Below are positions 1-64,000 of a stretch of DNA of 64,000 nt, one piece after another. The number at the start of each line of letters is the position of its first letter. Within the stretch, counting starts at the first letter, position 1. The translations under genes and the position numbers were made by a program. The notes under the pieces were generated by a model. It saw only the letters and a program-made list of their open reading frames with translations. It was not told where the DNA came from and searched no databases. The DNA comes from Dyella subtropica (GTDB lineage Bacteria; Pseudomonadota; Gammaproteobacteria; Xanthomonadales; Rhodanobacteraceae), in NCBI RefSeq assembly GCF_026283965.1, contig NZ_JAPDPD010000001.1:186001-250000 (forward strand). Reading direction: 5' to 3'.

Positions 1-1
1 C

Positions 2-265
2 CAGCTCACCCTGGGCCTGGACCGCGACTCCAGCATCGTCGCCAACTTGTTCGACGAGCGCGACCCGGCGGTGAAGAAGCTGCTGGCCATGGCCATCCAG
101 ACCGCCCGTGAGAAGGGCAAGTACATCGGCATCTGCGGTCAGGGCCCATCCGACCACCCGGATCTGGCCGAGTGGCTGATGGACCAGGGCATCGAGTCGG
201 TGTCGCTGAACCCGGATACCGTGGTCGATACCTGGCTGCGTCTGGCGAAGAAGAAAGCGGCCTAA
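2..265 (+). CDS. ppsA: phosphoenolpyruvate synthase, C-terminal fragment
   Basis: The window opens inside this gene; only the last 87 codons are present. The reading frame runs from base 2 without a start codon and gives the PEP-utilising TIM-barrel tail, including QLTLGLDRDSS, ICGQGPSDHPDLAEWL and GIESVSLNPDTVVDTWL. This is the highly conserved end of PpsA, which makes PEP from pyruvate and ATP in gluconeogenesis. The GICGQ segment carries the active-site cysteine of PEP-utilising enzymes. A strong terminator follows the stop, so ppsA ends its own transcript. Confidence 0.93.
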   Translation, partial: QLTLGLDRDSSIVANLFDERDPAVKKLLAMAIQTAREKGKYIGICGQGPSDHPDLAEWLMDQGIESVSLNPDTVVDTWLRLAKKKAA

Positions 266-286
266 GCCATCCGAGAGAGCACAACG

Positions 287-316
287 AAGGGCGGTGGCAA
301 CACCGCCCTTTTTCTT
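287..316 (+). terminator. rho-independent terminator of ppsA
   Basis: A perfect 10-bp stem, AAGGGCGGTG / CACCGCCCTT with a GCAA tetraloop, is followed by TTTCTTT. It lies 22 bases after the ppsA stop codon. Confidence 0.9.
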
Positions 317-412
317 TGCCCCACCCACAGTGGAACTTGCCTCGACCGGCAAAGTCCGTAGTGATCGAGCCGGGCATGGATCTCCCTGCCCGCCGTGCCG
401 AGGGTAAGGGCG

Positions 413-1087
413 ATGCGCGCATTTCAGAGCTCCCTGTTGAGGAACAAAGGTTTCATCACCTTCATGCTCTGCATGCTGGTGTTCCGCAGTGCCGTCGCGG
501 ACTGGAATGTGGTGCCTACAGGTTCGATGCAGCCGACTATCCGCATAGGTGATCGCATCGTGGTGGACAAGGTGGCTTATGACGTGCGGCTACCTTCTAC
601 CCATGTCTCACTGATGCATCTGGCTGACCCGCAACGCGGGGACATCGTGGTGCTTGATTCGCAGGCAGCGGATGAGCGACTGGTCAAGCGCGTCATTGGT
701 GTGCCCGGCGATATCGTGGCTCTGCGCAACAACCGGCTCTCCGTGAACGGACGGGATGCCAACTATCGGCCGACCAGCGTGAGCGGCATTCGCGACGATG
801 TGGCCGACCCAGCCGACTATGCGGTGGAGAGTTATGACGGCATGCGTCATTTGATTCGGCTGTCGGAGTTTCGGCCCAGTGCAGGGCGTGACTTTGGGCC
901 GGTGGTGGTTCCTGCAGGGAAATACTTGTTGCTGGGTGATAACCGGGATAACAGTGCGGATTCACGGTATTTCGGGTTCTTTCCGAGGAACGAAATCACC
1001 GGGAGGGCGACGCGAGTGGCGGTGTCGTTGGATCCGGGGGATCACTATTTACCTAGGGCTGGGCGGTATGGGGTGAGGTTGGATTGA
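413..1087 (+). CDS. lepB: signal peptidase I
   Basis: Type I leader peptidase (S26), which cleaves signal peptides from exported proteins at the periplasmic face of the inner membrane. One N-terminal membrane segment (about residues 10-27) is followed by the catalytic serine motif PTGSMQPT, the general-base lysine in RLVKRVIGVPGD, and the C-terminal signature GDNRDNSADSRYFGF. At 224 residues it is shorter than E. coli LepB and has one transmembrane helix instead of two. The ATG at 413 is preferred because a GAGGGTAAGG ribosome site lies just upstream; a GTG at 395 would add six residues. It stands alone and is probably a secondary LepB paralogue, since the main copy usually sits between lepA and rnc. 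Confidence 0.88.
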   Translation: MRAFQSSLLRNKGFITFMLCMLVFRSAVADWNVVPTGSMQPTIRIGDRIVVDKVAYDVRLPSTHVSLMHLADPQRGDIVVLDSQAADERLVKRVIGVPGDIVALRNNRLSVNGRDANYRPTSVSGIRDDVADPADYAVESYDGMRHLIRLSEFRPSAGRDFGPVVVPAGKYLLLGDNRDNSADSRYFGFFPRNEITGRATRVAVSLDPGDHYLPRAGRYGVRLD

Positions 1088-1254
1088 GGGCCAGGCGGGC
1101 CCCACGCCTTCGATGGAAGCGCGTGTTACGTGAAGGGTGGGATTGTTCGGCCCATCCCTGGGCCTCACCCTTCCGCGCGGCGCGCTCCAGGGCCAGCCTG
1201 CGGCTGTCCTTGTCGCTCCCGGCGAATTTGTCGAACCTAGTGGGTTCGTCCACA

Positions 1255-1398
<144 letters not shown>

Positions 1399-1510
1399 AA
1401 AGGGGTCACACGGTGGTCCGCGCGAGCCGGCAATCATACGCGGGGTGGTTCGTCGTGACAACTCCCTGGACATGGGGCATGCTGGGCTTACACGTTTCTC
1501 TCAGCAGCTC

Positions 1511-2212
1511 ATGATCGAATTCGGACACGGTACCCACGTCGGCCTGCGCCGTACGCGCAATGAAGACACCTATTACGCCGACGCGGGGCTGGGCCTGTTC
1601 CTGGTCGCCGACGGCATGGGCGGGCACCAGCATGGCGAGGTGGCCTCGGCCTTGGTCCGTGACGCGGTGGCGGATTTGGTGACGCGCGGGCATAGCCTGA
1701 TTGATGCGGTGCGCGGTGCGGATGAGCGGCTGATGGCACAGGCCAAGGGCTGCCAGGATGCCTTGCCTATGGGCACGACGATCGCGGCGCTGCGGCTGAG
1801 TACGAATAGCTATGAGGTGGCCTGGGTTGGCGATAGTCGCATCTACCTGTGGCAGAACGGGCTGAAGCAAATCAGCCACGATCACTCGTTGGTGCAGGAG
1901 CTGGTTGCGGCGGGCGCGCTGGATCCGGCGCGGGCTGCACGCCATCCGCAGCGCAATGTGATTACCCAGGCGCTGGGCATTACCGCCCTCGACCAATTGC
2001 ACATCGGCATGGCGCGCGGCGAGCTGGAGCCGGGCATGTGTTTCCTGCTGTGCAGTGACGGACTCACGGAGGAAGTGAGCGATGCGGGCATCGCACGCAT
2101 CGTGGAACGTCGCGATCTGGCCGTGCAGGAATGCGTCGATCATCTGTTGCTCGCCGCGCTCGATGGCGGCGGCAGCGATAACGTGACGGCAATTTTGGCC
2201 CGCGCTAACTGA
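1511..2212 (+). CDS. PP2C-family serine/threonine phosphatase
   Basis: Cytoplasmic metal-dependent protein phosphatase of the PrpC/Stp1 type. The PP2C metal ligands are visible in order: RRTRNEDTYY, FLVADGMGGHQHGE, AWVGDSRIYLW, FLLCSDGLTEEV and GGGSDNVTAILAR. At 233 residues the protein is a bare catalytic domain without membrane segment or fused kinase. The start at 1511 matches the usual family N-terminus (MIEFGHGTHVG), but there is no clear ribosome site, and the frame stays open upstream to 1445. Partner kinases are not in the window; related proteins counteract Hanks-type kinases or act in type VI secretion control. Confidence 0.88.
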   Translation: MIEFGHGTHVGLRRTRNEDTYYADAGLGLFLVADGMGGHQHGEVASALVRDAVADLVTRGHSLIDAVRGADERLMAQAKGCQDALPMGTTIAALRLSTNSYEVAWVGDSRIYLWQNGLKQISHDHSLVQELVAAGALDPARAARHPQRNVITQALGITALDQLHIGMARGELEPGMCFLLCSDGLTEEVSDAGIARIVERRDLAVQECVDHLLLAALDGGGSDNVTAILARAN

Positions 2213-2230
2213 CACGGGCCGTCGCGACGC

Positions 2231-2510
2231 TTAAGGATGCTCTGATCTATTCCGCGCACCCGTCACCGCCCTGTATGCGCGCAGCGGTTTGTCGCAGCGG
2301 CGAAGGCAGACTGGCTGTCTGTCGAGACGCTGGGGCGAAGCGCTGCGCGCATACAGGGCGGCCCCCACGTGTTGAATTCAATGATGGGGTGACGTCCAGA
2401 AGGCCCGCAGGCTGCGCCGCGCGGCTTGAACAGACGGCCACCACGCAACACACCCTGCGGGCCTTCTGGACGTCATGCCGGGTACGTGGAATAGATCAGA
2501 GCATCCTTAA
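2231..2510. repeat. nested palindromic element, about 280 bp
   Basis: The outer arms, 2231-2253 and 2488-2510, are perfect 23-bp inverted repeats and continue imperfectly for about nine more bases inward. Inside are two further perfect hairpins of 21 bp: 2266-2286 with 2341-2361, and 2391-2411 with 2454-2474. The right outer arm overlaps the dnaQ stop codon. No credible protein is encoded. The design (terminal inverted repeats around self-complementary arms) suggests a non-autonomous mobile or RNA-structured repeat, related in layout to the larger element at 30.2-30.8 kb. Confidence 0.8.
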
Positions 2511-3226
2511 TGCCTCGTGTTTTCTTCCTTGCGCCAAACGCTGGCGCCGCCGGCGCTCTTATCTAGCGCATCAAGACGACGTTCGTGCGCCATCAGCTCA
2601 TTCGCGTCGGCACGCAGCACGCGTGGACGTCGATCCAGCACAACCGGCATGACCACCTTGGCGGCACCCTGCTCCGGCGAGCTTTCGAAACCCAGGTCCA
2701 GCACCACCTGGCCCGAGGTCATCGCCAGGTAGACCTCGGCCAGCAGCTGAGCGTCGATCAAACCGCCGTGCAGGTCGCGCGCCGAGTTGTCCACGCCAAG
2801 GCGTTTGCATAGCGCGTCCAGGCTGTTGCGCTGCCCGGGATACCGTTCTCGCGCCATCACCAGCGTATCGAGCACACTGCAGTGATCGGCGATGCGCCCG
2901 TAATGCTCACCGGCGCGCGCGAGCTCGGCATCGAGGAAGCCCACGTCGAAGGCGGCGTTGTGGATGATCAGCTCGGCTCCGTCGATGAAAGCGAGAAACT
3001 CTTCCACGACGTCGTTGAAATGCGGCTTGTCGAGCAGGAACTCGTCTTCGATGCCAGTGACCTGCTTCGCCCCCTCATCGATCAGACGATCCGGATTGAG
3101 GTAGGTCTGGTAATGCCTGCCGGTCGGCCGCCGCTCGAACATCTCGACACAGGCGATTTCGATCAGGCGATGGCCCTGGCGCACCTCCAGACCCGTGGTT
3201 TCGGTATCGAGGACGATCTGCCTCAT
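2507..3226 (-). CDS. dnaQ: DNA polymerase III epsilon subunit (proofreading 3'-5' exonuclease)
   Basis: Proofreading subunit of the replicative polymerase core. DEDD exonuclease motifs are present: [11 protein letters not shown] (Exo I, residues 4-14), [16 protein letters not shown] (Exo II) and [17 protein letters not shown] (Exo III, DEDDh type). The C-terminal tail should hold the alpha-subunit-binding segment. It is 239 residues, normal for the family. The start codon overlaps the rnhA stop by four bases, so the two genes are translationally coupled. The last codons and the stop lie inside the right arm of a palindromic element, which may act as its transcript end. Confidence 0.96.
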
Positions 3227-3666
3227 CGTCTGCTCCTGTACTGCTCGGCCTGCTCACGTGCGGCTTCATCGACGCGCTCGTTTTCGGCATGGCCATTGTG
3301 GCCCTTCACCCACTGCCAGCTCAGCTGGTGAGGAGCGGTGGCCTCTGAAAGACGCTGCCACAGATCCTGATTCTTCACCGGTTTCTTGTCGGCGGTTTTC
3401 CAGCCGTTGGCGCGCCATTTGGGCACCCACTGCTCGATGCCTTGCATGACGTATTTCGAGTCGGTGGTGAGGGTGACCTTGCATGGACGCGTTAGCGCTT
3501 CGAGTGCGGCAATGGCGGCCATCAACTCCATGCGGTTGTTGGTGGTGTCCGGTTCGCCACCGGCCAGCATGCGCTCCGTGCCCTTGGCACGCAGCAGCGC
3601 GGCCCAGCCGCCCGGCCCGGGATTGCCGAGGCATGCGCCATCGGTAAAAGCTTGTACGTCAGTCAT
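3223..3666 (-). CDS. rnhA: ribonuclease HI
   Basis: Degrades RNA in RNA-DNA hybrids, including primers and R-loops. The four acidic catalytic residues are visible: Asp in [16 protein letters not shown], Glu in [16 protein letters not shown], Asp in [15 protein letters not shown], and Asp in [12 protein letters not shown]. Length 147 is standard. It overlaps dnaQ by four bases, the same rnhA-dnaQ pairing found across gammaproteobacteria. In E. coli the two genes are divergent; here they form one operon. Confidence 0.96.
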
Positions 3667-3696
3667 CGTTGCCTGCAGTTATTCATTGTCACAGCA

Positions 3697-4383
3697 TCAA
3701 GAGGAGGCATTACGCCTCGCTCCCGGTGCCAGGTTTACATTTACCGGTGCTGGCACCAGCTTGGGCTTCAGTCGTGTCGGTATCGCCATGCGCCGACGCT
3801 TGCGAGCGATAAGCACATAACCACCGCCGAGGGCGCTGATGCCCCGGGTATGCGCACCGCCATTCGGCCATACATGGCCGACGCGATGAATGCGTTCGAC
3901 GTCCAGCTCGCCGGCGCGCACCCATCGTTCCAGCGTCAGCGGCGACTTCAGCGCCGGCATCGAACCGCCACGGGTATACCAATACAGCCAGGGCAACCAC
4001 CCGCTCAAGGGGTGCATGCCGGTGAGCGCGAGCACACCGCCGGGGGCCAGCACACGACAGGCTTCCTGCAGTAACGCCTGCGGCGCGGGCGCCACTTCCA
4101 CAGCATGCCGTAACAGCACCAGGCCGAAAGCATCGTCGACAAAAGGCAACGCCTCGTCTGACCGTGCGCGAATGTCGCCGTGATAGCGGTTGGCGACCAG
4201 GCGCATGCGCGCCCAATTGCCCAGCAACGGCAATACCGGAGGATGGTCATGCGACAGCGCGGACACCAGCAGCGCATGCGTACCCGCGCAGCGCTGGAGG
4301 TCCGGCAGCAAGGCAGCCGCTTCCTCAGCCAACAGGTGGCGAAGATGCGCGCTGGCGTAGATGTCTTTGTCGCGCTGCGGCAT
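3697..4383 (-). CDS. SAM-dependent methyltransferase (YafS-like)
   Basis: Class I methyltransferase of the methyltransf_11 type with unknown substrate. The SAM-binding fold is recognisable around residues 75-135, including EALPFVDDAFGLVLLRHAVE and ACRVLAPGGVLALTGMHP. The tail is basic and rich in Pro and Ala. The gene sits between gloB and rnhA, exactly where E. coli has yafS, so orthology is likely. The ATG at 4383 is chosen; a TTG five codons upstream is also possible and neither has a strong ribosome site. The gloB promoter region lies between the two divergent genes. Confidence 0.82.
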   Translation of the reverse strand: MPQRDKDIYASAHLRHLLAEEAAALLPDLQRCAGTHALLVSALSHDHPPVLPLLGNWARMRLVANRYHGDIRARSDEALPFVDDAFGLVLLRHAVEVAPAPQALLQEACRVLAPGGVLALTGMHPLSGWLPWLYWYTRGGSMPALKSPLTLERWVRAGELDVERIHRVGHVWPNGGAHTRGISALGGGYVLIARKRRRMAIPTRLKPKLVPAPVNVNLAPGARRNASS

Positions 4384-4602
4384 GCGTGGGCGGCCCAACA
4401 GTCAAGACGAGAGTGTAATAGCTGGCACCCGCAATAGCGCCGTGGCTCTCATGGTTGGGTCCAACCAGGACACAAGACTGAACGCGTAACCGGCCTGTTA
4501 ACACCTCGCTAACGAGTCAGCTTCACTGCCGCTTTATAGTCCCACGCCTCGCGCAAGCCGGAAGCCTGCGCCAGTCGATACGAATCCGCAGAGGAGTACC
4601 CC

Positions 4603-5367
4603 TTGCACGTCGTACCGTTACCGGCGCTTGCCGACAACTATATCTGGCTGCTGCACGACGACGATGGCAACGCGATCGTGGTCGATCCCGGCGAAGCGGC
4701 ACCGGTCGAAGCTGCGCTATCCGAACGGAAGCTACGGCTTCGGGCCATCCTGCTCACTCACCACCACAACGATCACATCGGTGGCGTGGGCGCCTTGCTG
4801 GCTCGTCATCCTGCGGCGGTTTACGCGCCGCGTGACGAGCGCATCGACTACGTTGCCCAGCGCGTGGGAGACGGCGACGAAGTATCGATCGATGGGCTAC
4901 GTGCGCGCTTTCGGGTGATCGAGATTCCCGGCCACACGCTCAGCCACATTGCCTACGTTGGCGAAGGTGTACTGCTCTGCGGAGACACGCTTTTCAGCAT
5001 GGGCTGTGGCCGCCTGTTCGAAGGCACGCCACAGCAAATGCTGACCTCACTGGATCGGCTCGCATCTCTGCCAGGCAACACCAAAGTCTGCTGTGGGCAT
5101 GAATACACGGCCGCCAATGGCCGCTTCGCGCTGACTATCGAGCCGCACAACCCCGCGCTTGCCGAGCGCATCGAGCAGGTACAGACGCTACGCGACCAGC
5201 AGCAACCCAGCCTGCCCGTGACGCTGGCCACCGAACTGGCCTCCAACCCCTTCCTGCGTGTCGATACCGACGAAGTCACGGAGTGGTGCCGTCGTCATGG
5301 TGCGGCGACCGATCGCGTTACACGCTTTGCCACCCTTCGCGCTGCCAAGGACGTATTCCGCGGATGA
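4603..5367 (+). CDS. gloB: hydroxyacylglutathione hydrolase (glyoxalase II)
   Basis: Hydrolyses S-D-lactoylglutathione to D-lactate and glutathione, the second step of methylglyoxal detoxification. The metallo-beta-lactamase zinc motif LTHHHNDHIGG is at about residues 51-61, followed by EIPGHTLSHIAYV and the metal ligand region LLCGDTLFSMGCGRLFEGT and CCGHEYTAAN. The C-terminal HAGH substrate domain is complete. Translation starts at a TTG (4603) with GAGGAG twelve bases upstream; no ATG fits the conserved N-terminus. The stop overlaps the mltD start (ATGA). Confidence 0.95.
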   Translation: MHVVPLPALADNYIWLLHDDDGNAIVVDPGEAAPVEAALSERKLRLRAILLTHHHNDHIGGVGALLARHPAAVYAPRDERIDYVAQRVGDGDEVSIDGLRARFRVIEIPGHTLSHIAYVGEGVLLCGDTLFSMGCGRLFEGTPQQMLTSLDRLASLPGNTKVCCGHEYTAANGRFALTIEPHNPALAERIEQVQTLRDQQQPSLPVTLATELASNPFLRVDTDEVTEWCRRHGAATDRVTRFATLRAAKDVFRG

Positions 5368-6596
5368 AACGCCCTTCCCTTCGCCCCCTGCCTATCGTGC
5401 TCTCCACGCTACTGGCCGCTTGCGCCAGTGCGCCATCCCAGCTGCCTCGAACGTCGGCATCGGCAGGTAATCTCAAGCCGCCACATCCGACGATCAGTGA
5501 TGTGACACACAATGTCGGCGGCGCGGCCACCCCGCTGGAGACGTCCAACGTCTGGGAGCAACTGCGTAGCAGTTTCGCTATGGCCGATTGCGATGCCGAC
5601 CCAGCGATTCTCGACTGGGCGAGACGCTACACGCAAAGCCCGCAGCGCTTTGAGGCGCAGATGCGTGAAGTGATGCCTCGCCTGATTTATGTCCAACAGA
5701 TCGCAGCGAAACATGGTGTGGCCGGCGAGTTCGCGTTGCTGCCGTGGGTGGAAAGCCGTTATCGGCCGATGCCTGGCAGCAAAGGCAGTCCCGCCGGGAT
5801 GTGGCAAATCATGCAGGCGACCGCCAACGCACTAGGCATGCGCGTCGACAAAAACTACGACGGACGTCTGGATGTCCCTGCCGCCACCGACGCCATGATG
5901 GCTCTGTTGAAGCGCTATCACGACGACCTGGGGGACTGGCGATTGGCGGACTACGCCTACAACGCCGGCGAGTTTGCCATTCGCAGATTGATCGACCAGC
6001 ACGGCGCACCCGCTGCCGAACCGATCATTCCGAAAATGCCTGTCAAGCGCATCACGCGAGAACATCTGACCAAGCTGCTGGCCATTTCCTGCGTCGTGCG
6101 CGAGCCGGGCCGCTTCAAGGTCAACTTGCCGCTGCTCCCCGCGGAACAGCACCTGGTTTCGGTAGACGTCGACCAATCGATGCCCATCGCGCAGGCCGCC
6201 AATCATGCCGGCATGTCGGTCGATGAGCTGAAGGACCTCAACGCAGGATTCCGCAACGGCTTTATCGATAAGCGCGCAGCTTCCTATCTGTTGATGCCAC
6301 GTAACCACGCCGAGCAATTCCGCAACGCGCCACTGCAAACCGGTAACGACACGGCCAGCACCTACGCCGCGGGTCTATCACCGCTCATGGAGAACGGCGA
6401 CGGCCCATCGCCTGTGGCGGGCGACGATTCCGCACCGTCCCCGGGCAACAAGACGCACACCGTCAAGTCAGGCGAAACGCTTTGGATTATCGCCCGCCGC
6501 TATTCGCTCAACGTGGACCAGCTCAAGCGCTGGAACCACCTGCAGGATGCGAAGCTGCGCCTTGGCCAGATATTGAAGATCAGCGCGCCGGGTTGA
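5364..6596 (+). CDS. mltD: membrane-bound lytic murein transglycosylase D
   Basis: Peptidoglycan-cleaving lipoprotein of the cell envelope. A short signal peptide ends in the lipobox LLAAC (Cys about residue 20). The SLT domain contains the catalytic glutamate in LLPWVESRYRP and the AGMWQIMQATA and DYAYNAGE motifs. A degenerate LysM-like segment (SVDVDQSMPIAQAANHAGMS) and one clear C-terminal LysM (HTVKSGETLWIIARRY) bind glycan. ATG at 5364 is chosen because it gives the signal peptide directly and overlaps the gloB stop by four bases; the longer frame upstream lies inside gloB. At 410 residues it is slightly short for MltD because it has fewer LysM repeats. Confidence 0.93.
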   Translation: MKRPSLRPLPIVLSTLLAACASAPSQLPRTSASAGNLKPPHPTISDVTHNVGGAATPLETSNVWEQLRSSFAMADCDADPAILDWARRYTQSPQRFEAQMREVMPRLIYVQQIAAKHGVAGEFALLPWVESRYRPMPGSKGSPAGMWQIMQATANALGMRVDKNYDGRLDVPAATDAMMALLKRYHDDLGDWRLADYAYNAGEFAIRRLIDQHGAPAAEPIIPKMPVKRITREHLTKLLAISCVVREPGRFKVNLPLLPAEQHLVSVDVDQSMPIAQAANHAGMSVDELKDLNAGFRNGFIDKRAASYLLMPRNHAEQFRNAPLQTGNDTASTYAAGLSPLMENGDGPSPVAGDDSAPSPGNKTHTVKSGETLWIIARRYSLNVDQLKRWNHLQDAKLRLGQILKISAPG

Positions 6597-6703
6597 TTGG
6601 GCACTACCTCTTGTGGGCGCGAATAGCCGAATCATGCGTCTTCCGCGCCTGCTAAACTCGTGCGGCTGCACCGATACGGCGCGCCGCCGCCCTGGGAGGA
6701 CAC

Positions 6704-7486
6704 ATGGGATTTCTGCACGGCAAGCGCGCCCTGATCGTCGGCATCGCCAGCCAACGCTCCATCGCCTGGGGCATCGCCAATGCAATGCATCGTGAAGGCG
6801 CGCAACTCGCCTTCACCTACCAGAACGATCGACTGAAAGACCGTGTCGATGAAGCCGCCAACGCCTTCGGCTCCAATATCGTGCTGCCCTGCGATGTCGC
6901 GGAGGATGCCCAGATCGACCGCATGTTCAGCGAATTGGGCAAGCACTGGGACGGCTTCGACATCCTCGTTCACTCGGTCGGCTTTGCGCCACGCGAAGCA
7001 CTGCAGGGCCAATACCTGGACAACCTGACGCGCGAAAGCTTCGCCATCGCGCATGATATTTCCAGCTATAGCCTTGCCGCCCTGGCCAAGGCCGCGCGCC
7101 CGCTAATGGCTGGCCGCGGCGGCGCCATCCTTACGCTCACCTATCTGGGCGCGGAGCGTGCGTTGTCGAACTACAACGTGATGGGCCTGGCCAAGGCGAG
7201 CCTGGAAGCGAACGTGCGCTACCTGGCTTTCAACCTGGGCCCGGAAGGCACCCGCGTCAATGCCATCTCCGCAGGCCCCATCAAGACGCTAGCTGCGGCC
7301 GGCATCTCAAACTTTCGCAAGATGCTGGACCATGTGGATGAAAATGCGCCGCTGCGCCGTAGCGTCACCATCGACGAAGTGGGTAATGTCGGGGCCTTCC
7401 TTTGCTCAGACTTGGCCTCGGGCGTAACCGGCGAGATCACCTACGTGGATGCCGGCTACAACATTCTGGGCATGACCGGCATCTAA
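6704..7486 (+). CDS. fabI: enoyl-[acyl-carrier-protein] reductase (NADH)
   Basis: Last reduction step of fatty-acid elongation. It is an SDR fold with the FabI-type cofactor motif [20 protein letters not shown], and the catalytic Tyr-x6-Lys lies in [13 protein letters not shown]. The C-terminal segment [19 protein letters not shown] is typical. Length 260 is normal, and GGGAGGA precedes the ATG. The gene is monocistronic and convergent with ppiD, with a shared hairpin between them. Confidence 0.95.
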
Positions 7487-7508
7487 CCTCGGTCGCTTGT
7501 TGCAAGTA

Positions 7509-7535
7509 AAAAGGGAGGCCATGGGCCGCCCTTTT
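7509..7535. terminator. bidirectional terminator between fabI and ppiD
   Basis: A 12-bp stem with one mismatch, AAAAGGGAGGCC / GGCCGCCCTTTT with an ATG loop, has A-rich and T-rich flanks. It can therefore serve both convergent genes. Confidence 0.75.
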
Positions 7536-7569
7536 CGTGAGACCGAACACGTAAGAGCTATCGACGCTC

Positions 7570-9474
7570 TTACATACGGTCCTTGGCGATCTTGATTTCA
7601 GTCTTCGCCTTCAGCGCGTCGATGAATTCCTGCGTCGCCGTGCCACCATAAGCCCGCACCATCTGCTGACGCAGCCCGTCGCGCAGCTCTGCGGGTAGCT
7701 TGGAAAGGTCGGCGTCCTGCACCTTGTCCACGGCGAGCAGTGCGTAGGAGCCATCCTGTTCTAACACACTGGCGAACTGCGACTTGCCTGCCGCCGGATG
7801 CGGCAGGGTGAAAGCTTCGCTGATCAGTTCCGGTGCGATCTCGCGCTGACTGCGAGTAACTTCGTTGGAGCTCCTCATAGGAGCGCCTGTCGACGCTGCC
7901 ACCGCAGCCATGTCCTCACCCTTCTGTAGACGGGCCAACAGAGCGTCGGCCTTCGCCTTGGCTGCCGCTGCCACGCGCTCGTCGAGAATCTTCTGGCGCA
8001 CCACGTCGCGTACTTCGGCCAGCGGACGGACCGCTGCCGGCACGTGCTTGTCGACATGGATAATCGCGGAATGATCCGGCCCCAGCTCGATCAGGCTGGA
8101 GTTATTGCCCTGGGCCAGCACGTCATCTCCAAACGCTGCCTGCACCAATTTGGGATTCGCGGCGACGCCGGCACCGCCCTGACGCGAGAACAGTTCCGTG
8201 CTCTTAATCGGTAGACCCAGCGCCTGTGCGGCAGGCTCAAGCGACGATGGGTTTTGGTAGGCACTGTCGGTGAGCTTGCCGGCCAGCTCGTTGAATTTGC
8301 GATCGCGATCGCCGCTCAGGGCATCTTTCGCCAGCTGCGCGCGCACTTCTTCGAACGGCTTGGCCTGTCCGCTGCGCACATCGCGCAGCCACAACACGTG
8401 ATAGCCCTCATCCGATAGCACCGGCTTGGATATCTGTCCCTTCTGCAAGGAGAACAGCGCATCGTCGAAAGCCGCGTTCGCCACACCTTTTTCCAGCCAG
8501 CCCAGGTCGCCGCCCGAGCGCTTGGAGCCCAGGTCGTCCGAAGACTGCTCGGCCAGCTTCGCGAAGCCATCCGGCTTCGCCTGGGCAGCGATCTGCTCAG
8601 CCTTGGCGAGCGCAGCCTTCTGCTGCTCTGGCGTGGCGTTCTTGGGCACGTTGATCAAGATATGCGAAACCAGGCGCTGCTCCGGCTGCACGAAGCGCTG
8701 CTTCTGTTCGTCATAGCGCTTCTTGAGATCCTCGTCGCTGGGTTGCACATCCAACTTGAGGTCGTCGCCTTTCACCTCGATGTATTTCACCGAGACCTGC
8801 TCGGGGTTCATGAAATCGGCCTGATGCGACTTGTAGTAAGCGTCGATCTGCGCATCGTCGACATTGCTGTCGGTCAGCGCCGGGCGCGGCACGCTGAAAT
8901 AGCGCAGGTCACGGCGCTGCATGCTGAGATTGAGGTATCGATCCAGGTCGGCGTCGGTGATGATCGTGCTCGCGCTGATCGCCCCCGGAATCTGAGCGAT
9001 GCCCAGCTCGTTGCGTAGCTCGGCCTCAAACTGGTTCGAGGTCTTGCCCTGGCCGGCCAGCCAGGCGCGATACATGGCCGGATCGAATTTGCCGTTGACC
9101 TGCACGCCCGGGATACCGGCGATGGTGTCGCGCAATGCCAGGTCGGATACGCGCATGCCGAGGTCCGTCGACGCCTGCGTGAGCAGTTGCTGGTCGATCA
9201 TCGCGTCCAGCACGCGCTGCTTGGTCTCGGGCTTCTCGAACACGCTGGGATCGAAGCGATCGCCCTGCTCTGCGCTCATCTGCTGGCGCAGCTGGTTCAG
9301 ACGGTTCTGGAAGTCCTGCTGGGTGATCTCATGCTTGCCGACCTTCGCTACGAACGTCTCGACGTGCGACATGAAGTACGACTCGATGCCGAAGAACGAA
9401 ATAGCAAAGACGCAGATGCCCAGAATGACAATGGACGGCCATCCGTGAAGCTTGGTACGTAGTGTCTGCAACAT
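7570..9474 (-). CDS. ppiD: periplasmic folding chaperone PpiD
   Basis: Inner-membrane-anchored SurA-like chaperone that assists outer-membrane and exported protein folding near the Sec translocon. The N-terminus (MLQTLRTKLHGW, then a hydrophobic helix to about residue 35) is the anchor. The SurA-N-like chaperone part is followed by a parvulin domain (about 265-360, VSHILINVPKNATPEQ to DALFSLQKGQISKPVLSDEGYHVL). The ATG at 9474 is chosen because GGAAG precedes it and it matches family starts; the frame continues 22 codons upstream. Its place after lon-hupB, separated by two tRNAs, matches the common lon-hupB-ppiD order. Confidence 0.93.
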   Translation of the reverse strand: MLQTLRTKLHGWPSIVILGICVFAISFFGIESYFMSHVETFVAKVGKHEITQQDFQNRLNQLRQQMSAEQGDRFDPSVFEKPETKQRVLDAMIDQQLLTQASTDLGMRVSDLALRDTIAGIPGVQVNGKFDPAMYRAWLAGQGKTSNQFEAELRNELGIAQIPGAISASTIITDADLDRYLNLSMQRRDLRYFSVPRPALTDSNVDDAQIDAYYKSHQADFMNPEQVSVKYIEVKGDDLKLDVQPSDEDLKKRYDEQKQRFVQPEQRLVSHILINVPKNATPEQQKAALAKAEQIAAQAKPDGFAKLAEQSSDDLGSKRSGGDLGWLEKGVANAAFDDALFSLQKGQISKPVLSDEGYHVLWLRDVRSGQAKPFEEVRAQLAKDALSGDRDRKFNELAGKLTDSAYQNPSSLEPAAQALGLPIKSTELFSRQGGAGVAANPKLVQAAFGDDVLAQGNNSSLIELGPDHSAIIHVDKHVPAAVRPLAEVRDVVRQKILDERVAAAAKAKADALLARLQKGEDMAAVAASTGAPMRSSNEVTRSQREIAPELISEAFTLPHPAAGKSQFASVLEQDGSYALLAVDKVQDADLSKLPAELRDGLRQQMVRAYGGTATQEFIDALKAKTEIKIAKDRM

Positions 9475-9560
9475 GAAAATCTTCCCGATGAGGGTTGATC
9501 GACGCGCGGTTGCGCGGTGCATAAATGACAAGGGCGCCACACGGGCGCCCTTGCGAACTG

Positions 9561-9637
9561 TGGCGGAGCGGACGGGACTCGAACCCGCGACCTCCGGCGT
9601 GACAGGCCAGCATTCTAACCGACTGAACTACCGCTCC
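9561..9637 (-). tRNA. tRNA-Asp (GTC)
   Basis: The minus-strand gene begins GGAGCGGTAGTTCAGTCGG and ends CCGCTCC-G-CCA. The anticodon loop CTGTCAC gives GTC. All arms pair, and the sequence is almost identical to E. coli tRNA-Asp. Confidence 0.95.
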
Positions 9638-9646
9638 GCATTTTTC

Positions 9647-9721
9647 TGGTGGGTGCTGTAGGGATCGAACCTACGACCCTCGCCTTGTAAGGGCGACGCT
9701 CTACCGCTGAGCTAAGCACCC
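9647..9721 (-). tRNA. tRNA-Val (TAC)
   Basis: The minus-strand gene begins GGGTGCTTAGCTCAGC and ends AGCACCC-A-CCA. The anticodon loop CTTACAA gives TAC. It lies nine bases upstream of tRNA-Asp and close behind hupB, so it may be cotranscribed with one or both. Confidence 0.95.
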
Positions 9722-9741
9722 AAAACCAAGCGTAGAGCCGC

Positions 9742-10014
9742 TTAGTTTAGGGCATCCTTCAAGGTCTTGCCAGCCTTAAAAGCCGGAACCTTCGAAGCCT
9801 TGATCTTGATCGTCTCGTTGGTGCGCGGATTGCGGCCGGTACGAGCAGCGCGCTTGCGCACGGTGAAGGTGCCAAAGCCCACCACCGACACATCGTCACC
9901 CTTCTTCAGCGCCTTCTGCACGGTCTCGAAGAAAGCCTCGAGCGCGCGGCCAGCGTCAGCCTTGGTGAGTTCGGCCTTCTCGGCAATGGCATTGATCAGA
10001 TCGGTTTTATTCAT
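9742..10014 (-). CDS. hupB: DNA-binding protein HU-beta
   Basis: Nucleoid protein that bends DNA. It is 90 residues with the classic start [22 protein letters not shown] and the DNA-binding beta arm [24 protein letters not shown], including the intercalating proline region. A GGGAG ribosome site precedes the ATG. It follows lon on the same strand with its own upstream region, as in most gammaproteobacteria. Confidence 0.96.
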
Positions 10015-10293
10015 TGAGACACTCCCTTAAACGATTATGCGGCCCGCGTGGTCAGTCTGGGACGAGACGACGCCGACTTGGATGATTGGCTACCGATAGG
10101 CGGCGCCCCGCGACCCCGCATCGCTGCGCTTCCAACATCGCGCGAGGATTGCGGTGCCGCCTTTATACCAGTGCCCTATGGGGTCCGCAATACAAGCAAT
10201 ACCAAGGCTTTCAGGGTATTCGAAGGTTTCGAAACAGCACTTGCGTTACGCGATATGAAGCACTACGCAGCGCGTGCTTGGATACGATCCAAA
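10015..10293. other. hupB upstream region
   Basis: About 280 bases between hupB and the lon terminator hold no supported gene. The short open frames here lack ribosome sites and family features. The region must carry the hupB promoter, but I cannot place it with confidence. Confidence 0.5.
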
Positions 10294-10326
10294 TGAAAAA
10301 AGTGGCATGCCGACACGGCATGCCAC
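10294..10326 (-). terminator. rho-independent terminator of lon
   Basis: A perfect 11-bp stem, GTGGCATGCCG / CGGCATGCCAC with a three-base loop, is followed on the minus strand by a run of T (the AAAAAA at 10296-10301). It is about 40 bases beyond the lon stop. Confidence 0.88.
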
Positions 10327-10368
10327 CCTTGATTGGACCCGCTTGATTAGAGCCGCCTCGAGATCGAA

Positions 10369-12873
10369 TCAGTGAGGCCGCGCGGGGGCCTCGTCGGACG
10401 ACTCTTCCTCGATCGGAGCATCAACGCCCTTCGTCGCCTCACCCTCCTTCACCTGCAAGGGCTGCAGCGGACGCTCGAGTGCAATGTCCAGCACCTCATC
10501 GATCCAGCGCACCGGGTGAATGTCCAGCGAACCGGTGATATTGGCCGGGATGTCCGCCAAATCCTTCTTGTTGTCTTCCGGGATGATCACCGTGGTGATG
10601 CCGCCACGATGCGCCGCGAGCAGCTTCTCCTTGAGACCACCGATCGGCAGCACGCGACCGCGCAACGTTATCTCGCCGGTCATCGCCACCTCGGATCGCA
10701 CTGGCACCTTGGTCAGAGCCGACACCAGCGCCGTACACATGGCGATGCCTGCACTTGGGCCATCTTTCGGCGTGGCACCTTCCGGCACATGGACATGCAG
10801 GTCGAGCTTCTGGTGGAAGTCGGGGTCGATACCTAGACGTTCGGCACGGGCACGGACCACCGACAGTGCAGCCTGGATCGACTCCTTCATCACATCGCCC
10901 AGCTGACCGGTGTTCACCAGTCGCCCCTTGCCCGCCACCACCGAGGCCTCGATGCTGAGCAAGTCGCCGCCGACCTGGGTCCAAGCCAGACCGGTCACCA
11001 GGCCCACTTCATTCTGAAGCTCTTTACGTCCGAAATCGAAGCGGCGAACCCCAAGGTAATGCTCGAGGTTGGACGAATCGATCTTGGCATGCAGGGGCGA
11101 AGACTTGATCTTGGATTTGGCCGTCTTTACGGCCGAAGCCTTGGCCTTGCTTTTCTTCACCTCGCCGAGGGTCAGCTCCTTCACTACCTTGCGGCAGATC
11201 TTGGACAACTCACGCTCCAGATTGCGCACGCCGGATTCGCGCGTGTAATAGCGCACGATGTCGCGTACGGCATCCTCTGACACACTCAACTCTTCCGGCT
11301 TCAGGCCATTGGCCTTGAGCTGCTTGGACAGCAGGTATTTCTGCGCGATCGCCAGCTTCTCATCCTCGGTGTAACCCGGGATGCGAATGACCTCCATGCG
11401 ATCCAGCAGCGGACCTGGAATGTTGAGCGAGTTGGCGGTGGCGATCCACATCACCTCGGACAGGTCAAAATCGACCTCCAGGTAGTGATCGTTGAACGCG
11501 TGATTCTGTTCGGGGTCCAGCACTTCCAGCAGCGCTGAAGACGGATCGCCACGGAAATCCATCGACATCTTGTCGATCTCGTCCAGCACGAACAGCGGGT
11601 TCTTGGTCCCGATCTTGTTCATGTTCTGCACGATCCGGCCTGGCATCGAACCAATATAGGTGCGGCGATGGCCACGAATCTCGGCCTCGTCCCGCACACC
11701 GCCCAGGCTCATGCGCACAAATTTGCGGTTGGTCGTCTTGGCGATCGACTGCCCCAGCGAGGTCTTGCCCACGCCAGGCGGACCAACCAAGCAAAGGATG
11801 GGACCCTTCATGGTGTTCACGCGTTGCTGCACGGCCAGGTATTCAAGGATGCGCTCCTTGACCTTTTCCAGGCCGAAATGATCGGCATCGAGCACTTCCT
11901 GGGCCATCTGCAGATCCTTGCGGACCTTGCTGCGCTTCTTCCAGGGCACGCCCACCAGCCAGTCAAGGTAGTTGCGCACCACCGTGGCTTCGGCCGACAT
12001 CGGCGACATCTGGCGCAGCTTGCTGAATTCCTGGCGTGCCTTGGCGAGCACGGCCTTGGGCATCCCGGCCGATTCGATCTTCTTCTGCAGCTCCTCGATT
12101 TCGTTCGGCCCCTCCTCGCCCTCGCCGAGCTCCTTTTGGATGGCCTTCATCTGCTCGTTGAGGTAGTACTCGCGCTGACTCTTTTCCATCTGCGACTTCA
12201 CGCGGCCGCGGATGCGCTTTTCCACCTGCTGCAGATCCATCTCGCCGTCGACCAGGCCGATCAGCAATTCAAGACGCTGCCCCACATCGGCCGTTTCCAG
12301 CACTTTCTGCTTATCGGCCATGCGCACGGAAAGGTGCGCGGCGATGGAATCTGCCACACGGGATGGGTCGTCGATGCCAGACAGGGTGGCGAGCACCTCC
12401 GGCGGCAACTTGCGGCTCTGCTTCACCAGCTGCTCGAACAGCGAGATCAGCGTGCGCGAGACCACATCGAGCTCTCGTTCCTTGGTGCTGTACACGGGCT
12501 CGATGATGCGGGACGTGGCCATTAGCATGCCGCCGTCTTCCTGGTACTTCTCCACGGAAACGCGCGCCTGCCCTTCCACCAGCACCTTCACCGTGCCATC
12601 GGGGAGTTTCAGCAGTTGCAATACGCCCGCCAGCGTGCCGATTTCATGCAGATCGGCCACCGCGGGATCGTCGATATCCGGACTTTTCTGCGCCACCAGC
12701 AGAATCTGGCGCTCGCCTTCCATGGCGCGCTCAAGCGCGCGCATCGACTTGTCACGGCCAACGAAGAGCGGGATGACCATGTGGGGATAAACCACCACGT
12801 CGCGCAGCGGAAGTACCGGCAGGGCTTCCAGCACGGCGCCCGTGGCAACGGGAAGGGGGGCATTTTTTGCCAT
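10369..12873 (-). CDS. lon: ATP-dependent protease La
   Basis: Hexameric cytoplasmic AAA+ protease that degrades misfolded and regulatory proteins. The LON substrate domain begins near residue 15 ([15 protein letters not shown]). The Walker A motif is [17 protein letters not shown], and Walker B is in [11 protein letters not shown]. The serine of the Ser-Lys catalytic pair is in [10 protein letters not shown], with the lysine in [10 protein letters not shown]. At 834 residues it is slightly longer than E. coli Lon because of an acidic C-terminal tail ([13 protein letters not shown]). The order tig-clpP-clpX-lon-hupB is conserved. No obvious heat-shock promoter was found by eye. Confidence 0.97.
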
Positions 12874-12980
12874 CTAAAAGGTCCCTCGGGGGAGTAATGC
12901 GACTACGCCCCGACACTGCGCCGGAGGCATCTTTCCGTCAAGTGGAGGTTGTCGACCGCCCAGTCAAGCCCAGGCGGGGC

Positions 12981-13022
12981 AACGAAAAGAAAAACGGCCC
13001 CGACGAATACGCCGGAGCCGTT
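12981..13022 (-). terminator. terminator of clpX
   Basis: A minus-strand 13-bp stem with two G-T pairs (12993-13005 with 13010-13022) is followed by a T-rich tract read from AAAAGAAAA. It separates clpX from lon. Confidence 0.75.
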
Positions 13023-13043
13023 CCATTCACGCGGGAGATAGGA

Positions 13044-14336
13044 TCAAGCGGCGTCGCCGCCCTCGCCCGCCACGCGTTGCTGCAGATTGCCGCGGTAGAT
13101 CAGGTAGGGCTCGGCCTGGCCATTGATCACTGCGTCATCCACGACCACCTTGCTCACGTGCTCCAGCGAGGGTAGCTCGTACATGGTGTCCAGCAACACC
13201 TGCTCGAGGATGGTGCGCAGGCCGCGGGCGCCGGTCTTGCGCTTGAGCGCCTTGCGGGCAATCGCCTGCAGGGCCTCCGGGCGGAATTCCAACTCCACGC
13301 CTTCCATCTCGAACAGCTTCTTGAACTGCTTGGTGACGGCATTCCTCGGCTCGGTGAGGATCTTCACCAAGGCGGGCTCGTCCAGCTCGTCCAGGGTGGC
13401 GACCACCGGCAAACGGCCGACAAACTCCGGAATCAGGCCAAAGCGCACCAGATCCGCCGGCTCCACCTCCGCCAGCACCTTGCCCAGATTCTCCGTACGC
13501 TCCTTACTGCGAACTTCAGCCGAGAAGCCAATGCCCGTGGTCTCGGAGCGCTGTTGGATCACCTTCTCCAGGCCGGCAAATGCGCCACCGCAGATGAACA
13601 AGATGTTCTTGGTGTCGACCTGCAGGAATTCCTGCTGCGGATGCTTGCGACCGCCCTGCGGCGGCACCGAGGCCAGTGTGCCCTCGATCAACTTCAGCAG
13701 TGCCTGCTGCACGCCTTCGCCGGACACGTCGCGGGTGATCGACGGGTTCTCGCTCTTGCGCGAGATCTTGTCGATTTCGTCGATGTAGACGATGCCCGAC
13801 TGCGCCTTGTCGACGTCGTAGTCACACTTCTGCAGCAGCTTCTGGATGATGTTCTCGACATCCTCGCCCACGTAACCGGCTTCGGTCAGCGTGGTGGCAT
13901 CGGCAATGGTGAACGGCACATTGAGCAAGCGCGCCAGCGTTTCGGCCAGCAACGTCTTGCCCGAACCGGTCGGGCCGATCAGGAGGATATTGGACTTGCC
14001 CAGCTCGACGTCGTCGCTCTTCTGGCGAGACTCCATGCGCTTGTAGTGGTTGTACACCGCCACGGCCAGCGCTTTCTTGGCGCGGGTCTGGCCGACCACG
14101 TACTGGTCGAGCGTCTCCATGATCTCGCGCGGCTTGGGCAGTTGGCTGCGCCCGGAGGCGGCCTTCTCTTCCAGCTCTTCGCGGATGATGTCGTTGCAAA
14201 GCTCTACGCATTCGTCGCAGATGAACACGGACGGACCCGCGATCAGCTTGCGCACTTCGTGCTGGCTCTTGCCGCAGAAGGAGCAGTAGAGAATCTTGCC
14301 GCTGTCGTTGGAACGGCCCTGCCGCTCGTCAGTCAT
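13044..14336 (-). CDS. clpX: ATP-dependent Clp protease ATPase subunit ClpX
   Basis: AAA+ unfoldase that feeds substrates to ClpP. The N-terminal zinc-binding domain shows two Cys pairs (YCSFCGKSQ and [10 protein letters not shown]), which bind adaptors. The Walker A motif [15 protein letters not shown] is at about residues 120-134, and the pore loop GYVGEDVEN follows. [10 protein letters not shown] is Walker B, and the IGF-type ClpP-contact loop lies in [10 protein letters not shown]. It is 430 residues, full length, and is downstream of clpP with a 104-base gap. Confidence 0.97.
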
Positions 14337-14440
14337 GCTTTAACCCTGCTGTAAATCGGTTGCGAGTCGAGAATAGCACAGGGTTCCGCGTCCGATTCCA
14401 GACGCAGAACCCGGCTTTCAAGCTCTATAACGGCCGCAAA

Positions 14441-15070
14441 TCAGGCCGACTTGACCGTCTCGCCGGCGCGCCGGTCGAGGACCGAGTCGATCAGACCGTA
14501 CTCGCGGGCGGCCTCGGCACTCATAAAACGGTCGCGTTCCATGTCCCGCTCGATCTTGTCCAGCGGTTGGCCGGTATGTTGCACATAGATGTCGTTCAGG
14601 CGGCGACGCAGGTACAGAATTTCCTGCGCCTGGATCTCGATGTCGGTCGCCTGACCACGGGCACCGCCCGACGGCTGATGGATCATCACGCGCGAATTGG
14701 GCAGCGAGTACCGCTTGCCCTTGGCGCCAGCCATCAGCAACAACGAGGCCGCACTGCAGGCCTGGCCGATGCACATGGTGCTGACGTCGGGCTTGACGAA
14801 CTGCATGGTGTCGTAGATCGCCAGCCCGGCGGTGACGGCACCGCCAGGGCTGTTGATGTACAGATGGATGTCCTTGTCCGGATTCTCGGATTCAAGGAAC
14901 AGCATCTGCGCGACCAGCAGGTTGGCAACCTGATCGTTGACCTCGCCGACGAGGAAGATCACACGCTCCTTCAGCAGGCGCGAGTAGATGTCGTACGAGC
15001 GCTCGCCGCGAGCGGTCTGCTCGACAACGATGGGTACCAGGTTGAGGTTCTGGATTGGATCCATGGCCAT
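14441..15070 (-). CDS. clpP: ATP-dependent Clp protease proteolytic subunit
   Basis: Tetradecameric serine peptidase that partners ClpX (and ClpA). The catalytic serine is in [11 protein letters not shown] and the histidine in [11 protein letters not shown]; the aspartate follows in the C-terminal third. A short propeptide-like start precedes [23 protein letters not shown]. Length 209 is standard. It lies 40 bases after tig, so tig, clpP and clpX probably form one operon. Confidence 0.97.
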
Positions 15071-15110
15071 GCTTGTCGCTCTCCGGTTGATGGGCCTGAT
15101 CTTATAGGGC

Positions 15111-16403
15111 TCAGGCGCTGACCGGGCGCATCACGTCGTCGAAGCTCAGGTTCTCGTCGGTGGTCTTGGCGTGTTCCGCCACCCACACGGCCACCTGGTC
15201 TTCCATCACGCGGTTCTGCAGCCCGGACATCAGTTGGGGGTCGCCGTTGTAGAGTTCAATGACCTTTTCCGGCTCCTCGTAGGTCGAGGCGATCGCCGCT
15301 AGCTGTTCGGCGACGCGGGTGCGGTCCAGCTTCAACTCCTGCTTGCGGGCGATCTCACCCATCAGCAGGCCGGCAATGACGCGCTTGCGGGCGACCGGCG
15401 TAGCCGCTTCGATCAGCTGCGGCGGCGGCTGCTGGCCACGCGGCACGCTGCCGGCGGCGAGGTTCTGGGCCTCCGACTGCACCATCACATTCGGCACGTC
15501 CAGCGACGGATGGGCGTCGGCCAGCTTCTCGGCCACTTCGGACTTCAGACGCGCCATCAGCGTGGCCTTCAATTCGCGCTCGAGGTTGGCGCGCACTTCC
15601 TTGCGGAAGTTTTCCAGGTTGCCGTCGGTGATGCCGAACAGCTTGGCGAACTCGCCGTCGACGGCGGGGAGCTTAGGCTCCTGCACCTTCACGATCTTGA
15701 AGCTGACCTTGGCGTTCTGGCCGGCCAGCTTGTCGTTGCGGAAATCCGCCGGGAAGACGATCTCGCTTTCGAAGGTCTCGTCGGTCTTGCGACCCGTCAG
15801 CGCCTCGTCCAGCGCCTTGAACAGAGTGCCCGAGCCCAGCACGCTACCGGCGCGCTCCAGACCTTCGGTCGGGAAGCGGTAATCACCGGCTTCGGCCGAG
15901 TACTCGAACATCACAAAGTCGCCCTCAGCGGAAGCGCGCTCCACCGGGTCGAAGCTACGGCGCTGGGCGCGCAGGGTCTCGATCATCTTTTCGATATCGG
16001 CGTCGGTCACTTCCGCCACCGGGCGCTTGATATCCAACGCGGCCACGTCGACGTCCGGGAACTCCGGCATGATCTCGAAGGTAGCGGTATAGGTGATTTC
16101 GCCGTTTTCCGGACGACCGGTGGTATCCACTGCCGGATTGGCGATCGGGCGCAGCTTCTCCTGCTCCACCGCCTCGCGCAGCGTGGTGCCGATGAGGTCG
16201 GACAACACCTCGCCACGGACCTGCGCGCCAAAACGCTGCTGGATCACCGTGGTGGGCACCTTGCCCGGACGGAAGCCTTTCAGGCGCACCGTGCGGCCCA
16301 TTTCCGCGATACGCGCAGTCACCTGCGTCTCGAAGCGCTCTGCGGGGAATTTCACCGTGAGCTTGCGCTCGAGCTTGCCGACGTTTTCAACCGAAACCTG
16401 CAT
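15111..16403 (-). CDS. tig: trigger factor
   Basis: Ribosome-bound chaperone and prolyl isomerase. The ribosome-docking signature is in [20 protein letters not shown], followed by the FKBP-type PPIase domain (about 160-245) and the C-terminal chaperone arms. The ATG at 16403 is chosen because CCAGGAGA lies just upstream and the N-terminus [15 protein letters not shown] matches the family; the frame remains open for 24 codons before it. It is 430 residues and is the first gene of the tig-clpP-clpX group. Confidence 0.96.
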
Positions 16404-16480
16404 GACGTCTCCTGGAGTACCTGAAAGTGCGCCCGTCACAGGCGCTCGGCGGCCCCCGGCCGCCTGCAAAAACAAAGGGA

Positions 16481-16565
<85 letters not shown>

Positions 16566-16804
16566 ATCAGCGCAACCGTGAGGAGATGCCCACAAGCCAC
16601 GGATTTCAAAGAAGATTGTCGCGAACAAAAAGCCCGCAAGCCACTCCCGCCCCGTATCCGAGCACCTCGCCCTAAGTCGATGATTCCCTTACACGAAAGC
16701 GGGCCATTTTACGGTTGCGCATGGCGGCAACACAAGGGAATCCGCGGAGCGCACCGCCGTCAAGCGAAGACATTGAATGTAGAGTGTTTCCGAGCGGCGG
16801 CAAT

Positions 16805-18757
16805 CTAAAGCTCACGCAAAACGCGAAACCCGACACGGCCGCTACGCACGCCACCCTCTGCCCCCTGGCGATAGGCGGAACGCACCTGCTCCGGCGAACT
16901 GCCCCAGGAACCGCCGCGCACGACGCGCACCGAACAACCCGGATTGACCCAGGCACTGCCATCCAGCGGCGCGCGAATGTAGTTGTCGTGCCAGCAGTCC
17001 TGGACCCAAGCGGACACATTGCCGTTGATGTCGTACAAACCATACGGATTCGCCTCGAAGCTCATCACCGGCGCCGGCCCCCAATAACCGTCCCGATAAT
17101 TGGCGAACGCGTTGCTCCAGCGCCGCCCGCTCTGCGAGCGGTCCCCGCTGCCGGTGAGGTTCTCCACCTTGCGGGTCGGCGTGCCATTGCCCCACCAGTA
17201 GCGGGTGGTCGTGCCCCCGCGCAAGGCGTATTCGAACTCCGCCTCGCTGGGCAGGCGATAACGCTTGCCGGTGCGCTGACTGAGCCAGTCGGCATAAGCC
17301 TTGGCGTCGTTCCACGACACGTTGACCACCGGTAGTTTGTCTTCGCTCGTCGAGCGGCCGGCGTAATCGCTCTGCCAACTGGCTTCAGGATCGTCGCGCA
17401 TGGCGCCACTGCGCTCGTCGTAGACGCTGGCGCCGCCCAGTTTGATCGAATCTGGCTGATAACCGCTGGCGCGAACGAAGTCGCGAAACTGCCCGATGGT
17501 GATATCGGCGCGCGACATGGCAAATCCCTTGGCGATCGTCACCTGATGCTGCGGCATCTCAGCGTCGTTGCGCCCCGGCTCGTCGTCGGGCGCGCCCATG
17601 GTAAAGCTGCCCGTAGGGATCACCACCATGGCCGGCGTCTGCCCCGGCAGATCAACGTAACGGTCGTTGAAGACCTGGCCGGGCTTATAGCTCGAATAAA
17701 GCCTCGCGTTGGTCAGGCGCTCCTGAAAATCGCTGAGGCCCGGAACATCCTCGCTGATGTCCTTGGCCTGCCCCGCCAACTGTTGAGCCAACGCCAGATT
17801 GCCCGCATCGAGCGCAGAGCGCGCCTGCGCCAATACGCCCGTGGCTTTTTGATGACGGATGCCATCGACACGGCCCTGCACGTCCTGCAACGGCTGCGAG
17901 CCCGGGAGAATGGTGCCGGCCTCCGTCAACGCGTCGCTCGCACCCTTGAAATCATTCTGCGCCACGGCGGCCAACGCGCGATCAAGCACCGCGCGCTGCA
18001 CCTGGGAAATGCCCTGACCAGCTATCGCGTTATCGGCGTCAAGTTGCTGCACCTGCCGATACAACTCCAGCGCATTCCCGCCCTTGGGTTGATCGACCTT
18101 GCCTTGCTGCAGCAGGTTTGCCGCCTTGGCCAGCATCGGACGCACCTGGGCCAGTGTTTTCATCTTGGTTTCCAGCTGAGCTACTTCCTCCTGGCTACCG
18201 GGCAGGGGCTTGAGTTCATTGAGCAACTCCATGGCCGCATCGGCATCGCCCACAGCAATGTCCTGGCCAATCTCGGCCACCAGTCGCGCACGCACCTCAT
18301 ACATGCCTTGCGCAGCGCGTCGGCTATCCGGCTTCAGTTGGAGCGCCTCGGTGTAGAGCGCAGCCGCACCCTCCTTATCGCCTACGAGTTGGCCGCCGCG
18401 CAGCGCCTTGCCGGCTCGATCAAGCAGTGCTTCCACTTCAGGCGTATCAGCGCTCAGTTGCTCAGGCAGATGCGTATTCTTGTTGCCGGTGCGGGCCACG
18501 ATCACATCGGTCGGCGCCAACGTAAGCGGCGGACCCGCGTCGACCTCGGCTTGCGAGGAAAGCGGTGCCGGTAGGCGCGCGCCACTCGATGCGGCCGACA
18601 CCGGCCCCAGATTCATACCGCGCTGGGTAGACACCCGGGTCGGATCGACATGAAACACGCGCGGAAAGAAGTGATAGACCAGCGCCATGCTGAGCACGAT
18701 CACGCCAACCGCCCCGCCCATGGTGCGCTGACGTCGTACGGTTTCCTTGCTTGGCAT
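16805..18757 (-). CDS. membrane-anchored protein with FGE-like (sulfatase-modifying factor) domain
   Basis: A 650-residue protein with one N-terminal membrane helix (about residues 13-31), a long Ala/Gln-rich helical middle that looks TPR-like (about 110-360), and a C-terminal formylglycine-generating-enzyme fold (MVVIPTGSFTMGAPDDE onward, then NVSWNDAKAYADWLS, RLPSEAEFEYALRGG and YDINGNVSAWVQDCW). The two catalytic cysteines of true FGE are absent: the matching stretch reads RGGSWGSSPEQVRSAYR. It is therefore probably a binding or non-sulfatase enzyme of this fold (compare PvdO or Pkn1-type proteins). It is monocistronic and divergent from rnd. Function unknown. Confidence 0.75.
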   Translation of the reverse strand: MPSKETVRRQRTMGGAVGVIVLSMALVYHFFPRVFHVDPTRVSTQRGMNLGPVSAASSGARLPAPLSSQAEVDAGPPLTLAPTDVIVARTGNKNTHLPEQLSADTPEVEALLDRAGKALRGGQLVGDKEGAAALYTEALQLKPDSRRAAQGMYEVRARLVAEIGQDIAVGDADAAMELLNELKPLPGSQEEVAQLETKMKTLAQVRPMLAKAANLLQQGKVDQPKGGNALELYRQVQQLDADNAIAGQGISQVQRAVLDRALAAVAQNDFKGASDALTEAGTILPGSQPLQDVQGRVDGIRHQKATGVLAQARSALDAGNLALAQQLAGQAKDISEDVPGLSDFQERLTNARLYSSYKPGQVFNDRYVDLPGQTPAMVVIPTGSFTMGAPDDEPGRNDAEMPQHQVTIAKGFAMSRADITIGQFRDFVRASGYQPDSIKLGGASVYDERSGAMRDDPEASWQSDYAGRSTSEDKLPVVNVSWNDAKAYADWLSQRTGKRYRLPSEAEFEYALRGGTTTRYWWGNGTPTRKVENLTGSGDRSQSGRRWSNAFANYRDGYWGPAPVMSFEANPYGLYDINGNVSAWVQDCWHDNYIRAPLDGSAWVNPGCSVRVVRGGSWGSSPEQVRSAYRQGAEGGVRSGRVGFRVLREL

Positions 18758-18865
18758 GGTTGGGCGTCCTTGGGCGGCCTGCTATGGTGCTCCGCTAAAC
18801 ATAGGCACAAACCCCTGACAGGACAATGAGCGACATCACCTGACAGGCATCCCAAGGAAGCTTGA

Positions 18866-19981
18866 ATGCAACTCCCCCCCACACCGGCGGCGGACTGGAT
18901 CACCAGCCGCGATGCACTCGAGCAGTGGCTCACTGCACTGCCCGCCGATGCTGCGCTCGATCTCGATACCGAGTTCATGCGCCGAAACACCTTCTATCCA
19001 CAACTGGCCCTACTCCAACTCGGCTGGCACGAGCGCTACGCGCTGGTCGATCCACTCGCGTTCGAAATTGGCGACGCCTTGCGCCCGCTGCTCGGCCAGA
19101 GCGACGCCATCACCGTGATGCATAGCGCCAGCGAAGATCTCGAAGCGCTCGCCCCCCTGCTGCCGGGCGGCCCGCGCCAGCTGTTCGACACGCAGATCGC
19201 CGCCGCTTTCGTCGGCATGGGCCTGGGCATCAGCTATCGCGCCCTGGTTGCCGAACTGGTCGGTACCGAACTCGACAAGGGCGAAACCCGCTCTGATTGG
19301 ATGCAGCGTCCACTCACCGACTCCCAGCGCGCCTACGCCACCCTGGACGTGGTCTACCTCAAGCCAGTGCATGAGCAACTGACCGAGCGCCTGATCCAAC
19401 GCGACCGCACCGCATGGCATGCGGAAGACTGCGAACGCCTCAAGCGACGCTCCTGCTTCCGCGAAGGCGATCCGCAACCGCAGGAAGGCTTCCGCGGCGC
19501 CGCCGACTGGCAACCAGCACAACAAGCACGGCTGCGCCGCATCCTGCTATGGCGCGACCGCGCCGCCCGCCAACTCGACAAGCCGCGACCATGGTTGCTG
19601 GAAGACGCCCTGGTGATGAACCTGGCCCAGCAACCACCGCTCAGCGCATCGGATCTGGAGCAGCGAAGCCGCGGTCAGCGCGCCCTGCGCTCGCCACAGC
19701 GTGCCGAACTACTCGATCTGCTTGCCACGCCGATCACCGACGATGACATCGCCGCCACCACCGCCATCCCCGGCATGCCACAGGGCGACGCCAAGAAAGC
19801 CCTGGCCGCCATGAAAGATCAGGTGGACGCGCTCGCTATCGAACTCGACCTGCCACCCGGCCTGCTATGCCCGCGCAAAGTGCTGGAGGAATACGTCGTC
19901 ACCCAGCGCTGGCCCGAATTCCTCGAAGGCTGGCGTCGCGAGCCACTGCATGGGCGCCTCAACCGACTGTTGCCGGGCTGA
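18866..19981 (+). CDS. rnd: ribonuclease D
   Basis: 3'-5' exoribonuclease that trims tRNA and other stable RNA precursors. DEDDy motifs are present: ALDLDTEFMRRNTFYP, MHSASEDLEAL and YATLDVVYLKPVHEQL. HRDC-type helical domains follow (about 210-290 and beyond). Length 371 is normal. AAGGAAG precedes the ATG. Confidence 0.94.
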   Translation: MQLPPTPAADWITSRDALEQWLTALPADAALDLDTEFMRRNTFYPQLALLQLGWHERYALVDPLAFEIGDALRPLLGQSDAITVMHSASEDLEALAPLLPGGPRQLFDTQIAAAFVGMGLGISYRALVAELVGTELDKGETRSDWMQRPLTDSQRAYATLDVVYLKPVHEQLTERLIQRDRTAWHAEDCERLKRRSCFREGDPQPQEGFRGAADWQPAQQARLRRILLWRDRAARQLDKPRPWLLEDALVMNLAQQPPLSASDLEQRSRGQRALRSPQRAELLDLLATPITDDDIAATTAIPGMPQGDAKKALAAMKDQVDALAIELDLPPGLLCPRKVLEEYVVTQRWPEFLEGWRREPLHGRLNRLLPG

Positions 19982-20044
19982 TTCACGACATAGCCAGGGG
20001 CTTGGCGGATACCGGACCCCGCTGCTAACATTCTCCGCTCGCGT

Positions 20045-20120
20045 GGGGCGGTAGCTCAGCTGGGAGAGCGCTGCGTTCGCAATGCAGAGGTCGGGAGTTC
20101 GATCCTCCTCCGCTCCACCA
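20045..20120 (+). tRNA. tRNA-Ala (CGC)
   Basis: Begins GGGGCGGTAGCTCAGCTGG and ends CCGCTCC-A-CCA. The TTCGCAA anticodon loop gives CGC. All arms pair, with one G-T in the acceptor stem. Confidence 0.95.
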
Positions 20121-20132
20121 CTTCATCCAGCC

Positions 20133-20172
20133 AAAACAGCGCTTCGTGCCTCACGAAGCGCTGTTTTGCTTT
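20133..20172 (+). terminator. terminator of tRNA-Ala
   Basis: A 16-bp perfect stem (20133-20148 with 20152-20167; base AAAACAGCGC) is followed by GCTTTT. The same stem base is used behind tRNA-Thr at 55.47 kb. Confidence 0.88.
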
Positions 20173-20357
20173 TGGGGGATGCTCTCTTCCCTTCGCTCAT
20201 TTCGCAGCGAATATCCACTCAACGACCTCCCGCCGGACAGCCCTGATCAGGCGCCAGCAAACACCCAGCGACAATAACCCCGAGCCGCCTAGACATCGCC
20301 ACGGCGCTGTAACCTGCCCCCCGCACCCTGCAGGCATTCCCGTCGAGGACTGCCTGC

Positions 20358-21659
20358 GTGCGTTCCACCTCCCTGTCTTCCAGCCATCGTCCGCATCCGA
20401 TGATGGTCAATCTGCTGGCTGGCAGTGCCGCCTTCCTGGCCTATGCGTCGATGTATGCGTTCCGCAAGCCGTTCACCGCGGCGGCGTTCGAGGGTATGCA
20501 TTTTGCGGGCGTGGATTACAAAGTCTGGCTGGTGATCGCCCAGGTGCTGGGTTACATGCTCAGCAAGGTACGCGGCATCACCTGGATCGCGGAAATGCAG
20601 CGTCACAGCCGTGCCCGCGCGCTGGCGGGATTGATCGGCTTCGCTTGGCTCGCGCTGTTTGGCTTTGCCGTGTTACCGGCGCCGTGGAACATCGCCTGCC
20701 TGTTCCTCAACGGCTTGCCGCTCGGCATGGTCTGGGGCGTGATCTTCGGTTACCTGGAAGGACGCCGCGGCACCGAGATGATGGCGGCCTTCATGTGCGC
20801 CAGCTTCATCGTCGGCTCGGGCGTGGTGAAGTCGGTCGGCATGTGGCTGATGGTGAGCCATGGCGTGAGCGAGTTCTGGATGCCGTTCGCCACCGGCATG
20901 CTATTCATCCCGCTGCTGTGCCTGGCGGTATGGATGCTGGAACGCCTGCCCGCACCCGACGCCGCGGATATCGCCGAACGCCATACCCGCGTGCCTATGG
21001 ATGCCAACACTCGCCGCGCCTTTCTTGCCCGCTTTCTTCCCGGCGTGGCGTTGATCGTGATCGCCTATGTGTCACTCACCATGGCACGCGATTTTCGCGA
21101 CAACTTCGCCGCTGAAATCTGGGCGGACCTGGGACGCGGCGGCAATGCCTCGGTGTTCACCGCCACCGAAGTACCGATTGCGATCGCGGTGCTGCTGATC
21201 ACCGCCTGCACCATGCTCGTGCGCGACAACTTCAAAGCGCTGATGCTCAACCACCTGCTGATCTTCACCGGCTTCGCCACCGCCTTACTGGCGACCTGGC
21301 TCTACCATCGCGGCCTGCTGCAGCCGCTGGGCTGGATCGGCGGCAGCGGCTTCGGTCTTTACCTGGCCTATGTGCCGTACAACTCCACGTTCTTCGAGCG
21401 CATGCTGGCCACCTTCCGCGTCACCGGCAATGTGGGCTTTGTGATGTATATCGCCGATGCCAGTGGCTACATGGGCAGCGTCGCTGTGATTCTCGCCAAG
21501 CAGTTCGGCGGCATGCATTTGTCCTGGGCGACGTTCTATGCAGATACCGTGGTGACGCTCTCCAGCCTCGGCATGCTCGTTACGCTGACCTCGGCCATGT
21601 ACTTCCGCGCCAAAGCCCGACGCGCCCGTATGCCCATGGGTCTGCCCACACCGGCCTAA
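20358..21659 (+). CDS. MFS-type membrane protein, DUF5690-like
   Basis: A polytopic membrane protein of 433 residues with about twelve hydrophobic helices. The fold and the early segment AYASMYAFRKPFTAAAFEG recall the organophosphate-antiporter branch of the MFS (GlpT/UhpC-like) and the DUF5690 family. RRGTEMMAAFMCASFIVGSGVVKSVG is a conserved-looking block of that family. The substrate is unknown. A GTG start at 20358 is used (GAGGA upstream); ATGs at 20400 and 20403 are alternatives. The C-P lyase genes nearby have no transporter of their own, so an organophosphorus substrate is conceivable. Confidence 0.7.
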   Translation: MRSTSLSSSHRPHPMMVNLLAGSAAFLAYASMYAFRKPFTAAAFEGMHFAGVDYKVWLVIAQVLGYMLSKVRGITWIAEMQRHSRARALAGLIGFAWLALFGFAVLPAPWNIACLFLNGLPLGMVWGVIFGYLEGRRGTEMMAAFMCASFIVGSGVVKSVGMWLMVSHGVSEFWMPFATGMLFIPLLCLAVWMLERLPAPDAADIAERHTRVPMDANTRRAFLARFLPGVALIVIAYVSLTMARDFRDNFAAEIWADLGRGGNASVFTATEVPIAIAVLLITACTMLVRDNFKALMLNHLLIFTGFATALLATWLYHRGLLQPLGWIGGSGFGLYLAYVPYNSTFFERMLATFRVTGNVGFVMYIADASGYMGSVAVILAKQFGGMHLSWATFYADTVVTLSSLGMLVTLTSAMYFRAKARRARMPMGLPTPA

Positions 21660-21673
21660 AGTATCCATTCCTT

Positions 21674-21846
21674 GTAGGAGCCCACCCTGTGGGCGACAGC
21701 CCTGCGTTAGCAGGGCCATTGCTGAACAGAGCGCGGCCCTTCCGGGCCGTTTCACTCGGGCCATCCATGGCCCTCACCCTACGGGCGGCTAGCGCCGTGC
21801 AAACCGGCAGTCCTGCCGGTTTGTCGCGCACAGGGTGCGCTCCTAC
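21674..21846. repeat. GTAG-type REP pair (BIME)
   Basis: Two REP units face each other: GTAGGAGCCCACCCTGTGGGC at the left and its inverted relative ending GTGCGCTCCTAC at the right. Smaller hairpins lie between, including CAAACCGGCA / TGCCGGTTTG. The right-hand 95 bases or so are nearly identical, in inverse orientation, to 35317-35412. REPs of this class are mobilised by RAYT transposases; none is present in the window. Confidence 0.8.
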
Positions 21847-21903
21847 GGTGAAGGCTCGTGCAAGCCTTGGCTATGATGCAGCTCCCCCAGTCAGGAGTGT
21901 GCC

Positions 21904-22380
21904 GTGCCCCGTCTCTCCGCTCTCTGCTGTGCTCTATTCGGCCTGATGGCCGTTGCTCCAGCCATGGCAAGTGATTCGCCCGCCGGCATTCATCACCTCA
22001 ATCCGGCGGGCCTGTCCAAACCGACGGGCTATACCCACGTCGTCGAAGTACCGAACACTGGCCGCACCCTGTATCTCTCCGGACAGATCGCTCTGGATGC
22101 CCAGGGAAAACTGATAGGCGCCGGCGATTTCGCCAAACAGGCGGATCAAGTTTTCGCGAATATCAAGACGGCGCTGGAAGCGTCAGGCGCCAGCTTCGAC
22201 AACGTAGTGAAGTTGAATATGTACGTCACCGACATGTCGCAACTACAGGCCTTGCGCACAGCCCGCGACAAATACATCAACACGCGGCACCCGCCGGCGA
22301 GCACGCTGGTGGAGGTGAGCAAGCTCGCCAGGGAAGGTTTGCTGCTGGAAATCGAAGCTGTGGCGGTAGTGCCGCAGTAG
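21904..22380 (+). CDS. exported RidA/YjgF-family protein
   Basis: RidA-fold protein (enamine/imine deaminase family) preceded by a Sec signal peptide with likely cleavage after APAMA (residue about 21). The core shows RTLYLSGQIALDAQGKLIG, QADQVFANIKTALEASGASFDNVVKLNMYVTD split over two strands, and RHPPASTLVEVSKLAREGLLLEIEAVA. The arginine of active RidA is retained near HPPAST. A GTG start at 21904 gives the signal peptide. Periplasmic RidA relatives have no settled substrate. It faces phnN convergently. Confidence 0.82.
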   Translation: MPRLSALCCALFGLMAVAPAMASDSPAGIHHLNPAGLSKPTGYTHVVEVPNTGRTLYLSGQIALDAQGKLIGAGDFAKQADQVFANIKTALEASGASFDNVVKLNMYVTDMSQLQALRTARDKYINTRHPPASTLVEVSKLAREGLLLEIEAVAVVPQ

Positions 22381-22444
22381 CAGCGCCTCAAAGAACCTCT
22401 CTTTGCTCGTCCATGACGAGCTCGGTGCCACTGGCAACACCACT

Positions 22445-22990
22445 TCAATGGCGTTGCCGGATCGCATCCAGCAATGTAGCGCCGGCCTCCGCGAGGCTGC
22501 CGTCGTTGCGGATCACCAGCGCGTTCGGTGGCACCTGATAAGCGTCGCTGCGTACGAGGCGTGCGGCGATATCCGCCTCGCTTTCGCGTCCGCGTGCGGC
22601 AAGACGCTTGGCCATACACTCCTGACTGGCCGTAATCAGCACCGGCTGCATATCCGGAAAGCGCTCGCATGCCTGCTCGTAAATACCGCGCGAACCATTG
22701 ACCAGCACATCGGCGCCGCGCGCCATCCACTGCTCGACCTCGCGCCCAATACCGTAGTGCAGCCCGTGCGCCTGCCAGGTCAACACGAACAAGCCTCGCT
22801 CGGCGCGCAACTGGAACTCAGCCTCGCTCAGCGCCACGTGGTTCTCGCCTCCCGCATGCGCCGGCCGTGTGATGTAGCGATGCGCGCACAACACGCCATG
22901 TGAGATGCCGTGCTCGCGCACCCAGCTCAACACGCTGTCCTTGCCAGCACCCGAGGGGCCCATCACGTAGTACAGCCGACCGATGCTCAT
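22445..22990 (-). CDS. phnN: ribose 1,5-bisphosphokinase
   Basis: Converts ribose 1,5-bisphosphate to PRPP, the last step of the C-P lyase pathway. The guanylate-kinase-like fold has the P-loop GPSGAGKDSVLSWV near residue 11, and the lid region THRYITRPAHAGGENHVALSEAEF (here CAHRYITRP) follows. Length 181 is standard. Its start overlaps the end of the upstream 2H phosphoesterase gene by four bases, so phnF, the phosphoesterase and phnN form a tight operon. Confidence 0.92.
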   Translation of the reverse strand: MSIGRLYYVMGPSGAGKDSVLSWVREHGISHGVLCAHRYITRPAHAGGENHVALSEAEFQLRAERGLFVLTWQAHGLHYGIGREVEQWMARGADVLVNGSRGIYEQACERFPDMQPVLITASQECMAKRLAARGRESEADIAARLVRSDAYQVPPNALVIRNDGSLAEAGATLLDAIRQRH

Positions 22991-23652
22991 GCCACCGGCT
23001 CCGTGCGCAGCGATATCCGTTCGACCACAGTGAACGGCGCCCCTGGCGCAGCCTCCTGGCAGATGGCCAGGGCATCCATCTTGGCAGGCCCCAGCTTCGC
23101 GACGAGTGGTGCCAGCCAGTCGCGCATGCTGCGCTCTTCAGCTGCCGTGGCGGGCGCGGAAAGCGTCATATGAAAGCGGTAGCGGTCAAGCACGTAGGGA
23201 TATCCGTAGCGATGGAGCAACGTCAGTTCGGCGGCATCGAGCCCCTTGGCGCGACGCTGGAGCGCTCCGTCCGGCAAGGGCGCACATAGCGATTCCAAGG
23301 CGTGCAGACAGGCGGCGGCGAGCGCATCCACCGCGGCGCTGTCGCTATGCGGGCGCAAGGCAAGGAAGCCAGCCAGTCGATCGAGTTGCAGCGGCAGCGC
23401 AAAGGCATTCATGGTGCTGGCGATGTTGAAAACGGCCGCGCGCAGATCCGCATAGACCACACCAGCCGACAGCGCAAACGGCGCGCGCATCGTGGCGTGC
23501 CAGCCGTAACGGCGGACATCGGAGAGCAGTTCGTCCATACGCCTGGGCGAAATCGCCGGAACGGCCTCGGCCGCCCCTGTCAGCCAGCTATCGCCAAAAC
23601 GCCCCAGCTCGCTGTCTTCGGCCGGGCAGTAGTAAATCGCGTAGCGCATCAC
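22987..23652 (-). CDS. DUF1045 phosphonate-metabolism protein, 2H phosphoesterase type
   Basis: A 221-residue protein of the phosphonate-operon DUF1045 family. It has two HxT motifs about 120 residues apart, in YGWHATMRAPFAL and RFHMTLSAPAT, the hallmark of 2H phosphoesterases. Members usually sit beside phnN. phnP, which opens the cyclic ribose phosphate made by C-P lyase, is not seen in this cluster, so this protein may supply that activity; this is an inference from context and fold. Four-base overlaps on both sides show strict translational coupling with phnF and phnN. Confidence 0.85.
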   Translation of the reverse strand: MMRYAIYYCPAEDSELGRFGDSWLTGAAEAVPAISPRRMDELLSDVRRYGWHATMRAPFALSAGVVYADLRAAVFNIASTMNAFALPLQLDRLAGFLALRPHSDSAAVDALAAACLHALESLCAPLPDGALQRRAKGLDAAELTLLHRYGYPYVLDRYRFHMTLSAPATAAEERSMRDWLAPLVAKLGPAKMDALAICQEAAPGAPFTVVERISLRTEPVA

Positions 23653-24380
23653 TCGTCCGCCATCAGCACCAGTTGCACCCAGTCGCCGGAGAAACTCGAC
23701 ACACCGTACTGCACCGGCATGCCGCGCGTATCGGCATTGATCGACAGCACATGCAGCACTGGCCGATTCGGCGGCTGCTTCATCAGGCGCGCCGTTTCCG
23801 CATCGGGTAGGCGCGCCGAGACGCGGGTGTGCTTGCGCACGTAGTCGCTCACACCGAACTCGGCCAGCGTGCGCGTGACGGACAGCATGCGCCGGTACAC
23901 CGACGGCAGACCCGGAAAGCGCGCCGCCGGAAAATAAGCGGAGCTGCGTTCGACGACATGCCCATCCGCATGGCTCAAGGTATCGATGCGGAAGACATGC
24001 TCGTGCCGCCCCAACCCCAAGGCTTCCGCCACGGGCGCAGGCGCCACTTCGCGCGCATCGCCGAGGAATTCGATATCGGCCTCGATGTTGAGGTTGCGCA
24101 TGTTCTGAGTGAATCGCGTGCGGCGACTGATCGCATAATCCAGCGTGTGCTCCTGCACAAAGGTGCCGCGCCCCTGTTCCGTGCGCACCAGGTTGCGCTG
24201 TTCCAGCGCCGCGATGGCACGACGCACGGTGTGGCGGTTCACATCGAATCGCTCCGCCAGCTCCTGCGCGGAGGGCAGCTGCTCGCCCTGGCGCACGCGC
24301 CCCTTGAGGATGTCATCGGCGAGGATCTCGCCGATCTGGCTCCACAACGCCACACCTCGCCCTCGTTCGACCTCACCCAT
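23649..24380 (-). CDS. phnF: GntR/HutC-family regulator PhnF
   Basis: Repressor of phosphonate genes. The N-terminal winged helix (about 8-75; LPSAQELAERFDVNRHTVRRAI) carries the GntR recognition helix, and the C-terminal UTRA ligand domain runs from about 95 to the end. It is divergent from phnG, with about 137 bases between the genes that contain a perfect TGTCTAG-N4-CTAGACA palindrome suited to a HutC-type dimer. It leads the phnF-2H-phnN operon, so autoregulation is likely. Confidence 0.9.
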   Translation of the reverse strand: MGEVERGRGVALWSQIGEILADDILKGRVRQGEQLPSAQELAERFDVNRHTVRRAIAALEQRNLVRTEQGRGTFVQEHTLDYAISRRTRFTQNMRNLNIEADIEFLGDAREVAPAPVAEALGLGRHEHVFRIDTLSHADGHVVERSSAYFPAARFPGLPSVYRRMLSVTRTLAEFGVSDYVRKHTRVSARLPDAETARLMKQPPNRPVLHVLSINADTRGMPVQYGVSSFSGDWVQLVLMADE

Positions 24381-24475
24381 ACCACTCGCCTCGCTTGTCT
24401 ATTCACCGTCACGGCAGCGGCACGTTGGCCTGCTGGAATGTTTCGCAACGAAGCCAGCCGTGCTGCGCTCCGCCC

Positions 24476-24493
24476 TGTCTAGATAACTAGACA
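24476..24493. promoter_or_regulatory. PhnF operator candidate
   Basis: An 18-bp palindrome, TGTCTAG-ATAA-CTAGACA, lies 25 bases before the phnG start in the phnF/phnG divergent region. GTCTAGAC-like cores are typical of HutC-subfamily GntR regulators. A further half site (TTGTCTA, near 24385) lies close to the phnF start. Confidence 0.7.
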
Positions 24494-24517
24494 TTTGTGA
24501 CAAACCCGGGAATAGAC

Positions 24518-24964
24518 ATGGACACCTCTCCACACCTGGCGCGCCCGCAATGGATGTCGTTGCTGGCACAAGCCGAACCGGCCGAACTGGCCGCCGCCAT
24601 GGCGCCGCTCGCGCCGCCCGCCGATGCGACTTGGCTGCGTCCGCCGCAAACCGGCCTGTACATGCTGCGCGGCCGCATTGGCGGCACCGGCCCACAATTC
24701 AATCTGGGCGAAGTCAGCGTCACCCGCTGCAGCGTGCAGATCGACGGCCGCATCGGCCATGCCTGGGTACGCGGCGGCGACACGCGGCACGCTGAGCTGG
24801 CGGCCTGCGCCGACGCATGGCTGCAGGACAGCGACAAGCACACCCAGCTGAGTGCGCAGGTACTGGAGCCTTTGCGCCAGTCGCTGCAGGCCCGTCGCGA
24901 AGCGGCCAGCCGCAAGGCCGCGGCGAGTAAGGTGGAATTCTTCACCGTGGTGCGAGGCGAATGA
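24518..24964 (+). CDS. phnG: phosphonate C-P lyase complex subunit PhnG
   Basis: Core subunit of the PhnGHIJ complex, which with PhnI displaces adenine from ATP to form the alkylphosphonate nucleotide. The 148-residue protein begins MDTSPHLARPQWMSLLAQA and contains the family block GRIGGTGPQFNLGEVSVTRCSVQ. The ATG at 24518 is preferred over an in-frame start at 24497 because the latter overlaps the operator region. The stop overlaps the phnH start. Confidence 0.93.
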   Translation: MDTSPHLARPQWMSLLAQAEPAELAAAMAPLAPPADATWLRPPQTGLYMLRGRIGGTGPQFNLGEVSVTRCSVQIDGRIGHAWVRGGDTRHAELAACADAWLQDSDKHTQLSAQVLEPLRQSLQARREAASRKAAASKVEFFTVVRGE

Positions 24965-25539
24965 TGCTTGCCGCTTTCGACCACCCCGTTTTCGACAGCC
25001 AGCGCAACTTCCGCGAACTGCTGCAGGCCATGGCGCGCCCGGCCATGCCGCGCACCTTGCCCGTGCTGCCGCCCGCCCCCGCGCCGGCCACGCCCGCTGC
25101 CATGGCCGTGCTGCTGACGCTTTGCGATACGAGCACCACCGTGTGGTTGCAGCAGCCCCATGACGCACTGGCGCAGCATCTGCGCTTCCATACCGGCGCG
25201 CGTCTGGTACAGGAACCGGCCGAAGCCGACTTCGCACTCATCAGCGACCCACAAACGATGCCACCGCTGACCGCGTTTGCCCTGGGCGATTCGCGCTATC
25301 CGGATCGGTCGGCCAGCCTGGTGCTGCAAGTGGAGGGCTTCCATCCCGGCACCGGCTACCGCTTCGCCGGCCCCGGCATCCGCGACACCGAGCGTGTGCG
25401 CATCGACGGTCTGCCGGAGCGCTTCTGGACGGAACGCGCCGCGCTGGCGCCGCGGTTTCCGCTGGGCATCGATCTGTACTTCGTCGCCGCGCAGAACGTT
25501 CTCGCGCTGCCGCGCACGACCCGCAAGCTGGAGGATTGA
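24961..25539 (+). CDS. phnH: phosphonate C-P lyase complex subunit PhnH
   Basis: Subunit of the C-P lyase core. The 192-residue protein has the family start FDHPVFDSQRNFRELLQAMARPA and the blocks VLQVEGFHPGTGYRFAGPGI and FPLGIDLYFVAAQNVLALPRTT. It starts within the phnG stop (ATGATG) and ends immediately before phnI. Confidence 0.94.
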   Translation: MMLAAFDHPVFDSQRNFRELLQAMARPAMPRTLPVLPPAPAPATPAAMAVLLTLCDTSTTVWLQQPHDALAQHLRFHTGARLVQEPAEADFALISDPQTMPPLTAFALGDSRYPDRSASLVLQVEGFHPGTGYRFAGPGIRDTERVRIDGLPERFWTERAALAPRFPLGIDLYFVAAQNVLALPRTTRKLED

Positions 25540-26625
25540 ATGTACGTTGCCGTGAAAGGCGGCGAGCGGGCCATCGCCCGTTCGCTGGAACTGCTCGCCG
25601 AAGCGCGCCGTGGCGACACCGCCGTGCCGGAACTGGAACTGGTGCAGATTCGCCAGCAACTGCGCCTGGGCGTAGCGCGGGTGATGCAGGAAGGTTCGCT
25701 GTATGACGAAGAGCTGGCGGCGCTGGCGATCCGCCAGGCCGCGGGCGACCTGCAGGAAGCGATCTTCCTGCTGCGCGCCTACCGCACCACCCTGCCGCGC
25801 TTCGGTTACACCGAGCCGCTGACGACTCAGGCGATGCGTGTGCGTCGCCGCGTCTCCGGCACGTTCAAGGACATCCCAGGCGGGCAAGTGCTAGGCCCCA
25901 CTTATGACTACACGCAGCGCCTGCTGGAGTTCGGTCCCTCCATACAAAACGAAACCGTGGAAGCCGACGAACCTCTTGCTGCTTCGATGCCCCGCGTCCT
26001 CGACCTGCTCGACGCCGAGGCACTAATCGAACGCATCGATCCCGGCAGCGATCCGGAGCCCACCGACCTCACCCGCGATCCGCTGATGTTCCCCGCCGAC
26101 CGCGCCACACGCCTGCAAAATCTCGCGCGCGGCGACGAAGGCTTCCTGCTCGGCATGGCCTATTCCACTCAGCGCGGCTACGCGGAGAGCCATCCGTTCG
26201 CGGGCGAGATCCGCATGGGCGAGGTCGATGTGCTGATCTGCCCGGAAGAACTGGGCTTCACCATCGAGATCGGCGAAATCACCCTCACCGAGTGCCAGAT
26301 GATCAACCAGTTCCATGGCGGCAACGGCGTGCCGCCGCAGTTCACGCGCGGCTATGGCCTGACCATGGGCGAAGGCGAACGCAAGGCGATGGCGATGGCC
26401 CTGGTCGATCGGTCGCTGCGTTGCGACGAGCTGGGCGAAGCCGCCTACGCCCCGGCACAGAACCAGGAGTTCGTGCTGTCGCATTCGGACAACGTGGAGG
26501 CCTCCGGCTTCGTGCAGCACCTGAAGCTGCCGCACTACGTGGATTTCCAGGCCGAGCTGTCACTGCTGCGCACGCTCAGTGCCCAGCAACGGAAAGCCAG
26601 CGCCGGGCAGGAGGCCTTGTCGTGA
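25540..26625 (+). CDS. phnI: phosphonate C-P lyase complex subunit PhnI
   Basis: Nucleosidase-like subunit that attaches the phosphonate to ribose from ATP. The 361-residue protein starts MYVAVKGGERAIARSLELL and contains MAYSTQRGYAESHPFAGEIRMG, GEITLTECQMINQFHGG and NQEFVLSHSDNVEASGFVQHLKLPHYVDF. Its start abuts the phnH stop directly, and its stop overlaps the GTG of phnJ. Confidence 0.95.
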   Translation: MYVAVKGGERAIARSLELLAEARRGDTAVPELELVQIRQQLRLGVARVMQEGSLYDEELAALAIRQAAGDLQEAIFLLRAYRTTLPRFGYTEPLTTQAMRVRRRVSGTFKDIPGGQVLGPTYDYTQRLLEFGPSIQNETVEADEPLAASMPRVLDLLDAEALIERIDPGSDPEPTDLTRDPLMFPADRATRLQNLARGDEGFLLGMAYSTQRGYAESHPFAGEIRMGEVDVLICPEELGFTIEIGEITLTECQMINQFHGGNGVPPQFTRGYGLTMGEGERKAMAMALVDRSLRCDELGEAAYAPAQNQEFVLSHSDNVEASGFVQHLKLPHYVDFQAELSLLRTLSAQQRKASAGQEALS

Positions 26626-27488
26626 GCAGCACCTACAACAGCAACGCCTATAACTTCGGCTTCCTCGACGAAAACACCAAGCGCATGCTGCGCCGCGCCC
26701 TACTGAAAGCCGTGGCGATCCCCGGCTACCAGGTGCCGTTCGGCAGCCGCGAAATGCCCTTGCCCTACGGCTGGGGCACCGGCGGCATCCAGGTTACCGC
26801 CGCCCTGCTGGGTCCGAACGACGTGCTCAAAGTGATCGACCAGGGCGCCGACGACACCACCAATGCCGTCAACATCCGCCGCTTCTTTGGCCGCGTGGCC
26901 GGGGTGGCGACCACCGAACGCACCGCCGACGCCAGCGTCATCCAGACCCGCCATCGCATTCCTGAAACACCGCTACGGGAAGATCAACTGCTGGTGTTCC
27001 AGGTGCCCGAGCCCGAACCGCTGCGCACGCTGGAACCTCGCGAGGCGGAGACGCGGACGATGCATGCGCTCGCCGACTATGGATTGATGCACGTGAAGTT
27101 GTACGAAGACATTGCCCAATACGGCCACATCGCCACCAGTTACGACTACCCCGTGATGGTGGACGGCCGCTTTCTCACCTCGCCCTCACCTATTCCGAAG
27201 TTCGACAACCCCAAGCTCGACCGCTCACCCGCACTGATGCTGTTCGGCGCTGGCCGCGAGAAGCGCCTGTACGCCATCCCGCCGTATACGCGCGTGGAAA
27301 GCCTGGCCTTCGACGATCACCCGTTCGAGATCCAGCGCTGGGAACACCGTTGCGCCATCTGCAACGCAGGCGACAGCTACCTCGATGAAGTCGTGGTGGA
27401 CGATCGCGGCACGCGCATGTTCGTCTGCTCCGACACCGACTATTGCAGCCAGCGCAGCGATAACGCGGCGACCGAGGAGGCCGCATGA
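26622..27488 (+). CDS. phnJ: C-P lyase PhnJ (radical SAM, alpha-D-ribose 1-methylphosphonate 5-phosphate lyase)
   Basis: Radical-SAM enzyme that breaks the carbon-phosphorus bond. The C-terminal cysteine cluster is intact: RCAICNAGDSYLDEVVVDDR followed by MFVCSDTDYC. These supply the Fe-S ligands and the catalytic Cys. It has 288 residues. The GTG at 26622 is used because it gives the family N-terminus (NSNAYNFGFLDENTKRMLRR) and overlaps the phnI stop by four bases; the much longer open frame upstream lies inside phnI. Confidence 0.95.
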   Translation: MSSTYNSNAYNFGFLDENTKRMLRRALLKAVAIPGYQVPFGSREMPLPYGWGTGGIQVTAALLGPNDVLKVIDQGADDTTNAVNIRRFFGRVAGVATTERTADASVIQTRHRIPETPLREDQLLVFQVPEPEPLRTLEPREAETRTMHALADYGLMHVKLYEDIAQYGHIATSYDYPVMVDGRFLTSPSPIPKFDNPKLDRSPALMLFGAGREKRLYAIPPYTRVESLAFDDHPFEIQRWEHRCAICNAGDSYLDEVVVDDRGTRMFVCSDTDYCSQRSDNAATEEAA

Positions 27489-28255
27489 GCGCCCTGCTGC
27501 AAGTGCGTGGACTGAGCCATCACTACGGCCGGCGCATCGGCTGCGAAAACGTGAGCTTCGATCTGCATCCCGGCGAGCTGCTATGCATCGTGGGTGAATC
27601 CGGCTCAGGCAAATCCACGCTGCTCAATACCGTGGCGGCACAGCTCACACCGACGGCCGGCGCCGTCCACTATCACCAGAAAAACGGCGACTGGCTCGAT
27701 CTCGGCGCGCTGAGCGAAGCCGATCGGCGCCGCCTGGCGCGCGAGGAATGGGGTTTCGTCACGCAGAACCCGCGCGACGGTCTGCGCCTGAATGTCAGCG
27801 CCGGTGCCAACGTGGCGGAGCGGCTGATGGCCCTGGGCCAACGCGACTATGGCCGCCTACGCGACATCGCGCGCGGCTGGCTGGAGCGGGTGGAGATCGA
27901 CCCTGCCCGCATCGACGACGCGCCGACCGGTTTCTCCGGCGGCATGCAGCAACGCCTGCAGATCGCCCGCACGCTGGTGACGCAGCCGCGCCTGGTCTTT
28001 ATGGACGAGCCCACCGCCGGCCTCGACGTCTCCGTGCAGGCGCGCATCCTGGACCTGCTGCGTCGGCTGGTGAACGAGCTGGGACTGGCCGCGATCATGG
28101 TCACCCACGATCTCGCCGTGGCGCGGCTGCTCGCCGCACGCACCATCGTGATGCAGGGCGGGCATGTGGTGGAAAGCGGCCTGACCGACCAGATCCTCGA
28201 CGACCCACAGCACGCCTACACCCAACTACTCGTTTCCTCGGTGCTCACCACATGA
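27485..28255 (+). CDS. phnK: phosphonate C-P lyase system ATP-binding protein PhnK
   Basis: ABC-type ATPase that binds the PhnGHIJ core. It is not a transport ATPase in characterised systems. Walker A is GESGSGKSTLLN, the signature is SGGMQQRLQIARTL and Walker B is LVFMDEPTAGLD. The 256-residue protein overlaps phnJ and phnL by four bases each. Confidence 0.94.
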   Translation: MSALLQVRGLSHHYGRRIGCENVSFDLHPGELLCIVGESGSGKSTLLNTVAAQLTPTAGAVHYHQKNGDWLDLGALSEADRRRLAREEWGFVTQNPRDGLRLNVSAGANVAERLMALGQRDYGRLRDIARGWLERVEIDPARIDDAPTGFSGGMQQRLQIARTLVTQPRLVFMDEPTAGLDVSVQARILDLLRRLVNELGLAAIMVTHDLAVARLLAARTIVMQGGHVVESGLTDQILDDPQHAYTQLLVSSVLTT

Positions 28256-28965
28256 CCGCTGCCATCGCCTCACCGGCCATGCTCGAACTCCGCGGGCTGG
28301 CCAAGTCCTTCGAACTCCACCAGCAACGCGATACGCGGCTGGACGTACTCGACGACATCGACCTCACCTTGCATGCCGGCGAATGCGTCGTGCTGTCCGG
28401 CCCCTCCGGCGCCGGCAAGAGCACGCTGCTGCGGGTGATCTACGCCAACTACCGCACCAGCCGCGGTGCGGTGCGCGTGCGCCACGACGGCAACTGGCTC
28501 GATTTGGCCGAGGCCACGCCGCATCAGGTGCTGGACGTGCGCCGACGCACCCTCGGCTACGTCAGCCAGTTCCTGCGTGTGATTCCCCGCGTGCCGGCGC
28601 TGGATATCGTGGCCGAACCGCTGATCGGTGCAGGTGTTTCCGTCGAAGATGCCCGACAACAAGCGAGCGCGCTGTTGCACCGCCTTAATGTGCCGGAGCG
28701 ACTGTGGCCACTGCCGCCGGGCACGTTCTCCGGCGGCGAGCAGCAGCGCGTGAATATCGCGCGCGGATTGATCGTGCCGCGCCCCCTGCTATTGCTTGAC
28801 GAACCCACCGCCTCGCTCGACGCCGGGAATCGTCAGGTGGTTGCCCAATTGCTGGAGGAAGCTCGCAACGCGGGTTCCGCCGTGCTCGGCATTTTCCACG
28901 ACGAAGACATGCGCGACCGCGTTGCCACCCGTCTTTTCCCGATGCGCCCGATGGCGCTGGCCTGA
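28252..28965 (+). CDS. phnL: phosphonate C-P lyase system ATP-binding protein PhnL
   Basis: Second ABC-type ATPase of the C-P lyase complex. Walker A is GPSGAGKSTLLRVI, the signature is SGGEQQRVNIARG and Walker B is LLLLDEPTASLD. The ATG at 28252 overlaps the phnK stop, giving 237 residues; the frame is open far upstream but that part lies inside phnK. Confidence 0.94.
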   Translation: MTAAIASPAMLELRGLAKSFELHQQRDTRLDVLDDIDLTLHAGECVVLSGPSGAGKSTLLRVIYANYRTSRGAVRVRHDGNWLDLAEATPHQVLDVRRRTLGYVSQFLRVIPRVPALDIVAEPLIGAGVSVEDARQQASALLHRLNVPERLWPLPPGTFSGGEQQRVNIARGLIVPRPLLLLDEPTASLDAGNRQVVAQLLEEARNAGSAVLGIFHDEDMRDRVATRLFPMRPMALA

Positions 28966-28987
28966 TCCTTACTTGATTGACGAACCC

Positions 28988-30130
28988 ATGAACGACCTCG
29001 TCCTTACCAACGCCAACATCGTGCTCGACGACCGCGTGCTGCACGGCACCCTGATCGCCCGCAACGGTTTCATCCGCCTCATCGACGAAGGCTCGACCCA
29101 AGCCCCGGGCGCCATCGATTGCGACGGCGATTACGTCGTCCCCGGCCTGATCGAGCTGCACACCGATAACCTGGAAAAACACCTGATGCCGCGTGCCGGC
29201 GTGCTGTGGCCTTCGCTGCCGGCCGTGCTCACACATGACGCACAAGTGGTCGCCGCTGGCATCACGACGGTGTTCGATGCGTTGTCGGTCGGCGATCTCG
29301 AAGAAGAAAGCGTGCGCATCGAAACCCTGCGCAGCACCTACGATGCAATCCTCGCCGGCCAGGACAGCGGCGCGCTGCGTGCCGATCACTGGATCCATCT
29401 GCGTTGCGAACTGGCCTACCCGCGCCTGATCGAAACGCTGGAACCGCTGATGCGCCACAGCAGCGTGCGCCTTTTGTCGCTGATGGATCACACCCCGGGC
29501 CAGCGCCAGTACCGCGACATCCAGCAATACCGCAAGTACTACAGCAAGAACCACACGAGCTGGACCGAAGACGAATTCGCCAACATGATCAAGCAGCGGG
29601 CCGAGCAGCAGGCGACCTATAGCGCACGCCACGAACAGGCCGTGCTCGACATGGCTAAGGGGCAGAACATGGTGCTCGCCAGCCACGACGACACCGACAC
29701 CGCCCAGGTCGAACACGCACACCGCATCGGCGTCAGCATCTCGGAATTCCCCACCACGCAAGAAGCGGCCGACGCCGCCCGCAAGCTCGGCCTTACCACG
29801 GTGATGGGCGCGCCCAACGTGGTGCGCGGCGGGTCTCACTCCGGCAACATCGCCGCGCTGGCACTAGCCGCTTCCGATCGCCTCGACATGCTCTCCTCCG
29901 ACTACGTGCCGGCCAGCCTGCTGCACGGCGCCTTCCTGCTGCACAGCCAAGCCGGCTGGTCGATGCCACGGGCGATGGCTACGGTGTCCTCCAATCCCGC
30001 ACGCGCGCTTGGCTTCAAGGATCGCGGACAGCTCAAGGTCGGGCTGCGCGCCGACCTGGTGCGCATGGGTTCGGTGAATGGATTGCCGATTGTGCGGAAT
30101 GTATGGGTTGGTGGTAATCGGTCGTTCTGA
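28988..30130 (+). CDS. phnM: alpha-D-ribose 1-methylphosphonate 5-triphosphate diphosphatase PhnM
   Basis: Amidohydrolase-fold enzyme that removes pyrophosphate from the alkylphosphonate nucleotide. The metal motif VPGLIELHTDNLEKHLMPR, the block LASHDDTDTAQVEHAHRIGV and MGAPNVVRGGSHSGNIAA are visible. The 380-residue protein starts at the ATG at 28988, 22 bases after phnL. It is the last gene of phnGHIJKLM; phnO, phnP and phnCDE transporter genes are absent nearby. Confidence 0.94.
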   Translation: MNDLVLTNANIVLDDRVLHGTLIARNGFIRLIDEGSTQAPGAIDCDGDYVVPGLIELHTDNLEKHLMPRAGVLWPSLPAVLTHDAQVVAAGITTVFDALSVGDLEEESVRIETLRSTYDAILAGQDSGALRADHWIHLRCELAYPRLIETLEPLMRHSSVRLLSLMDHTPGQRQYRDIQQYRKYYSKNHTSWTEDEFANMIKQRAEQQATYSARHEQAVLDMAKGQNMVLASHDDTDTAQVEHAHRIGVSISEFPTTQEAADAARKLGLTTVMGAPNVVRGGSHSGNIAALALAASDRLDMLSSDYVPASLLHGAFLLHSQAGWSMPRAMATVSSNPARALGFKDRGQLKVGLRADLVRMGSVNGLPIVRNVWVGGNRSF

Positions 30131-30164
30131 GGGTTGGTGGTATCGGTCGGCTGTATTTCGGGCC

Positions 30165-30822
30165 AAGAGCCTGTTCAAAATCTCTACGCAGGCATATATG
30201 CAGCGGTGCTGAGGGATTTGTTCTGTGTTCGCAGCAATCGATGCGTTATCGCGACCTGGCCGCTTATGCAGCGGGCATTCCGAACGCCTGCCGGCGCCCG
30301 GGTCACTTTCTCTTTGCTGACCCACGCACCCGCAGGAGCGGGTGCGAACAGCGCAGCTGGCCCGAAGGGCGGAGGGCATGGATGCCCGGAGTAAAGAGAA
30401 AGTAACCAAAGAGAAAGGGTCTGAGAGCGTGCGGCGCGCTTCGTAGCCAGGCCTCTTCCAGTGCCAGACGTTGGAAGCGCGGCGTTACCAAGAGGCTCGC
30501 CCTCTCGAAATCTCCCGCGCAAGACGGAGAGAGACGAAAGCTAAGCAAGGCGACACATCGGAAAACCATCCCGACGCCTGACACTGGAAAACGTGCAGCT
30601 ACAGAGCCCACCGCCTGCTCTGAGGCCATTTCTCTTGGGTTACTTTCTCTTTGGGCCAGCAAAGAGAAAGTGACCCGACTCGCGGCAGCGAGGCGGAACG
30701 CCCGCTGCGTAGGCGGCCAGGTCGCGATAACCCAACATCAAAGCAAGAAACCAAAGGCCTACCTCCGCGCGCAGAGGGCGAGCCCCGTTCAATACAGAAC
30801 CAGAGATTTTGAACAGGCTCTT
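30165..30822. repeat. nested palindromic element, 658 bp
   Basis: The outer arms, 30165-30185 and 30802-30822, are perfect 21-bp inverted repeats (left arm begins AAGAGCCTGTTC). Inside, 30245-30282 is complementary to about 30694-30731 with three changes, 30299-30319 is perfectly complementary to 30657-30677, and 30391-30420 is nearly complementary to about 30624-30653. The whole element could fold into one long hairpin. No convincing protein is encoded. The design resembles 2231-2510. A 13-base match to its end also lies alone at 45931. Confidence 0.82.
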
Positions 30823-30833
30823 AGCAAGTAAAA

Positions 30834-30860
30834 AAAGCCGGCAGCGAGGCTGCCGGCTTT
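30834..30860 (-). terminator. terminator of the LPMO gene
   Basis: A 12-bp perfect stem, AAAGCCGGCAGC / GCTGCCGGCTTT with a three-base loop, is followed on the minus strand by a T run (AAAAAA at 30830-30836). Confidence 0.85.
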
Positions 30861-30926
30861 CACTCTTCAGGTTGCTCCAATCCTTGTCGTTGCATGCGGA
30901 TGGTGCGGCGGGTTCAGCGTCAATGC

Positions 30927-32453
30927 TTACTTGCGTATCCAGGCACTCTGCCAGGCATGGCCTACACCCGGTTCAAAGGCGTTGGCGCTGGAACTCCACT
31001 GCTTGCAGAAGCCCGACTCCGGGAAAGGCCTGCACTCGTAAACCTTGCCGTCCTTCGGCTGCAGCACCTTGGTGCCGGCGGTGTACTGACCGAGACCGGC
31101 CGGGAACACATGGTCGTAGTCGCCGCCGCCGGCGGGTTGCTCCACGATGAAGCGGTGCGCGGCCTGTGCCTTGGACTCGCCGTCGACGGTGGCGACCGCG
31201 GCGATGTCGTACGTGCCGGGGGCTGCGTCTTTCAGCGCGATCATGAAGTGCGGGCTGCTGTCGCCCTGTGCGCCTTCTTTGTAAGCGACTGGCGTGCCCT
31301 TGGCGTCGAACACCGTAGCGTTGATGGTGTAGCTCTCGTTGCCTTCAGCGATGGCGTTGAAGTGCAGGTTCACCTGGCCGTCGGCAATCGTGTAGCTGTC
31401 CTGCAGGCCGGTCAGGCGCAGCGTGGTGGGCATATCAGCGATGTGCTTGACCACTTCCACGCGAGTCACCTTGCTATCAGGGCGCACGTAGAAGTTGTTC
31501 TGGCCGTAGTTGGGCACCACTCGGCCCTCATCGTTGAGCACACCGGTGCTGAATCGAAGTGCATTGCTCATCCGGTTGAGCTGGGTGGCCAGCGCGTGTG
31601 GCCAAACGTTGGCCTGACCCAGTTCCTCGCTGTCGATCGTGAGCATGGTGCCCGGAGGCGTCTGGTCGCCCTGATTGGTGAACACGCGCACACCGACCTT
31701 ATCGCCAGGAAGCAGCGGTTCCGGATGCATCGAACCGATGATGTTCCACTCCGGCGGGGTGCCGTTATCGATGTCGACGTCGATCACCTGGTAGAACGTC
31801 GCCGGCGTATCAGCCACCTTCCAGGTAGCCAGAATGACGTGGTAGCCGCTGTGATCGGCAGGAATGGTCACCTGGCGATCGGTCGAAGGGCCGGGCATTA
31901 CGTTGCCGCCGTCGAAGTGGGCAATCGGCGTCAGTTCGAAGGAGTCGCGTGACAGGGGTTCGTTCGGGTTCCAACCGTTCTTGGTGATGTAGAACTCCTG
32001 GTAGGCAACCGGGTGTCGCGCCGTGTAAGTCCAAGTGAAGGTGTGTTGACCGGGAGCGATGCGGTTCTTGTGCCAGCGCGTAGCGGTCTGCTCGTTGATG
32101 CCCCCGTAGCTGCCGCCATTGCCGCCCGATGCGATCCAACCGTTAGCCGGGCCGCACTGGACGAAACTGCCGCTGCAGGCGGCCCCTGTACTCGGGTAGT
32201 GATAGGAGGAGTTCTGCGGGTGATACTCGATGCTCTGCGGCTCATACTGGTAGCTGCCGCAGTTGGTGTTCACGTTACCGCCGATGGCGGAGCACAGCAC
32301 GGCGCGCGACTTCGGTGAGCTGATGTAGCCATGGGCTTCAGCTTTATTCGTGGGAAGCAGCGTCAGCGCAGCCGTCGAAGCAGCCAGCAAACCGAGCAGC
32401 AGGAATTTTTCGCGCCGCGCTCCGGCGACATATGAATCAATACGGGTTTTCAT
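30927..32453 (-). CDS. secreted AA10 lytic polysaccharide monooxygenase (GbpA-like, chitin-active)
   Basis: Copper oxidase that cleaves crystalline chitin. A signal peptide ends at KAEA, leaving the N-terminal His of the copper brace (HGYISSPKSRAVLC). The second brace His is in PGQHTFTWTYTARHP. The AA10 domain covers about residues 46-235, GbpA-like middle domains follow, and a C-terminal chitin-binding module with Trp and Cys residues ends the protein (KVYECRPFPESGFCKQWS). The ATG at 32453 has GGAGGA upstream; the frame is open 40 codons further but without signal-peptide logic. Export is expected through Sec plus type II secretion. At 508 residues it fits the GbpA group. Confidence 0.93.
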   Translation of the reverse strand: MKTRIDSYVAGARREKFLLLGLLAASTAALTLLPTNKAEAHGYISSPKSRAVLCSAIGGNVNTNCGSYQYEPQSIEYHPQNSSYHYPSTGAACSGSFVQCGPANGWIASGGNGGSYGGINEQTATRWHKNRIAPGQHTFTWTYTARHPVAYQEFYITKNGWNPNEPLSRDSFELTPIAHFDGGNVMPGPSTDRQVTIPADHSGYHVILATWKVADTPATFYQVIDVDIDNGTPPEWNIIGSMHPEPLLPGDKVGVRVFTNQGDQTPPGTMLTIDSEELGQANVWPHALATQLNRMSNALRFSTGVLNDEGRVVPNYGQNNFYVRPDSKVTRVEVVKHIADMPTTLRLTGLQDSYTIADGQVNLHFNAIAEGNESYTINATVFDAKGTPVAYKEGAQGDSSPHFMIALKDAAPGTYDIAAVATVDGESKAQAAHRFIVEQPAGGGDYDHVFPAGLGQYTAGTKVLQPKDGKVYECRPFPESGFCKQWSSSANAFEPGVGHAWQSAWIRK

Positions 32454-32997
32454 GTTTCCTCCAAGGTCGATGGTGAGTTTTCGAAACGCCGTGTGAAGTC
32501 GGCGAAATCCGCCCATGCTGTTTCGAACGCAACAAAGCGGTTGAGGCGCAGACCCGATACGTCGTTTAGCCACGTCGAAATACCGCTCAAAGAGATCGCC
32601 GTGCTGATCTGCTGGGGAAATCTTTGCTCAAGCAGCGCGCTACGGCGTGCAATCTAAATAAAACCTATAAAGTGTCCTGCCGGGATCACGAGCAAAGACC
32701 TCTCCCGAAACGCTTTCTCAAGTACTCACCCCTCCCCTGCGAGTCCCACGGGGACTTCCTTCGGTCGCAAGGAGGGAGCCCATAGCCCGCGTAGCTGAGA
32801 TTTGACGCTCATCAGGTGCCGTCATGGGGTCAGGGCCTTCCGGTCTAGACAACCGCCCCTGCATGTCGCCTCCGCGAAGGCATCGCGCAATCACCGCTAA
32901 ACGACCATGCAACCCGCGTCGGCTGGAATGCGATGCGTCGTCGACGCGTGCCTGCCTGCCGCAGACGCCAACCAACCATCCATCTTTAAGGCCCGAT
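32454..32997. other. divergent intergenic region, LPMO / TonB receptor
   Basis: About 540 bases without a supported gene. They must contain both promoters. TATAAAGT near 32666 and TAAATAAAA near 32656 are the only AT-rich hexamer-like stretches. The open frames here are extensions of the two flanking genes. Confidence 0.5.
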
Positions 32998-35277
32998 ATG
33001 AAGCTGCCCCGTACTTCGCTTTGCCTTGCGCTGCTCGCTACCTTTCCGCTGCTTGTACACGCCACCGACGACACCAGCCTGTCTGCCGCCGCCGATGCCA
33101 GCGCGCCGGCCGCGAAGGATGCCAAGGTGCTGGAGACGATCTCGGTGGTCGGCCAGAACGCCACGCGCCAGGTGCAGCAGATCGATAAGACCCAGATCGA
33201 CCAGGCCGTTCCGGGCACCAGCCCGATCCAGATGCTGCAGACCATGCCGGGCGTGCATTTCGTCTCCAACGATCCGTTCGGTACGGACGAGTGGTCCTCG
33301 CGCATCAGCCTGCGTGGCTTCAACCACACGCAGCTGGGCTACACGCTGGACGGCATCCCGATGGGCAATACCGATTACCACTCGGGTGACGGCCTCAGCG
33401 TGACGCGCGCATGGATCAGCGAAAACCTCTCCGAGCTGGAACTCTCGCAGGGCTCCGGCGCGCTGGGTACCGCCTCCACCAGCAACCTCGGCGGCACCGT
33501 GCAGCTGTACACCGACAACCCGAGCACCACGCCCGGCGTGCGCGTCAACGCCACCGGCGGTTCCTACGGCTTCAAGCGCGGCTACATCCGCGCCGATACC
33601 GGCAGCCTTGGCGGCTTCAGCGGCTATATCTCCGGTATGTATGTCGATGCGCCGAAATGGAAAGGCGACGACAGCCAGACCCAGAAGCAGCTCAATACGA
33701 AAGCCATGTACGAATGGACTGGCGGTCGCGTCACCGGCCTGCTCGACGTGGTGCGCCGTATCGAGCAGCCCTACCTCGACTTGTCGAAAGATACGCTCAA
33801 GCGCTGCGGCTACAACTTCGACTACCTCGCACCGGACTGGCAGCGCGCGGTGGATATCGCCAACGGCAAGTACAGCGGCTGCGTGCAGACGGCGGACGAT
33901 ACCTACTACAACGGCAATGGCATCCGTAACGACGAGATCGTGTCGGTGAAGGGCGAGTTCTTCCTCAACGACCGCCTTACGTTGAACCTGCAGCCGTACT
34001 ACCACCATGATCTGGGCCAGGGCCACTGGTTCGCACCGGTCTCCGACCTGCCCTACACGCCCGCACCGGGTGATGCGCCGATCGCGCTGCGCCTGTCGCA
34101 CTATCTGATGACGCGCGGCGGCATGGTCAATTCCATGTCCTACGACCTGGGCAGCCATCACCTCGAAGGCGGCTTTTGGTTCGAGGACAGCCAGTACACC
34201 ATCGCGCGCAGCTTCCAACCGAACCCGTTGTCCGGCCCGATCGACCAGGACCGCACCTACGACACGTACTACCACGCCAAATTCCGCCAGCGCTTCAAGA
34301 CGCTGACCCGCCAGTGGTACCTGCAGGACAGCTGGTCGCTGATGAACGATGCGCTGCGCATCGACTACGGCTTCAAGGGCCACAACGTCACCACCAATGC
34401 CGTTGCCCTGCTGCCGGGCCGCGCCAGCGGTGCACTGAAAGCCGAGAGCGATTTTCTGCCGCAGATCGGCGCCAACTACGAACTCGGCAATGGCTGGGAA
34501 ACCTTTGCTTCGTTCTCGATGAACCAGAACGCATTCGAGCCGGGCGCCAACGGCGCGTGGTCGACCAACCAGGCGACCTTCGACAGCCTGCGCAACACCT
34601 TGCACCCGGAGCGTTCCAGCAACAGCGAACTGGGTGTGCGCTACGTCGACCACACCATCCAGTCCTCGCTGGCGCTGTACAACATCGACTTCAAGAACCG
34701 CCTGCTGGTGATCGTGCCTTGCGCCGGCGTGGTGAGCTGCCCCAACCAGATCGCCAACGTGGGCAAGGTCAACTCCAAGGGTGCCGAGTTCACCTTCGTG
34801 TGGCAGCCGACCGATTCGCTGCGCTGGTTCAACTCGGCCACTTATAACGACGCCAAGTACAAGGACAACTACGTCGACAACGGCGCGCTGATTCCGGCCA
34901 AGGGCAAGACCGTGGTGGATTCGCCCAAGCAGATGTTCGCCAGCGAGCTGTCATATAAGTTTGGCCAGATCTTGTCAGGCAACCTTCGGGCCACGCTCGG
35001 CACCAAGTACACCGGCGCCCGCTACTACACCTTCGTCAACGACCAACGCATCGCCGGCTTCTGGCTGTGGGACGCGGGCCTGTCGTGGGAGCGCAAGAAT
35101 GTCGGCTTCGCCAAGAACCTCAAGGTGTCGTTGAACGTGAGCAATCTGTTCAACAAGAAATACATCGCCACCATCGACAGCAACGGCTTCACCACCAGCG
35201 ACCCGACCGGCACGTTCCAGTCGCTGCTGACGGGTTCGCCACGACAGGGCTTCCTGTCAGTCGACATGGCGTTCTGA
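32998..35277 (+). CDS. TonB-dependent outer-membrane receptor
   Basis: Active importer in the outer membrane. A signal peptide (MKLPRTSLCLALLATFPLLVHA) is followed by a TonB-box-like stretch (LETISVVG). The plug domain begins at TQIDQAVPGTSPIQMLQTMPGV, and the 22-strand barrel ends in the aromatic terminus SVDMAF. It has 759 residues. The substrate cannot be read from sequence; the lack of a CUB-type N-terminal extension and its divergence from a chitin LPMO leave oligosaccharide or metal uptake open. The ATG at 32998 gives the signal peptide; the frame is open upstream. Confidence 0.88.
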   Translation: MKLPRTSLCLALLATFPLLVHATDDTSLSAAADASAPAAKDAKVLETISVVGQNATRQVQQIDKTQIDQAVPGTSPIQMLQTMPGVHFVSNDPFGTDEWSSRISLRGFNHTQLGYTLDGIPMGNTDYHSGDGLSVTRAWISENLSELELSQGSGALGTASTSNLGGTVQLYTDNPSTTPGVRVNATGGSYGFKRGYIRADTGSLGGFSGYISGMYVDAPKWKGDDSQTQKQLNTKAMYEWTGGRVTGLLDVVRRIEQPYLDLSKDTLKRCGYNFDYLAPDWQRAVDIANGKYSGCVQTADDTYYNGNGIRNDEIVSVKGEFFLNDRLTLNLQPYYHHDLGQGHWFAPVSDLPYTPAPGDAPIALRLSHYLMTRGGMVNSMSYDLGSHHLEGGFWFEDSQYTIARSFQPNPLSGPIDQDRTYDTYYHAKFRQRFKTLTRQWYLQDSWSLMNDALRIDYGFKGHNVTTNAVALLPGRASGALKAESDFLPQIGANYELGNGWETFASFSMNQNAFEPGANGAWSTNQATFDSLRNTLHPERSSNSELGVRYVDHTIQSSLALYNIDFKNRLLVIVPCAGVVSCPNQIANVGKVNSKGAEFTFVWQPTDSLRWFNSATYNDAKYKDNYVDNGALIPAKGKTVVDSPKQMFASELSYKFGQILSGNLRATLGTKYTGARYYTFVNDQRIAGFWLWDAGLSWERKNVGFAKNLKVSLNVSNLFNKKYIATIDSNGFTTSDPTGTFQSLLTGSPRQGFLSVDMAF

Positions 35278-35286
35278 TGGATGCGA

Positions 35287-35319
35287 GACCTGGCCGGCCT
35301 ATCGCCGGCCAGGTCTTGT
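35287..35319 (+). terminator. hairpin after the TonB receptor gene
   Basis: A 12-bp perfect stem, GACCTGGCCGGC / GCCGGCCAGGTC with a five-base loop, is followed by only TTGT, so termination may be weak. Confidence 0.6.
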
Positions 35320-35412
35320 AGGAGCACACCCTGTGCGCGACAAACCGGCAGGACTGCCGGTTTGCACGGCGTTAGCCGCCCGAAGGGTGAGGGCCATGGA
35401 TGGCCCGAGTGA
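35317..35412. repeat. GTAG-type REP copy
   Basis: Begins TGTAGGAGCACACCCTGTGC and continues through the CAAACCGGCA / TGCCGGTTTG hairpin. It is nearly identical over about 95 bases to the inverted segment at 21750-21846. Confidence 0.78.
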
Positions 35413-35571
35413 ATGGTGCCGACAGGCGCCCTACACTGGCGCAAAAAAAGCCCAGGCGCGGCATGCCTTGGTAGTGACGCGAAGAGGCGGCGCGTATGCT
35501 ACGAACGGATCGTCTCGCCAGGGCAGATCTCCCGCATCTATGCAATGCGGAGACCGATTGAGCTTCCACAG

Positions 35572-38070
35572 CTAGCGTTTGGCGGCCTCGCCAATTTCCG
35601 CGATTGGCAATGCGTAAGCGATCAACGAATCGCCCATCTTGGTGCCCGACGAGCCATGCCCGCCCGCCATGATCACCACGTACTGGCGGCCGGTTTTGTC
35701 GGAGATATAGCTCATCGGTGTGGCTTGCCCTCCCGCCGGCAAACGCGACTCCCATAGCTTCTTGCCCGTGCGCACGTCGTAGGCGCGCAGGTAGTCGTCG
35801 AGCGTGGCGCCCATGAAAGCCACACCGCCGCCGGTCGTCATCAGTCCGCCAAGGCTGGGCACACCCAGCGGCAGTGAAATCGACAACGCTGCGTTGACAA
35901 CTACCGCGCCGTTCTTGTGCATCCACACCTTCTTCATGGTTTTCAGATCGACCGCGGCCACGTAGCCCCACGGCGGCGCCTGACACGGCATACCGAGCGG
36001 CGACAGCAGCGGCGTCGACTCGACCGCGACCGGCGTGCCTGTCATCGGTTGCAAACCATGCTCGCTGCTGGCGCCACCTTTGTTGACGTTCTTGGCGTCA
36101 TCCTGGCTACGGGTGTACAGCTCCGACACAAATGCCATGTAGCTGGGATTGCCAATGATCAGGTGCCGCGCTGGATCGATCGCCACGCCGCCCCAGTCGA
36201 ACACGCCGTCATTGCCGGGGTACACCAGCGAGCCTTGCTCGGACGGCGGCGTGGAGATGCCGTCGTAGCGCAGCCGTTTGAACTTGATGCGGCACATCAG
36301 CTGGTCATAGGGATTGGTGCCCCACAGGTCGCTCTCGCGCAGGGAACGTTCCGGCTTGAAGCTGAGTTCCGAGAACGGCTGCGTCGGCGACGTGGGCTCG
36401 CCTTCGGCCGCGCCTTGCGGTACCGGCTGCTCCGGCGCCGGCACGATCAGCTTGCCGTCGCGACGATCGAGCACAAAGATGTCGCCGCGCTTGGCCGCAG
36501 CCACCAGCGCCGGCGTCTTGCCGTTCGGCGTGTCGATATCGACCAGGCTGGGCTGGCCGCCGATACCCATGTCCCACCGATCGTGGTGCACGGTCTGGTA
36601 AACCCAGCGCAATTTACCGGTGGCAACGTCGAGCGCAACGATGGCGCTGTTGAAGCGATCGCCTTCGGGATGGCGATAGCGGCCGCGCCTGTCCGGCGCC
36701 TGGTTACCCATCGGGATATAGACCAGCCCCAGCTTCTCGTCGACGCTGGACACGCTCGAGGCATGGGGCGAGTTGAGCTTGTACGTTTGCCCCGATGGCT
36801 GCGGCGCGGTTTCGTCGGGGTTGGCCGCATCCCAGTTCCACAAGAGCTGCCCGGTGGTGATGTCGTAGCCGCGGATCACGCCGGGCGGTTCGCCGTTGGA
36901 ATCGTTGTCGGTGACACTAGCCGAGACGATCAACACGTTGCGCGTCACCACCGGCGGCGACGTCGAATGGAGGAAGCCGCGCTGGGCCGTCGACATCCCT
37001 TGGTACAGGCCGATGACACCGTGGTCGCCAAAATCCGTACAGGGCTGGCCGTTGTCGGCGTTGATCGCGACAAGGGTGGCATCGGCCGTCGGTGCGAAGA
37101 TGCGGCGTGGGCAGCTGTCGAAATGAATCGCTTCAGCCGCCACGGCGCCCTTCGGTGTCGGCTTGGCCGGTTCAGGCACGGCGTTCGCCGCCGAACCATC
37201 GCCGGCAGCCTGTGCCGCGTAAGCGCCGGAATCATGATAGGCCACGCCGCGACAAATCATGTGCTGATAGGTCTTGGCATCGCGATGGATCTTGGGATCG
37301 AAACGCCACAGCTCTTTGCCGGTATCCGGATCGAGCGCGATCACAATGTGGTGCGGTGTGCAGAGGTACAGCATGCCGTTCGCCTTCAACGGCGTGACCT
37401 CATTGGCGATCTCGGTCGGATCGCCGGGCCCTTTCAGATCGCCAGTATGGAAGGTCCAGGCCATCTGCAATTGCGCGACATTGGCCGGCGTGATCTGCGT
37501 GGCCGGCGCATAACGATCGCCGTAGCCGGAACGCCCGTACGCGATCCAATCGTTCGGCGACGTGCCGGCGCCATCGGCCGGCTCGGCCGCCGTCATGCTG
37601 GCCGCAGGTACCTCGCCAGCCAGCGTGTAGTAGTCGGTGAAACAGGCCACCACGCCCACGACGACCGTGACGCCAACCGCCACCCACAGCGGCAACCTGC
37701 GATCCGCCCAGCGCAACGCTGGCCGCGACTCCACCGTCAGCCATCGCGATACCCAGGGCAGCAACAGCCACACACCGAGAGCAAACCAAAGTGCGATACG
37801 CGGCACCAGCTGCCACCCGTCGAAACGCACCTCGAACAGAGACCACAACACCGTCCCCAGCAACACCAGCGCATACAACCCAAGCGCAAGTCGGCGCTGC
37901 CGCCAGGTCAGCCAACCAGTGAAGGTTACAGCCAGACCCACCACCAGGTAATAAGGCGAACCACCAAGCCACAGTAACCAGGCACCGCCGACGGCGAGGG
38001 CCGAGCCAAGAAGGACGAATAATCCAGCGGTGATCCTGAGCAATACAGCCGGCCGCGACGTCGTGGTCAT
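35572..38070 (-). CDS. gcd: membrane-bound PQQ-dependent dehydrogenase (glucose/quinate/shikimate family)
   Basis: Periplasmic quinoprotein dehydrogenase that passes electrons to ubiquinone, as in direct glucose oxidation to gluconate. The N-terminal 140 residues form about five membrane helices. The rest is the eight-bladed PQQ propeller, with W-motif blades such as NDWIAYGRSGYGDRYAPATQI, TGKELWRFDPK and DIFVLDRRDGKLIVP. At 832 residues it is slightly longer than E. coli Gcd. Glucose versus quinate specificity cannot be settled from sequence alone, so the symbol is provisional. No pqq genes are in the window. Confidence 0.85.
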   Translation of the reverse strand: MTTTSRPAVLLRITAGLFVLLGSALAVGGAWLLWLGGSPYYLVVGLAVTFTGWLTWRQRRLALGLYALVLLGTVLWSLFEVRFDGWQLVPRIALWFALGVWLLLPWVSRWLTVESRPALRWADRRLPLWVAVGVTVVVGVVACFTDYYTLAGEVPAASMTAAEPADGAGTSPNDWIAYGRSGYGDRYAPATQITPANVAQLQMAWTFHTGDLKGPGDPTEIANEVTPLKANGMLYLCTPHHIVIALDPDTGKELWRFDPKIHRDAKTYQHMICRGVAYHDSGAYAAQAAGDGSAANAVPEPAKPTPKGAVAAEAIHFDSCPRRIFAPTADATLVAINADNGQPCTDFGDHGVIGLYQGMSTAQRGFLHSTSPPVVTRNVLIVSASVTDNDSNGEPPGVIRGYDITTGQLLWNWDAANPDETAPQPSGQTYKLNSPHASSVSSVDEKLGLVYIPMGNQAPDRRGRYRHPEGDRFNSAIVALDVATGKLRWVYQTVHHDRWDMGIGGQPSLVDIDTPNGKTPALVAAAKRGDIFVLDRRDGKLIVPAPEQPVPQGAAEGEPTSPTQPFSELSFKPERSLRESDLWGTNPYDQLMCRIKFKRLRYDGISTPPSEQGSLVYPGNDGVFDWGGVAIDPARHLIIGNPSYMAFVSELYTRSQDDAKNVNKGGASSEHGLQPMTGTPVAVESTPLLSPLGMPCQAPPWGYVAAVDLKTMKKVWMHKNGAVVVNAALSISLPLGVPSLGGLMTTGGGVAFMGATLDDYLRAYDVRTGKKLWESRLPAGGQATPMSYISDKTGRQYVVIMAGGHGSSGTKMGDSLIAYALPIAEIGEAAKR

Positions 38071-38177
38071 AGCTCCCTCGTTGAATGCACGCCATGCGTA
38101 ACCCAGCGCTATGCATGGTTGTCGAGAGATTGTCGGCGTTTCGTGACGCCTGCCGCCATGCGCATAGTCCGAAACGG

Positions 38178-38204
38178 CCGCGGGCCGGCATAGCCGGCCC
38201 GCGG
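38178..38204 (-). terminator. hairpin downstream of tRNA-Arg
   Basis: A 12-bp perfect GC stem, CCGCGGGCCGGC / GCCGGCCCGCGG with a three-base loop, lies 12 bases after the tRNA 3' end. There is only a short T stretch, so it may be a processing or weak termination hairpin. Confidence 0.6.
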
Positions 38205-38215
38205 AAACCTGCGAA

Positions 38216-38292
38216 TGGTGCCCCCGATACGATTCGAACGTACGACCTTCCCCTTAGGAGGGGGACGCTCTATCCAACTGAGCTACGGGGGC
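38216..38292 (-). tRNA. tRNA-Arg (CCT)
   Basis: The minus-strand gene begins GCCCCCGTAGCTCAGTTGG and ends CGGGGGC-A-CCA. The CTCCTAA loop gives anticodon CCT. All arms pair. Confidence 0.94.
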
Positions 38293-38390
38293 GGATCGCC
38301 TCATGCACCGATGCGGCACAAACAACGAGGCCGCGAAAGTATAGGCGATGCACCGTGGCGACGCGAAACCCAAGTCCCCGCACGTGCCAC

Positions 38391-38822
38391 TCATGACACC
38401 GGCGTCACCTTGGTGTGCTGGGAATACCACGCATGCCAATGCCCCTGGCGGTAATAGAAAACATCCACCGAGGTTTCCTGCGCCCCGTGATGGGTTACCA
38501 CAGCCGTATCGCCCTTGAGACTGATAGTCGACGTCGGCGGCAGCGGACTGATCGGCGTATTCGGATGCTCGGCAGCGAAGCGACTCGCCGCAGCGATGAT
38601 CTCCCCCTTCGGACGAGACACTCCATTCGTGCTCACCGAAACGTAGGCCGGGTCGAGCAAGTCGTCCAGCGCCTTGGCATCACCCGTAACGAACGCCCTA
38701 CTCCAGATATTCTCCACATCGCGCACCCCCACCTCACTCGGCCCGCTTCCCGCAGCACTCGCCGCCAGCGACCACACACAACACACGCCCACGACCCACC
38801 CGGCAAAGACAACACGTTTCAT
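38391..38822 (-). CDS. exported NTF2-like (SnoaL/DUF4440) protein
   Basis: A 143-residue protein with a Sec signal peptide (MKRVVFAGWVVGVCCVWSLAASA, cleavage about residue 24) and an NTF2-like alpha-beta barrel: VENIWSRAFVTGDAKALDDLLDPAYVSV, TISLKGDTAVVTHHGAQ and VDVFYYRQGHWHAWYSQHT. Such folds serve as small enzymes or binding proteins; the function here is unknown. The ATG at 38822 is chosen because the signal peptide starts there. Confidence 0.78.
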   Translation of the reverse strand: MKRVVFAGWVVGVCCVWSLAASAAGSGPSEVGVRDVENIWSRAFVTGDAKALDDLLDPAYVSVSTNGVSRPKGEIIAAASRFAAEHPNTPISPLPPTSTISLKGDTAVVTHHGAQETSVDVFYYRQGHWHAWYSQHTKVTPVS

Positions 38823-39188
38823 CACCCACCCCATGGCTCGACTGCCCGGACGACGATCACGGCAGCGAACGCTCCGGACCGGCCGCATAAAACGACCCAG
38901 GGGATGGATCGAAGTTCAGCGTATAGGGCGGAAGTACTGGGATGCCCCCGGTCAGCGCGCAGTGCTTTTACTCCTGATCTCCGGGGCCCCGGTGCGGCGG
39001 TGAGGGCTGGACGATCAGGCCCCGAAGGGCGCGCAGGCGCCGCGTTCGTGCGAGCACCCGCCCCCTTCAACCCTCTCCCTGGATGGGAGAGAGAGCAAAG
39101 GCGGGGAGCAGGCGCTTACGGGCCCTCCTGCTAGAATTCCCCTCTTTCATCCATTAGCGCCACACGGCGCCAAGGCTCAGGAGCACGC
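38823..39188. other. intergenic region before the aldehyde dehydrogenase
   Basis: About 366 bases with no supported gene. It contains GC-rich runs and a CTAGAAT stretch at 39131 that could be a -10 element for the downstream gene. Confidence 0.45.
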
Positions 39189-40724
39189 ATGTCCCACGAT
39201 ATCCTCAAGGCGCTCGGTCTCGGCAACGACCACTCGGGCTCGTATCTCGGCCAGGGCGAATGGTCCAAGACCACCGATGCCGGCGCATTGCAGCCGGTGA
39301 ACCCGGCCACCGGCGAGGTGATCGGCACCGTGCATGCCTCCAGCGCCGCCGACTACGAAACCATCGTCAAGCGCGCCCAGGAAGCCTTCAAAGTGTGGCG
39401 CGTCACCCCCGCCCCGCAGCGCGGCGAAGCCGTGCGCCTGTGCGGCGAAGCGCTGCGCAAGCATAAGGACGCCCTGGGTTCGCTGGTCGCGCTGGAGATG
39501 GGCAAGATCAAGCCCGAAGGTGACGGCGAAGTGCAGGAGATGATCGACATCGCCGACTTCGCGGTGGGCCAGAGCCGCATGCTTTATGGCTACACCATGC
39601 ACTCGGAGCGCCCGGGCCATCGCATGTATGAGCAGTACCAGCCGCTGGGCCTGGTCGGCATCATCAGCGCGTTCAACTTCCCGGTGGCGGTGTGGGCGTG
39701 GAATGCCTTCCTGGCCACCATCTGCGGCGATATCTGCATCTGGAAGCCGTCGCCGAAGACGCCGCTGTCGGCTATCGCGACCCTGAAGATCTGCAACCAG
39801 GCGCTGAAGGACGGTGGCTTCCCGGATCTGTTCTTCCTGTTCAACGACGCCGGCACCGACCTGTCGCAGGCCTTCGTCGACGACAAGCGCATTCCGCTGA
39901 TCAGCTTCACCGGCTCCACCAAGGTCGGCCGCATGGTCGGCGAGCGTGTGGCGCAGCGCATGGGCCGCTCGCTGCTGGAACTGGGCGGCAACAACGCCAT
40001 CGTGGTGGACGAGACGGCGGACCTGAAGCTGGCGATCCCGGCCATCGTGTTCGGTGCCGTCGGTACGGCCGGCCAGCGCTGCACCACCACGCGCCGCCTG
40101 TTTGTGCACGAGGCGATTGCCGCCGAGGTCACCGACAAGCTGATCACCGCGTACAAGCAGGTGGAAGGCAAGATCGGCGATCCGACCCTGGCCACCACGC
40201 TGATGGGCCCGCTCAACAGCAAAGAGGCTGTGAATGCCTATCTGGCCGCGGTTGACAAGGCCAAGGCCAGCGGCGGCACGGTGCGCACCGGCGGTGCGGC
40301 GCTCAACGACCGCAAGGGCCATTTCGTGTTGCCCACCATCGTCACCGGCCTGAAGAACGGTGATGAGGTGGTGCAGACCGAAACCTTCGCGCCGATTCTC
40401 TACGTCATGACGTTCAAGACGCTCGATGAAGCCATCGAGCTGCAGAACGCGGTGCCCCAGGGCCTGTCCTCGGCCATCTTCACGCAGAATCTAAAGTCGG
40501 CGGAGCAGTATCTGTCGTCAGCCGGTTCGGACTGTGGCATCGCCAACGTCAATATCGGCACCTCGGGCGCCGAGATCGGCGGTGCGTTTGGTGGCGAGAA
40601 GGAAACCGGCGGTGGTCGCGAATCAGGCTCGGATGCGTGGAAGGTCTATATGCGTCGCCAGACCAACACCATCAATTATTCGAACGCCCTGCCGCTGGCG
40701 CAGGGCATCAAGTTCGACCTGTAA
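39189..40724 (+). CDS. aldehyde dehydrogenase, ALDH7 / L-piperidine-6-carboxylate (alpha-aminoadipate semialdehyde) type
   Basis: NAD(P)-dependent aldehyde dehydrogenase of 511 residues, most like the ALDH7A1/AmaB group of lysine degradation. Features include [38 protein letters not shown] (cofactor), the catalytic Glu in [12 protein letters not shown] and the nucleophilic Cys in [22 protein letters not shown] precedes the ATG. It is not next to other lysine-catabolic genes, so the pathway is inferred from family alone. Confidence 0.88.
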
Positions 40725-40733
40725 GTGCATCAC

Positions 40734-40764
40734 GGGGCGCCTGGTCTTCAAGACCGGGCGCCCC
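40734..40764 (+). terminator. hairpin after the aldehyde dehydrogenase gene
   Basis: A 15-bp stem with one G-T pair (40734-40748 with 40750-40764; GGGGCGCC base) begins ten bases after the stop. It lacks a T tail. Confidence 0.55.
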
Positions 40765-40846
40765 AAGTGGTCCCCTACCGATAACCGGCTACTCCGTGAT
40801 GCACGCCAAGCTAACTGTGCGTCGACGGCCGCCCATCGCTGACGGG

Positions 40847-41623
40847 ATGAATGCCATGAACGATCTGCAAGCTACTGAGCGTTTCAGCAACCGCGTCGAG
40901 GACTATGTCCGCTACCGGCCTGACTACCCGCATGCGTTGCTGCGATGGCTGCAAAGCGAGCACGGCGTGACCCCGCGCTGGCTGGTCGCCGACATTGGCG
41001 CAGGCACCGGCATCTCCAGCAAATTGTTTCTGGATGCGGACTACCACGTGATCGCGGTGGAGCCGAATGTCGCGATGCGCACCGCCGCCGAACACTGGCT
41101 GGGCCGCGACAAGAACTTCCGTTCGCTCGCTGGCCGCGCCGATGCCACCGGCCTCGCCGCGCACAGCGTGGATCTGATCTCGGTGGCGCAGGCCTTTCAC
41201 TGGTTCGACGAGGAAACCACGCGCCGCGAATTCCATCGCATCCTGCGACCTCAAGGGCTCGTCGCGGTCTACTGGAACAGCCGCCGGCTCACCGGCACGC
41301 GGTTCCTGGAAGGCTACGAGGCCCTTCTGAAGAACTACGGCACCGACTACACCAGCGTGGCCGAGCGCTATGCCGACGAGCTGCGCATGCGCCAGTGGTT
41401 CGGCGAAGGCTATCGCGGGACCGCCAGCTTCGAGCATCGGCAGTTGCTGGATTTCGACGGCCTGCGCGGCCGCCTGATGTCCTCGTCCTATGCGCCCGTC
41501 GCCGGCGATCCCATGCATCAGCCGATGTTGCAGGCGCTGCGCGAACTGTTCGACGCCTGCACCGAACACGGCAAGGTAAGTCTTGACTACGACACCCGCG
41601 TTTACGTGGGCCATCCGGGCTAA
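40847..41623 (+). CDS. class I SAM-dependent methyltransferase
   Basis: A 258-residue methyltransferase of the methyltransf_11 / UbiE-like type. The SAM motif [28 protein letters not shown] is at about residues 45-72, and the motif [16 protein letters not shown], typical of trans-aconitate-methyltransferase-like proteins, follows. The substrate is unknown. ATGs at 40847 and 40856 are both plausible; the frame is open upstream but overlaps the previous gene. It ends two bases before pyrD and is probably cotranscribed with it. Confidence 0.82.
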
Positions 41624-41625
41624 AA

Positions 41626-42663
41626 ATGTACAAATACATCCGACCCTTAATGTTCGCGCTCGACGCGGAAACGGCGCACCGCGCGACCATGTACGGCCTG
41701 GACGTAGCTCATCGCAGCAACTTCCTGCACCTGGCCGCCAAGCCGCCGGCCGAGTTACCGACCACAGCCTTCGGCATCCGCTTTCCCAATCCGGTCGGCC
41801 TGGCCGCCGGCTTGGACAAAAACGCTGATCACCTCGATGCGCTGGGCGCGCTCGGCTTCGGCTTCGTCGAAGTCGGCACCACCACGCCGCGCCCGCAACC
41901 CGGCAACGACAAGCCGCGCATGTTCCGCCTGCCGAATCATGAAGCGGTGATCAATCGACTGGGCTTCAACAATGCCGGCGTCGATGCCTTGGTGCGCAAC
42001 GTGCAGCAATCCAGCTATCGCGGCGTACTCGGCATCAACATCGGCAAGAACAAGGACACACCGAACGAGAAAGCGGTGGACGATTACCTATTCTGCCTGG
42101 AGCGCGTCTATCCGCACGCCAGCTACATCACGGTGAACATCTCCTCGCCCAACACGCAGGGGCTGCGCGACCTGCAGGAAGAAGCCACCTTGCGCCGCTT
42201 TATCGAAACCTTGCGCGAAGCGCAGGAGCGAATCGGTTCGCAAAGCGGTGCGCGCAAACCGATGCTGCTGAAAATCGCGCCCGACCTCACCGAAACCGAA
42301 CTCGACGCCATCGCCGAAGTGCTGCTGGCCGCCAAAGTGGACGGCGTGATCTGCACCAACACCACCATCGACCACGCTGCCGTGGCGAGCGATCCACACG
42401 GCAACGAAACCGGCGGCCTTTCCGGCAAGCCGCTATTCGTACGTTCCACCGCTGTATTGCGCGGCATGCGCAAACGCCTGGGCGATCACCTGGGCATCGT
42501 CGGCGTGGGCGGCATCCTCGATGGCAGCGATGCCGCCGATAAGATCGAAGCGGGTGCCGCGCTGGTACAGCTGTACACCGGCATGGTCTATCGCGGCCCA
42601 CAACTGATCGCCGAATGCGTGGACGAGATTCGCCGCCAACGCGAGGACACCCATGCTGGCTGA
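41626..42663 (+). CDS. pyrD: dihydroorotate dehydrogenase (quinone), class 2
   Basis: FMN enzyme of the inner membrane that oxidises dihydroorotate to orotate using quinone, in pyrimidine synthesis. The membrane-docking N-terminus [19 protein letters not shown] and the catalytic serine region [16 protein letters not shown] mark class 2. [20 protein letters not shown] and [13 protein letters not shown] bind the FMN phosphate. Length 345 is standard. The end overlaps murB by 11 bases. Confidence 0.96.
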
Positions 42664-43723
42664 TCGCATCGACATGCCAGCGGAGCGAACGGAGATGGGT
42701 GGCTATACGCTGTTCGAGAATGCCTCGCTCGCCGCCCGCAACACCTTGCGCGTGGACGCGCGCGCCAAGCTGCTCGCCGAAGTGCGCGAGGCCGCCAAAC
42801 TTCCCGAGTTGCTCGAGTTTCCCGCCGTACGTAACGGCAAGCTCCTAGTGTTGGGCGAAGGCAGCAATATCCTTTTTACCGGCGACTTCGACGGCACCGT
42901 GGTAGCCATGGCTACCCGCGGCGTGCACGTCGAACAGGACGGCGACGTGGCGCGCATCGCCGTCGCCGCTGGCGAACGCTGGGACGACTTTGTGCGCTGG
43001 ACGCTGGGCCAAGGGTTCGCCGGCCTGGAAAACCTCATCCTGATTCCCGGCACGGTCGGCGCCGCGCCCATCCAGAATATCGGCGCCTATGGCACCGAGG
43101 TCGCCGAGTTCATCGAAAGCGTGGAGGCTTGGGACACGCTGGAGCAGCGCGTCGCCATACTCGATCGCGCAGCCTGCGCTTTTGCCTATCGTGACTCCGT
43201 GTTCAAGCACCAGCCTGGACGTTACATCGTCACTGCCGTGCGCTTTGCCCTGCCCCGCTCACGCGAACTTCGCCTGGATTACGCCGGCATTCGCGAGGAA
43301 CTCGCGCGCATGGGCGTCGACAAGCCCGCGCCTTTCCACGTAGCGGAAGCCGTGGTGCATCTGCGCACCAGGAAACTCCCCGACCCCGCCGTGATCGGCA
43401 ACGCCGGCAGCTTTTTCAAGAATCCCATCGTCGATGCGTCCGTGGGCGAAGCGCTGAAGGATGCGCATCCCGAACTGGCCGCCTGGCCAGGCAGCGACGG
43501 TCGCTGGAAGCTCTCCGCTGCATGGCTGATCGAAGCTTCGGGCTTCAAGGGGCAGCGCGAAGGCGATGCCGGCATTTCCAACCGGCATGCATTGGTGCTG
43601 GTCAATCATGGGCATGCCACCGGGCCGCAGCTTTGGGCGTTCGCTCAGCGGGTGATTGAGGGCGTGCAGGCGAAGTTTGGTGTGCGGTTGGAGCCCGAGC
43701 CCGTTGTCATCACAGCGGGCTGA
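42653..43723 (+). CDS. murB: UDP-N-acetylenolpyruvoylglucosamine reductase
   Basis: FAD enzyme that makes UDP-MurNAc. The FAD-binding blocks [18 protein letters not shown] and [22 protein letters not shown] are visible, with the substrate tyrosine loop [13 protein letters not shown] (type I, E. coli-like) and the proton-donor serine in [13 protein letters not shown]. It has 356 residues. ATG 42653 overlaps pyrD by 11 bases; an ATG at 42695 would remove 14 poorly conserved residues and is an alternative. Confidence 0.95.
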
Positions 43724-43729
43724 GCCCTT

Positions 43730-43756
43730 GTAGGAGCGCACAGGGTGCGCTCCTAC
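43730..43756. repeat. solo GTAG-type REP palindrome
   Basis: A perfect 12-bp hairpin, GTAGGAGCGCAC-AGG-GTGCGCTCCTAC, lies seven bases after the murB stop between convergent murB and fsr. It may double as a transcript end. Confidence 0.8.
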
Positions 43757-43765
43757 ACAAGCAGC

Positions 43766-44998
43766 TCAAGCCGTGCGGCGCGGTCGCTCCAAATTCGGCA
43801 GAAACACCGTAATCATGCCCAGCAGCGGCAGGTACGCACACAGTTGGTAGACGTAGTCGATGCCATGCGCATCGGCGAGACGCCCGAGCACGGCAGCGCC
43901 GATGCCCCCCATGCCAAAGGCGAGACCGAAGAACAGCCCGGAGATCATGCCGACACGCCCCGGAATCAATTCCTGCGCGTAGACCAGGATCGCCGAGAAG
44001 GCCGAAGACAAGATCAAGCCGATCACCACCGTGAGCACGCCGGTCCACATCAGATTGACATGCGGCAGCAGCAAGGTGAACGGCGCGGCGCCGAGGATGG
44101 ACACCCAGATCACCCACTTGCGCCCGATGCGATCGCCTACCGGCCCACCCACCAACGAGCCGGCGGCCACGGCGAACAGGAACACCGATAAGTGCGTCTG
44201 CGCGTTCTGCACCGACACGCCGAACTTGTGAATCAAATAGAAGGTGTAATAGCTGCTGATACTCGCCAGGTAGAAATACTTGGAGAAGATCAGCAACCCC
44301 AGGACTAATAGCGAACCCATCACCTGCCCGCGTGTCAGCGACACTTGCAACGCATGATGTGCCTTGGCCTTGCCGCGAACCGCATGATGCTCGCGATACC
44401 AGTGACTCACTTGCAACAACACCACGATGGCAAGCAGCGCTGCCAGCGAGAACCACGCCACACTGCCCCGTCCGTTCGGCACGATGATCCAGGCTGCCAG
44501 CAACGGCCCCAGCGAAGCGCCCGTGTTGCCGCCCACCTGGAACAACGACTGCGCCATGCCATGCCGGCCACCCGATGCCATGCGCGCTACGCGTGACGAT
44601 TCGGGATGGAACACCGAGGAACCCGTGCCGACCAGTGCAGCGGCCAGCAGCAGCACCGGAAAGTTCGGCGCCGTCGCCAGCAACAACAGCCCACACAATG
44701 TGAAACCCATACCGATGGGCAAGGAGTAAGGCATCGGCTTGCGATCGGTGACCATGCCCACCACCGGCTGCAACAGCGAGGCGGTGATCTGGTAAGTCAG
44801 TGTGATCAGACCGACCTGCGCGAAGTTCAGATGAAAGCTGGCACTGAGGATCGGGTAGATCGCCAGAATCAGCGACTGAATCATGTCGTTCAGCAGATGC
44901 GAAAAGCTGATCGCACCCAGGATGCCGAACTCCGTAACGTGCTCCTGCCGGCTGGACGACGAAGGCGACAACGAGACTTCTTCAACGCGGGTTTGCAT
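43766..44998 (-). CDS. fsr: MFS efflux transporter, fosmidomycin-resistance type
   Basis: A twelve-helix inner-membrane major facilitator similar to Fsr of E. coli. It has the family start FGILGAISFSHLLNDMIQSLILAIYPIL, the loop MVTDRKPMPYSLPIGM, and VGTGSSVFHPESSRVARMASGGRHGMAQSLFQVGGN in two blocks. It has 410 residues from the ATG at 44998; a GTG or ATG up to 45043 would add 15. It is divergent from an AraC-type regulator, which is likely to control it. Confidence 0.88.
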   Translation of the reverse strand: MQTRVEEVSLSPSSSSRQEHVTEFGILGAISFSHLLNDMIQSLILAIYPILSASFHLNFAQVGLITLTYQITASLLQPVVGMVTDRKPMPYSLPIGMGFTLCGLLLLATAPNFPVLLLAAALVGTGSSVFHPESSRVARMASGGRHGMAQSLFQVGGNTGASLGPLLAAWIIVPNGRGSVAWFSLAALLAIVVLLQVSHWYREHHAVRGKAKAHHALQVSLTRGQVMGSLLVLGLLIFSKYFYLASISSYYTFYLIHKFGVSVQNAQTHLSVFLFAVAAGSLVGGPVGDRIGRKWVIWVSILGAAPFTLLLPHVNLMWTGVLTVVIGLILSSAFSAILVYAQELIPGRVGMISGLFFGLAFGMGGIGAAVLGRLADAHGIDYVYQLCAYLPLLGMITVFLPNLERPRRTA

Positions 44999-45122
44999 GG
45001 GGTACCTGAGGGGACGAGGAAGCGAATCCGTGGCCATTGCCACGACAAGGTAGGCACCTTAAATTGATGCCTGTCGGCCCGTATGCGCCACTGGGTCAAT
45101 CATTATTGAATTTGGGCCAAAC

Positions 45123-45929
45123 ATGCGCCAAACCCAGGTCACTCAGTACGAAGACACGCCCCGCGACGTCGTCGCCACCGGCAACGAGTTCCCCGCACAC
45201 TTCGTCCTGCCTGCCCACGCCCACAAGCGCAACCAGTTGCTGTATGCCGCCAAGGGTGTGGTCAAGGTGATCACGCCCGAGGGCAGCTGGGTGGTGCCTC
45301 CCCGCCGGGCACTGTGGATTCCTATCGGCGTGATGCACGAAGTACACATGGATGGTGCGGTAAGCACACGCAGCGCTTATATCCGGCGCGAAGCCGCCGA
45401 AGCGGCAAACCTCTCCACGCATTGCCAGGTCATTTCCGTATCGCCCCTGCTTCACGAACTGCTGCAGGAAGCCGTCGACCTCCCCGCCGAGTACGAACTC
45501 GACGGACGCGACGGACGCGTGATGGCATTGCTGCTCGATGAAATCCGCGCCATGCCCACACTCGCCCTCAACACACCACTGCCGAGCGAGCCGCGACTGC
45601 GCCGCCTATGCCGCGCAATGCTCGACGCGCCCGCCCTGGAAATCGACATCGATGCCATGGCCGACAAAGCCGGCATGAGCCGGCGCAGCTTCACCCGCAT
45701 CTTCCGCTACGAAACCGGCATGAGCTTCGCCGCCTGGCGCCAACAGGCCTGTCTGCTGGCAGCGCTCACCCGCCTCGGTCGTGGAGAGTCCATCACGCAG
45801 GTGGCGATCGAGTTGGGGTATGGAAGTACCAGCGCGTTTACGGCAGCGTTCCGGCGAGTGCTCGGTGCGCCACCGAGTCGCTACCTCGCAGGGGATCAGC
45901 ACATCCGGGAGAAAACTGCGCCGATTTGA
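45123..45929 (+). CDS. AraC-family transcriptional regulator
   Basis: A 268-residue regulator with an N-terminal cupin sensor (about 15-85; FPAHFVLPAHAHKRNQLLYAAKGV and PRRALWIPIGVMHEV) and a C-terminal double HTH (about 165-262; IDAMADKAGMSRRSFTRIFRYETGMSFAAW and VAIELGYGSTSAFTAAFRRVLG). It is divergent from the fsr gene with 124 bases between them, so control of that transporter is the simplest reading. No strong ribosome site is seen at 45123. Confidence 0.9.
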   Translation: MRQTQVTQYEDTPRDVVATGNEFPAHFVLPAHAHKRNQLLYAAKGVVKVITPEGSWVVPPRRALWIPIGVMHEVHMDGAVSTRSAYIRREAAEAANLSTHCQVISVSPLLHELLQEAVDLPAEYELDGRDGRVMALLLDEIRAMPTLALNTPLPSEPRLRRLCRAMLDAPALEIDIDAMADKAGMSRRSFTRIFRYETGMSFAAWRQQACLLAALTRLGRGESITQVAIELGYGSTSAFTAAFRRVLGAPPSRYLAGDQHIREKTAPI

Positions 45930-45953
45930 ATTGAACAGGCTCTAACACAAGCC

Positions 45954-46307
45954 TCAGCGCGGCTTGCATTCCGCCAGCGAGAAGATCCGGCTCATCGGCA
46001 TCCATTTCTGCCCGGGCTTGGCCCACGGCAGCGGCTGCTGGAAGGTGTTCATGAGCGCCTCCCAAGCCTGCACGCGTGGGTTGGCGGCATCGGCGGCCTG
46101 TTTGGCCGCACCGTCAAAATCGTCCGGCACATCCATCATCAGCACCAATCGATTGCCGGTGCGGAAAATGTCCATGCCAGTGACGCCAGCAGTGTGTATC
46201 GAGGCAACGATTTCCGGCCAGATATGTTCGGGTTGATGCCAGCGCTCGTATTCGGCGATCGAGACGGGATCGTCCTTCAGGTCCAGAGCGAAGTACAGGC
46301 GAGGCAT
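45954..46307 (-). CDS. L-rhamnose/L-fucose mutarotase (RhaM/DUF718 family)
   Basis: A 117-residue sugar anomer isomerase. It has the family features LYFALDLKDDPVSIAEYERWHQ, VTGMDIFRTGNRLVLMMDV and AWEALMNTFQQPLPWA. It follows fucP with a two-base gap on the same strand, so the two are one operon and the sugar is more likely L-fucose than L-rhamnose. Confidence 0.85.
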   Translation of the reverse strand: MPRLYFALDLKDDPVSIAEYERWHQPEHIWPEIVASIHTAGVTGMDIFRTGNRLVLMMDVPDDFDGAAKQAADAANPRVQAWEALMNTFQQPLPWAKPGQKWMPMSRIFSLAECKPR

Positions 46308-46309
46308 GC

Positions 46310-47611
46310 TCAGTGCCCCACGGCGGCGTTAGCCTGCTGGCGATGGGCGAATAGCCATATCACGGCGAAGCTCAGTGCCGGCACCACCATGGCCTTGGCG
46401 ATACCGGCTGCGTCGGACACGGCGCCCATCGCAGCAGTGAGCACTGCGCCGCCGATGATGGTCATCACGAGCATCGCGGAGCCGAGTTTGCGCTCGTCGT
46501 CGCCACGCCCCTCCACGCCAAGCGCGAAGATGGTGGGATACATCACCGACATGAAGAAGCTACACGCCACCAGCGCGCAGGCACCTGCGTTGCCGGGAAG
46601 CAGGATGGCGAACCCGGTGAGTGCGATGTTGATCGCGGAGAACGTCGCCAGGAGACGTCGCGGTGCGAAGTACTTCATCAGCGCACCGCCCGCGAAGCGT
46701 CCGCACATGAAGCACACCAGCGATGCCGTCAGGAAGTTGGCTGCCGCCTTGGCGGGCGTACCCGGCATGGCGGCCTGCACGTAGCGAATCAGGTAACTCC
46801 AAACACCGACCTGCGCGCCTACGTAGAAGAACTGCGCCAGCAAGGCCCAGGTGAAGCGACGGTCACGCAGCAAGCGCTTCAATACGCCGTCGCTCGCCGC
46901 CGGGGTCGCGTCGTCCACAACGTGCGCCGACGGAAAGCGCGTCAGCAGGATCAGCAGCCCCCAGCTCAGCACCACCACGCCGATCACCAGGTAAGGCAGC
47001 TGCACCGCGCCGGTCTCCTGCGCCAGGTAGGCAGCCCTGCCCGCTTCGCTCATCGCGGCCAGTTGCGCAGAAGAATGCTCGACGTCCGAGAAGATGAAAT
47101 GCTGCCCGACCAGGATGCCGGTTATCGATCCGAGTGGATTGAAAGCCTGGGCAAGGTTGAGTCGCTGGGTCGCCGTCTCGCGCGGCCCCAACAGGGTGAC
47201 AAAGGGATTGGCCGACGTCTCGAGAAAAGCCAAACCACTGGCGATTACGAACAACGCGAACAGAAAGAACCCATACGTACGCAGCTCCGCCGCCGGCCAG
47301 AACAACAGCGCACCGATACCGTAGAGCGCAAGCCCAAACACCACCGCACTCTTGTAACCGAAGCGCCGCATATACATGCCCGCCGGCATCGCCACCAGGA
47401 AGTACCCAAGATAGAACGCGCTCTGCACCAGTCCAGCGCGAAAATCGTTGAGGACGAAAGCCTTCTTGAACTGGGCGATCAAGACGTCGTTGAGGTTGTT
47501 GGCGATACCCCACAGAAAGAACAGGCTGACGATAAGCACCAGGGGAAATACCGACTGCCGAGCCACCTGACCTGCCCGCATCGACACGGGCAACTCGTGC
47601 TCTGTTGTCAT
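46310..47611 (-). CDS. fucP: L-fucose:H+ symporter-type permease
   Basis: A twelve-helix MFS sugar permease of 433 residues. FucP/NagP-type features include LFFLWGIANNLNDVLIAQFKKAF, LVAMPAGMYMRRFGYKSAVVFGL and GLAFLETSANPFVTLLGP. The ATG at 47611 gives the family N-terminus, although no strong ribosome site is seen. It is paired with a mutarotase and is divergent from an IclR regulator. Other hexoses are possible substrates. Confidence 0.87.
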   Translation of the reverse strand: MTTEHELPVSMRAGQVARQSVFPLVLIVSLFFLWGIANNLNDVLIAQFKKAFVLNDFRAGLVQSAFYLGYFLVAMPAGMYMRRFGYKSAVVFGLALYGIGALLFWPAAELRTYGFFLFALFVIASGLAFLETSANPFVTLLGPRETATQRLNLAQAFNPLGSITGILVGQHFIFSDVEHSSAQLAAMSEAGRAAYLAQETGAVQLPYLVIGVVVLSWGLLILLTRFPSAHVVDDATPAASDGVLKRLLRDRRFTWALLAQFFYVGAQVGVWSYLIRYVQAAMPGTPAKAAANFLTASLVCFMCGRFAGGALMKYFAPRRLLATFSAINIALTGFAILLPGNAGACALVACSFFMSVMYPTIFALGVEGRGDDERKLGSAMLVMTIIGGAVLTAAMGAVSDAAGIAKAMVVPALSFAVIWLFAHRQQANAAVGH

Positions 47612-47803
47612 ATTCAAATCACGGCTCCTGGTAGCACGTCGGGCATGGGACAAGGCTCATCCGGATGTGCAAATATGAACAGCATATTCACCCGCAGCAC
47701 AAGCCGCATCGCAGCATCGGCGCTGCCTGCCCTCCGGAAGGCGCGTGGCGCTGCGCGTTTCACTTAAGGCAAGCTTGAACTTCAACTGGGACCCACTGAG
47801 ACC

Positions 47804-48580
47804 ATGCCCAAGACACCACCGAAGTACCGTGCCCCCGCACTGGACAAAGGCCTGGACATCCTTGAGCTGCTCGCCGCCTCGGACACACCGCTCACCATCG
47901 CCGAAGTCTCTGAAGGCGTAGGCCGATCTCGCGGGGAAATCTTCCGCATGTTGCAGGTGCTGGAAGAGCGCGACTACATCACACGCAGCGAGGGCGACAC
48001 GGGATACCTGATCACGTCCCGGCTGTTTCGGCTTGGCATGGAGCAGCCGCCGCTCAAGAGCGCGGTCGAGGCTGCCTTGCCGGTGATGCATCGCCTGGCC
48101 AGCACGGTGGAGCAGTCATGCCATCTGGTGGTGCCTTCCCGCGAGCAGATCGTGGTGATCGCCCGCATCGATCCACCCAGCGAGATCGGCCTGGTGGTGC
48201 GTATCGGACATCGTCGCCCGATGTCTCAGGCGACTTCGGGCCACGTGCTGTTGGCGTTCCAGAGCGACGAAGTCCGCAACCTCTGGCTGGATATGATCGC
48301 CAGCCATGAATCCGATCTCGACCGCAAAAAACTTCTGAAGCTGGTGAGTCAGGTGCATGCCCGCGGCTATGCCAGCGCGCCCAGCCATATCGTCGATGGC
48401 GTCACCGACGTTTCCGCACCGGTGATGCAGCACGGCCACGCGGTCTGCGCGCTCACCATCCCCTTCATCGAGCGTCGAGCGTCACCGATCACGATGAAAC
48501 ACACGCTGGCAGAACTGCGGCAGGCAGCGAGCGACATCTCCGACTCGCTCCAGTACGGCGCCCCCGTGCGCAAGGACTGA
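47804..48580 (+). CDS. IclR-family transcriptional regulator
   Basis: A 258-residue regulator. The winged helix (about 10-72) includes LDKGLDILELLAASDTPLTIAEV, and the effector domain (about 85-250) includes HLVVPSREQIVVIARID and QATSGHVLLAFQS. It is divergent from fucP with a 192-base gap and probably controls the fucP-mutarotase operon. Confidence 0.88.
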   Translation: MPKTPPKYRAPALDKGLDILELLAASDTPLTIAEVSEGVGRSRGEIFRMLQVLEERDYITRSEGDTGYLITSRLFRLGMEQPPLKSAVEAALPVMHRLASTVEQSCHLVVPSREQIVVIARIDPPSEIGLVVRIGHRRPMSQATSGHVLLAFQSDEVRNLWLDMIASHESDLDRKKLLKLVSQVHARGYASAPSHIVDGVTDVSAPVMQHGHAVCALTIPFIERRASPITMKHTLAELRQAASDISDSLQYGAPVRKD

Positions 48581-48600
48581 CCCCGCGTTACAGCGCGGGG
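48581..48600. terminator. hairpin between the IclR gene and the EF-G paralogue
   Basis: A perfect 7-bp GC stem, CCCCGCG / CGCGGGG, with a six-base loop directly after the IclR stop. It has no clear T tract. Confidence 0.5.
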
Positions 48601-48613
48601 CCAGTCCATCGCA

Positions 48614-50743
48614 TTACTTCGCTTCTTTTTCCATCAGCTTGTCGACCAGGTTAGCCGGCACTTCCTCGTAATGGTCGAACTCCATGGTGAAGGTGCCGCG
48701 GCCGCGGGTGGCCGAGCGCAGGAAGTTGATGTAGCCGAACATTTCGGCCAGCGGCACGAAGCCCTGAACAAAGGCCTGCGCACCCTTCTGACCCTGATCG
48801 CTGACCGTGCCGCGACGGCGGTTGATGTCGCCGATCACGTCGCCCAGATAATCGGCCTCCGTCACCACTTCCAACCGCATGACCGGCTCCAGCAGCTTGG
48901 GCTTGCTCATGCGGTGCGCTTCGCGGAAGCACTGGCGGCTGGCGATTTCGAAGGCCAGCGCGGAGGAGTCCACGTCGTGGAATTTGCCGTCGACCAGGCG
49001 CGCCTTGAAGTCCAGCACTTCGTAGCCTGCCACCTGCCCTTCGCGCGACTCCACCATCACGGCGTGCTCCACCGCCGGTATGTATTCGCGCGGCACGCGA
49101 CCACCAACGATTTCGTCAGAGAACACCACGCCGCTACCCGACTCGCCTGGCTCGAAGATCATCGACACTTCGGCGAACTGACCCGAACCGCCGGACTGCT
49201 TCTTGTGCGTGTAGGTGTGCTCGACCCGGTTGCCGAAGGCCTCACGGAAGCTGACCTTGGGCTTGCCCATGTTGGCGTCGACACCCAGCTCGGTGCGCAT
49301 GCGATCGATGGTCACTTCCAGATGCAGCTCGCCCATGCCTTTAAGCACGGTCTGCCCGGTTTCCTTGTCCACTTCCATACGCAACGACGGATCGGCCTTC
49401 ACCATTTTGTAGAGCGCGGTGGAAAGCTTGTCGACGTCGTGACGGCTCTTTGGCTCCACCGACACGCTGATCACCGGGTCGGGGAAGCGCATGCGTTCAA
49501 GCAGCGCCGGATGCGCCGGGTCGGAGAGTGAATCGCCAGTCTCGGTCTCCTTCATCGACACGAACGCGCAGATGTCGCCGGCACGCACCTCTTCGATGTC
49601 CTTGGTGGCGTTGGCCTGCACTTCCACGATGCGGCCCACGCGCTCTTTCCTGCCTCGCGTGACGTTGAGCAAGGTGTCGCCCTTCTTGATCACGCCCGAA
49701 TAGATACGGCAGAACGTGAGCGTGCCGAACTGATCGTTGATGACCTTGAACGCCAGTGCGCGGGCCGGCGCCTCGTCCACCACGCCCTGATTGCCCACCA
49801 CGTGACCGTCTTCGTCCACCATCGCGATACCGCCGTTCTCACCCGGGAACGGCAGGTAGTCGATCACGCCGTCCAGCAGCTGCTGCACGCCCTTGTTGCG
49901 ATAGGACGAGCCGCAGAATACCGGCATCAGCTTGCCGGATACGCAGCCCTTGCGGATGCACTTCTTGAGTGTCTCCGGGTCGAACTCGCCGGTATCGATC
50001 AGCTTCTCAAAGGCGGCATCGTCCAGCGCCAGCGCGCGCTCGAGGGTTTCCTCGCGCAGCTTGGCCAGATTGGCCACCCACTCCTGATCCGCCGTGGTGG
50101 AGAAATTCACCCGGCTGGCGATGTCGGCCAGCGGCACGACGTCCCACGCGCTGTCTTTGTCGTCGCCCTTCCAGAGGTAGCCGACACCAGCGATCAGATC
50201 GGCCATGCCGACGAACTCATCACTGCTACCCAGCGGCACCTGGCACAGCAGCGCGTTGGCGCCCAGACGCTCGCGGATTCCCTTCACGCAATGCGCGAAG
50301 TTGGCGCCGATGCGGTCCATCTTGTTGACGTAGCACAGGCGTGGCACGTTGTACTGGTCGGCCAGGCGCCAGTTGGTTTCGGTCTGCGGCTCCACACCGG
50401 CCACGCCGTCGAACACCACCACGGCGCCATCGAGCACGCGCAAGCTGCGATTCACCTCGATGGTGAAGTCGACGTGCCCAGGGGTATCGATCAGATTGAC
50501 CTGGTGGCCCTTCCACTCGGTCGACACGGCCGCCGACTGGATGGTGATGCCACGCTTGCGTTCCTGCTCCAGGTAGTCCGTGGTGGTGGAGCCCTTGCCT
50601 TCCTTGGTGTCGTGGACGTCCACGATCTGATGCTTTTTGCCGGTGTAGTAAAGAATGCGCTCGGTGGTCGTGGTCTTGCCCGCATCGATGTGGGCAATGA
50701 TGCCGATGTTGCGGTAGAGCGAAAGCGGTTTCTGACGCGCCAT
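48614..50743 (-). CDS. fusA: elongation factor G paralogue (EF-G2 type)
   Basis: Translational GTPase of 709 residues. It contains the G1 motif AHIDAGKTTTTERILYYTG, DTPGHVDFTIEVNRSLRV (G3), YVNKMDRIGANF (G4), and the EF-G domain IV and V blocks. The switch I region (KKHQIVDVHDTKEGKGSTTT) differs from the canonical str-operon EF-G (which usually reads NHKIGEVHDG), and the gene stands alone, not beside rpsG and tufA. It is therefore probably the second EF-G, possibly specialised for ribosome recycling or stress. The ATG at 50743 (MARQKPLSLYRNIG) is chosen; the frame is open 45 codons upstream. Confidence 0.85.
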   Translation of the reverse strand: MARQKPLSLYRNIGIIAHIDAGKTTTTERILYYTGKKHQIVDVHDTKEGKGSTTTDYLEQERKRGITIQSAAVSTEWKGHQVNLIDTPGHVDFTIEVNRSLRVLDGAVVVFDGVAGVEPQTETNWRLADQYNVPRLCYVNKMDRIGANFAHCVKGIRERLGANALLCQVPLGSSDEFVGMADLIAGVGYLWKGDDKDSAWDVVPLADIASRVNFSTTADQEWVANLAKLREETLERALALDDAAFEKLIDTGEFDPETLKKCIRKGCVSGKLMPVFCGSSYRNKGVQQLLDGVIDYLPFPGENGGIAMVDEDGHVVGNQGVVDEAPARALAFKVINDQFGTLTFCRIYSGVIKKGDTLLNVTRGRKERVGRIVEVQANATKDIEEVRAGDICAFVSMKETETGDSLSDPAHPALLERMRFPDPVISVSVEPKSRHDVDKLSTALYKMVKADPSLRMEVDKETGQTVLKGMGELHLEVTIDRMRTELGVDANMGKPKVSFREAFGNRVEHTYTHKKQSGGSGQFAEVSMIFEPGESGSGVVFSDEIVGGRVPREYIPAVEHAVMVESREGQVAGYEVLDFKARLVDGKFHDVDSSALAFEIASRQCFREAHRMSKPKLLEPVMRLEVVTEADYLGDVIGDINRRRGTVSDQGQKGAQAFVQGFVPLAEMFGYINFLRSATRGRGTFTMEFDHYEEVPANLVDKLMEKEAK

Positions 50744-51266
50744 GAGCTGGTTCCGAAGAAGCGTGAGTGAGGGGCTCCATGATTGGGGCGGCACTCGGAA
50801 AAATCTAGCCGGAGATCGCTCAGAGACACGGGGCCTGGAGACTCTGACGGCCCACTGACGCTCGTCGGTGGCACGCACGGCAGATAAGCCTCCCGTGCTT
50901 CATCAGTGATGCGCAGCGTGGCAGCAAATACCGAGCCGACCGAAGGGCTCGCTGTCACATCGCCGTCAAGTACGAATGACTCGTTGGCACGCGTCAAACC
51001 GCGAGTTTCTCGCGGCCCAGCTAGCGATGCCGCAATTTCCTTCGAATCCACCCACCCCGCCTCTGTTGAAGCGCAAACGGTGACGCCTCTGCGTCCAGCG
51101 GATGGCCTATGACCGACGCACTGCATATACGCTGCGCGCCGGAGATTCGTTGCGAAGGGCGCTTATGCGAACTGCCGGTCGTTCGGCGTGCGTCGTCTTC
51201 CGGCGGGCAGGAACTGCTTTTCCATACCGTTTGGATGGCGGCCCCATGCCCGCCGAACGGCCGCAC
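50744..51266. other. intergenic region upstream of the EF-G paralogue
   Basis: About 520 bases with no supported gene. The open frames here have no ribosome sites and no recognisable features. It should hold the EF-G promoter and leader. Confidence 0.5.
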
Positions 51267-51896
51267 TCAGGTAATGATCCGGTTGCTACGGGCCAGTTCG
51301 ATCAAGTCGCGGATATTGGCCAGGCCGAGCTTGTCCATCACGTTTCGTTTGTGCGCGCTAACGGTCTTGTTGCTGATCATCATGTGATGCGCAATGTCGA
51401 TATTGGACATACCCAGGGCCAGGCAGCGAAATACTTCGAACTCACGCTTGCCCAACCTGCTGAGCGGGCCATCCTGCCCCGCCACGATCGCGCTGGAGGC
51501 TGCCGCCATGACATCTTTGCCGAAATAGATTTTGCCGCGCACCGCCAACTGCGCTGCAGTGACAATATCGTCCATGGCAGCGCTCTTATGTACGAAACCG
51601 TCCGCCCCGGCGCGAAAGGCACGCACTCCGGCGACCACTTCATCTGCCGCAGAAATCATCAGGATGGCTATCGATTCGCCGCTTTGTCTCAGGCGGTGAA
51701 TCACTTCGACACCGCCCAGCAGCGGAATATCAAGATCAATGACCAAAAGATCCGGGCGCAAGTCCCGCGCCGCGGCCAGCCCCGAGGAGCCATTGATGCA
51801 TTCGGCAAGTACTTGGAACTCACCAGATCTTTCGAGCAAGGAGCGAACTACCTCATTGATCATGGGGTGATCATCTACGACTACGGCGGTAAACAT
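51267..51896 (-). CDS. LuxR/NarL-family response regulator
   Basis: Two-domain regulator of 209 residues. The receiver (about 1-120) has the acidic pair in VVVDDHP and the phosphoacceptor Asp in LLVIDLDIPLLGG. The LuxR HTH (about 145-205) includes LGKREFEVFRCLALGMSNIDIA and ISNKTVSAHKRNVMDKLGL. ATG 51896 gives the usual short lead before VVVDDH; ATG 51911 is possible. It belongs to a three-gene signalling group with a second regulator and a hybrid kinase on the same strand. Confidence 0.9.
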   Translation of the reverse strand: MFTAVVVDDHPMINEVVRSLLERSGEFQVLAECINGSSGLAAARDLRPDLLVIDLDIPLLGGVEVIHRLRQSGESIAILMISAADEVVAGVRAFRAGADGFVHKSAAMDDIVTAAQLAVRGKIYFGKDVMAAASSAIVAGQDGPLSRLGKREFEVFRCLALGMSNIDIAHHMMISNKTVSAHKRNVMDKLGLANIRDLIELARSNRIIT

Positions 51897-51995
51897 GACG
51901 CATGTATCCATATGGTGACGTCGAAAGCCAGCGTTTCCCCTGTCACAAGCGCAGCTGGCGCCTTTAGGGCAAAAGAAACGATGCGCAAGGGCCGC

Positions 51996-52634
51996 TTAGT
52001 AACCGACCTCCATCGCATAGGCATAAATTTCCATGTCGGAGCGGAGGCCGAGCTTCTTCATGGCATCGGTTTTCTGCTTGCTGACCGTCTTAACGCTGCG
52101 ATCCAGCTTGCGTGCGATCTCGGTCACGCTCATACCTGCAACGAGCAGTCGGATCACCTCGCCTTCGCGATCGGTCAACTTGGTCACGGAGTGATTACCG
52201 AAGCGCGCCAGCCGCCCTTCGAAGGTTGCACTCACAAAGACATGCCCCATCATGGCGAGACGCACAGCGGTATGAACTTCCGCCAAGGCTGTGGTCTTGT
52301 CCACGATGGCCTTCACACCGGTGACCATTAAAGCCTGCAGCAGACCAACATTCCTGAGCATGGTCAGCACGACGATCGGAAGGTTGGGATGCGCCGAGCG
52401 CAGGCGCTCAATCAAGCGGATGCCATCTGGCGAACTATCGCTAGGCATGACGTAGTCGGTAACCACGACATCGCACTCGACTCGCTCCACCAGCGAGAGC
52501 AACTCCACCGGGCAGGAGGCTTCGCCAACTACCTGGATATCGCTGCCGTGGAGGAGGGCCATAATGCCCTTGCGGATGATGGGATGGTCATCGGCAAGAA
52601 TGATTCGGATAGTCTGGTCAGCCTGTGCGTTCAT
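51996..52634 (-). CDS. RcsB-like LuxR-family response regulator
   Basis: A 212-residue regulator. The receiver has IILADDHPIIRKGI, the phosphoacceptor region CDVVVTDYVMPSD and the lysine-bearing segment GVKAIVDKTT. The C-terminal HTH has LTDREGEVIRLLVAGMSVTEIA and RSVKTVSKQKTDAMKKLGL, close to RcsB in pattern. The ATG at 52634 has AGAGA upstream. It lies between the first regulator and the hybrid kinase, with gaps of about 100 and 200 bases. Confidence 0.9.
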   Translation of the reverse strand: MNAQADQTIRIILADDHPIIRKGIMALLHGSDIQVVGEASCPVELLSLVERVECDVVVTDYVMPSDSSPDGIRLIERLRSAHPNLPIVVLTMLRNVGLLQALMVTGVKAIVDKTTALAEVHTAVRLAMMGHVFVSATFEGRLARFGNHSVTKLTDREGEVIRLLVAGMSVTEIARKLDRSVKTVSKQKTDAMKKLGLRSDMEIYAYAMEVGY

Positions 52635-52842
52635 GGAAGCAATCTCTTTTCGGTGCGCTTGAAGGAGCCCGGCGTGCATGACGACAGCGAAGCTGCGTGA
52701 TGATCGGTGGGAGTGTGGTGCGGACCGAACGTCGCCGGCCTCGCTCGCTCGGGCAAGAGTCGAATTCTCTACTCCGCACCAAGCATCGTTCCATACGAAT
52801 GTTCTGATAATTCTGTCGACACGCCGGAAACGCGGGTGATAT

Positions 52843-55017
52843 TCAATGTGCCTGCTTCAGCGCTACCGTGAATCCACTCAAATACGATTCCAGCTCTCTC
52901 GCGTGAACCAGCACATCCGACGCTTGCGTATCTGACTCAATCGACGATGCCACTTCGGCCAACTGATTGGCTCCGAAAAAAGCCGCCATACCGCGTAGGG
53001 AGTGCGCAACTTCACGCAACTTGTCCGTGTCCAGCACCGTCAGCGCCTCGTTCAATTTACCCAGCTCAGCCTCGGCCAGATGGGTATAGTTCTTCAGTAC
53101 AGCAGTGACGTCGTCGCCATAGACCCTGGCCAGACTGGCCTGCACTTGAGCGATGTCGGAGGTGGCGTCACCGGTTCGGGCGATATCGTCAGGGCATGCC
53201 GGCAACTGAACCGAAGTGCCGGTAATCCAGCGATGCAACGTGTCGGCGAGCGTACCCAGTCGCAGAGGCTTGGCCATCACGTCATCCATGCCCGACGCCA
53301 AGCAGTTATTCACCTGCTCCGCCATGACGCTGGCTGTCAACGCAATAATGGGAAGGCGGCTGTCGGTCTCACCAGCACGTATGCGCTGCGTCAATTCGAA
53401 GCCGTCCATCTTCGGCATGTAGCAATCCGTGATGAGCAAGGCGTACTGCTTGTTCGCAAGGGCAGCAAGAGCCGCCTCGCCGTCATTCACCAGATCGCAA
53501 GGCCATCCGAGAGCCGCCAACTGGTGCCGTAGGACGTCACGGACGAGAGAATGATCTTCGGCCACCAGAATCCATGGTCGGTCGGCATTTACTTGCCCGA
53601 TCGCCTCGGTTGCGGAATGGCGTTCCGCCACTGCAAATCGTCCACGCACGATGGCGCGGCTACCTCCCTCTGGCTCGCTTTCCACACGGAGGGATAAATC
53701 CATCAGTCCGCACAGACGGTGTGCGACCGCCAACCAAAGCTCCTCGCTATCGCAGTCCTGACCATTCGATGACGTGCACTGCGCGATTGGATCAAACCGA
53801 CTTGTCCAATGTGCCGCAGCGATGCCGACGTTCGTATTGGAAACGCTGATTTCGATGTCCTGCCACTCTTCCGCCTCGTCAAGCACTCGCCCATCGACAT
53901 GCACGCGACCCTCGGGAGTGAACTTGATCGTTTGGCGAATCAGACTGGCAAGAACCTGCCGCAGACGCACGTCATCGCCGCTCAAGCTTTTGGCCACCCG
54001 ACGCTCGACGCGTACATCGATCTGCAGTCCTTTGCTGGATGCCTGCGACAGAAGCATCGATGCGGTGGCGTCAATGGCAAGGCGCAGGTCGAAAGGCAGC
54101 CAGACGATCGACAACTTGCCCGTTTCGATCTTCGAGAGATCCAGAATGTCGTCGATGATCCGCAGCAGGGACCGGGAAGATTCACCGGCCGTTTGCAGCA
54201 GGGTGCGCTGGCGCTCACTCAGCCCCGAATGATCGAGAAGCTCCAACGTTCCGAGCATCCCATTCATTGGCGTGCGTATCTCATGGCTCATCATCGCCAG
54301 AAAATTCGCGCCGGTTGTCGTGGACTCTGCCTTTTCGCGCCGCTCGATCGTGTCGACAAGCACGCCAAGCAAGGCGCCATGACCATCAGACAGCTCCAGC
54401 GGCTCCAGGCGCGCGTGGTAACAACGCCGGTCGCCTCCCGCAACGGGAAGGATCAGTTCACGCTGTTCAGCAACATGGCTACGCAGCACCCGCAGATCCG
54501 CCCGGTGAACCTGATCGCAATCGATGTCGATGTGTCGGGTTTGTAGCAGGCTGCGTCCCAGCAGCTGCATCCGTTGAACACCGAATTGAATTTCGTAGGA
54601 GTGATTGACGGCAAGATAGGCACCCTGCGCGTCCTTGCAAAAGATCGGATACGGAACTGCATCCAACATGGCTTGATGGAACTCGCATCGCGTTTGCAGC
54701 TGCGACGCAAGCGCGCGCAAGGCTCGCCAACGGCTACGTACGATCCACGTCGCCGCCATCGCTGCGAGCAGCAGGGCAACCAAGCCCGCATAGGTCGGCA
54801 CCTGCCAATCGAAGCCGTTGCTGCTGGCATCGATCGACTCCGCCATTCTGGCTTCGTGCCATAGGTTCGAACTATCCGCGGCGAGAACATGCCCTGTTAT
54901 AGAACTAGCGGCAACCTGACCGTGCGCACTGCCCAGGCAGCCGAGCAACAGACCCAGCCCTATCCGCCGCCTGGGCCATGAGGTGAGTCGACCCGACCCA
55001 GAAGCCACGATACCCAT
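52843..55017 (-). CDS. hybrid histidine kinase with degenerate ATP-binding domain, receiver and HPt
   Basis: A 724-residue membrane protein. It has an N-terminal signal-like helix (about 15-34), a second helix (about 72-92), a PAS-like segment (about 115-220), HisKA with an intact SHEIRTPMNG (His245), an ATPase domain, a receiver with LLITDCYMPKMDG (Asp531), and an HPt domain with AHSLRGMAAFFGA (His672). The ATPase domain lacks key residues: the N-box reads RQTIKFT instead of xNAxKFT (near 361), the G1 box reads SNTNVGIA instead of DTGIGI, and the G2 box reads SEELWLA instead of GTGLGLA (near 423). The phosphorelay residues are kept. It probably acts as a relay or phosphatase with another kinase, as RcsD does in E. 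coli. Confidence 0.88.
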   Translation of the reverse strand: MGIVASGSGRLTSWPRRRIGLGLLLGCLGSAHGQVAASSITGHVLAADSSNLWHEARMAESIDASSNGFDWQVPTYAGLVALLLAAMAATWIVRSRWRALRALASQLQTRCEFHQAMLDAVPYPIFCKDAQGAYLAVNHSYEIQFGVQRMQLLGRSLLQTRHIDIDCDQVHRADLRVLRSHVAEQRELILPVAGGDRRCYHARLEPLELSDGHGALLGVLVDTIERREKAESTTTGANFLAMMSHEIRTPMNGMLGTLELLDHSGLSERQRTLLQTAGESSRSLLRIIDDILDLSKIETGKLSIVWLPFDLRLAIDATASMLLSQASSKGLQIDVRVERRVAKSLSGDDVRLRQVLASLIRQTIKFTPEGRVHVDGRVLDEAEEWQDIEISVSNTNVGIAAAHWTSRFDPIAQCTSSNGQDCDSEELWLAVAHRLCGLMDLSLRVESEPEGGSRAIVRGRFAVAERHSATEAIGQVNADRPWILVAEDHSLVRDVLRHQLAALGWPCDLVNDGEAALAALANKQYALLITDCYMPKMDGFELTQRIRAGETDSRLPIIALTASVMAEQVNNCLASGMDDVMAKPLRLGTLADTLHRWITGTSVQLPACPDDIARTGDATSDIAQVQASLARVYGDDVTAVLKNYTHLAEAELGKLNEALTVLDTDKLREVAHSLRGMAAFFGANQLAEVASSIESDTQASDVLVHARELESYLSGFTVALKQAH

Positions 55018-55377
55018 GCCATCACCCCGCGTTCTCGGTCGATTTGACCCCACCAGAGGGGCCGCATCAGCCGGCGGGGTACGTGCCCGCACACTGATGA
55101 CTTGTCACGCCAACGGCGCGGCCTCCTGGGTGGCGGTGGGATGTCCAACAGTCCTACGCACGCCGTATCCCCAGGCGGACGCATTTTCGGATTGGATATG
55201 TCCGGCTAACTATGGGACTGGTCCGAAAGGCAATTAGATATTTCTGCAGATTTGCAGCACCCACTCCTAGATGACATCGACCGACCAAGCCCTAGCCCAA
55301 CCAGTCCACAAGCATCCGCCCGGATACCGCCGCACCTTGCGCCGAAAGCAGCCGACACGTAGAATCCGCGGCTCTTT
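55018..55377. other. intergenic region upstream of tRNA-Thr
   Basis: 360 bases with no supported gene. The tRNA-Thr promoter should lie in the last 60 bases. Short open frames here lack support. Confidence 0.5.
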
Positions 55378-55453
55378 GCCGGAATAGCTCAGTTGGTAGA
55401 GCGGCGCATTCGTAATGCGTAGGTCGCAGGTTCGACTCCTGTTTCCGGCACCA
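55378..55453 (+). tRNA. tRNA-Thr (CGT)
   Basis: Begins GCCGGAATAGCTCAGTTGG and ends TTCCGGC-A-CCA. The ATTCGTAA stretch gives anticodon CGT. It marks the boundary between the core-like region on the left and the accessory region on the right, so its 3' end is a likely attachment site. Confidence 0.95.
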
Positions 55454-55466
55454 GTTTTACCAATTA

Positions 55467-55510
55467 AAACAGCGCATTACACGTTGCAGTGTGATGCGCT
55501 GTTTTGCTTT
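55467..55510 (+). terminator. terminator of tRNA-Thr
   Basis: A 17-bp stem with one G-T pair (55467-55483 with 55490-55506; base AAAACAGCGCAT) is followed by GCTTTG. It shares its stem base with the tRNA-Ala terminator. Confidence 0.8.
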
Positions 55511-55653
55511 GGATGGAAGGATTTCGCAGTCGCGTTGTGACAAATTTGTGCCACGTCACGCCTTGCTCCGTTCTTGCCATGCCCTGATGTGCAATCCATT
55601 GCCACAACGGGCCTCCGGAGCACCATCGGCGTGCCAAGTCAGGAACTGGTCGA

Positions 55654-56745
55654 GTGGAACTGGTACCCCTGGCAGCGGATCAACTTAAGGTACCTCAGCC
55701 GATAAGCGGGTTTGGAATCACCGACATGACGGCCCACTACCTCTACCGGCACGACACTCTCCCCTCGCTCCGAAGACAGGCAGGTGACCCGTGGCTCCGC
55801 GCGCGGCGACTGCGGAAGCAGCCAGCAACCTTTCCGCACTGGCAGTTGGGCGAGGCGCTGGCGCAGGCCAGGCCCGGCGACGGCGTCTTCCAGTTGTCAA
55901 TGTGGCGGTCGCTCCAAGGGGCGCTGCCCGATCTCATATTGCAGCACTTGCTCGCCAGGCAGCCTAATAACACGATCGGCGCGCCACTGATGCTGCAGCG
56001 GATTCGCGCTGATCATCCGATGTTCCTGGCCTACCAGCGCGGCGATGACGAACACCTGCCGGGCAAGGCGTGGCTGTTCTGGAACACGGCACCATGCAGC
56101 GATGCACAGGACTGGTCGACTGACGGCGTTCACCATGACGATATCGAGGTGTTCCATCCGGGCGGGCACTGGGCGCCATTCGACCAAGTGGTCACGACGC
56201 ACGACGCCCCGTTGACGCCAGCACCAGGCTGGACCCGATTGCCGCTTGAACCCGCCTACGCCGGCGAACCAGACCGGGTGGTCGACGTACGCTGGGTGGA
56301 CCACCCGTCGCTGGGCCGCTGCGTATTCGCCCGTATCCCCGTGTGGAGCCCCGGGGTATGGCCAGCTGACTGGTACACCCTGCAACTCCTAGGGCGGACG
56401 CTCTTGATCGCATTTCCTGAGCTCATTCTCTCAGGCCAGGCGATCGTTGCGCTTGAGCGAACCGGCTACACCATGACCTACGACATCACCATTTCTAGGA
56501 CAGCGGCAACCCGCGCATCGTGGTTCGCGCGCGTCTTTCGCGGAGCCACCGACCAACCCGCCTCAGCGACGTTCCGGGATGCCGAACTCCTGTCACAGGA
56601 GAAAGCCAGTGTCACGAGCGTCTACGCGGCGGCAGGTCTCGACTGCGCATCGCTCAGCACGTCGGCTTTCGTGTACGGCCGCGAAGCCATGGCAACTCTC
56701 GAGGCGGAAGCCGCGGCGGAACTCGCTCGAATGGAGAACGCCTAG
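55654..56745 (+). CDS. hypothetical protein, island-borne
   Basis: I do not recognise this 363-residue protein. It is soluble-looking, with no signal peptide and no long hydrophobic helix apart from LLIAFPELILSGQAIVAL (about 250-267). It is rich in Trp, Pro and His (for example PGGHWAPFDQVV and IPVWSPGVWPADWYTLQLL), and ends in an Ala/Glu-rich helix (TLEAEAAAELARMENA). The GTG at 55654 has AGGA upstream; an ATG at 55726 is an alternative. It is the first gene after tRNA-Thr and precedes the PHP-ATPase gene on the same strand, separated by 325 bases. Confidence 0.6.
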   Translation: MELVPLAADQLKVPQPISGFGITDMTAHYLYRHDTLPSLRRQAGDPWLRARRLRKQPATFPHWQLGEALAQARPGDGVFQLSMWRSLQGALPDLILQHLLARQPNNTIGAPLMLQRIRADHPMFLAYQRGDDEHLPGKAWLFWNTAPCSDAQDWSTDGVHHDDIEVFHPGGHWAPFDQVVTTHDAPLTPAPGWTRLPLEPAYAGEPDRVVDVRWVDHPSLGRCVFARIPVWSPGVWPADWYTLQLLGRTLLIAFPELILSGQAIVALERTGYTMTYDITISRTAATRASWFARVFRGATDQPASATFRDAELLSQEKASVTSVYAAAGLDCASLSTSAFVYGREAMATLEAEAAAELARMENA

Positions 56746-57070
56746 CCCATGCTCCTTGACCCATTAATCATCAAGGTGATTGGGCACTGCTCCGCTGCGC
56801 ACCTCTATACCGCACAGAAATATCGGGACATCAGGCCAGGGGGCGGCTGCACACTGTTCACCGATCACCGCATTTACCCCCCTTGACCCGAGCGCTGCCA
56901 CTTTCGCGGCAAGTTCTTGCTCAGCATTTTTCAGCCAACCGCATGGGGTTCCCGATAGGCTCGCGCTGGGGACGCCCAAAGACGACAAGGAAGGCTGTGT
57001 GACCATTGCCTCCAAAGGCCGTAGGTTCACATACCATAGCTAAGCAGTTAGGCCAACGGACGGGGGATAA
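56746..57070. other. intergenic region before the PHP-ATPase gene
   Basis: 325 bases without a supported gene. It contains the ribosome site GGGGGAT just before 57071 and probably the promoter of the PHP-ATPase gene. Confidence 0.5.
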
Positions 57071-60049
57071 ATGATCAGTCGTGGTTCGGAATGGCACCGA
57101 TGGGAGCCGCATATCCATGCGCCCGGCACAGTCCTCAACAACCAGTTTGGCGCCACCGATCCATGGGGTGCCTACCTAACGACACTTGAAGGTTCAACAC
57201 CAACAATCGAGGCGATCGCAGTCACCGACTACTATGTCACGGACAGCTACGAAGAAGTTCTTAAGCACAAGGCCGCTGGCCGACTTCCCAATGTACGCCT
57301 GCTCTTCCCCAACATAGAGCTACGTCTAGACGTTGCGGCAAAATCTGGCTTTGTCAACATTCACCTGTTGGTCAGTCCAGAAGATCCCGATCACATCGCA
57401 GAAGTCACGCGCATCCTCAAGCGCCTGCAGTTTCACGCTTATAACGACCGATTCGACTGCACGCGCGACGAATTGATCAAAATCGGAAAGCGCGCCGATC
57501 CGGCGATCGTCGATGACGGCGCAGCCCTTAGGCATGGTGCAACGCAATTCAAAGTTAATTTTGACCAATTGCGTAAAGTCATTTATGAAAGCGAATGGGC
57601 AAAGGAAAACATCCTTATCGCCGTCGCTGGCGGAGCCGGGGATGGCACTTCAGGCTTGAGGCAGGCCGCTGACGCCACCATGCGTCAGGAGATTGAGAAG
57701 TTCGCCCATATCATCTTTTCGAGCAGCCCTGCCCAGCGGGAGTTCTGGCTCGGCCAGCGACCCGGCGTATCCGTCGAAGAGCTGCGCGCCCGATATGACG
57801 GCTGCAAGCCCTGCCTTCACGGCAGCGATTCCCATGACCAAAAGTCAGTTGGACAGCCCGTCGGTATGCGGTTTTCTTGGATCAAGGGCGCTCTGGAATT
57901 CGATGCCCTCCGCCAGGCGTGCATCGATCCCGAGGGCCGCGCATATATCGGCGAGGAGCCCCCTCAGTCGGCGATGCCATCACAAGTCATCTCGCACGTA
58001 AAGATGACTGATGCAGAATGGGCGACCACGACCGACATCCCACTGAATCCGGGCCTCGTGGCAATCATTGGCGCACGCGGCTCAGGCAAAACCGCCTTGG
58101 CCGACGTGATCGCGGCAGGCTGCGATGCGATCCCACCCTCGGGGTGGTATGCAGACGAGCACATTAGTCCTTCCTTTCTTGCTCGAGCACGCAAGCTAAT
58201 TGGCGACGCGGCAACGACACTCACATGGGCTGGTGGCGCAACTGTCACGCGCGCGCTCAATGGCAGCGATGCCGGCGGACACATGTCTTTTCCGCGGGCG
58301 CGCTATCTGTCCCAGCAGTTCGTCGAGGAGTTGTGTTCGTCGAAAGGTGTCACGGACGGCCTCGTTGATGAGATCGAGAGGGTAATTTTCGAGTCGCATG
58401 CCCCAGATGATCGCGACGGAGCGATTGACTTTGCTGAGCTGCGCGACCAGCAGACTGCAAGGTTTAGGCGCGCCCGCGAGCGAGAAACCGACGCGATCGG
58501 CGACATCTCCGATCGCATTAGCACAGAGTTTGAGAAGGAGGCTCTCGTCGCGACGCTTACGGCGCAGGTGAATCAGAAGAAGAAGCTAGTCGCCGACTAC
58601 AACGCGGATCTCGCCAAGCTCGTGGTCAAGGGAACTGAAGCACAGGTTGCCCGGCACACCCAGCTCAGTGAAGCAGCACAAAAGCTCAGAGGCAGAATCC
58701 AGACCTTTGGCAATCGACGTCGCTCATTCGTCGCCTTGCAAGACGAGGTCCAGAGCATGCGAGCAACTCGCGCTCCGGAGATACTCCGCCAAACCCAGGC
58801 GCGCCACTCCAACAGCGGCATGGATGCTAGCCAATGGGACGCGTTTCTCTTGATCTACAAGGGAGACGTAGACAAGAGCCTATCCGCGTACATCGCATGG
58901 GCAGATCAGCAAATCGCCAGTCTCAACGGCACGCCCTCACCCCCCGGAGATCCGAACGTTCCATTGATCGCCGACAACATCGATCTAGCCACACTTCCGC
59001 TCGCACCGATTGCAGCGGAAATGGCAAGACTTGAAGCACTTTTTGGCGCCGATAAGCTTGTTCGCGATCAATACTCGGCACTTGTCGGTCGCATTGCCCA
59101 GGAGAGTTCTGCGCTGCAATCTCTTGAAGTGCGGCTTACGGACGCACAGGGGGCGGCAGCTCGCAGACGGGACCTTCAGAACGAGCGCGATGACACTTAT
59201 GGCCGGATCTTCGACGCGATCATCAATGAGCAGAACGCTCTTGAGAACCTTTATGTGCCATTGATGGAGCGTCTCGCGGCATCATCAGGCACCCTCAATA
59301 GGCTCCGCTTCTCGGTTCGCCGGATCGCCGATGTCGAAAAATGGGGCACATTCGCTGAGGAAGAACTCCTCGACAGGCGGAAAGCCGGACCGTTTTACGG
59401 TCGCGGCTCGCTGATTTCGGAGGCAACGCAGGCGCTCAAATCAGCGTGGGAGAGTGGCTCGGCAGTGGACGTTCAATCCGCGATGACAGCCTTTATGGCT
59501 AAATACCTCAAGGATATTCTGTCTCATGCGCCATACGCCCCAACACAACAGGCGGAATTTCGCGCCTGGTCCAAGCAGTTTGCACACTGGCTCTTTAGCA
59601 CCGATCACATAACAGTGCGCTATGAGATCTCTTATGACGGTCTCGACATCCGAAAGCTTTCGCCCGGCACGCGGGGCATCGTACTTTTGTTGCTCTATCT
59701 TGCCCTCGATGATTCGGACGATCGTCCGCTGATCATCGATCAGCCAGAGGAGAATCTCGATCCGAAGTCCGTATTCGACGAGTTGGTTGCGCTATTCATT
59801 GCGGCCAAGGCCAAGCGCCAAGTCATCATGGTCACTCATAACGCCAACCTCGTCATAAACACGGACGCTGATCAGATCATCGTGGCCGAGTCTGGCCCAC
59901 ACCCGTCTGGTGGTCTTCCTGCCATTAGCTACGTGGCTGGCGGACTGGAAAGCGCTGCAATTCGGAAGGCCGTCTGTGACATTCTCGAGGGCGGTGAAAC
60001 TGCCTTCCGTGAGCGAGCACGACGACTTCGCGTTCGTCTCGATCGATGA
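57071..60049 (+). CDS. PHP-domain / SMC-like AAA ATPase, candidate defence protein
   Basis: A 992-residue fusion. Residues 1-270 are a PHP-type metallo-phosphoesterase domain: HxH in WEPHIHAPG (His14, His16) and the late motif HGSDSHD (251-256). An ABC/SMC-type ATPase follows, with Walker A GARGSGKT (334-341), a long coiled-coil centre (about 460-780), the signature LSPGTRGIVLLLL (from 863), Walker B PLIIDQPEENLD (886-897) and the switch histidine in IMVTHNANL. From memory, this layout matches proteins named TrlF-family AAA-like ATPases and the PHP-SMC (ppl-type) phage-defence gene. The likely role is ATP-gated nucleic-acid or nucleotide cleavage. Base composition is lower in GC than the core genes. 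Confidence 0.85.
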   Translation: MISRGSEWHRWEPHIHAPGTVLNNQFGATDPWGAYLTTLEGSTPTIEAIAVTDYYVTDSYEEVLKHKAAGRLPNVRLLFPNIELRLDVAAKSGFVNIHLLVSPEDPDHIAEVTRILKRLQFHAYNDRFDCTRDELIKIGKRADPAIVDDGAALRHGATQFKVNFDQLRKVIYESEWAKENILIAVAGGAGDGTSGLRQAADATMRQEIEKFAHIIFSSSPAQREFWLGQRPGVSVEELRARYDGCKPCLHGSDSHDQKSVGQPVGMRFSWIKGALEFDALRQACIDPEGRAYIGEEPPQSAMPSQVISHVKMTDAEWATTTDIPLNPGLVAIIGARGSGKTALADVIAAGCDAIPPSGWYADEHISPSFLARARKLIGDAATTLTWAGGATVTRALNGSDAGGHMSFPRARYLSQQFVEELCSSKGVTDGLVDEIERVIFESHAPDDRDGAIDFAELRDQQTARFRRARERETDAIGDISDRISTEFEKEALVATLTAQVNQKKKLVADYNADLAKLVVKGTEAQVARHTQLSEAAQKLRGRIQTFGNRRRSFVALQDEVQSMRATRAPEILRQTQARHSNSGMDASQWDAFLLIYKGDVDKSLSAYIAWADQQIASLNGTPSPPGDPNVPLIADNIDLATLPLAPIAAEMARLEALFGADKLVRDQYSALVGRIAQESSALQSLEVRLTDAQGAAARRRDLQNERDDTYGRIFDAIINEQNALENLYVPLMERLAASSGTLNRLRFSVRRIADVEKWGTFAEEELLDRRKAGPFYGRGSLISEATQALKSAWESGSAVDVQSAMTAFMAKYLKDILSHAPYAPTQQAEFRAWSKQFAHWLFSTDHITVRYEISYDGLDIRKLSPGTRGIVLLLLYLALDDSDDRPLIIDQPEENLDPKSVFDELVALFIAAKAKRQVIMVTHNANLVINTDADQIIVAESGPHPSGGLPAISYVAGGLESAAIRKAVCDILEGGETAFRERARRLRVRLDR

Positions 60050-60064
60050 GGTCAAGCCAGAGCC

Positions 60065-60514
60065 ATGTTGCCGCACAGCAAAGACGCAATAGTTATCCCC
60101 AGCGCCGACGCCGAGGTTTTGTGCCGCTTTGCCAACAGACTGATTGGCCTGCTGGCAGAAACCCGGTCTCAGTTGATTGCACAGGATGCGATGCTTCGCG
60201 AGACAGCCGTCGATGGCGACAGCGCATATTGGCTGCAACTCAACGACCAGCATCTTCAATCGTGGGATTTCCATCTTACGGATATCAAGCTTGAGCAAGC
60301 AATTAAGCGCGCAGCTTTAGATTCAGGGTTTCTCGCCCTGGCCGGCTACGCGGAGTTGACTATTGAGTCCCGAGATCACCGTGATATCGCGGCATCAGAT
60401 TTGGTAGAGAAATGTGACGCCGAATTGAAACGCGAAGAAGCGCTGCGGGAAGCCGAACGCATACGGAGGCGTCTCGAAAAAAGAGCCGCCAAATTGGCCA
60501 AGCAGAAGTCGTGA
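60065..60514 (+). CDS. small coiled-coil protein following the PHP-ATPase
   Basis: A 149-residue protein that I do not recognise. It starts 15 bases after the ATPase stop and is surely cotranscribed. The N-terminal half is helical (VLCRFANRLIGLLAETRSQL), and the C-terminus is a strongly charged helix (ELKREEALREAERIRRRLEKRAAKLAKQKS, given here in parts: ELKREEALREAER then IRRRLEKRAAK). It may be a partner or nucleic-acid-binding subunit of the ATPase. Confidence 0.68.
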   Translation: MLPHSKDAIVIPSADAEVLCRFANRLIGLLAETRSQLIAQDAMLRETAVDGDSAYWLQLNDQHLQSWDFHLTDIKLEQAIKRAALDSGFLALAGYAELTIESRDHRDIAASDLVEKCDAELKREEALREAERIRRRLEKRAAKLAKQKS

Positions 60515-60942
60515 CTCGGTGTCGGTCAACTGCATGACAATGCTAAAAACTGCTGATACCCTAAGGTCAATGCGCTGAAGGTCTCGTTGCTTTGAGCTGC
60601 TGAAATCGTACTGAGCTCGCCCCTCAACGATGGATTCAGAGCAACAGCCTGTTCAGTGGCCACCCGTCGAAAAGCGGAAGTAGACGGTCGGTAAGAAAGG
60701 ATGCCGCGAGGCAATCGCCTGAAGAGCAAGTCGAACTGTCCGCCGGTCAGGATGAGGCCGGAGAAATGGAACAGTTCGCCAGGAGAGCAGGGAAACTTGG
60801 GGCAGAACCCCGTCATCAATGCACCCACCCGAGGATTGGCTAGTCCGACGGGTTATTGGCTCGAATGCCAGGGCGTTATGACTGCCGCGCACTCATCCGC
60901 CCGTGCCTGATCTATTGGGCACGGACGGAGAGGTTACGCCCC
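60515..60942. other. intergenic region between the ATPase operon and the HTH gene
   Basis: 428 bases without a supported gene. An open frame on the minus strand (60526-60828) has no ribosome site or recognisable features. GGAGAGG before 60943 is the ribosome site of the next gene. Confidence 0.5.
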
Positions 60943-61278
60943 ATGCAAGCCCTTCTTACCGTTGAGCAGCTTTCCCAATATATCCACAAGTCCGTGGCCA
61001 GCATCCGCTGCGACGCGACACGAAAACCTCATTCCCTTCCTCCAATCTGCCGCTTGCCAAGCACCAAACGGTTGCTCTGGCGTATGGAAGATGTAGAGCG
61101 CTGGCTAGCCGACCACGTCGATGCCCTCGGCCATTCTGGCGTTGTGGATGACACGAGCAACAAGCGGCCGCGGCGAGGACGCCCAACCAAGGCTGAGCAG
61201 GTTGCACGGTCGCGAAACCAGCGCCGCAAGCCTAGCGGCGACTATCCCAATCCTCCTAAAGCCACAACCAAGGTGTGA
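60943..61278 (+). CDS. helix-turn-helix DNA-binding protein (AlpA/excisionase-like)
   Basis: A 111-residue protein. The first 60 residues form a MerR/AlpA-type HTH (LLTVEQLSQYIHKSVASIRCDATR, then LWRMEDVERWLADHV), and the rest is a basic tail (SNKRPRRGRPTKAEQVARSRNQRRK, in parts). The ATG at 60943 has GGAGAGG upstream; the frame is open further but without a signal. It lies three bases before repA, an arrangement common in plasmid replication modules and integrative elements. Confidence 0.78.
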   Translation: MQALLTVEQLSQYIHKSVASIRCDATRKPHSLPPICRLPSTKRLLWRMEDVERWLADHVDALGHSGVVDDTSNKRPRRGRPTKAEQVARSRNQRRKPSGDYPNPPKATTKV

Positions 61279-61281
61279 GCC

Positions 61282-62265
61282 ATGCAAGCCTTCATCGTCG
61301 AGCCGACACCATCGGTGTCGGCTGGCGAGGCTTGTCATGCGTCCGTATCCACGCATTCACGCCTTGCGCCAGACAAACACAAGCAATGCGATTTCTTCGT
61401 CGCAGACATTCTTGATGCTTCGCTAAAGGACGACGTAGCAAGTATGGAGCACCCACTGTTCGCTTTGCGCGCTGGCGACCGTCGCATACGCATATACGAG
61501 CGAAAAGGAATCAGGGTGACCGTTAAGCCCGGCGTCGATGGCTGCGCGACAATTCATGATAAAGACCTATGGATCTACTGCATCAGCCAGTTGGTCGAGG
61601 CAAAAAACCGTGGCCGCGAGATTGCACGCACAGTTCGTTTCACTGCCTACGATTTCTTGCACACGACCAACCGCGACACCAGCGGCCGCGCCTATGTCCG
61701 CCTGGGAGAGATGCTTGCACGACTCACTGGCACGCGCATAGAAACGAACATCGAGACGTCGGGCAAACGCGAACGCGGGTTCTTCGGACTGGTCGATTCC
61801 GCCAGGATCATCGAACGTGATGATGATGAACGCATGGTCGCTGTAGAGGTGACATTACCCGACTGGCTGTTTCGATCAGTTGATGCCATGCGCGTCCTGA
61901 CCCTCAGTCGCGACTACTTCCGGCTGCGGAGACCCTTGGACCGCCGCATCTACGAACTAGCCCGCAAGCACTGTGGCAACCAGTCAAGCTGGAAGGCCAG
62001 CGTCGCCACATTGCACGAAAAGAGTGGTAGTGCCGCCCCTCTCAGGAACTTCCGTATCGATATGCGTCATTTGGCCGACTCTGGTGAGCTACCCGACTAC
62101 CGCATGGCATTTGACGCTAAGGCTGATGCTGTGACGTTCTACGCCAATGGACCTAAGGGCTACCGTGCCGAGATCGAGGCCATGATGAATGGCTTACCTT
62201 ACTCGTCTGCCAGGGCCCGCACAAAGGCCCATACACGGAAATCCGGGAGGGCCAAGCGCATCTAA
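61282..62265 (+). CDS. plasmid replication initiator protein A (RPA/RepA family)
   Basis: A 327-residue initiator resembling the Replication initiator protein A family of proteobacterial plasmids. It contains DDVASMEHPLFALRAGDRRIRIYE, ATIHDKDLWIYCISQLVEAKNRGREIARTVRFTAYDFL in blocks, VEVTLPDWLFRSV and LSRDYFRLRRPLDRRIYELARKHCG. The winged-helix core is complete. It should bind iterons to open the origin; matching repeats lie directly downstream. The stop codon overlaps an inverted half-iteron. Confidence 0.88.
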   Translation: MQAFIVEPTPSVSAGEACHASVSTHSRLAPDKHKQCDFFVADILDASLKDDVASMEHPLFALRAGDRRIRIYERKGIRVTVKPGVDGCATIHDKDLWIYCISQLVEAKNRGREIARTVRFTAYDFLHTTNRDTSGRAYVRLGEMLARLTGTRIETNIETSGKRERGFFGLVDSARIIERDDDERMVAVEVTLPDWLFRSVDAMRVLTLSRDYFRLRRPLDRRIYELARKHCGNQSSWKASVATLHEKSGSAAPLRNFRIDMRHLADSGELPDYRMAFDAKADAVTFYANGPKGYRAEIEAMMNGLPYSSARARTKAHTRKSGRAKRI

Positions 62266-62476
62266 AAGCACGTGCCTGGAGGTTGTGGAAAAGCTTGTCT
62301 CGTGTGTGAATTGCCTCGTGCTTTCAGGTGCACGGCCTTGTGGATTGGCATGTGCATTTAGATGCACCCCAATTCGTGCTTTTAGGTGCACAACCACGTC
62401 GATAGCCCTTGCTACCACTAGTTTCTAGAAACCGTAACGCGCGCGCGCGATATAACTTCTATATAAAAGATCTTAA
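62261..62476. other. candidate plasmid origin: iterons, DnaA-like boxes, AT-rich stretch
   Basis: Three 16-bp iterons with consensus GTGCWTTYAGRTGCAC occur at 62318-62333, 62352-62367 and 62376-62391, and an inverted partial copy (CTAAAAGCAC) at 62262-62271. TGTGGAAAA (62284) and TGTGGATTG (62339) resemble DnaA boxes. A GTTTCTAGAAAC palindrome, a GC alternating run and an AT-rich tract (62450-62476) follow. The layout behind repA is that of an iteron origin. Confidence 0.7.
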
Positions 62477-62549
62477 CGCTCCGGATGGGGGTCAGCCGGG
62501 ATACGTGTAAAACTGCCCTTTGAAACCGAATTGCTTCGGAGCCCGTGCC

Positions 62550-62819
62550 ATGGCCGTCAGTCAGAAACTCAGCATCTCGCTGCCCGAAGAACAAGCCAAG
62601 TTTGTCGAAAAGCTGGTTGGCTCGGGCCAGTACGCCAGTGCCAGCGCGGTAATCAGCGACGGCCTACGCGCGTTGCAGGCACGCGATGCGGCCATGGAGA
62701 AATGGCTGCGTGAGGAAGTCATGCCGGCGTACCACGAGCTGGTCGCCGATCCGTCGAAGGGCATAACCGTCGCGCAGATGCGTGCCGAACTCATGCGTCG
62801 TCGTCGGCCGCGAACGTAA
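62550..62819 (+). CDS. parD: ParD-type ribbon-helix-helix antitoxin
   Basis: An 89-residue type II antitoxin. It starts MAVSQKLSISLPEEQAKFVEKLVGSG and contains YASASAVISDGLRALQARDAA, the RHH DNA-binding part. The C-terminal toxin-wrapping region ends MRAELMRRRRP. The expected parE follows but is frameshifted. It probably represses its own promoter. Confidence 0.87.
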   Translation: MAVSQKLSISLPEEQAKFVEKLVGSGQYASASAVISDGLRALQARDAAMEKWLREEVMPAYHELVADPSKGITVAQMRAELMRRRRPRT

Positions 62820-62832
62820 GTCACCGATGGTG

Positions 62833-63110
62833 ATGCTTCATACGGTCATCGTGTCTCGTCGCGTGACCGATAAGATCGCGGATCAAGCCGACTACATGGC
62901 CCCGCAGGCGTCCCCTGCCGTGTTCGACGCCTATGGATCGCCTGGCCGCTTATATCGCGGACCTCGACACGTTCCCTTGAGCGTAGCCACCCGCGGCACG
63001 ACCTCCTGTCGGGTCTGCGGATTGTCGGCTTCCAGGGCTTGGTGAATCTCGCCCTCGCGGTGCAGCGCCACCGTGTCACGGCAAAACTTCCTTCTACGAC
63101 GTCGAATTTT
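62833..63110 (+). pseudogene. frameshifted ParE-type toxin gene
   Basis: A ParE/RelE-family toxin can be pieced together from three frames. Frame one (from 62833) gives MLHTVIVSRRVTDKIADQA and ends DAY. A shift at about 62935 gives DRLAAYIADLDTFP. A second shift near 62980 gives ERSHPRHDLLSGLRIVGFQG and VNLALAVQRHRVT, and a third near 63077 gives RQNFLLRRR. At least three shifts make it non-functional. Sequencing error is unlikely to explain all of them. Confidence 0.72.
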
Positions 63111-63149
63111 TTTCGCCGCTTGCGGCGAGGCGGAAAAAGTCGGCAGCAC

Positions 63150-63175
63150 GAAGTTTGCCGTTAACGGCAAACTTC
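63150..63175. repeat. palindrome copy 1 (TTTGCCGTTAACGGCAAA)
   Basis: The 18-bp core at 63154-63171 is perfect, and flanking GAAG / CTTC extends the palindrome to 26 bp. Confidence 0.88.
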
Positions 63176-63206
63176 CCTACCTCGGGATCAACGGTTCCCC
63201 ACATCG

Positions 63207-63228
63207 ACTTTGCCGTTAACGGCAAAGT
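63207..63228. repeat. palindrome copy 2 (TTTGCCGTTAACGGCAAA)
   Basis: The 18-bp core at 63209-63226 is perfect, with AC / GT flanks giving 22 bp. It lies 55 bases after copy 1. Confidence 0.88.
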
Positions 63229-63262
63229 TCGCTGCACGCCATCGAGCAGATTGCTTCCCCAG

Positions 63263-63284
63263 ACTTTGCCGTTAACGGAAAAGT
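63263..63284. repeat. palindrome copy 3 (one mismatch)
   Basis: The core at 63265-63282 reads TTTGCCGTTAACGGAAAA, one change from the other copies. It lies 56 bases after copy 2, so copies 1-3 are almost evenly spaced. Confidence 0.85.
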
Positions 63285-63402
63285 TGGCACTCAACCATCC
63301 TATAAAAAAATCTATCAGGTGGATCGGCGCACATTTTTCTCATCGCCCTCTTTTAGCTAAGACTCACGCGAACAGACCAAAGCAATAGTGGAACATAAAG
63401 GG

Positions 63403-63498
63403 TGTCGGACATTTATCCTCCATTACAATATTAGTTACTGTTTTGACGGATATTAACCGTCGGACACGTCAATGCTGATTGTCCGACAACGTCCGACA
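63403..63498. promoter_or_regulatory. cluster of TGTCCGACA motifs upstream of the RHH gene
   Basis: Four copies of TGTCCGACA or its complement lie at 63403-63411, 63459-63466, 63480-63488 and 63491-63498, just ahead of the ribosome site AGGGGA and the ATG at 63509. Repeated short sites at the promoter of a ribbon-helix-helix gene suggest an autoregulatory operator. Confidence 0.7.
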
Positions 63499-63508
63499 GG
63501 GGAATTTG

Positions 63509-63937
63509 ATGCCATTCAAGCTAAGCGTTCGCATTCCTGATTATCTAAGCCATCAACTGGAGGATGCGGTTGATGAGAGAGGAGTAATTGGAGCTAGGAC
63601 AGACATCGTCTGTGAGGCGCTAGCTCAGTACTTCAAAGCCAATGCCGAGCGGGACTCTCGTGACGAGATGGAGGCCCGTATAGCTGCCACCCTCACTCGC
63701 GTACTGAAGGATGTGATGCAGGGTCGCAATGAAGTCCAGCTCCTAACAGCCATGTTCGACTGCTATCTCCGAAGCTACTTCATGCACACGCCACCGGTTC
63801 CGCGAGAGGCCGTAGACGCATCGGCAGCCTCTGCGGCCGATCGATACGATCGGCTCATTCGTCAGATCCCGGAAATGATGCAAGGGGGAGGCGGCGCCCT
63901 TACGGAGTTCCAACAGGCGCTCCACTCCCGTTCCTGA
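63509..63937 (+). CDS. ribbon-helix-helix DNA-binding protein, island-borne
   Basis: A 142-residue protein. The first 50 residues (MPFKLSVRIPDYLSHQLEDA and TDIVCEALAQYFKANAERD) have the CopG-like RHH pattern; the remainder is helical with no recognised domain and ends GGGALTEFQQALHSRS. AGGGGA lies nine bases before the ATG. It lies within the TTTGCCGTTAACGGCAAA array, with copies on both sides, and behind the TGTCCGACA cluster. A partition, conjugation-accessory or copy-control role is possible; I cannot choose. Confidence 0.7.
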   Translation: MPFKLSVRIPDYLSHQLEDAVDERGVIGARTDIVCEALAQYFKANAERDSRDEMEARIAATLTRVLKDVMQGRNEVQLLTAMFDCYLRSYFMHTPPVPREAVDASAASAADRYDRLIRQIPEMMQGGGGALTEFQQALHSRS

Positions 63938-63947
63938 TGCATCCGAC

Positions 63948-63965
63948 TTTGCCGTTAACGGCAAA
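63948..63965. repeat. palindrome copy 4 (TTTGCCGTTAACGGCAAA)
   Basis: A perfect 18-bp copy ten bases after the RHH gene stop and 35 bases before the window end; further copies may lie beyond. Confidence 0.88.
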
Positions 63966-64000
63966 CATTCCGTACTTCGACCCGAAAGAACCCTTGTCGG

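Follow-up and report, generated by a model that had tools for sequence, protein, structure and literature searches.

Identification of a TrlF-family protein

The locus described here raises the question of whether a protein that joins a PHP-like domain to an SMC-like ATPase serves in phage defence, and whether it does so alone or together with the genes that flank it. In the window (the whole stretch of Dyella subtropica DNA analysed, 64,000 nucleotides), an earlier note had placed a gene for 149 amino acids 15 bases behind that of the ATPase and had mentioned another gene before them. These positions proved exact, the ATPase ORF encoding 992 amino acids and the preceding ORF 363 (Table 1). 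Profile searches of all three proteins assigned the 992-aa protein to the TrlF family (NCBIfam NF045780; 712.8 bits, E-value of 1.1e-213, curated cut-off of 350 bits), with residues 4-986 aligned to positions 1-943 of the 944 of the model, and gave no family match for the other two. As the ORF at 57071-60049 matches one family model from end to end, a chance reading frame was rejected.

Table 1. Features of the TrlF locus and its carrier island (positions within the window)
Feature	Position	Strand	Basis
tRNA-Thr (CGT), integration site	55378..55453	+	ARAGORN
Left att repeat, 50 bp, 3' part of tRNA	55405..55454	+	Exact repeat
363-aa cargo gene, 325 bases upstream of TrlF	55654..56745	+	No match in Pfam, NCBIfam, PADLOC or PHROG
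TrlF-family PHP/SMC-like ATPase, 992 aa	57071..60049	+	NF045780 match, branch and motif analysis, AlphaFold model
N-terminal PHP-like domain, about residues 1-290 (border approximate)	57071..57940	+	Profile matches to solved PHP proteins, conservation
Walker A half of ATPase head (Gly334-Thr341 at 58070-58093)	58031..58150	+	Lys340 in 92/92
Helical insert between ATPase halves (helices within residues 454-578 and 644-737)	58430..59281	+	AlphaFold model
Signature, Walker B (Asp890-Gln891-Pro-Glu893) and H-loop half of ATPase head	59627..59890	+	Invariant residues
149-aa charged orphan gene, predicted all-helical, probably a passenger	60065..60514	+	Coding-like composition, no family match or credible relative
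Island replication initiator protein A	61282..62265	+	PF10134, 3.5e-94

The branch of the family that contains this protein was strongly supported (100/100), and protein size among its relatives was found to be nearly constant (984-998 aa in 79 of 82). The NCBI label "TrlF family" spans at least three well-separated branches, which differ in the make-up of the metal site and in their neighbours. The folds of the PHP and ATPase domains were assigned from sequence profiles and from the secondary structure of the predicted model (AlphaFold; pLDDT 85.3, pTM 0.68).

A 16.2-kb island integrated in a tRNA-Thr gene carries TrlF as cargo; it has an integrase and exact 50-bp att repeats, the second copy of which lies beyond the window at the equivalent of 71586-71635. 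The integration site was empty in two of five congeners. Distribution of the gene was patchy, with 17 of 299 genomes of the order exceeding the cut-off (that of the window included); full-length SMC matches below the cut-off, which occurred in nearly every genome and in 14/14 control genomes, were taken to be ordinary SMC proteins. Relatives were also identified in 45 plasmid records (at least 80% cover), on viral contigs and, in one scan of species genomes, in 446 TrlF-related stretches. Should the branch be defensive, a common and very mobile protein would join the immune repertoire.

Altered metal site of the PHP-like domain

No Pfam PHP domain was detected in TrlF at E-values up to 0.1, and the PHP assignment comes from profile matches with PHP proteins of solved structure (9etk, 3.6e-7; 7ug9, 3.6e-6). 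Conservation was examined in an alignment of 92 relatives, comprising 83 members of the branch and nine other rows (the masked, partial L111 among them), with motifs counted in ORFs of more than 880 aa that ended in a stop codon and broken or cut copies left out.

Seven PHP positions are kept in the protein of the window (His14, His16, Asp53, Glu83, His98, Asp253 and His255) and in nearly all 83 members of the branch: HxH in 82/82 letters (one gap), and the Glu, the His and DxH in 83/83 each. Two canonical histidines are substituted, so that the motif set, described in the earlier note as intact, is not. The histidine of TDH is a tyrosine (Tyr54) in 83/83 branch members, and the second site, which aligns to residue 185 against IHAG or to residue 186 against AHxD, holds Val, Ile or Met followed by Ala (Val185 and Ala186 in the window), with no His in 83/83. 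In a mixed set of 23 proteins, 12/12 rows with Tyr54 lacked the second histidine and 10/11 rows with His54 possessed it, indicating that the two losses go together. Loci L152 and L031 were found to have changes in HxH and DxH as well. The coupled loss poses a testable question, namely whether the site is dead or its substrate has changed.

ATPase head and helical insert

Walker A Lys340, signature residues S864 and G866, Walker B Asp890 and H-loop His923 were invariant in 92/92 aligned relatives. A glutamate directly after the Walker B aspartate is a criterion of ABC/SMC-type ATPases; here, that residue was Gln891 in 92/92. The ATPase had been called complete, which stands for the Walker A, signature, Walker B Asp and H-loop elements, with the exception of this glutamine. 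The long coiled coil also proposed is consistent with the long helices that the AlphaFold model predicts between the ATPase halves. Retention of the PHP positions together with invariance of the ATPase residues indicates that both domains are under selection.

Neighbouring genes of TrlF

The 149-aa ORF displayed a coding-like composition (GC by codon position of 0.627/0.407/0.587) and a codon score of 0.191, compared to 0.203 for TrlF and to a maximum of 0.184 (mean -0.074) among 25 spurious ORFs, the margin over which is small. Its predicted structure was of low confidence (pLDDT 64.2), and weak matches to 3eby (PDB, E-value of 0.017) and Imm68 (Pfam, E-value of 0.08) were not trusted.

Searches of 150 other loci, of which 140 were TrlF-type, and of plasmid and phage collections gave no credible relative of the 149-aa protein; none was found in 50 whole genomes with close TrlF homologues, by a search run without a positive control, and none by DNA-pattern scans of genome contigs and viral contigs. 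Searching the same genus returned only the copy of the window (1/6). Among 299 genomes of the order, this copy was accompanied by one weak match (E-value of 0.0014, 38% over residues 67-134, in a 342-aa open frame), and among 369 genomes of the class by three (E-values of 0.0018-0.0072). TBLASTN against the gathered loci gave a best E-value of 0.008 in L014, a locus fetched by the same query, followed by 0.077 (L003), 0.20 (L004) and 2.7 (L096), all in shadow frames of other genes. These weak genome and TBLASTN matches, which include shadow frames and the query-fetched locus, were rejected as chance. The co-occurrence with TrlF that the earlier note had anticipated for this gene was therefore contradicted, as far as is testable, by its absence from the 140 TrlF-type loci and 50 genomes, and the gene is probably an unrelated passenger and not a needed part of a TrlF system.

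Distant relatives of the 363-aa protein were identified in two plasmid records, and in the one viewed the gene was not beside TrlF. Separated from TrlF by 325 bases, it is not counted as a member of a unit, and an operon of the two was rejected. A two- or three-gene unit is supported for neither neighbour.

Close downstream genes do exist elsewhere, being located within 60 bp of TrlF in 23 of 84 loci; they include a gene for an SLFN_AlbA_2/HATPase_c_4 protein in L029 and one for AIPR in L024, so that TrlF can take partners.

Defence genes around TrlF relatives

An ORF caller of our own listed, as neighbours of the relatives, 240 proteins that were 100 aa or longer and encoded no more than 3 kb and two genes away from TrlF. 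Omission of the near-copies L061 and L122, of a 5.4-kb ORF judged implausible and of the final 20 proteins gave sets of 110 and 109. Of 40 control stretches requested from the same genomes, 30 were obtained, and 110 of their 119 proteins were used. In PADLOC, the set of 110 neighbours matched 249 models and the set of 109 matched 228, compared to 10 for the 110 control proteins, a contrast (249 versus 10) that overstates the effect because PADLOC models are redundant and one protein can match at least 24. Counted per protein, 5 of 20 sampled neighbours were positive, while for the controls the figure was 10 of 110 at most (one-sided Fisher test on this upper bound, p of 0.056); a kinase-like match among the five may be generic. 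Defence genes named beside TrlF relatives were HamB, a type IIG restriction enzyme, QatC, AbiEii, REase III, PtuA, QatA and a retron-type RT. This enrichment agrees with the defence role put forward in the earlier note. On the island of the window itself, no other recognised defence gene was identified among the proteins scanned.

Proposed function and alternatives

The reading that we favour, with a moderate degree of confidence, is that TrlF is a stand-alone, horizontally moving, ATP-gated defence protein of the PHP-nuclease type whose metal site has been remodelled. Its SMC/Rad50-like ATPase head, divided in two by the helical insert, would carry the N-terminal PHP phosphoesterase domain and would sense a nucleic-acid structure presented by an invading phage or plasmid, with DNA ends, by analogy with Ppl, the best candidate. 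ATP binding would close the head, which may persist in this state for long, since a glutamine follows the Walker B aspartate; the PHP domain would then cut nucleic acid and so protect the cell. A bolder version, which we advance only tentatively, is that the branch forms a class of its own among single-gene immune ATPases, in which the coupled loss of two histidines rebuilt the PHP centre for a different metal count and substrate (e.g. RNA or nucleotides in place of 3' DNA ends) and the D-Q Walker B makes the head a long-lived ATP clamp. Of the earlier interpretation, the union of a PHP domain with an SMC-like ATPase and the defence role (by neighbourhood) are thus retained, and the intact PHP site, the multi-gene unit and Ppl membership are not.

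The histidine losses could also be read as the mark of a PHP domain that is catalytically dead or structural only, with TrlF acting as a DNA-binding ATPase sensor that clamps DNA or recruits host nucleases. Both losses are universal in the branch and coupled in the mixed set, and PHP domains with substituted sites in DNA polymerases are regarded as inactive in the available part of one report (PMC12926913). However, loss of activity should let the site drift, as in L152 and L031, and HxH, Glu83, His98 and DxH are retained by nearly all branch members; this reading is considered unlikely. A system in which the 149-aa gene, possibly with the 363-aa gene, acts as partner, antitoxin or adaptor would account for the shared strand, the 15-base spacing and coding-like composition of the former, and for the close downstream genes of other TrlF loci. 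It is nevertheless highly improbable: no relative of the 149-aa protein was found even beside a TrlF of 87% identity (L047) and one of 83% from the same order (L019), the matches at E-values of 0.008-0.2 lie in wrong frames or in the query-fetched locus, and the 363-aa gene is distant.

TrlF might instead be part of a mobile-element module for maintenance, growth restriction or stress and not of a defence system, as its presence on many plasmids and its naming after the Photorhabdus trl locus, which limits growth at 36 °C (PMC7554251), would allow. The literature searched yielded this one genetic study of a trl locus, dealing with temperature restriction and not defence, and no work that tests any TrlF against phage or for nuclease activity. 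However, as far as the available text of that study goes, no trlF mutations were found and the phenotype was mapped to trlG (PMC7554251); no trlG-type gene was found among the ORFs of the window, and the neighbourhood evidence favours defence. A module of this kind is accordingly considered quite improbable, and autoimmunity of a defence locus, if triggered by heat, would reconcile the temperature phenotype with the defence reading favoured here.

Comparison with known systems

The named system to which TrlF had been likened is Ppl (NF042955, PADLOC PDLC02208), a single-gene defence system with PHP and NTPase domains for which, in the accessible part of one review, 3'-5' ssDNA exonuclease activity is described for the E. 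coli protein (PMC12904381); PMC12265719, as far as its available text goes, deals with another system, Clover. The resemblance holds for the union of PHP and SMC-like NTPase in one protein, for a match of the Ppl model to the C-terminal ATPase half (residues 839-986) and for the Walker B motif DQPE, shared with Ppl-leaning relatives L198 and L199. Membership was rejected, as TrlF of the window scored 121.6 bits against a cut-off of 1000 (NCBIfam) and 111.3 bits with PADLOC, in two stretches only in each case, whereas Ppl-leaning TrlF proteins score 478-614 on the full-length Ppl model and keep both histidines missing here. The C-terminal ATPase half is likewise matched by the Spaf_1101 family of AAA-like ATPases (NF045781), but with only 120.3 bits against a cut-off of 475. 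The stand-alone PHP phosphoesterases 9etk and 7ug9 (the latter a 5'-3' exoribonuclease) align in their PHP motifs; unlike TrlF, they have no ATPase, and at the positions of TDY and VA in this branch they possess TDH and an AH motif (AHPGR).

With the TrlF family of AAA-like ATPases, to which the TrlF of the Photorhabdus TRL operon (trlR-trlF-trlG) belongs, the protein shares a full-length match far over the family cut-off and a mobile, patchy distribution. That operon has trlG, whereas no AlbA_2/HATPase_c_4 protein (Pfam) was found in the seven ORFs around TrlF of the window, where the gene 15 bases downstream has no family match; operon context of this kind is not part of the NCBI definition of TrlF. 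The trlG-linked TrlF of L029 lies on another branch, with TDH and AHxD intact.

Identity of the TrlF protein

The three ORFs (992, 149 and 363 aa) of the phage-defence unit proposed in the earlier note were confirmed, as was the spacing between the first two. The 992-aa protein was found to match the TrlF family model NF045780 over its full length (1.1e-213, 712.8 bits; cut-off 350). Identity with Ppl, a kindred single-gene PHP and NTPase defence protein, was rejected, with 121.6 bits obtained on the Ppl model against a cut-off of 1000; the Ppl model of PADLOC, a defence-system model collection, gave 111.3 bits split over two stretches. The AlphaFold model of TrlF, built with 35 sequences (pLDDT 85.3, pTM 0.68), has a mixed alpha/beta domain at the N-terminus and a split ATPase head, with long helices inside residues 454-578 and 644-737.

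Features of the TrlF-carrying island; positions beyond 64,000 extend the window's numbering past its end
Feature	Position	Strand	Remarks
tRNA-Thr (CGT)	55378-55453	+	ARAGORN
ORF, 363 aa	55654-56745	+	no family match
TrlF-family protein, 992 aa	57071-60049	+	NF045780 match
ORF, 149 aa	60065-60514	+	15 bases downstream of TrlF ORF
ParD-type antitoxin	62550-62819		TIGR02606, just above cut-off
Palindrome cluster	63151-63288		three palindromes
ORF, 152 aa	63479-63937		N-terminus ribbon-helix-helix-like (by eye)
Palindrome cluster	63945-63971, 64002-64028, 64058-64084		three palindromes
Tyrosine-type integrase	70386-71516		PF00589 4e-25
Second copy of tRNA-Thr end	71586-71635		exact repeat

PHP and ATPase sites

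No PHP domain was detected in TrlF by Pfam. Comparison of an N-terminal family profile to solved PHP proteins identified 9etk (3.6e-7) and the 5'-3' exoribonuclease 7ug9 (3.6e-6), with further matches to 3e0f, 2anu and 3f2b, and weakly to YcdX (1m65). Among 83 sequences of the window's branch, HxH was retained in 82 (the remaining one being a gap), as was Asp53 in 82, while Glu83, His98, Asp253 and His255 were each retained in all 83. The PHP site had previously been described as intact, a description which does not hold for this branch: the histidine of the TDH motif is replaced by tyrosine (position 54) and a second histidine is absent in 83/83, with Val, Ile or Met at position 185 and Ala at 186, where relatives possess the His of IHAG or AHxD. 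In a mixed alignment (n=23), the second histidine was absent from all 12 Tyr54 rows and present in 10 of the 11 His54 rows; the two changes therefore co-vary. This coupled loss suggests, at the level of sequence, that one metal site may have been given up or rebuilt.

In ABC and SMC ATPases, a catalytic Glu normally lies directly after the Walker B Asp. This residue was found to be Gln in 92/92 aligned TrlF sequences, from all branches.

Genes adjoining TrlF

The codon score of the 149-aa ORF (0.191) is gene-like, barely above that of the best spurious ORF (0.184), and its product is predicted to be all-helical with low confidence (pLDDT 64.2, modelled without relatives). Neither this protein nor the 363-aa protein matched a family at cut-offs in Pfam, NCBIfam, PADLOC or PHROG. 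No credible relative of the 149-aa protein was found in genome contigs, viral contigs, 72,556 plasmid or 50,697 phage records, nor in 299 genomes of the order and 369 of the class, and the genus yielded its own copy only; a few matches at E 0.001-0.2 were judged chance-like. The two-gene system envisaged in the earlier note was likewise not borne out by co-occurrence, no credible relative being present in 150 other loci (140 fetched as TrlF-type) or in 50 whole genomes with close TrlF homologues, the latter search having no positive control. Less probably, the 149-aa gene may be a very fast-evolving partner of TrlF. The 992-aa protein is best read as a stand-alone TrlF-type PHP-ATPase from a branch whose PHP site is remodelled, and its role is probably defensive.

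Some close downstream gene was found in 23 of 84 loci with TrlF relatives. Five loci (L060, L062, L073, L095, L127) possess an uncharacterised gene of 472-525 aa 37-52 bases 3' of TrlF; in four of them another recurrent gene, 283-293 aa long, comes next, which makes a candidate recurrent partner pair. In six loci (L058, L059, L060, L061, L062, L074), the gene upstream of TrlF encodes a DUF4143/AAA_14-type ATPase (418-430 aa) and stops 18-21 bases short of it. TrlF proteins of other branches may belong to true two-gene systems, given that TrlF overlaps or abuts an AIPR protein in locus L024 (1480-4560 and 4535-6058) and a SLFN_AlbA_2/HATPase_c_4 protein of TrlG make-up in locus L029 (minus strand, 1492-4380 and 227-1489).

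The carrier island

The last 49 bases of the tRNA-Thr gene, with the next base, were found to recur as an exact second copy. A tyrosine-type integrase, a TrbL/VirB6 protein and a replication initiator (PF10134, 3.5e-94) lie between the two repeats, and the GC content of the island is 0.575 versus 0.609 and 0.639 outside. Two of five congeners (G004, G005) have an empty site, with tRNA-Thr joined straight to the right flank, while the remaining three show different spacings at this locus (about 0.4, 3 and 5 kb). Repeats, integrase, empty sites and varied spacings thus place TrlF as cargo on an integrative element of 16.2 kb, inserted at what appears to be an integration hot spot.

Two clusters of three palindromes each around TTTGCCGTTAACGGCAAA, spaced 55-57 bases apart, flank the 152-aa ORF and may serve the island in partition or as origins. 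For CCGTTAACGG, six matches were observed versus 0.45 expected.

Distribution and defence neighbourhood

A genome-contig scan with a 14-sequence alignment identified 446 TrlF-related stretches; the best segments of the 80 kept are 63-87% identical. Their hosts are Acidobacteria and Alpha-, Beta-, Gamma- and Deltaproteobacteria, while a few MAG contigs bear other labels. Viral contigs gave 29 TrlF-related matches in the scan, many distant, and 45 plasmid records contained at least 80% of the query. Within the order, TrlF was above cut-off in 17 of 299 genomes, the window's included. Identity this high between such distant hosts, combined with a patchy distribution, suggests frequent transfer.

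In a maximum-likelihood tree of 35 rows, for which the program flags long branches, three groups separated: 13 rows with the window's TrlF (support 100/100), 6 rows leaning towards Ppl (100/100), among them a TrlF from an E. coli plasmid and L029, which is linked to trlG, and a third set of 10 rows (99/99). Seven further proteins drawn from all three branches were all above the TrlF cut-off and none above that of Ppl; the TrlF label is therefore broad.

At a threshold of 1e-10, 249 PADLOC models (a redundant collection) were matched for 110 TrlF-neighbour proteins and 228 for another 109, versus 10 for 110 control proteins, which came from 30 stretches picked in these genomes independently of TrlF. 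Because of this redundancy, neighbours were also sampled per protein: 5 of 20 had a match (HamB, a type IIG restriction enzyme, QatC, candidate PDC-S31 and a kinase-like PD-T4-6, the last of which may be generic), versus at most 10 of 110 controls (one-sided p 0.056). The association is clear in kind and modest in this small per-protein test. On annotated plasmids, restriction systems, ABC-three-component and toxin-antitoxin genes adjoin TrlF in several cases, not all.

Comparison with known systems

What makes this protein interesting is that two histidines were lost together, and that it belongs to a mobile family for which no phage study was found in the library of papers searched; one paper found there treats a trl locus. 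It reports temperature restriction in Photorhabdus, with mutations described in trlG and none in trlF (PMC7554251). The kindred Ppl of E. coli is described in a review as a single-gene 3'-5' ssDNA exonuclease, which NTPs bound at the PHP and NTPase domains keep in check and 3'-OH ends switch on (PMC12904381).
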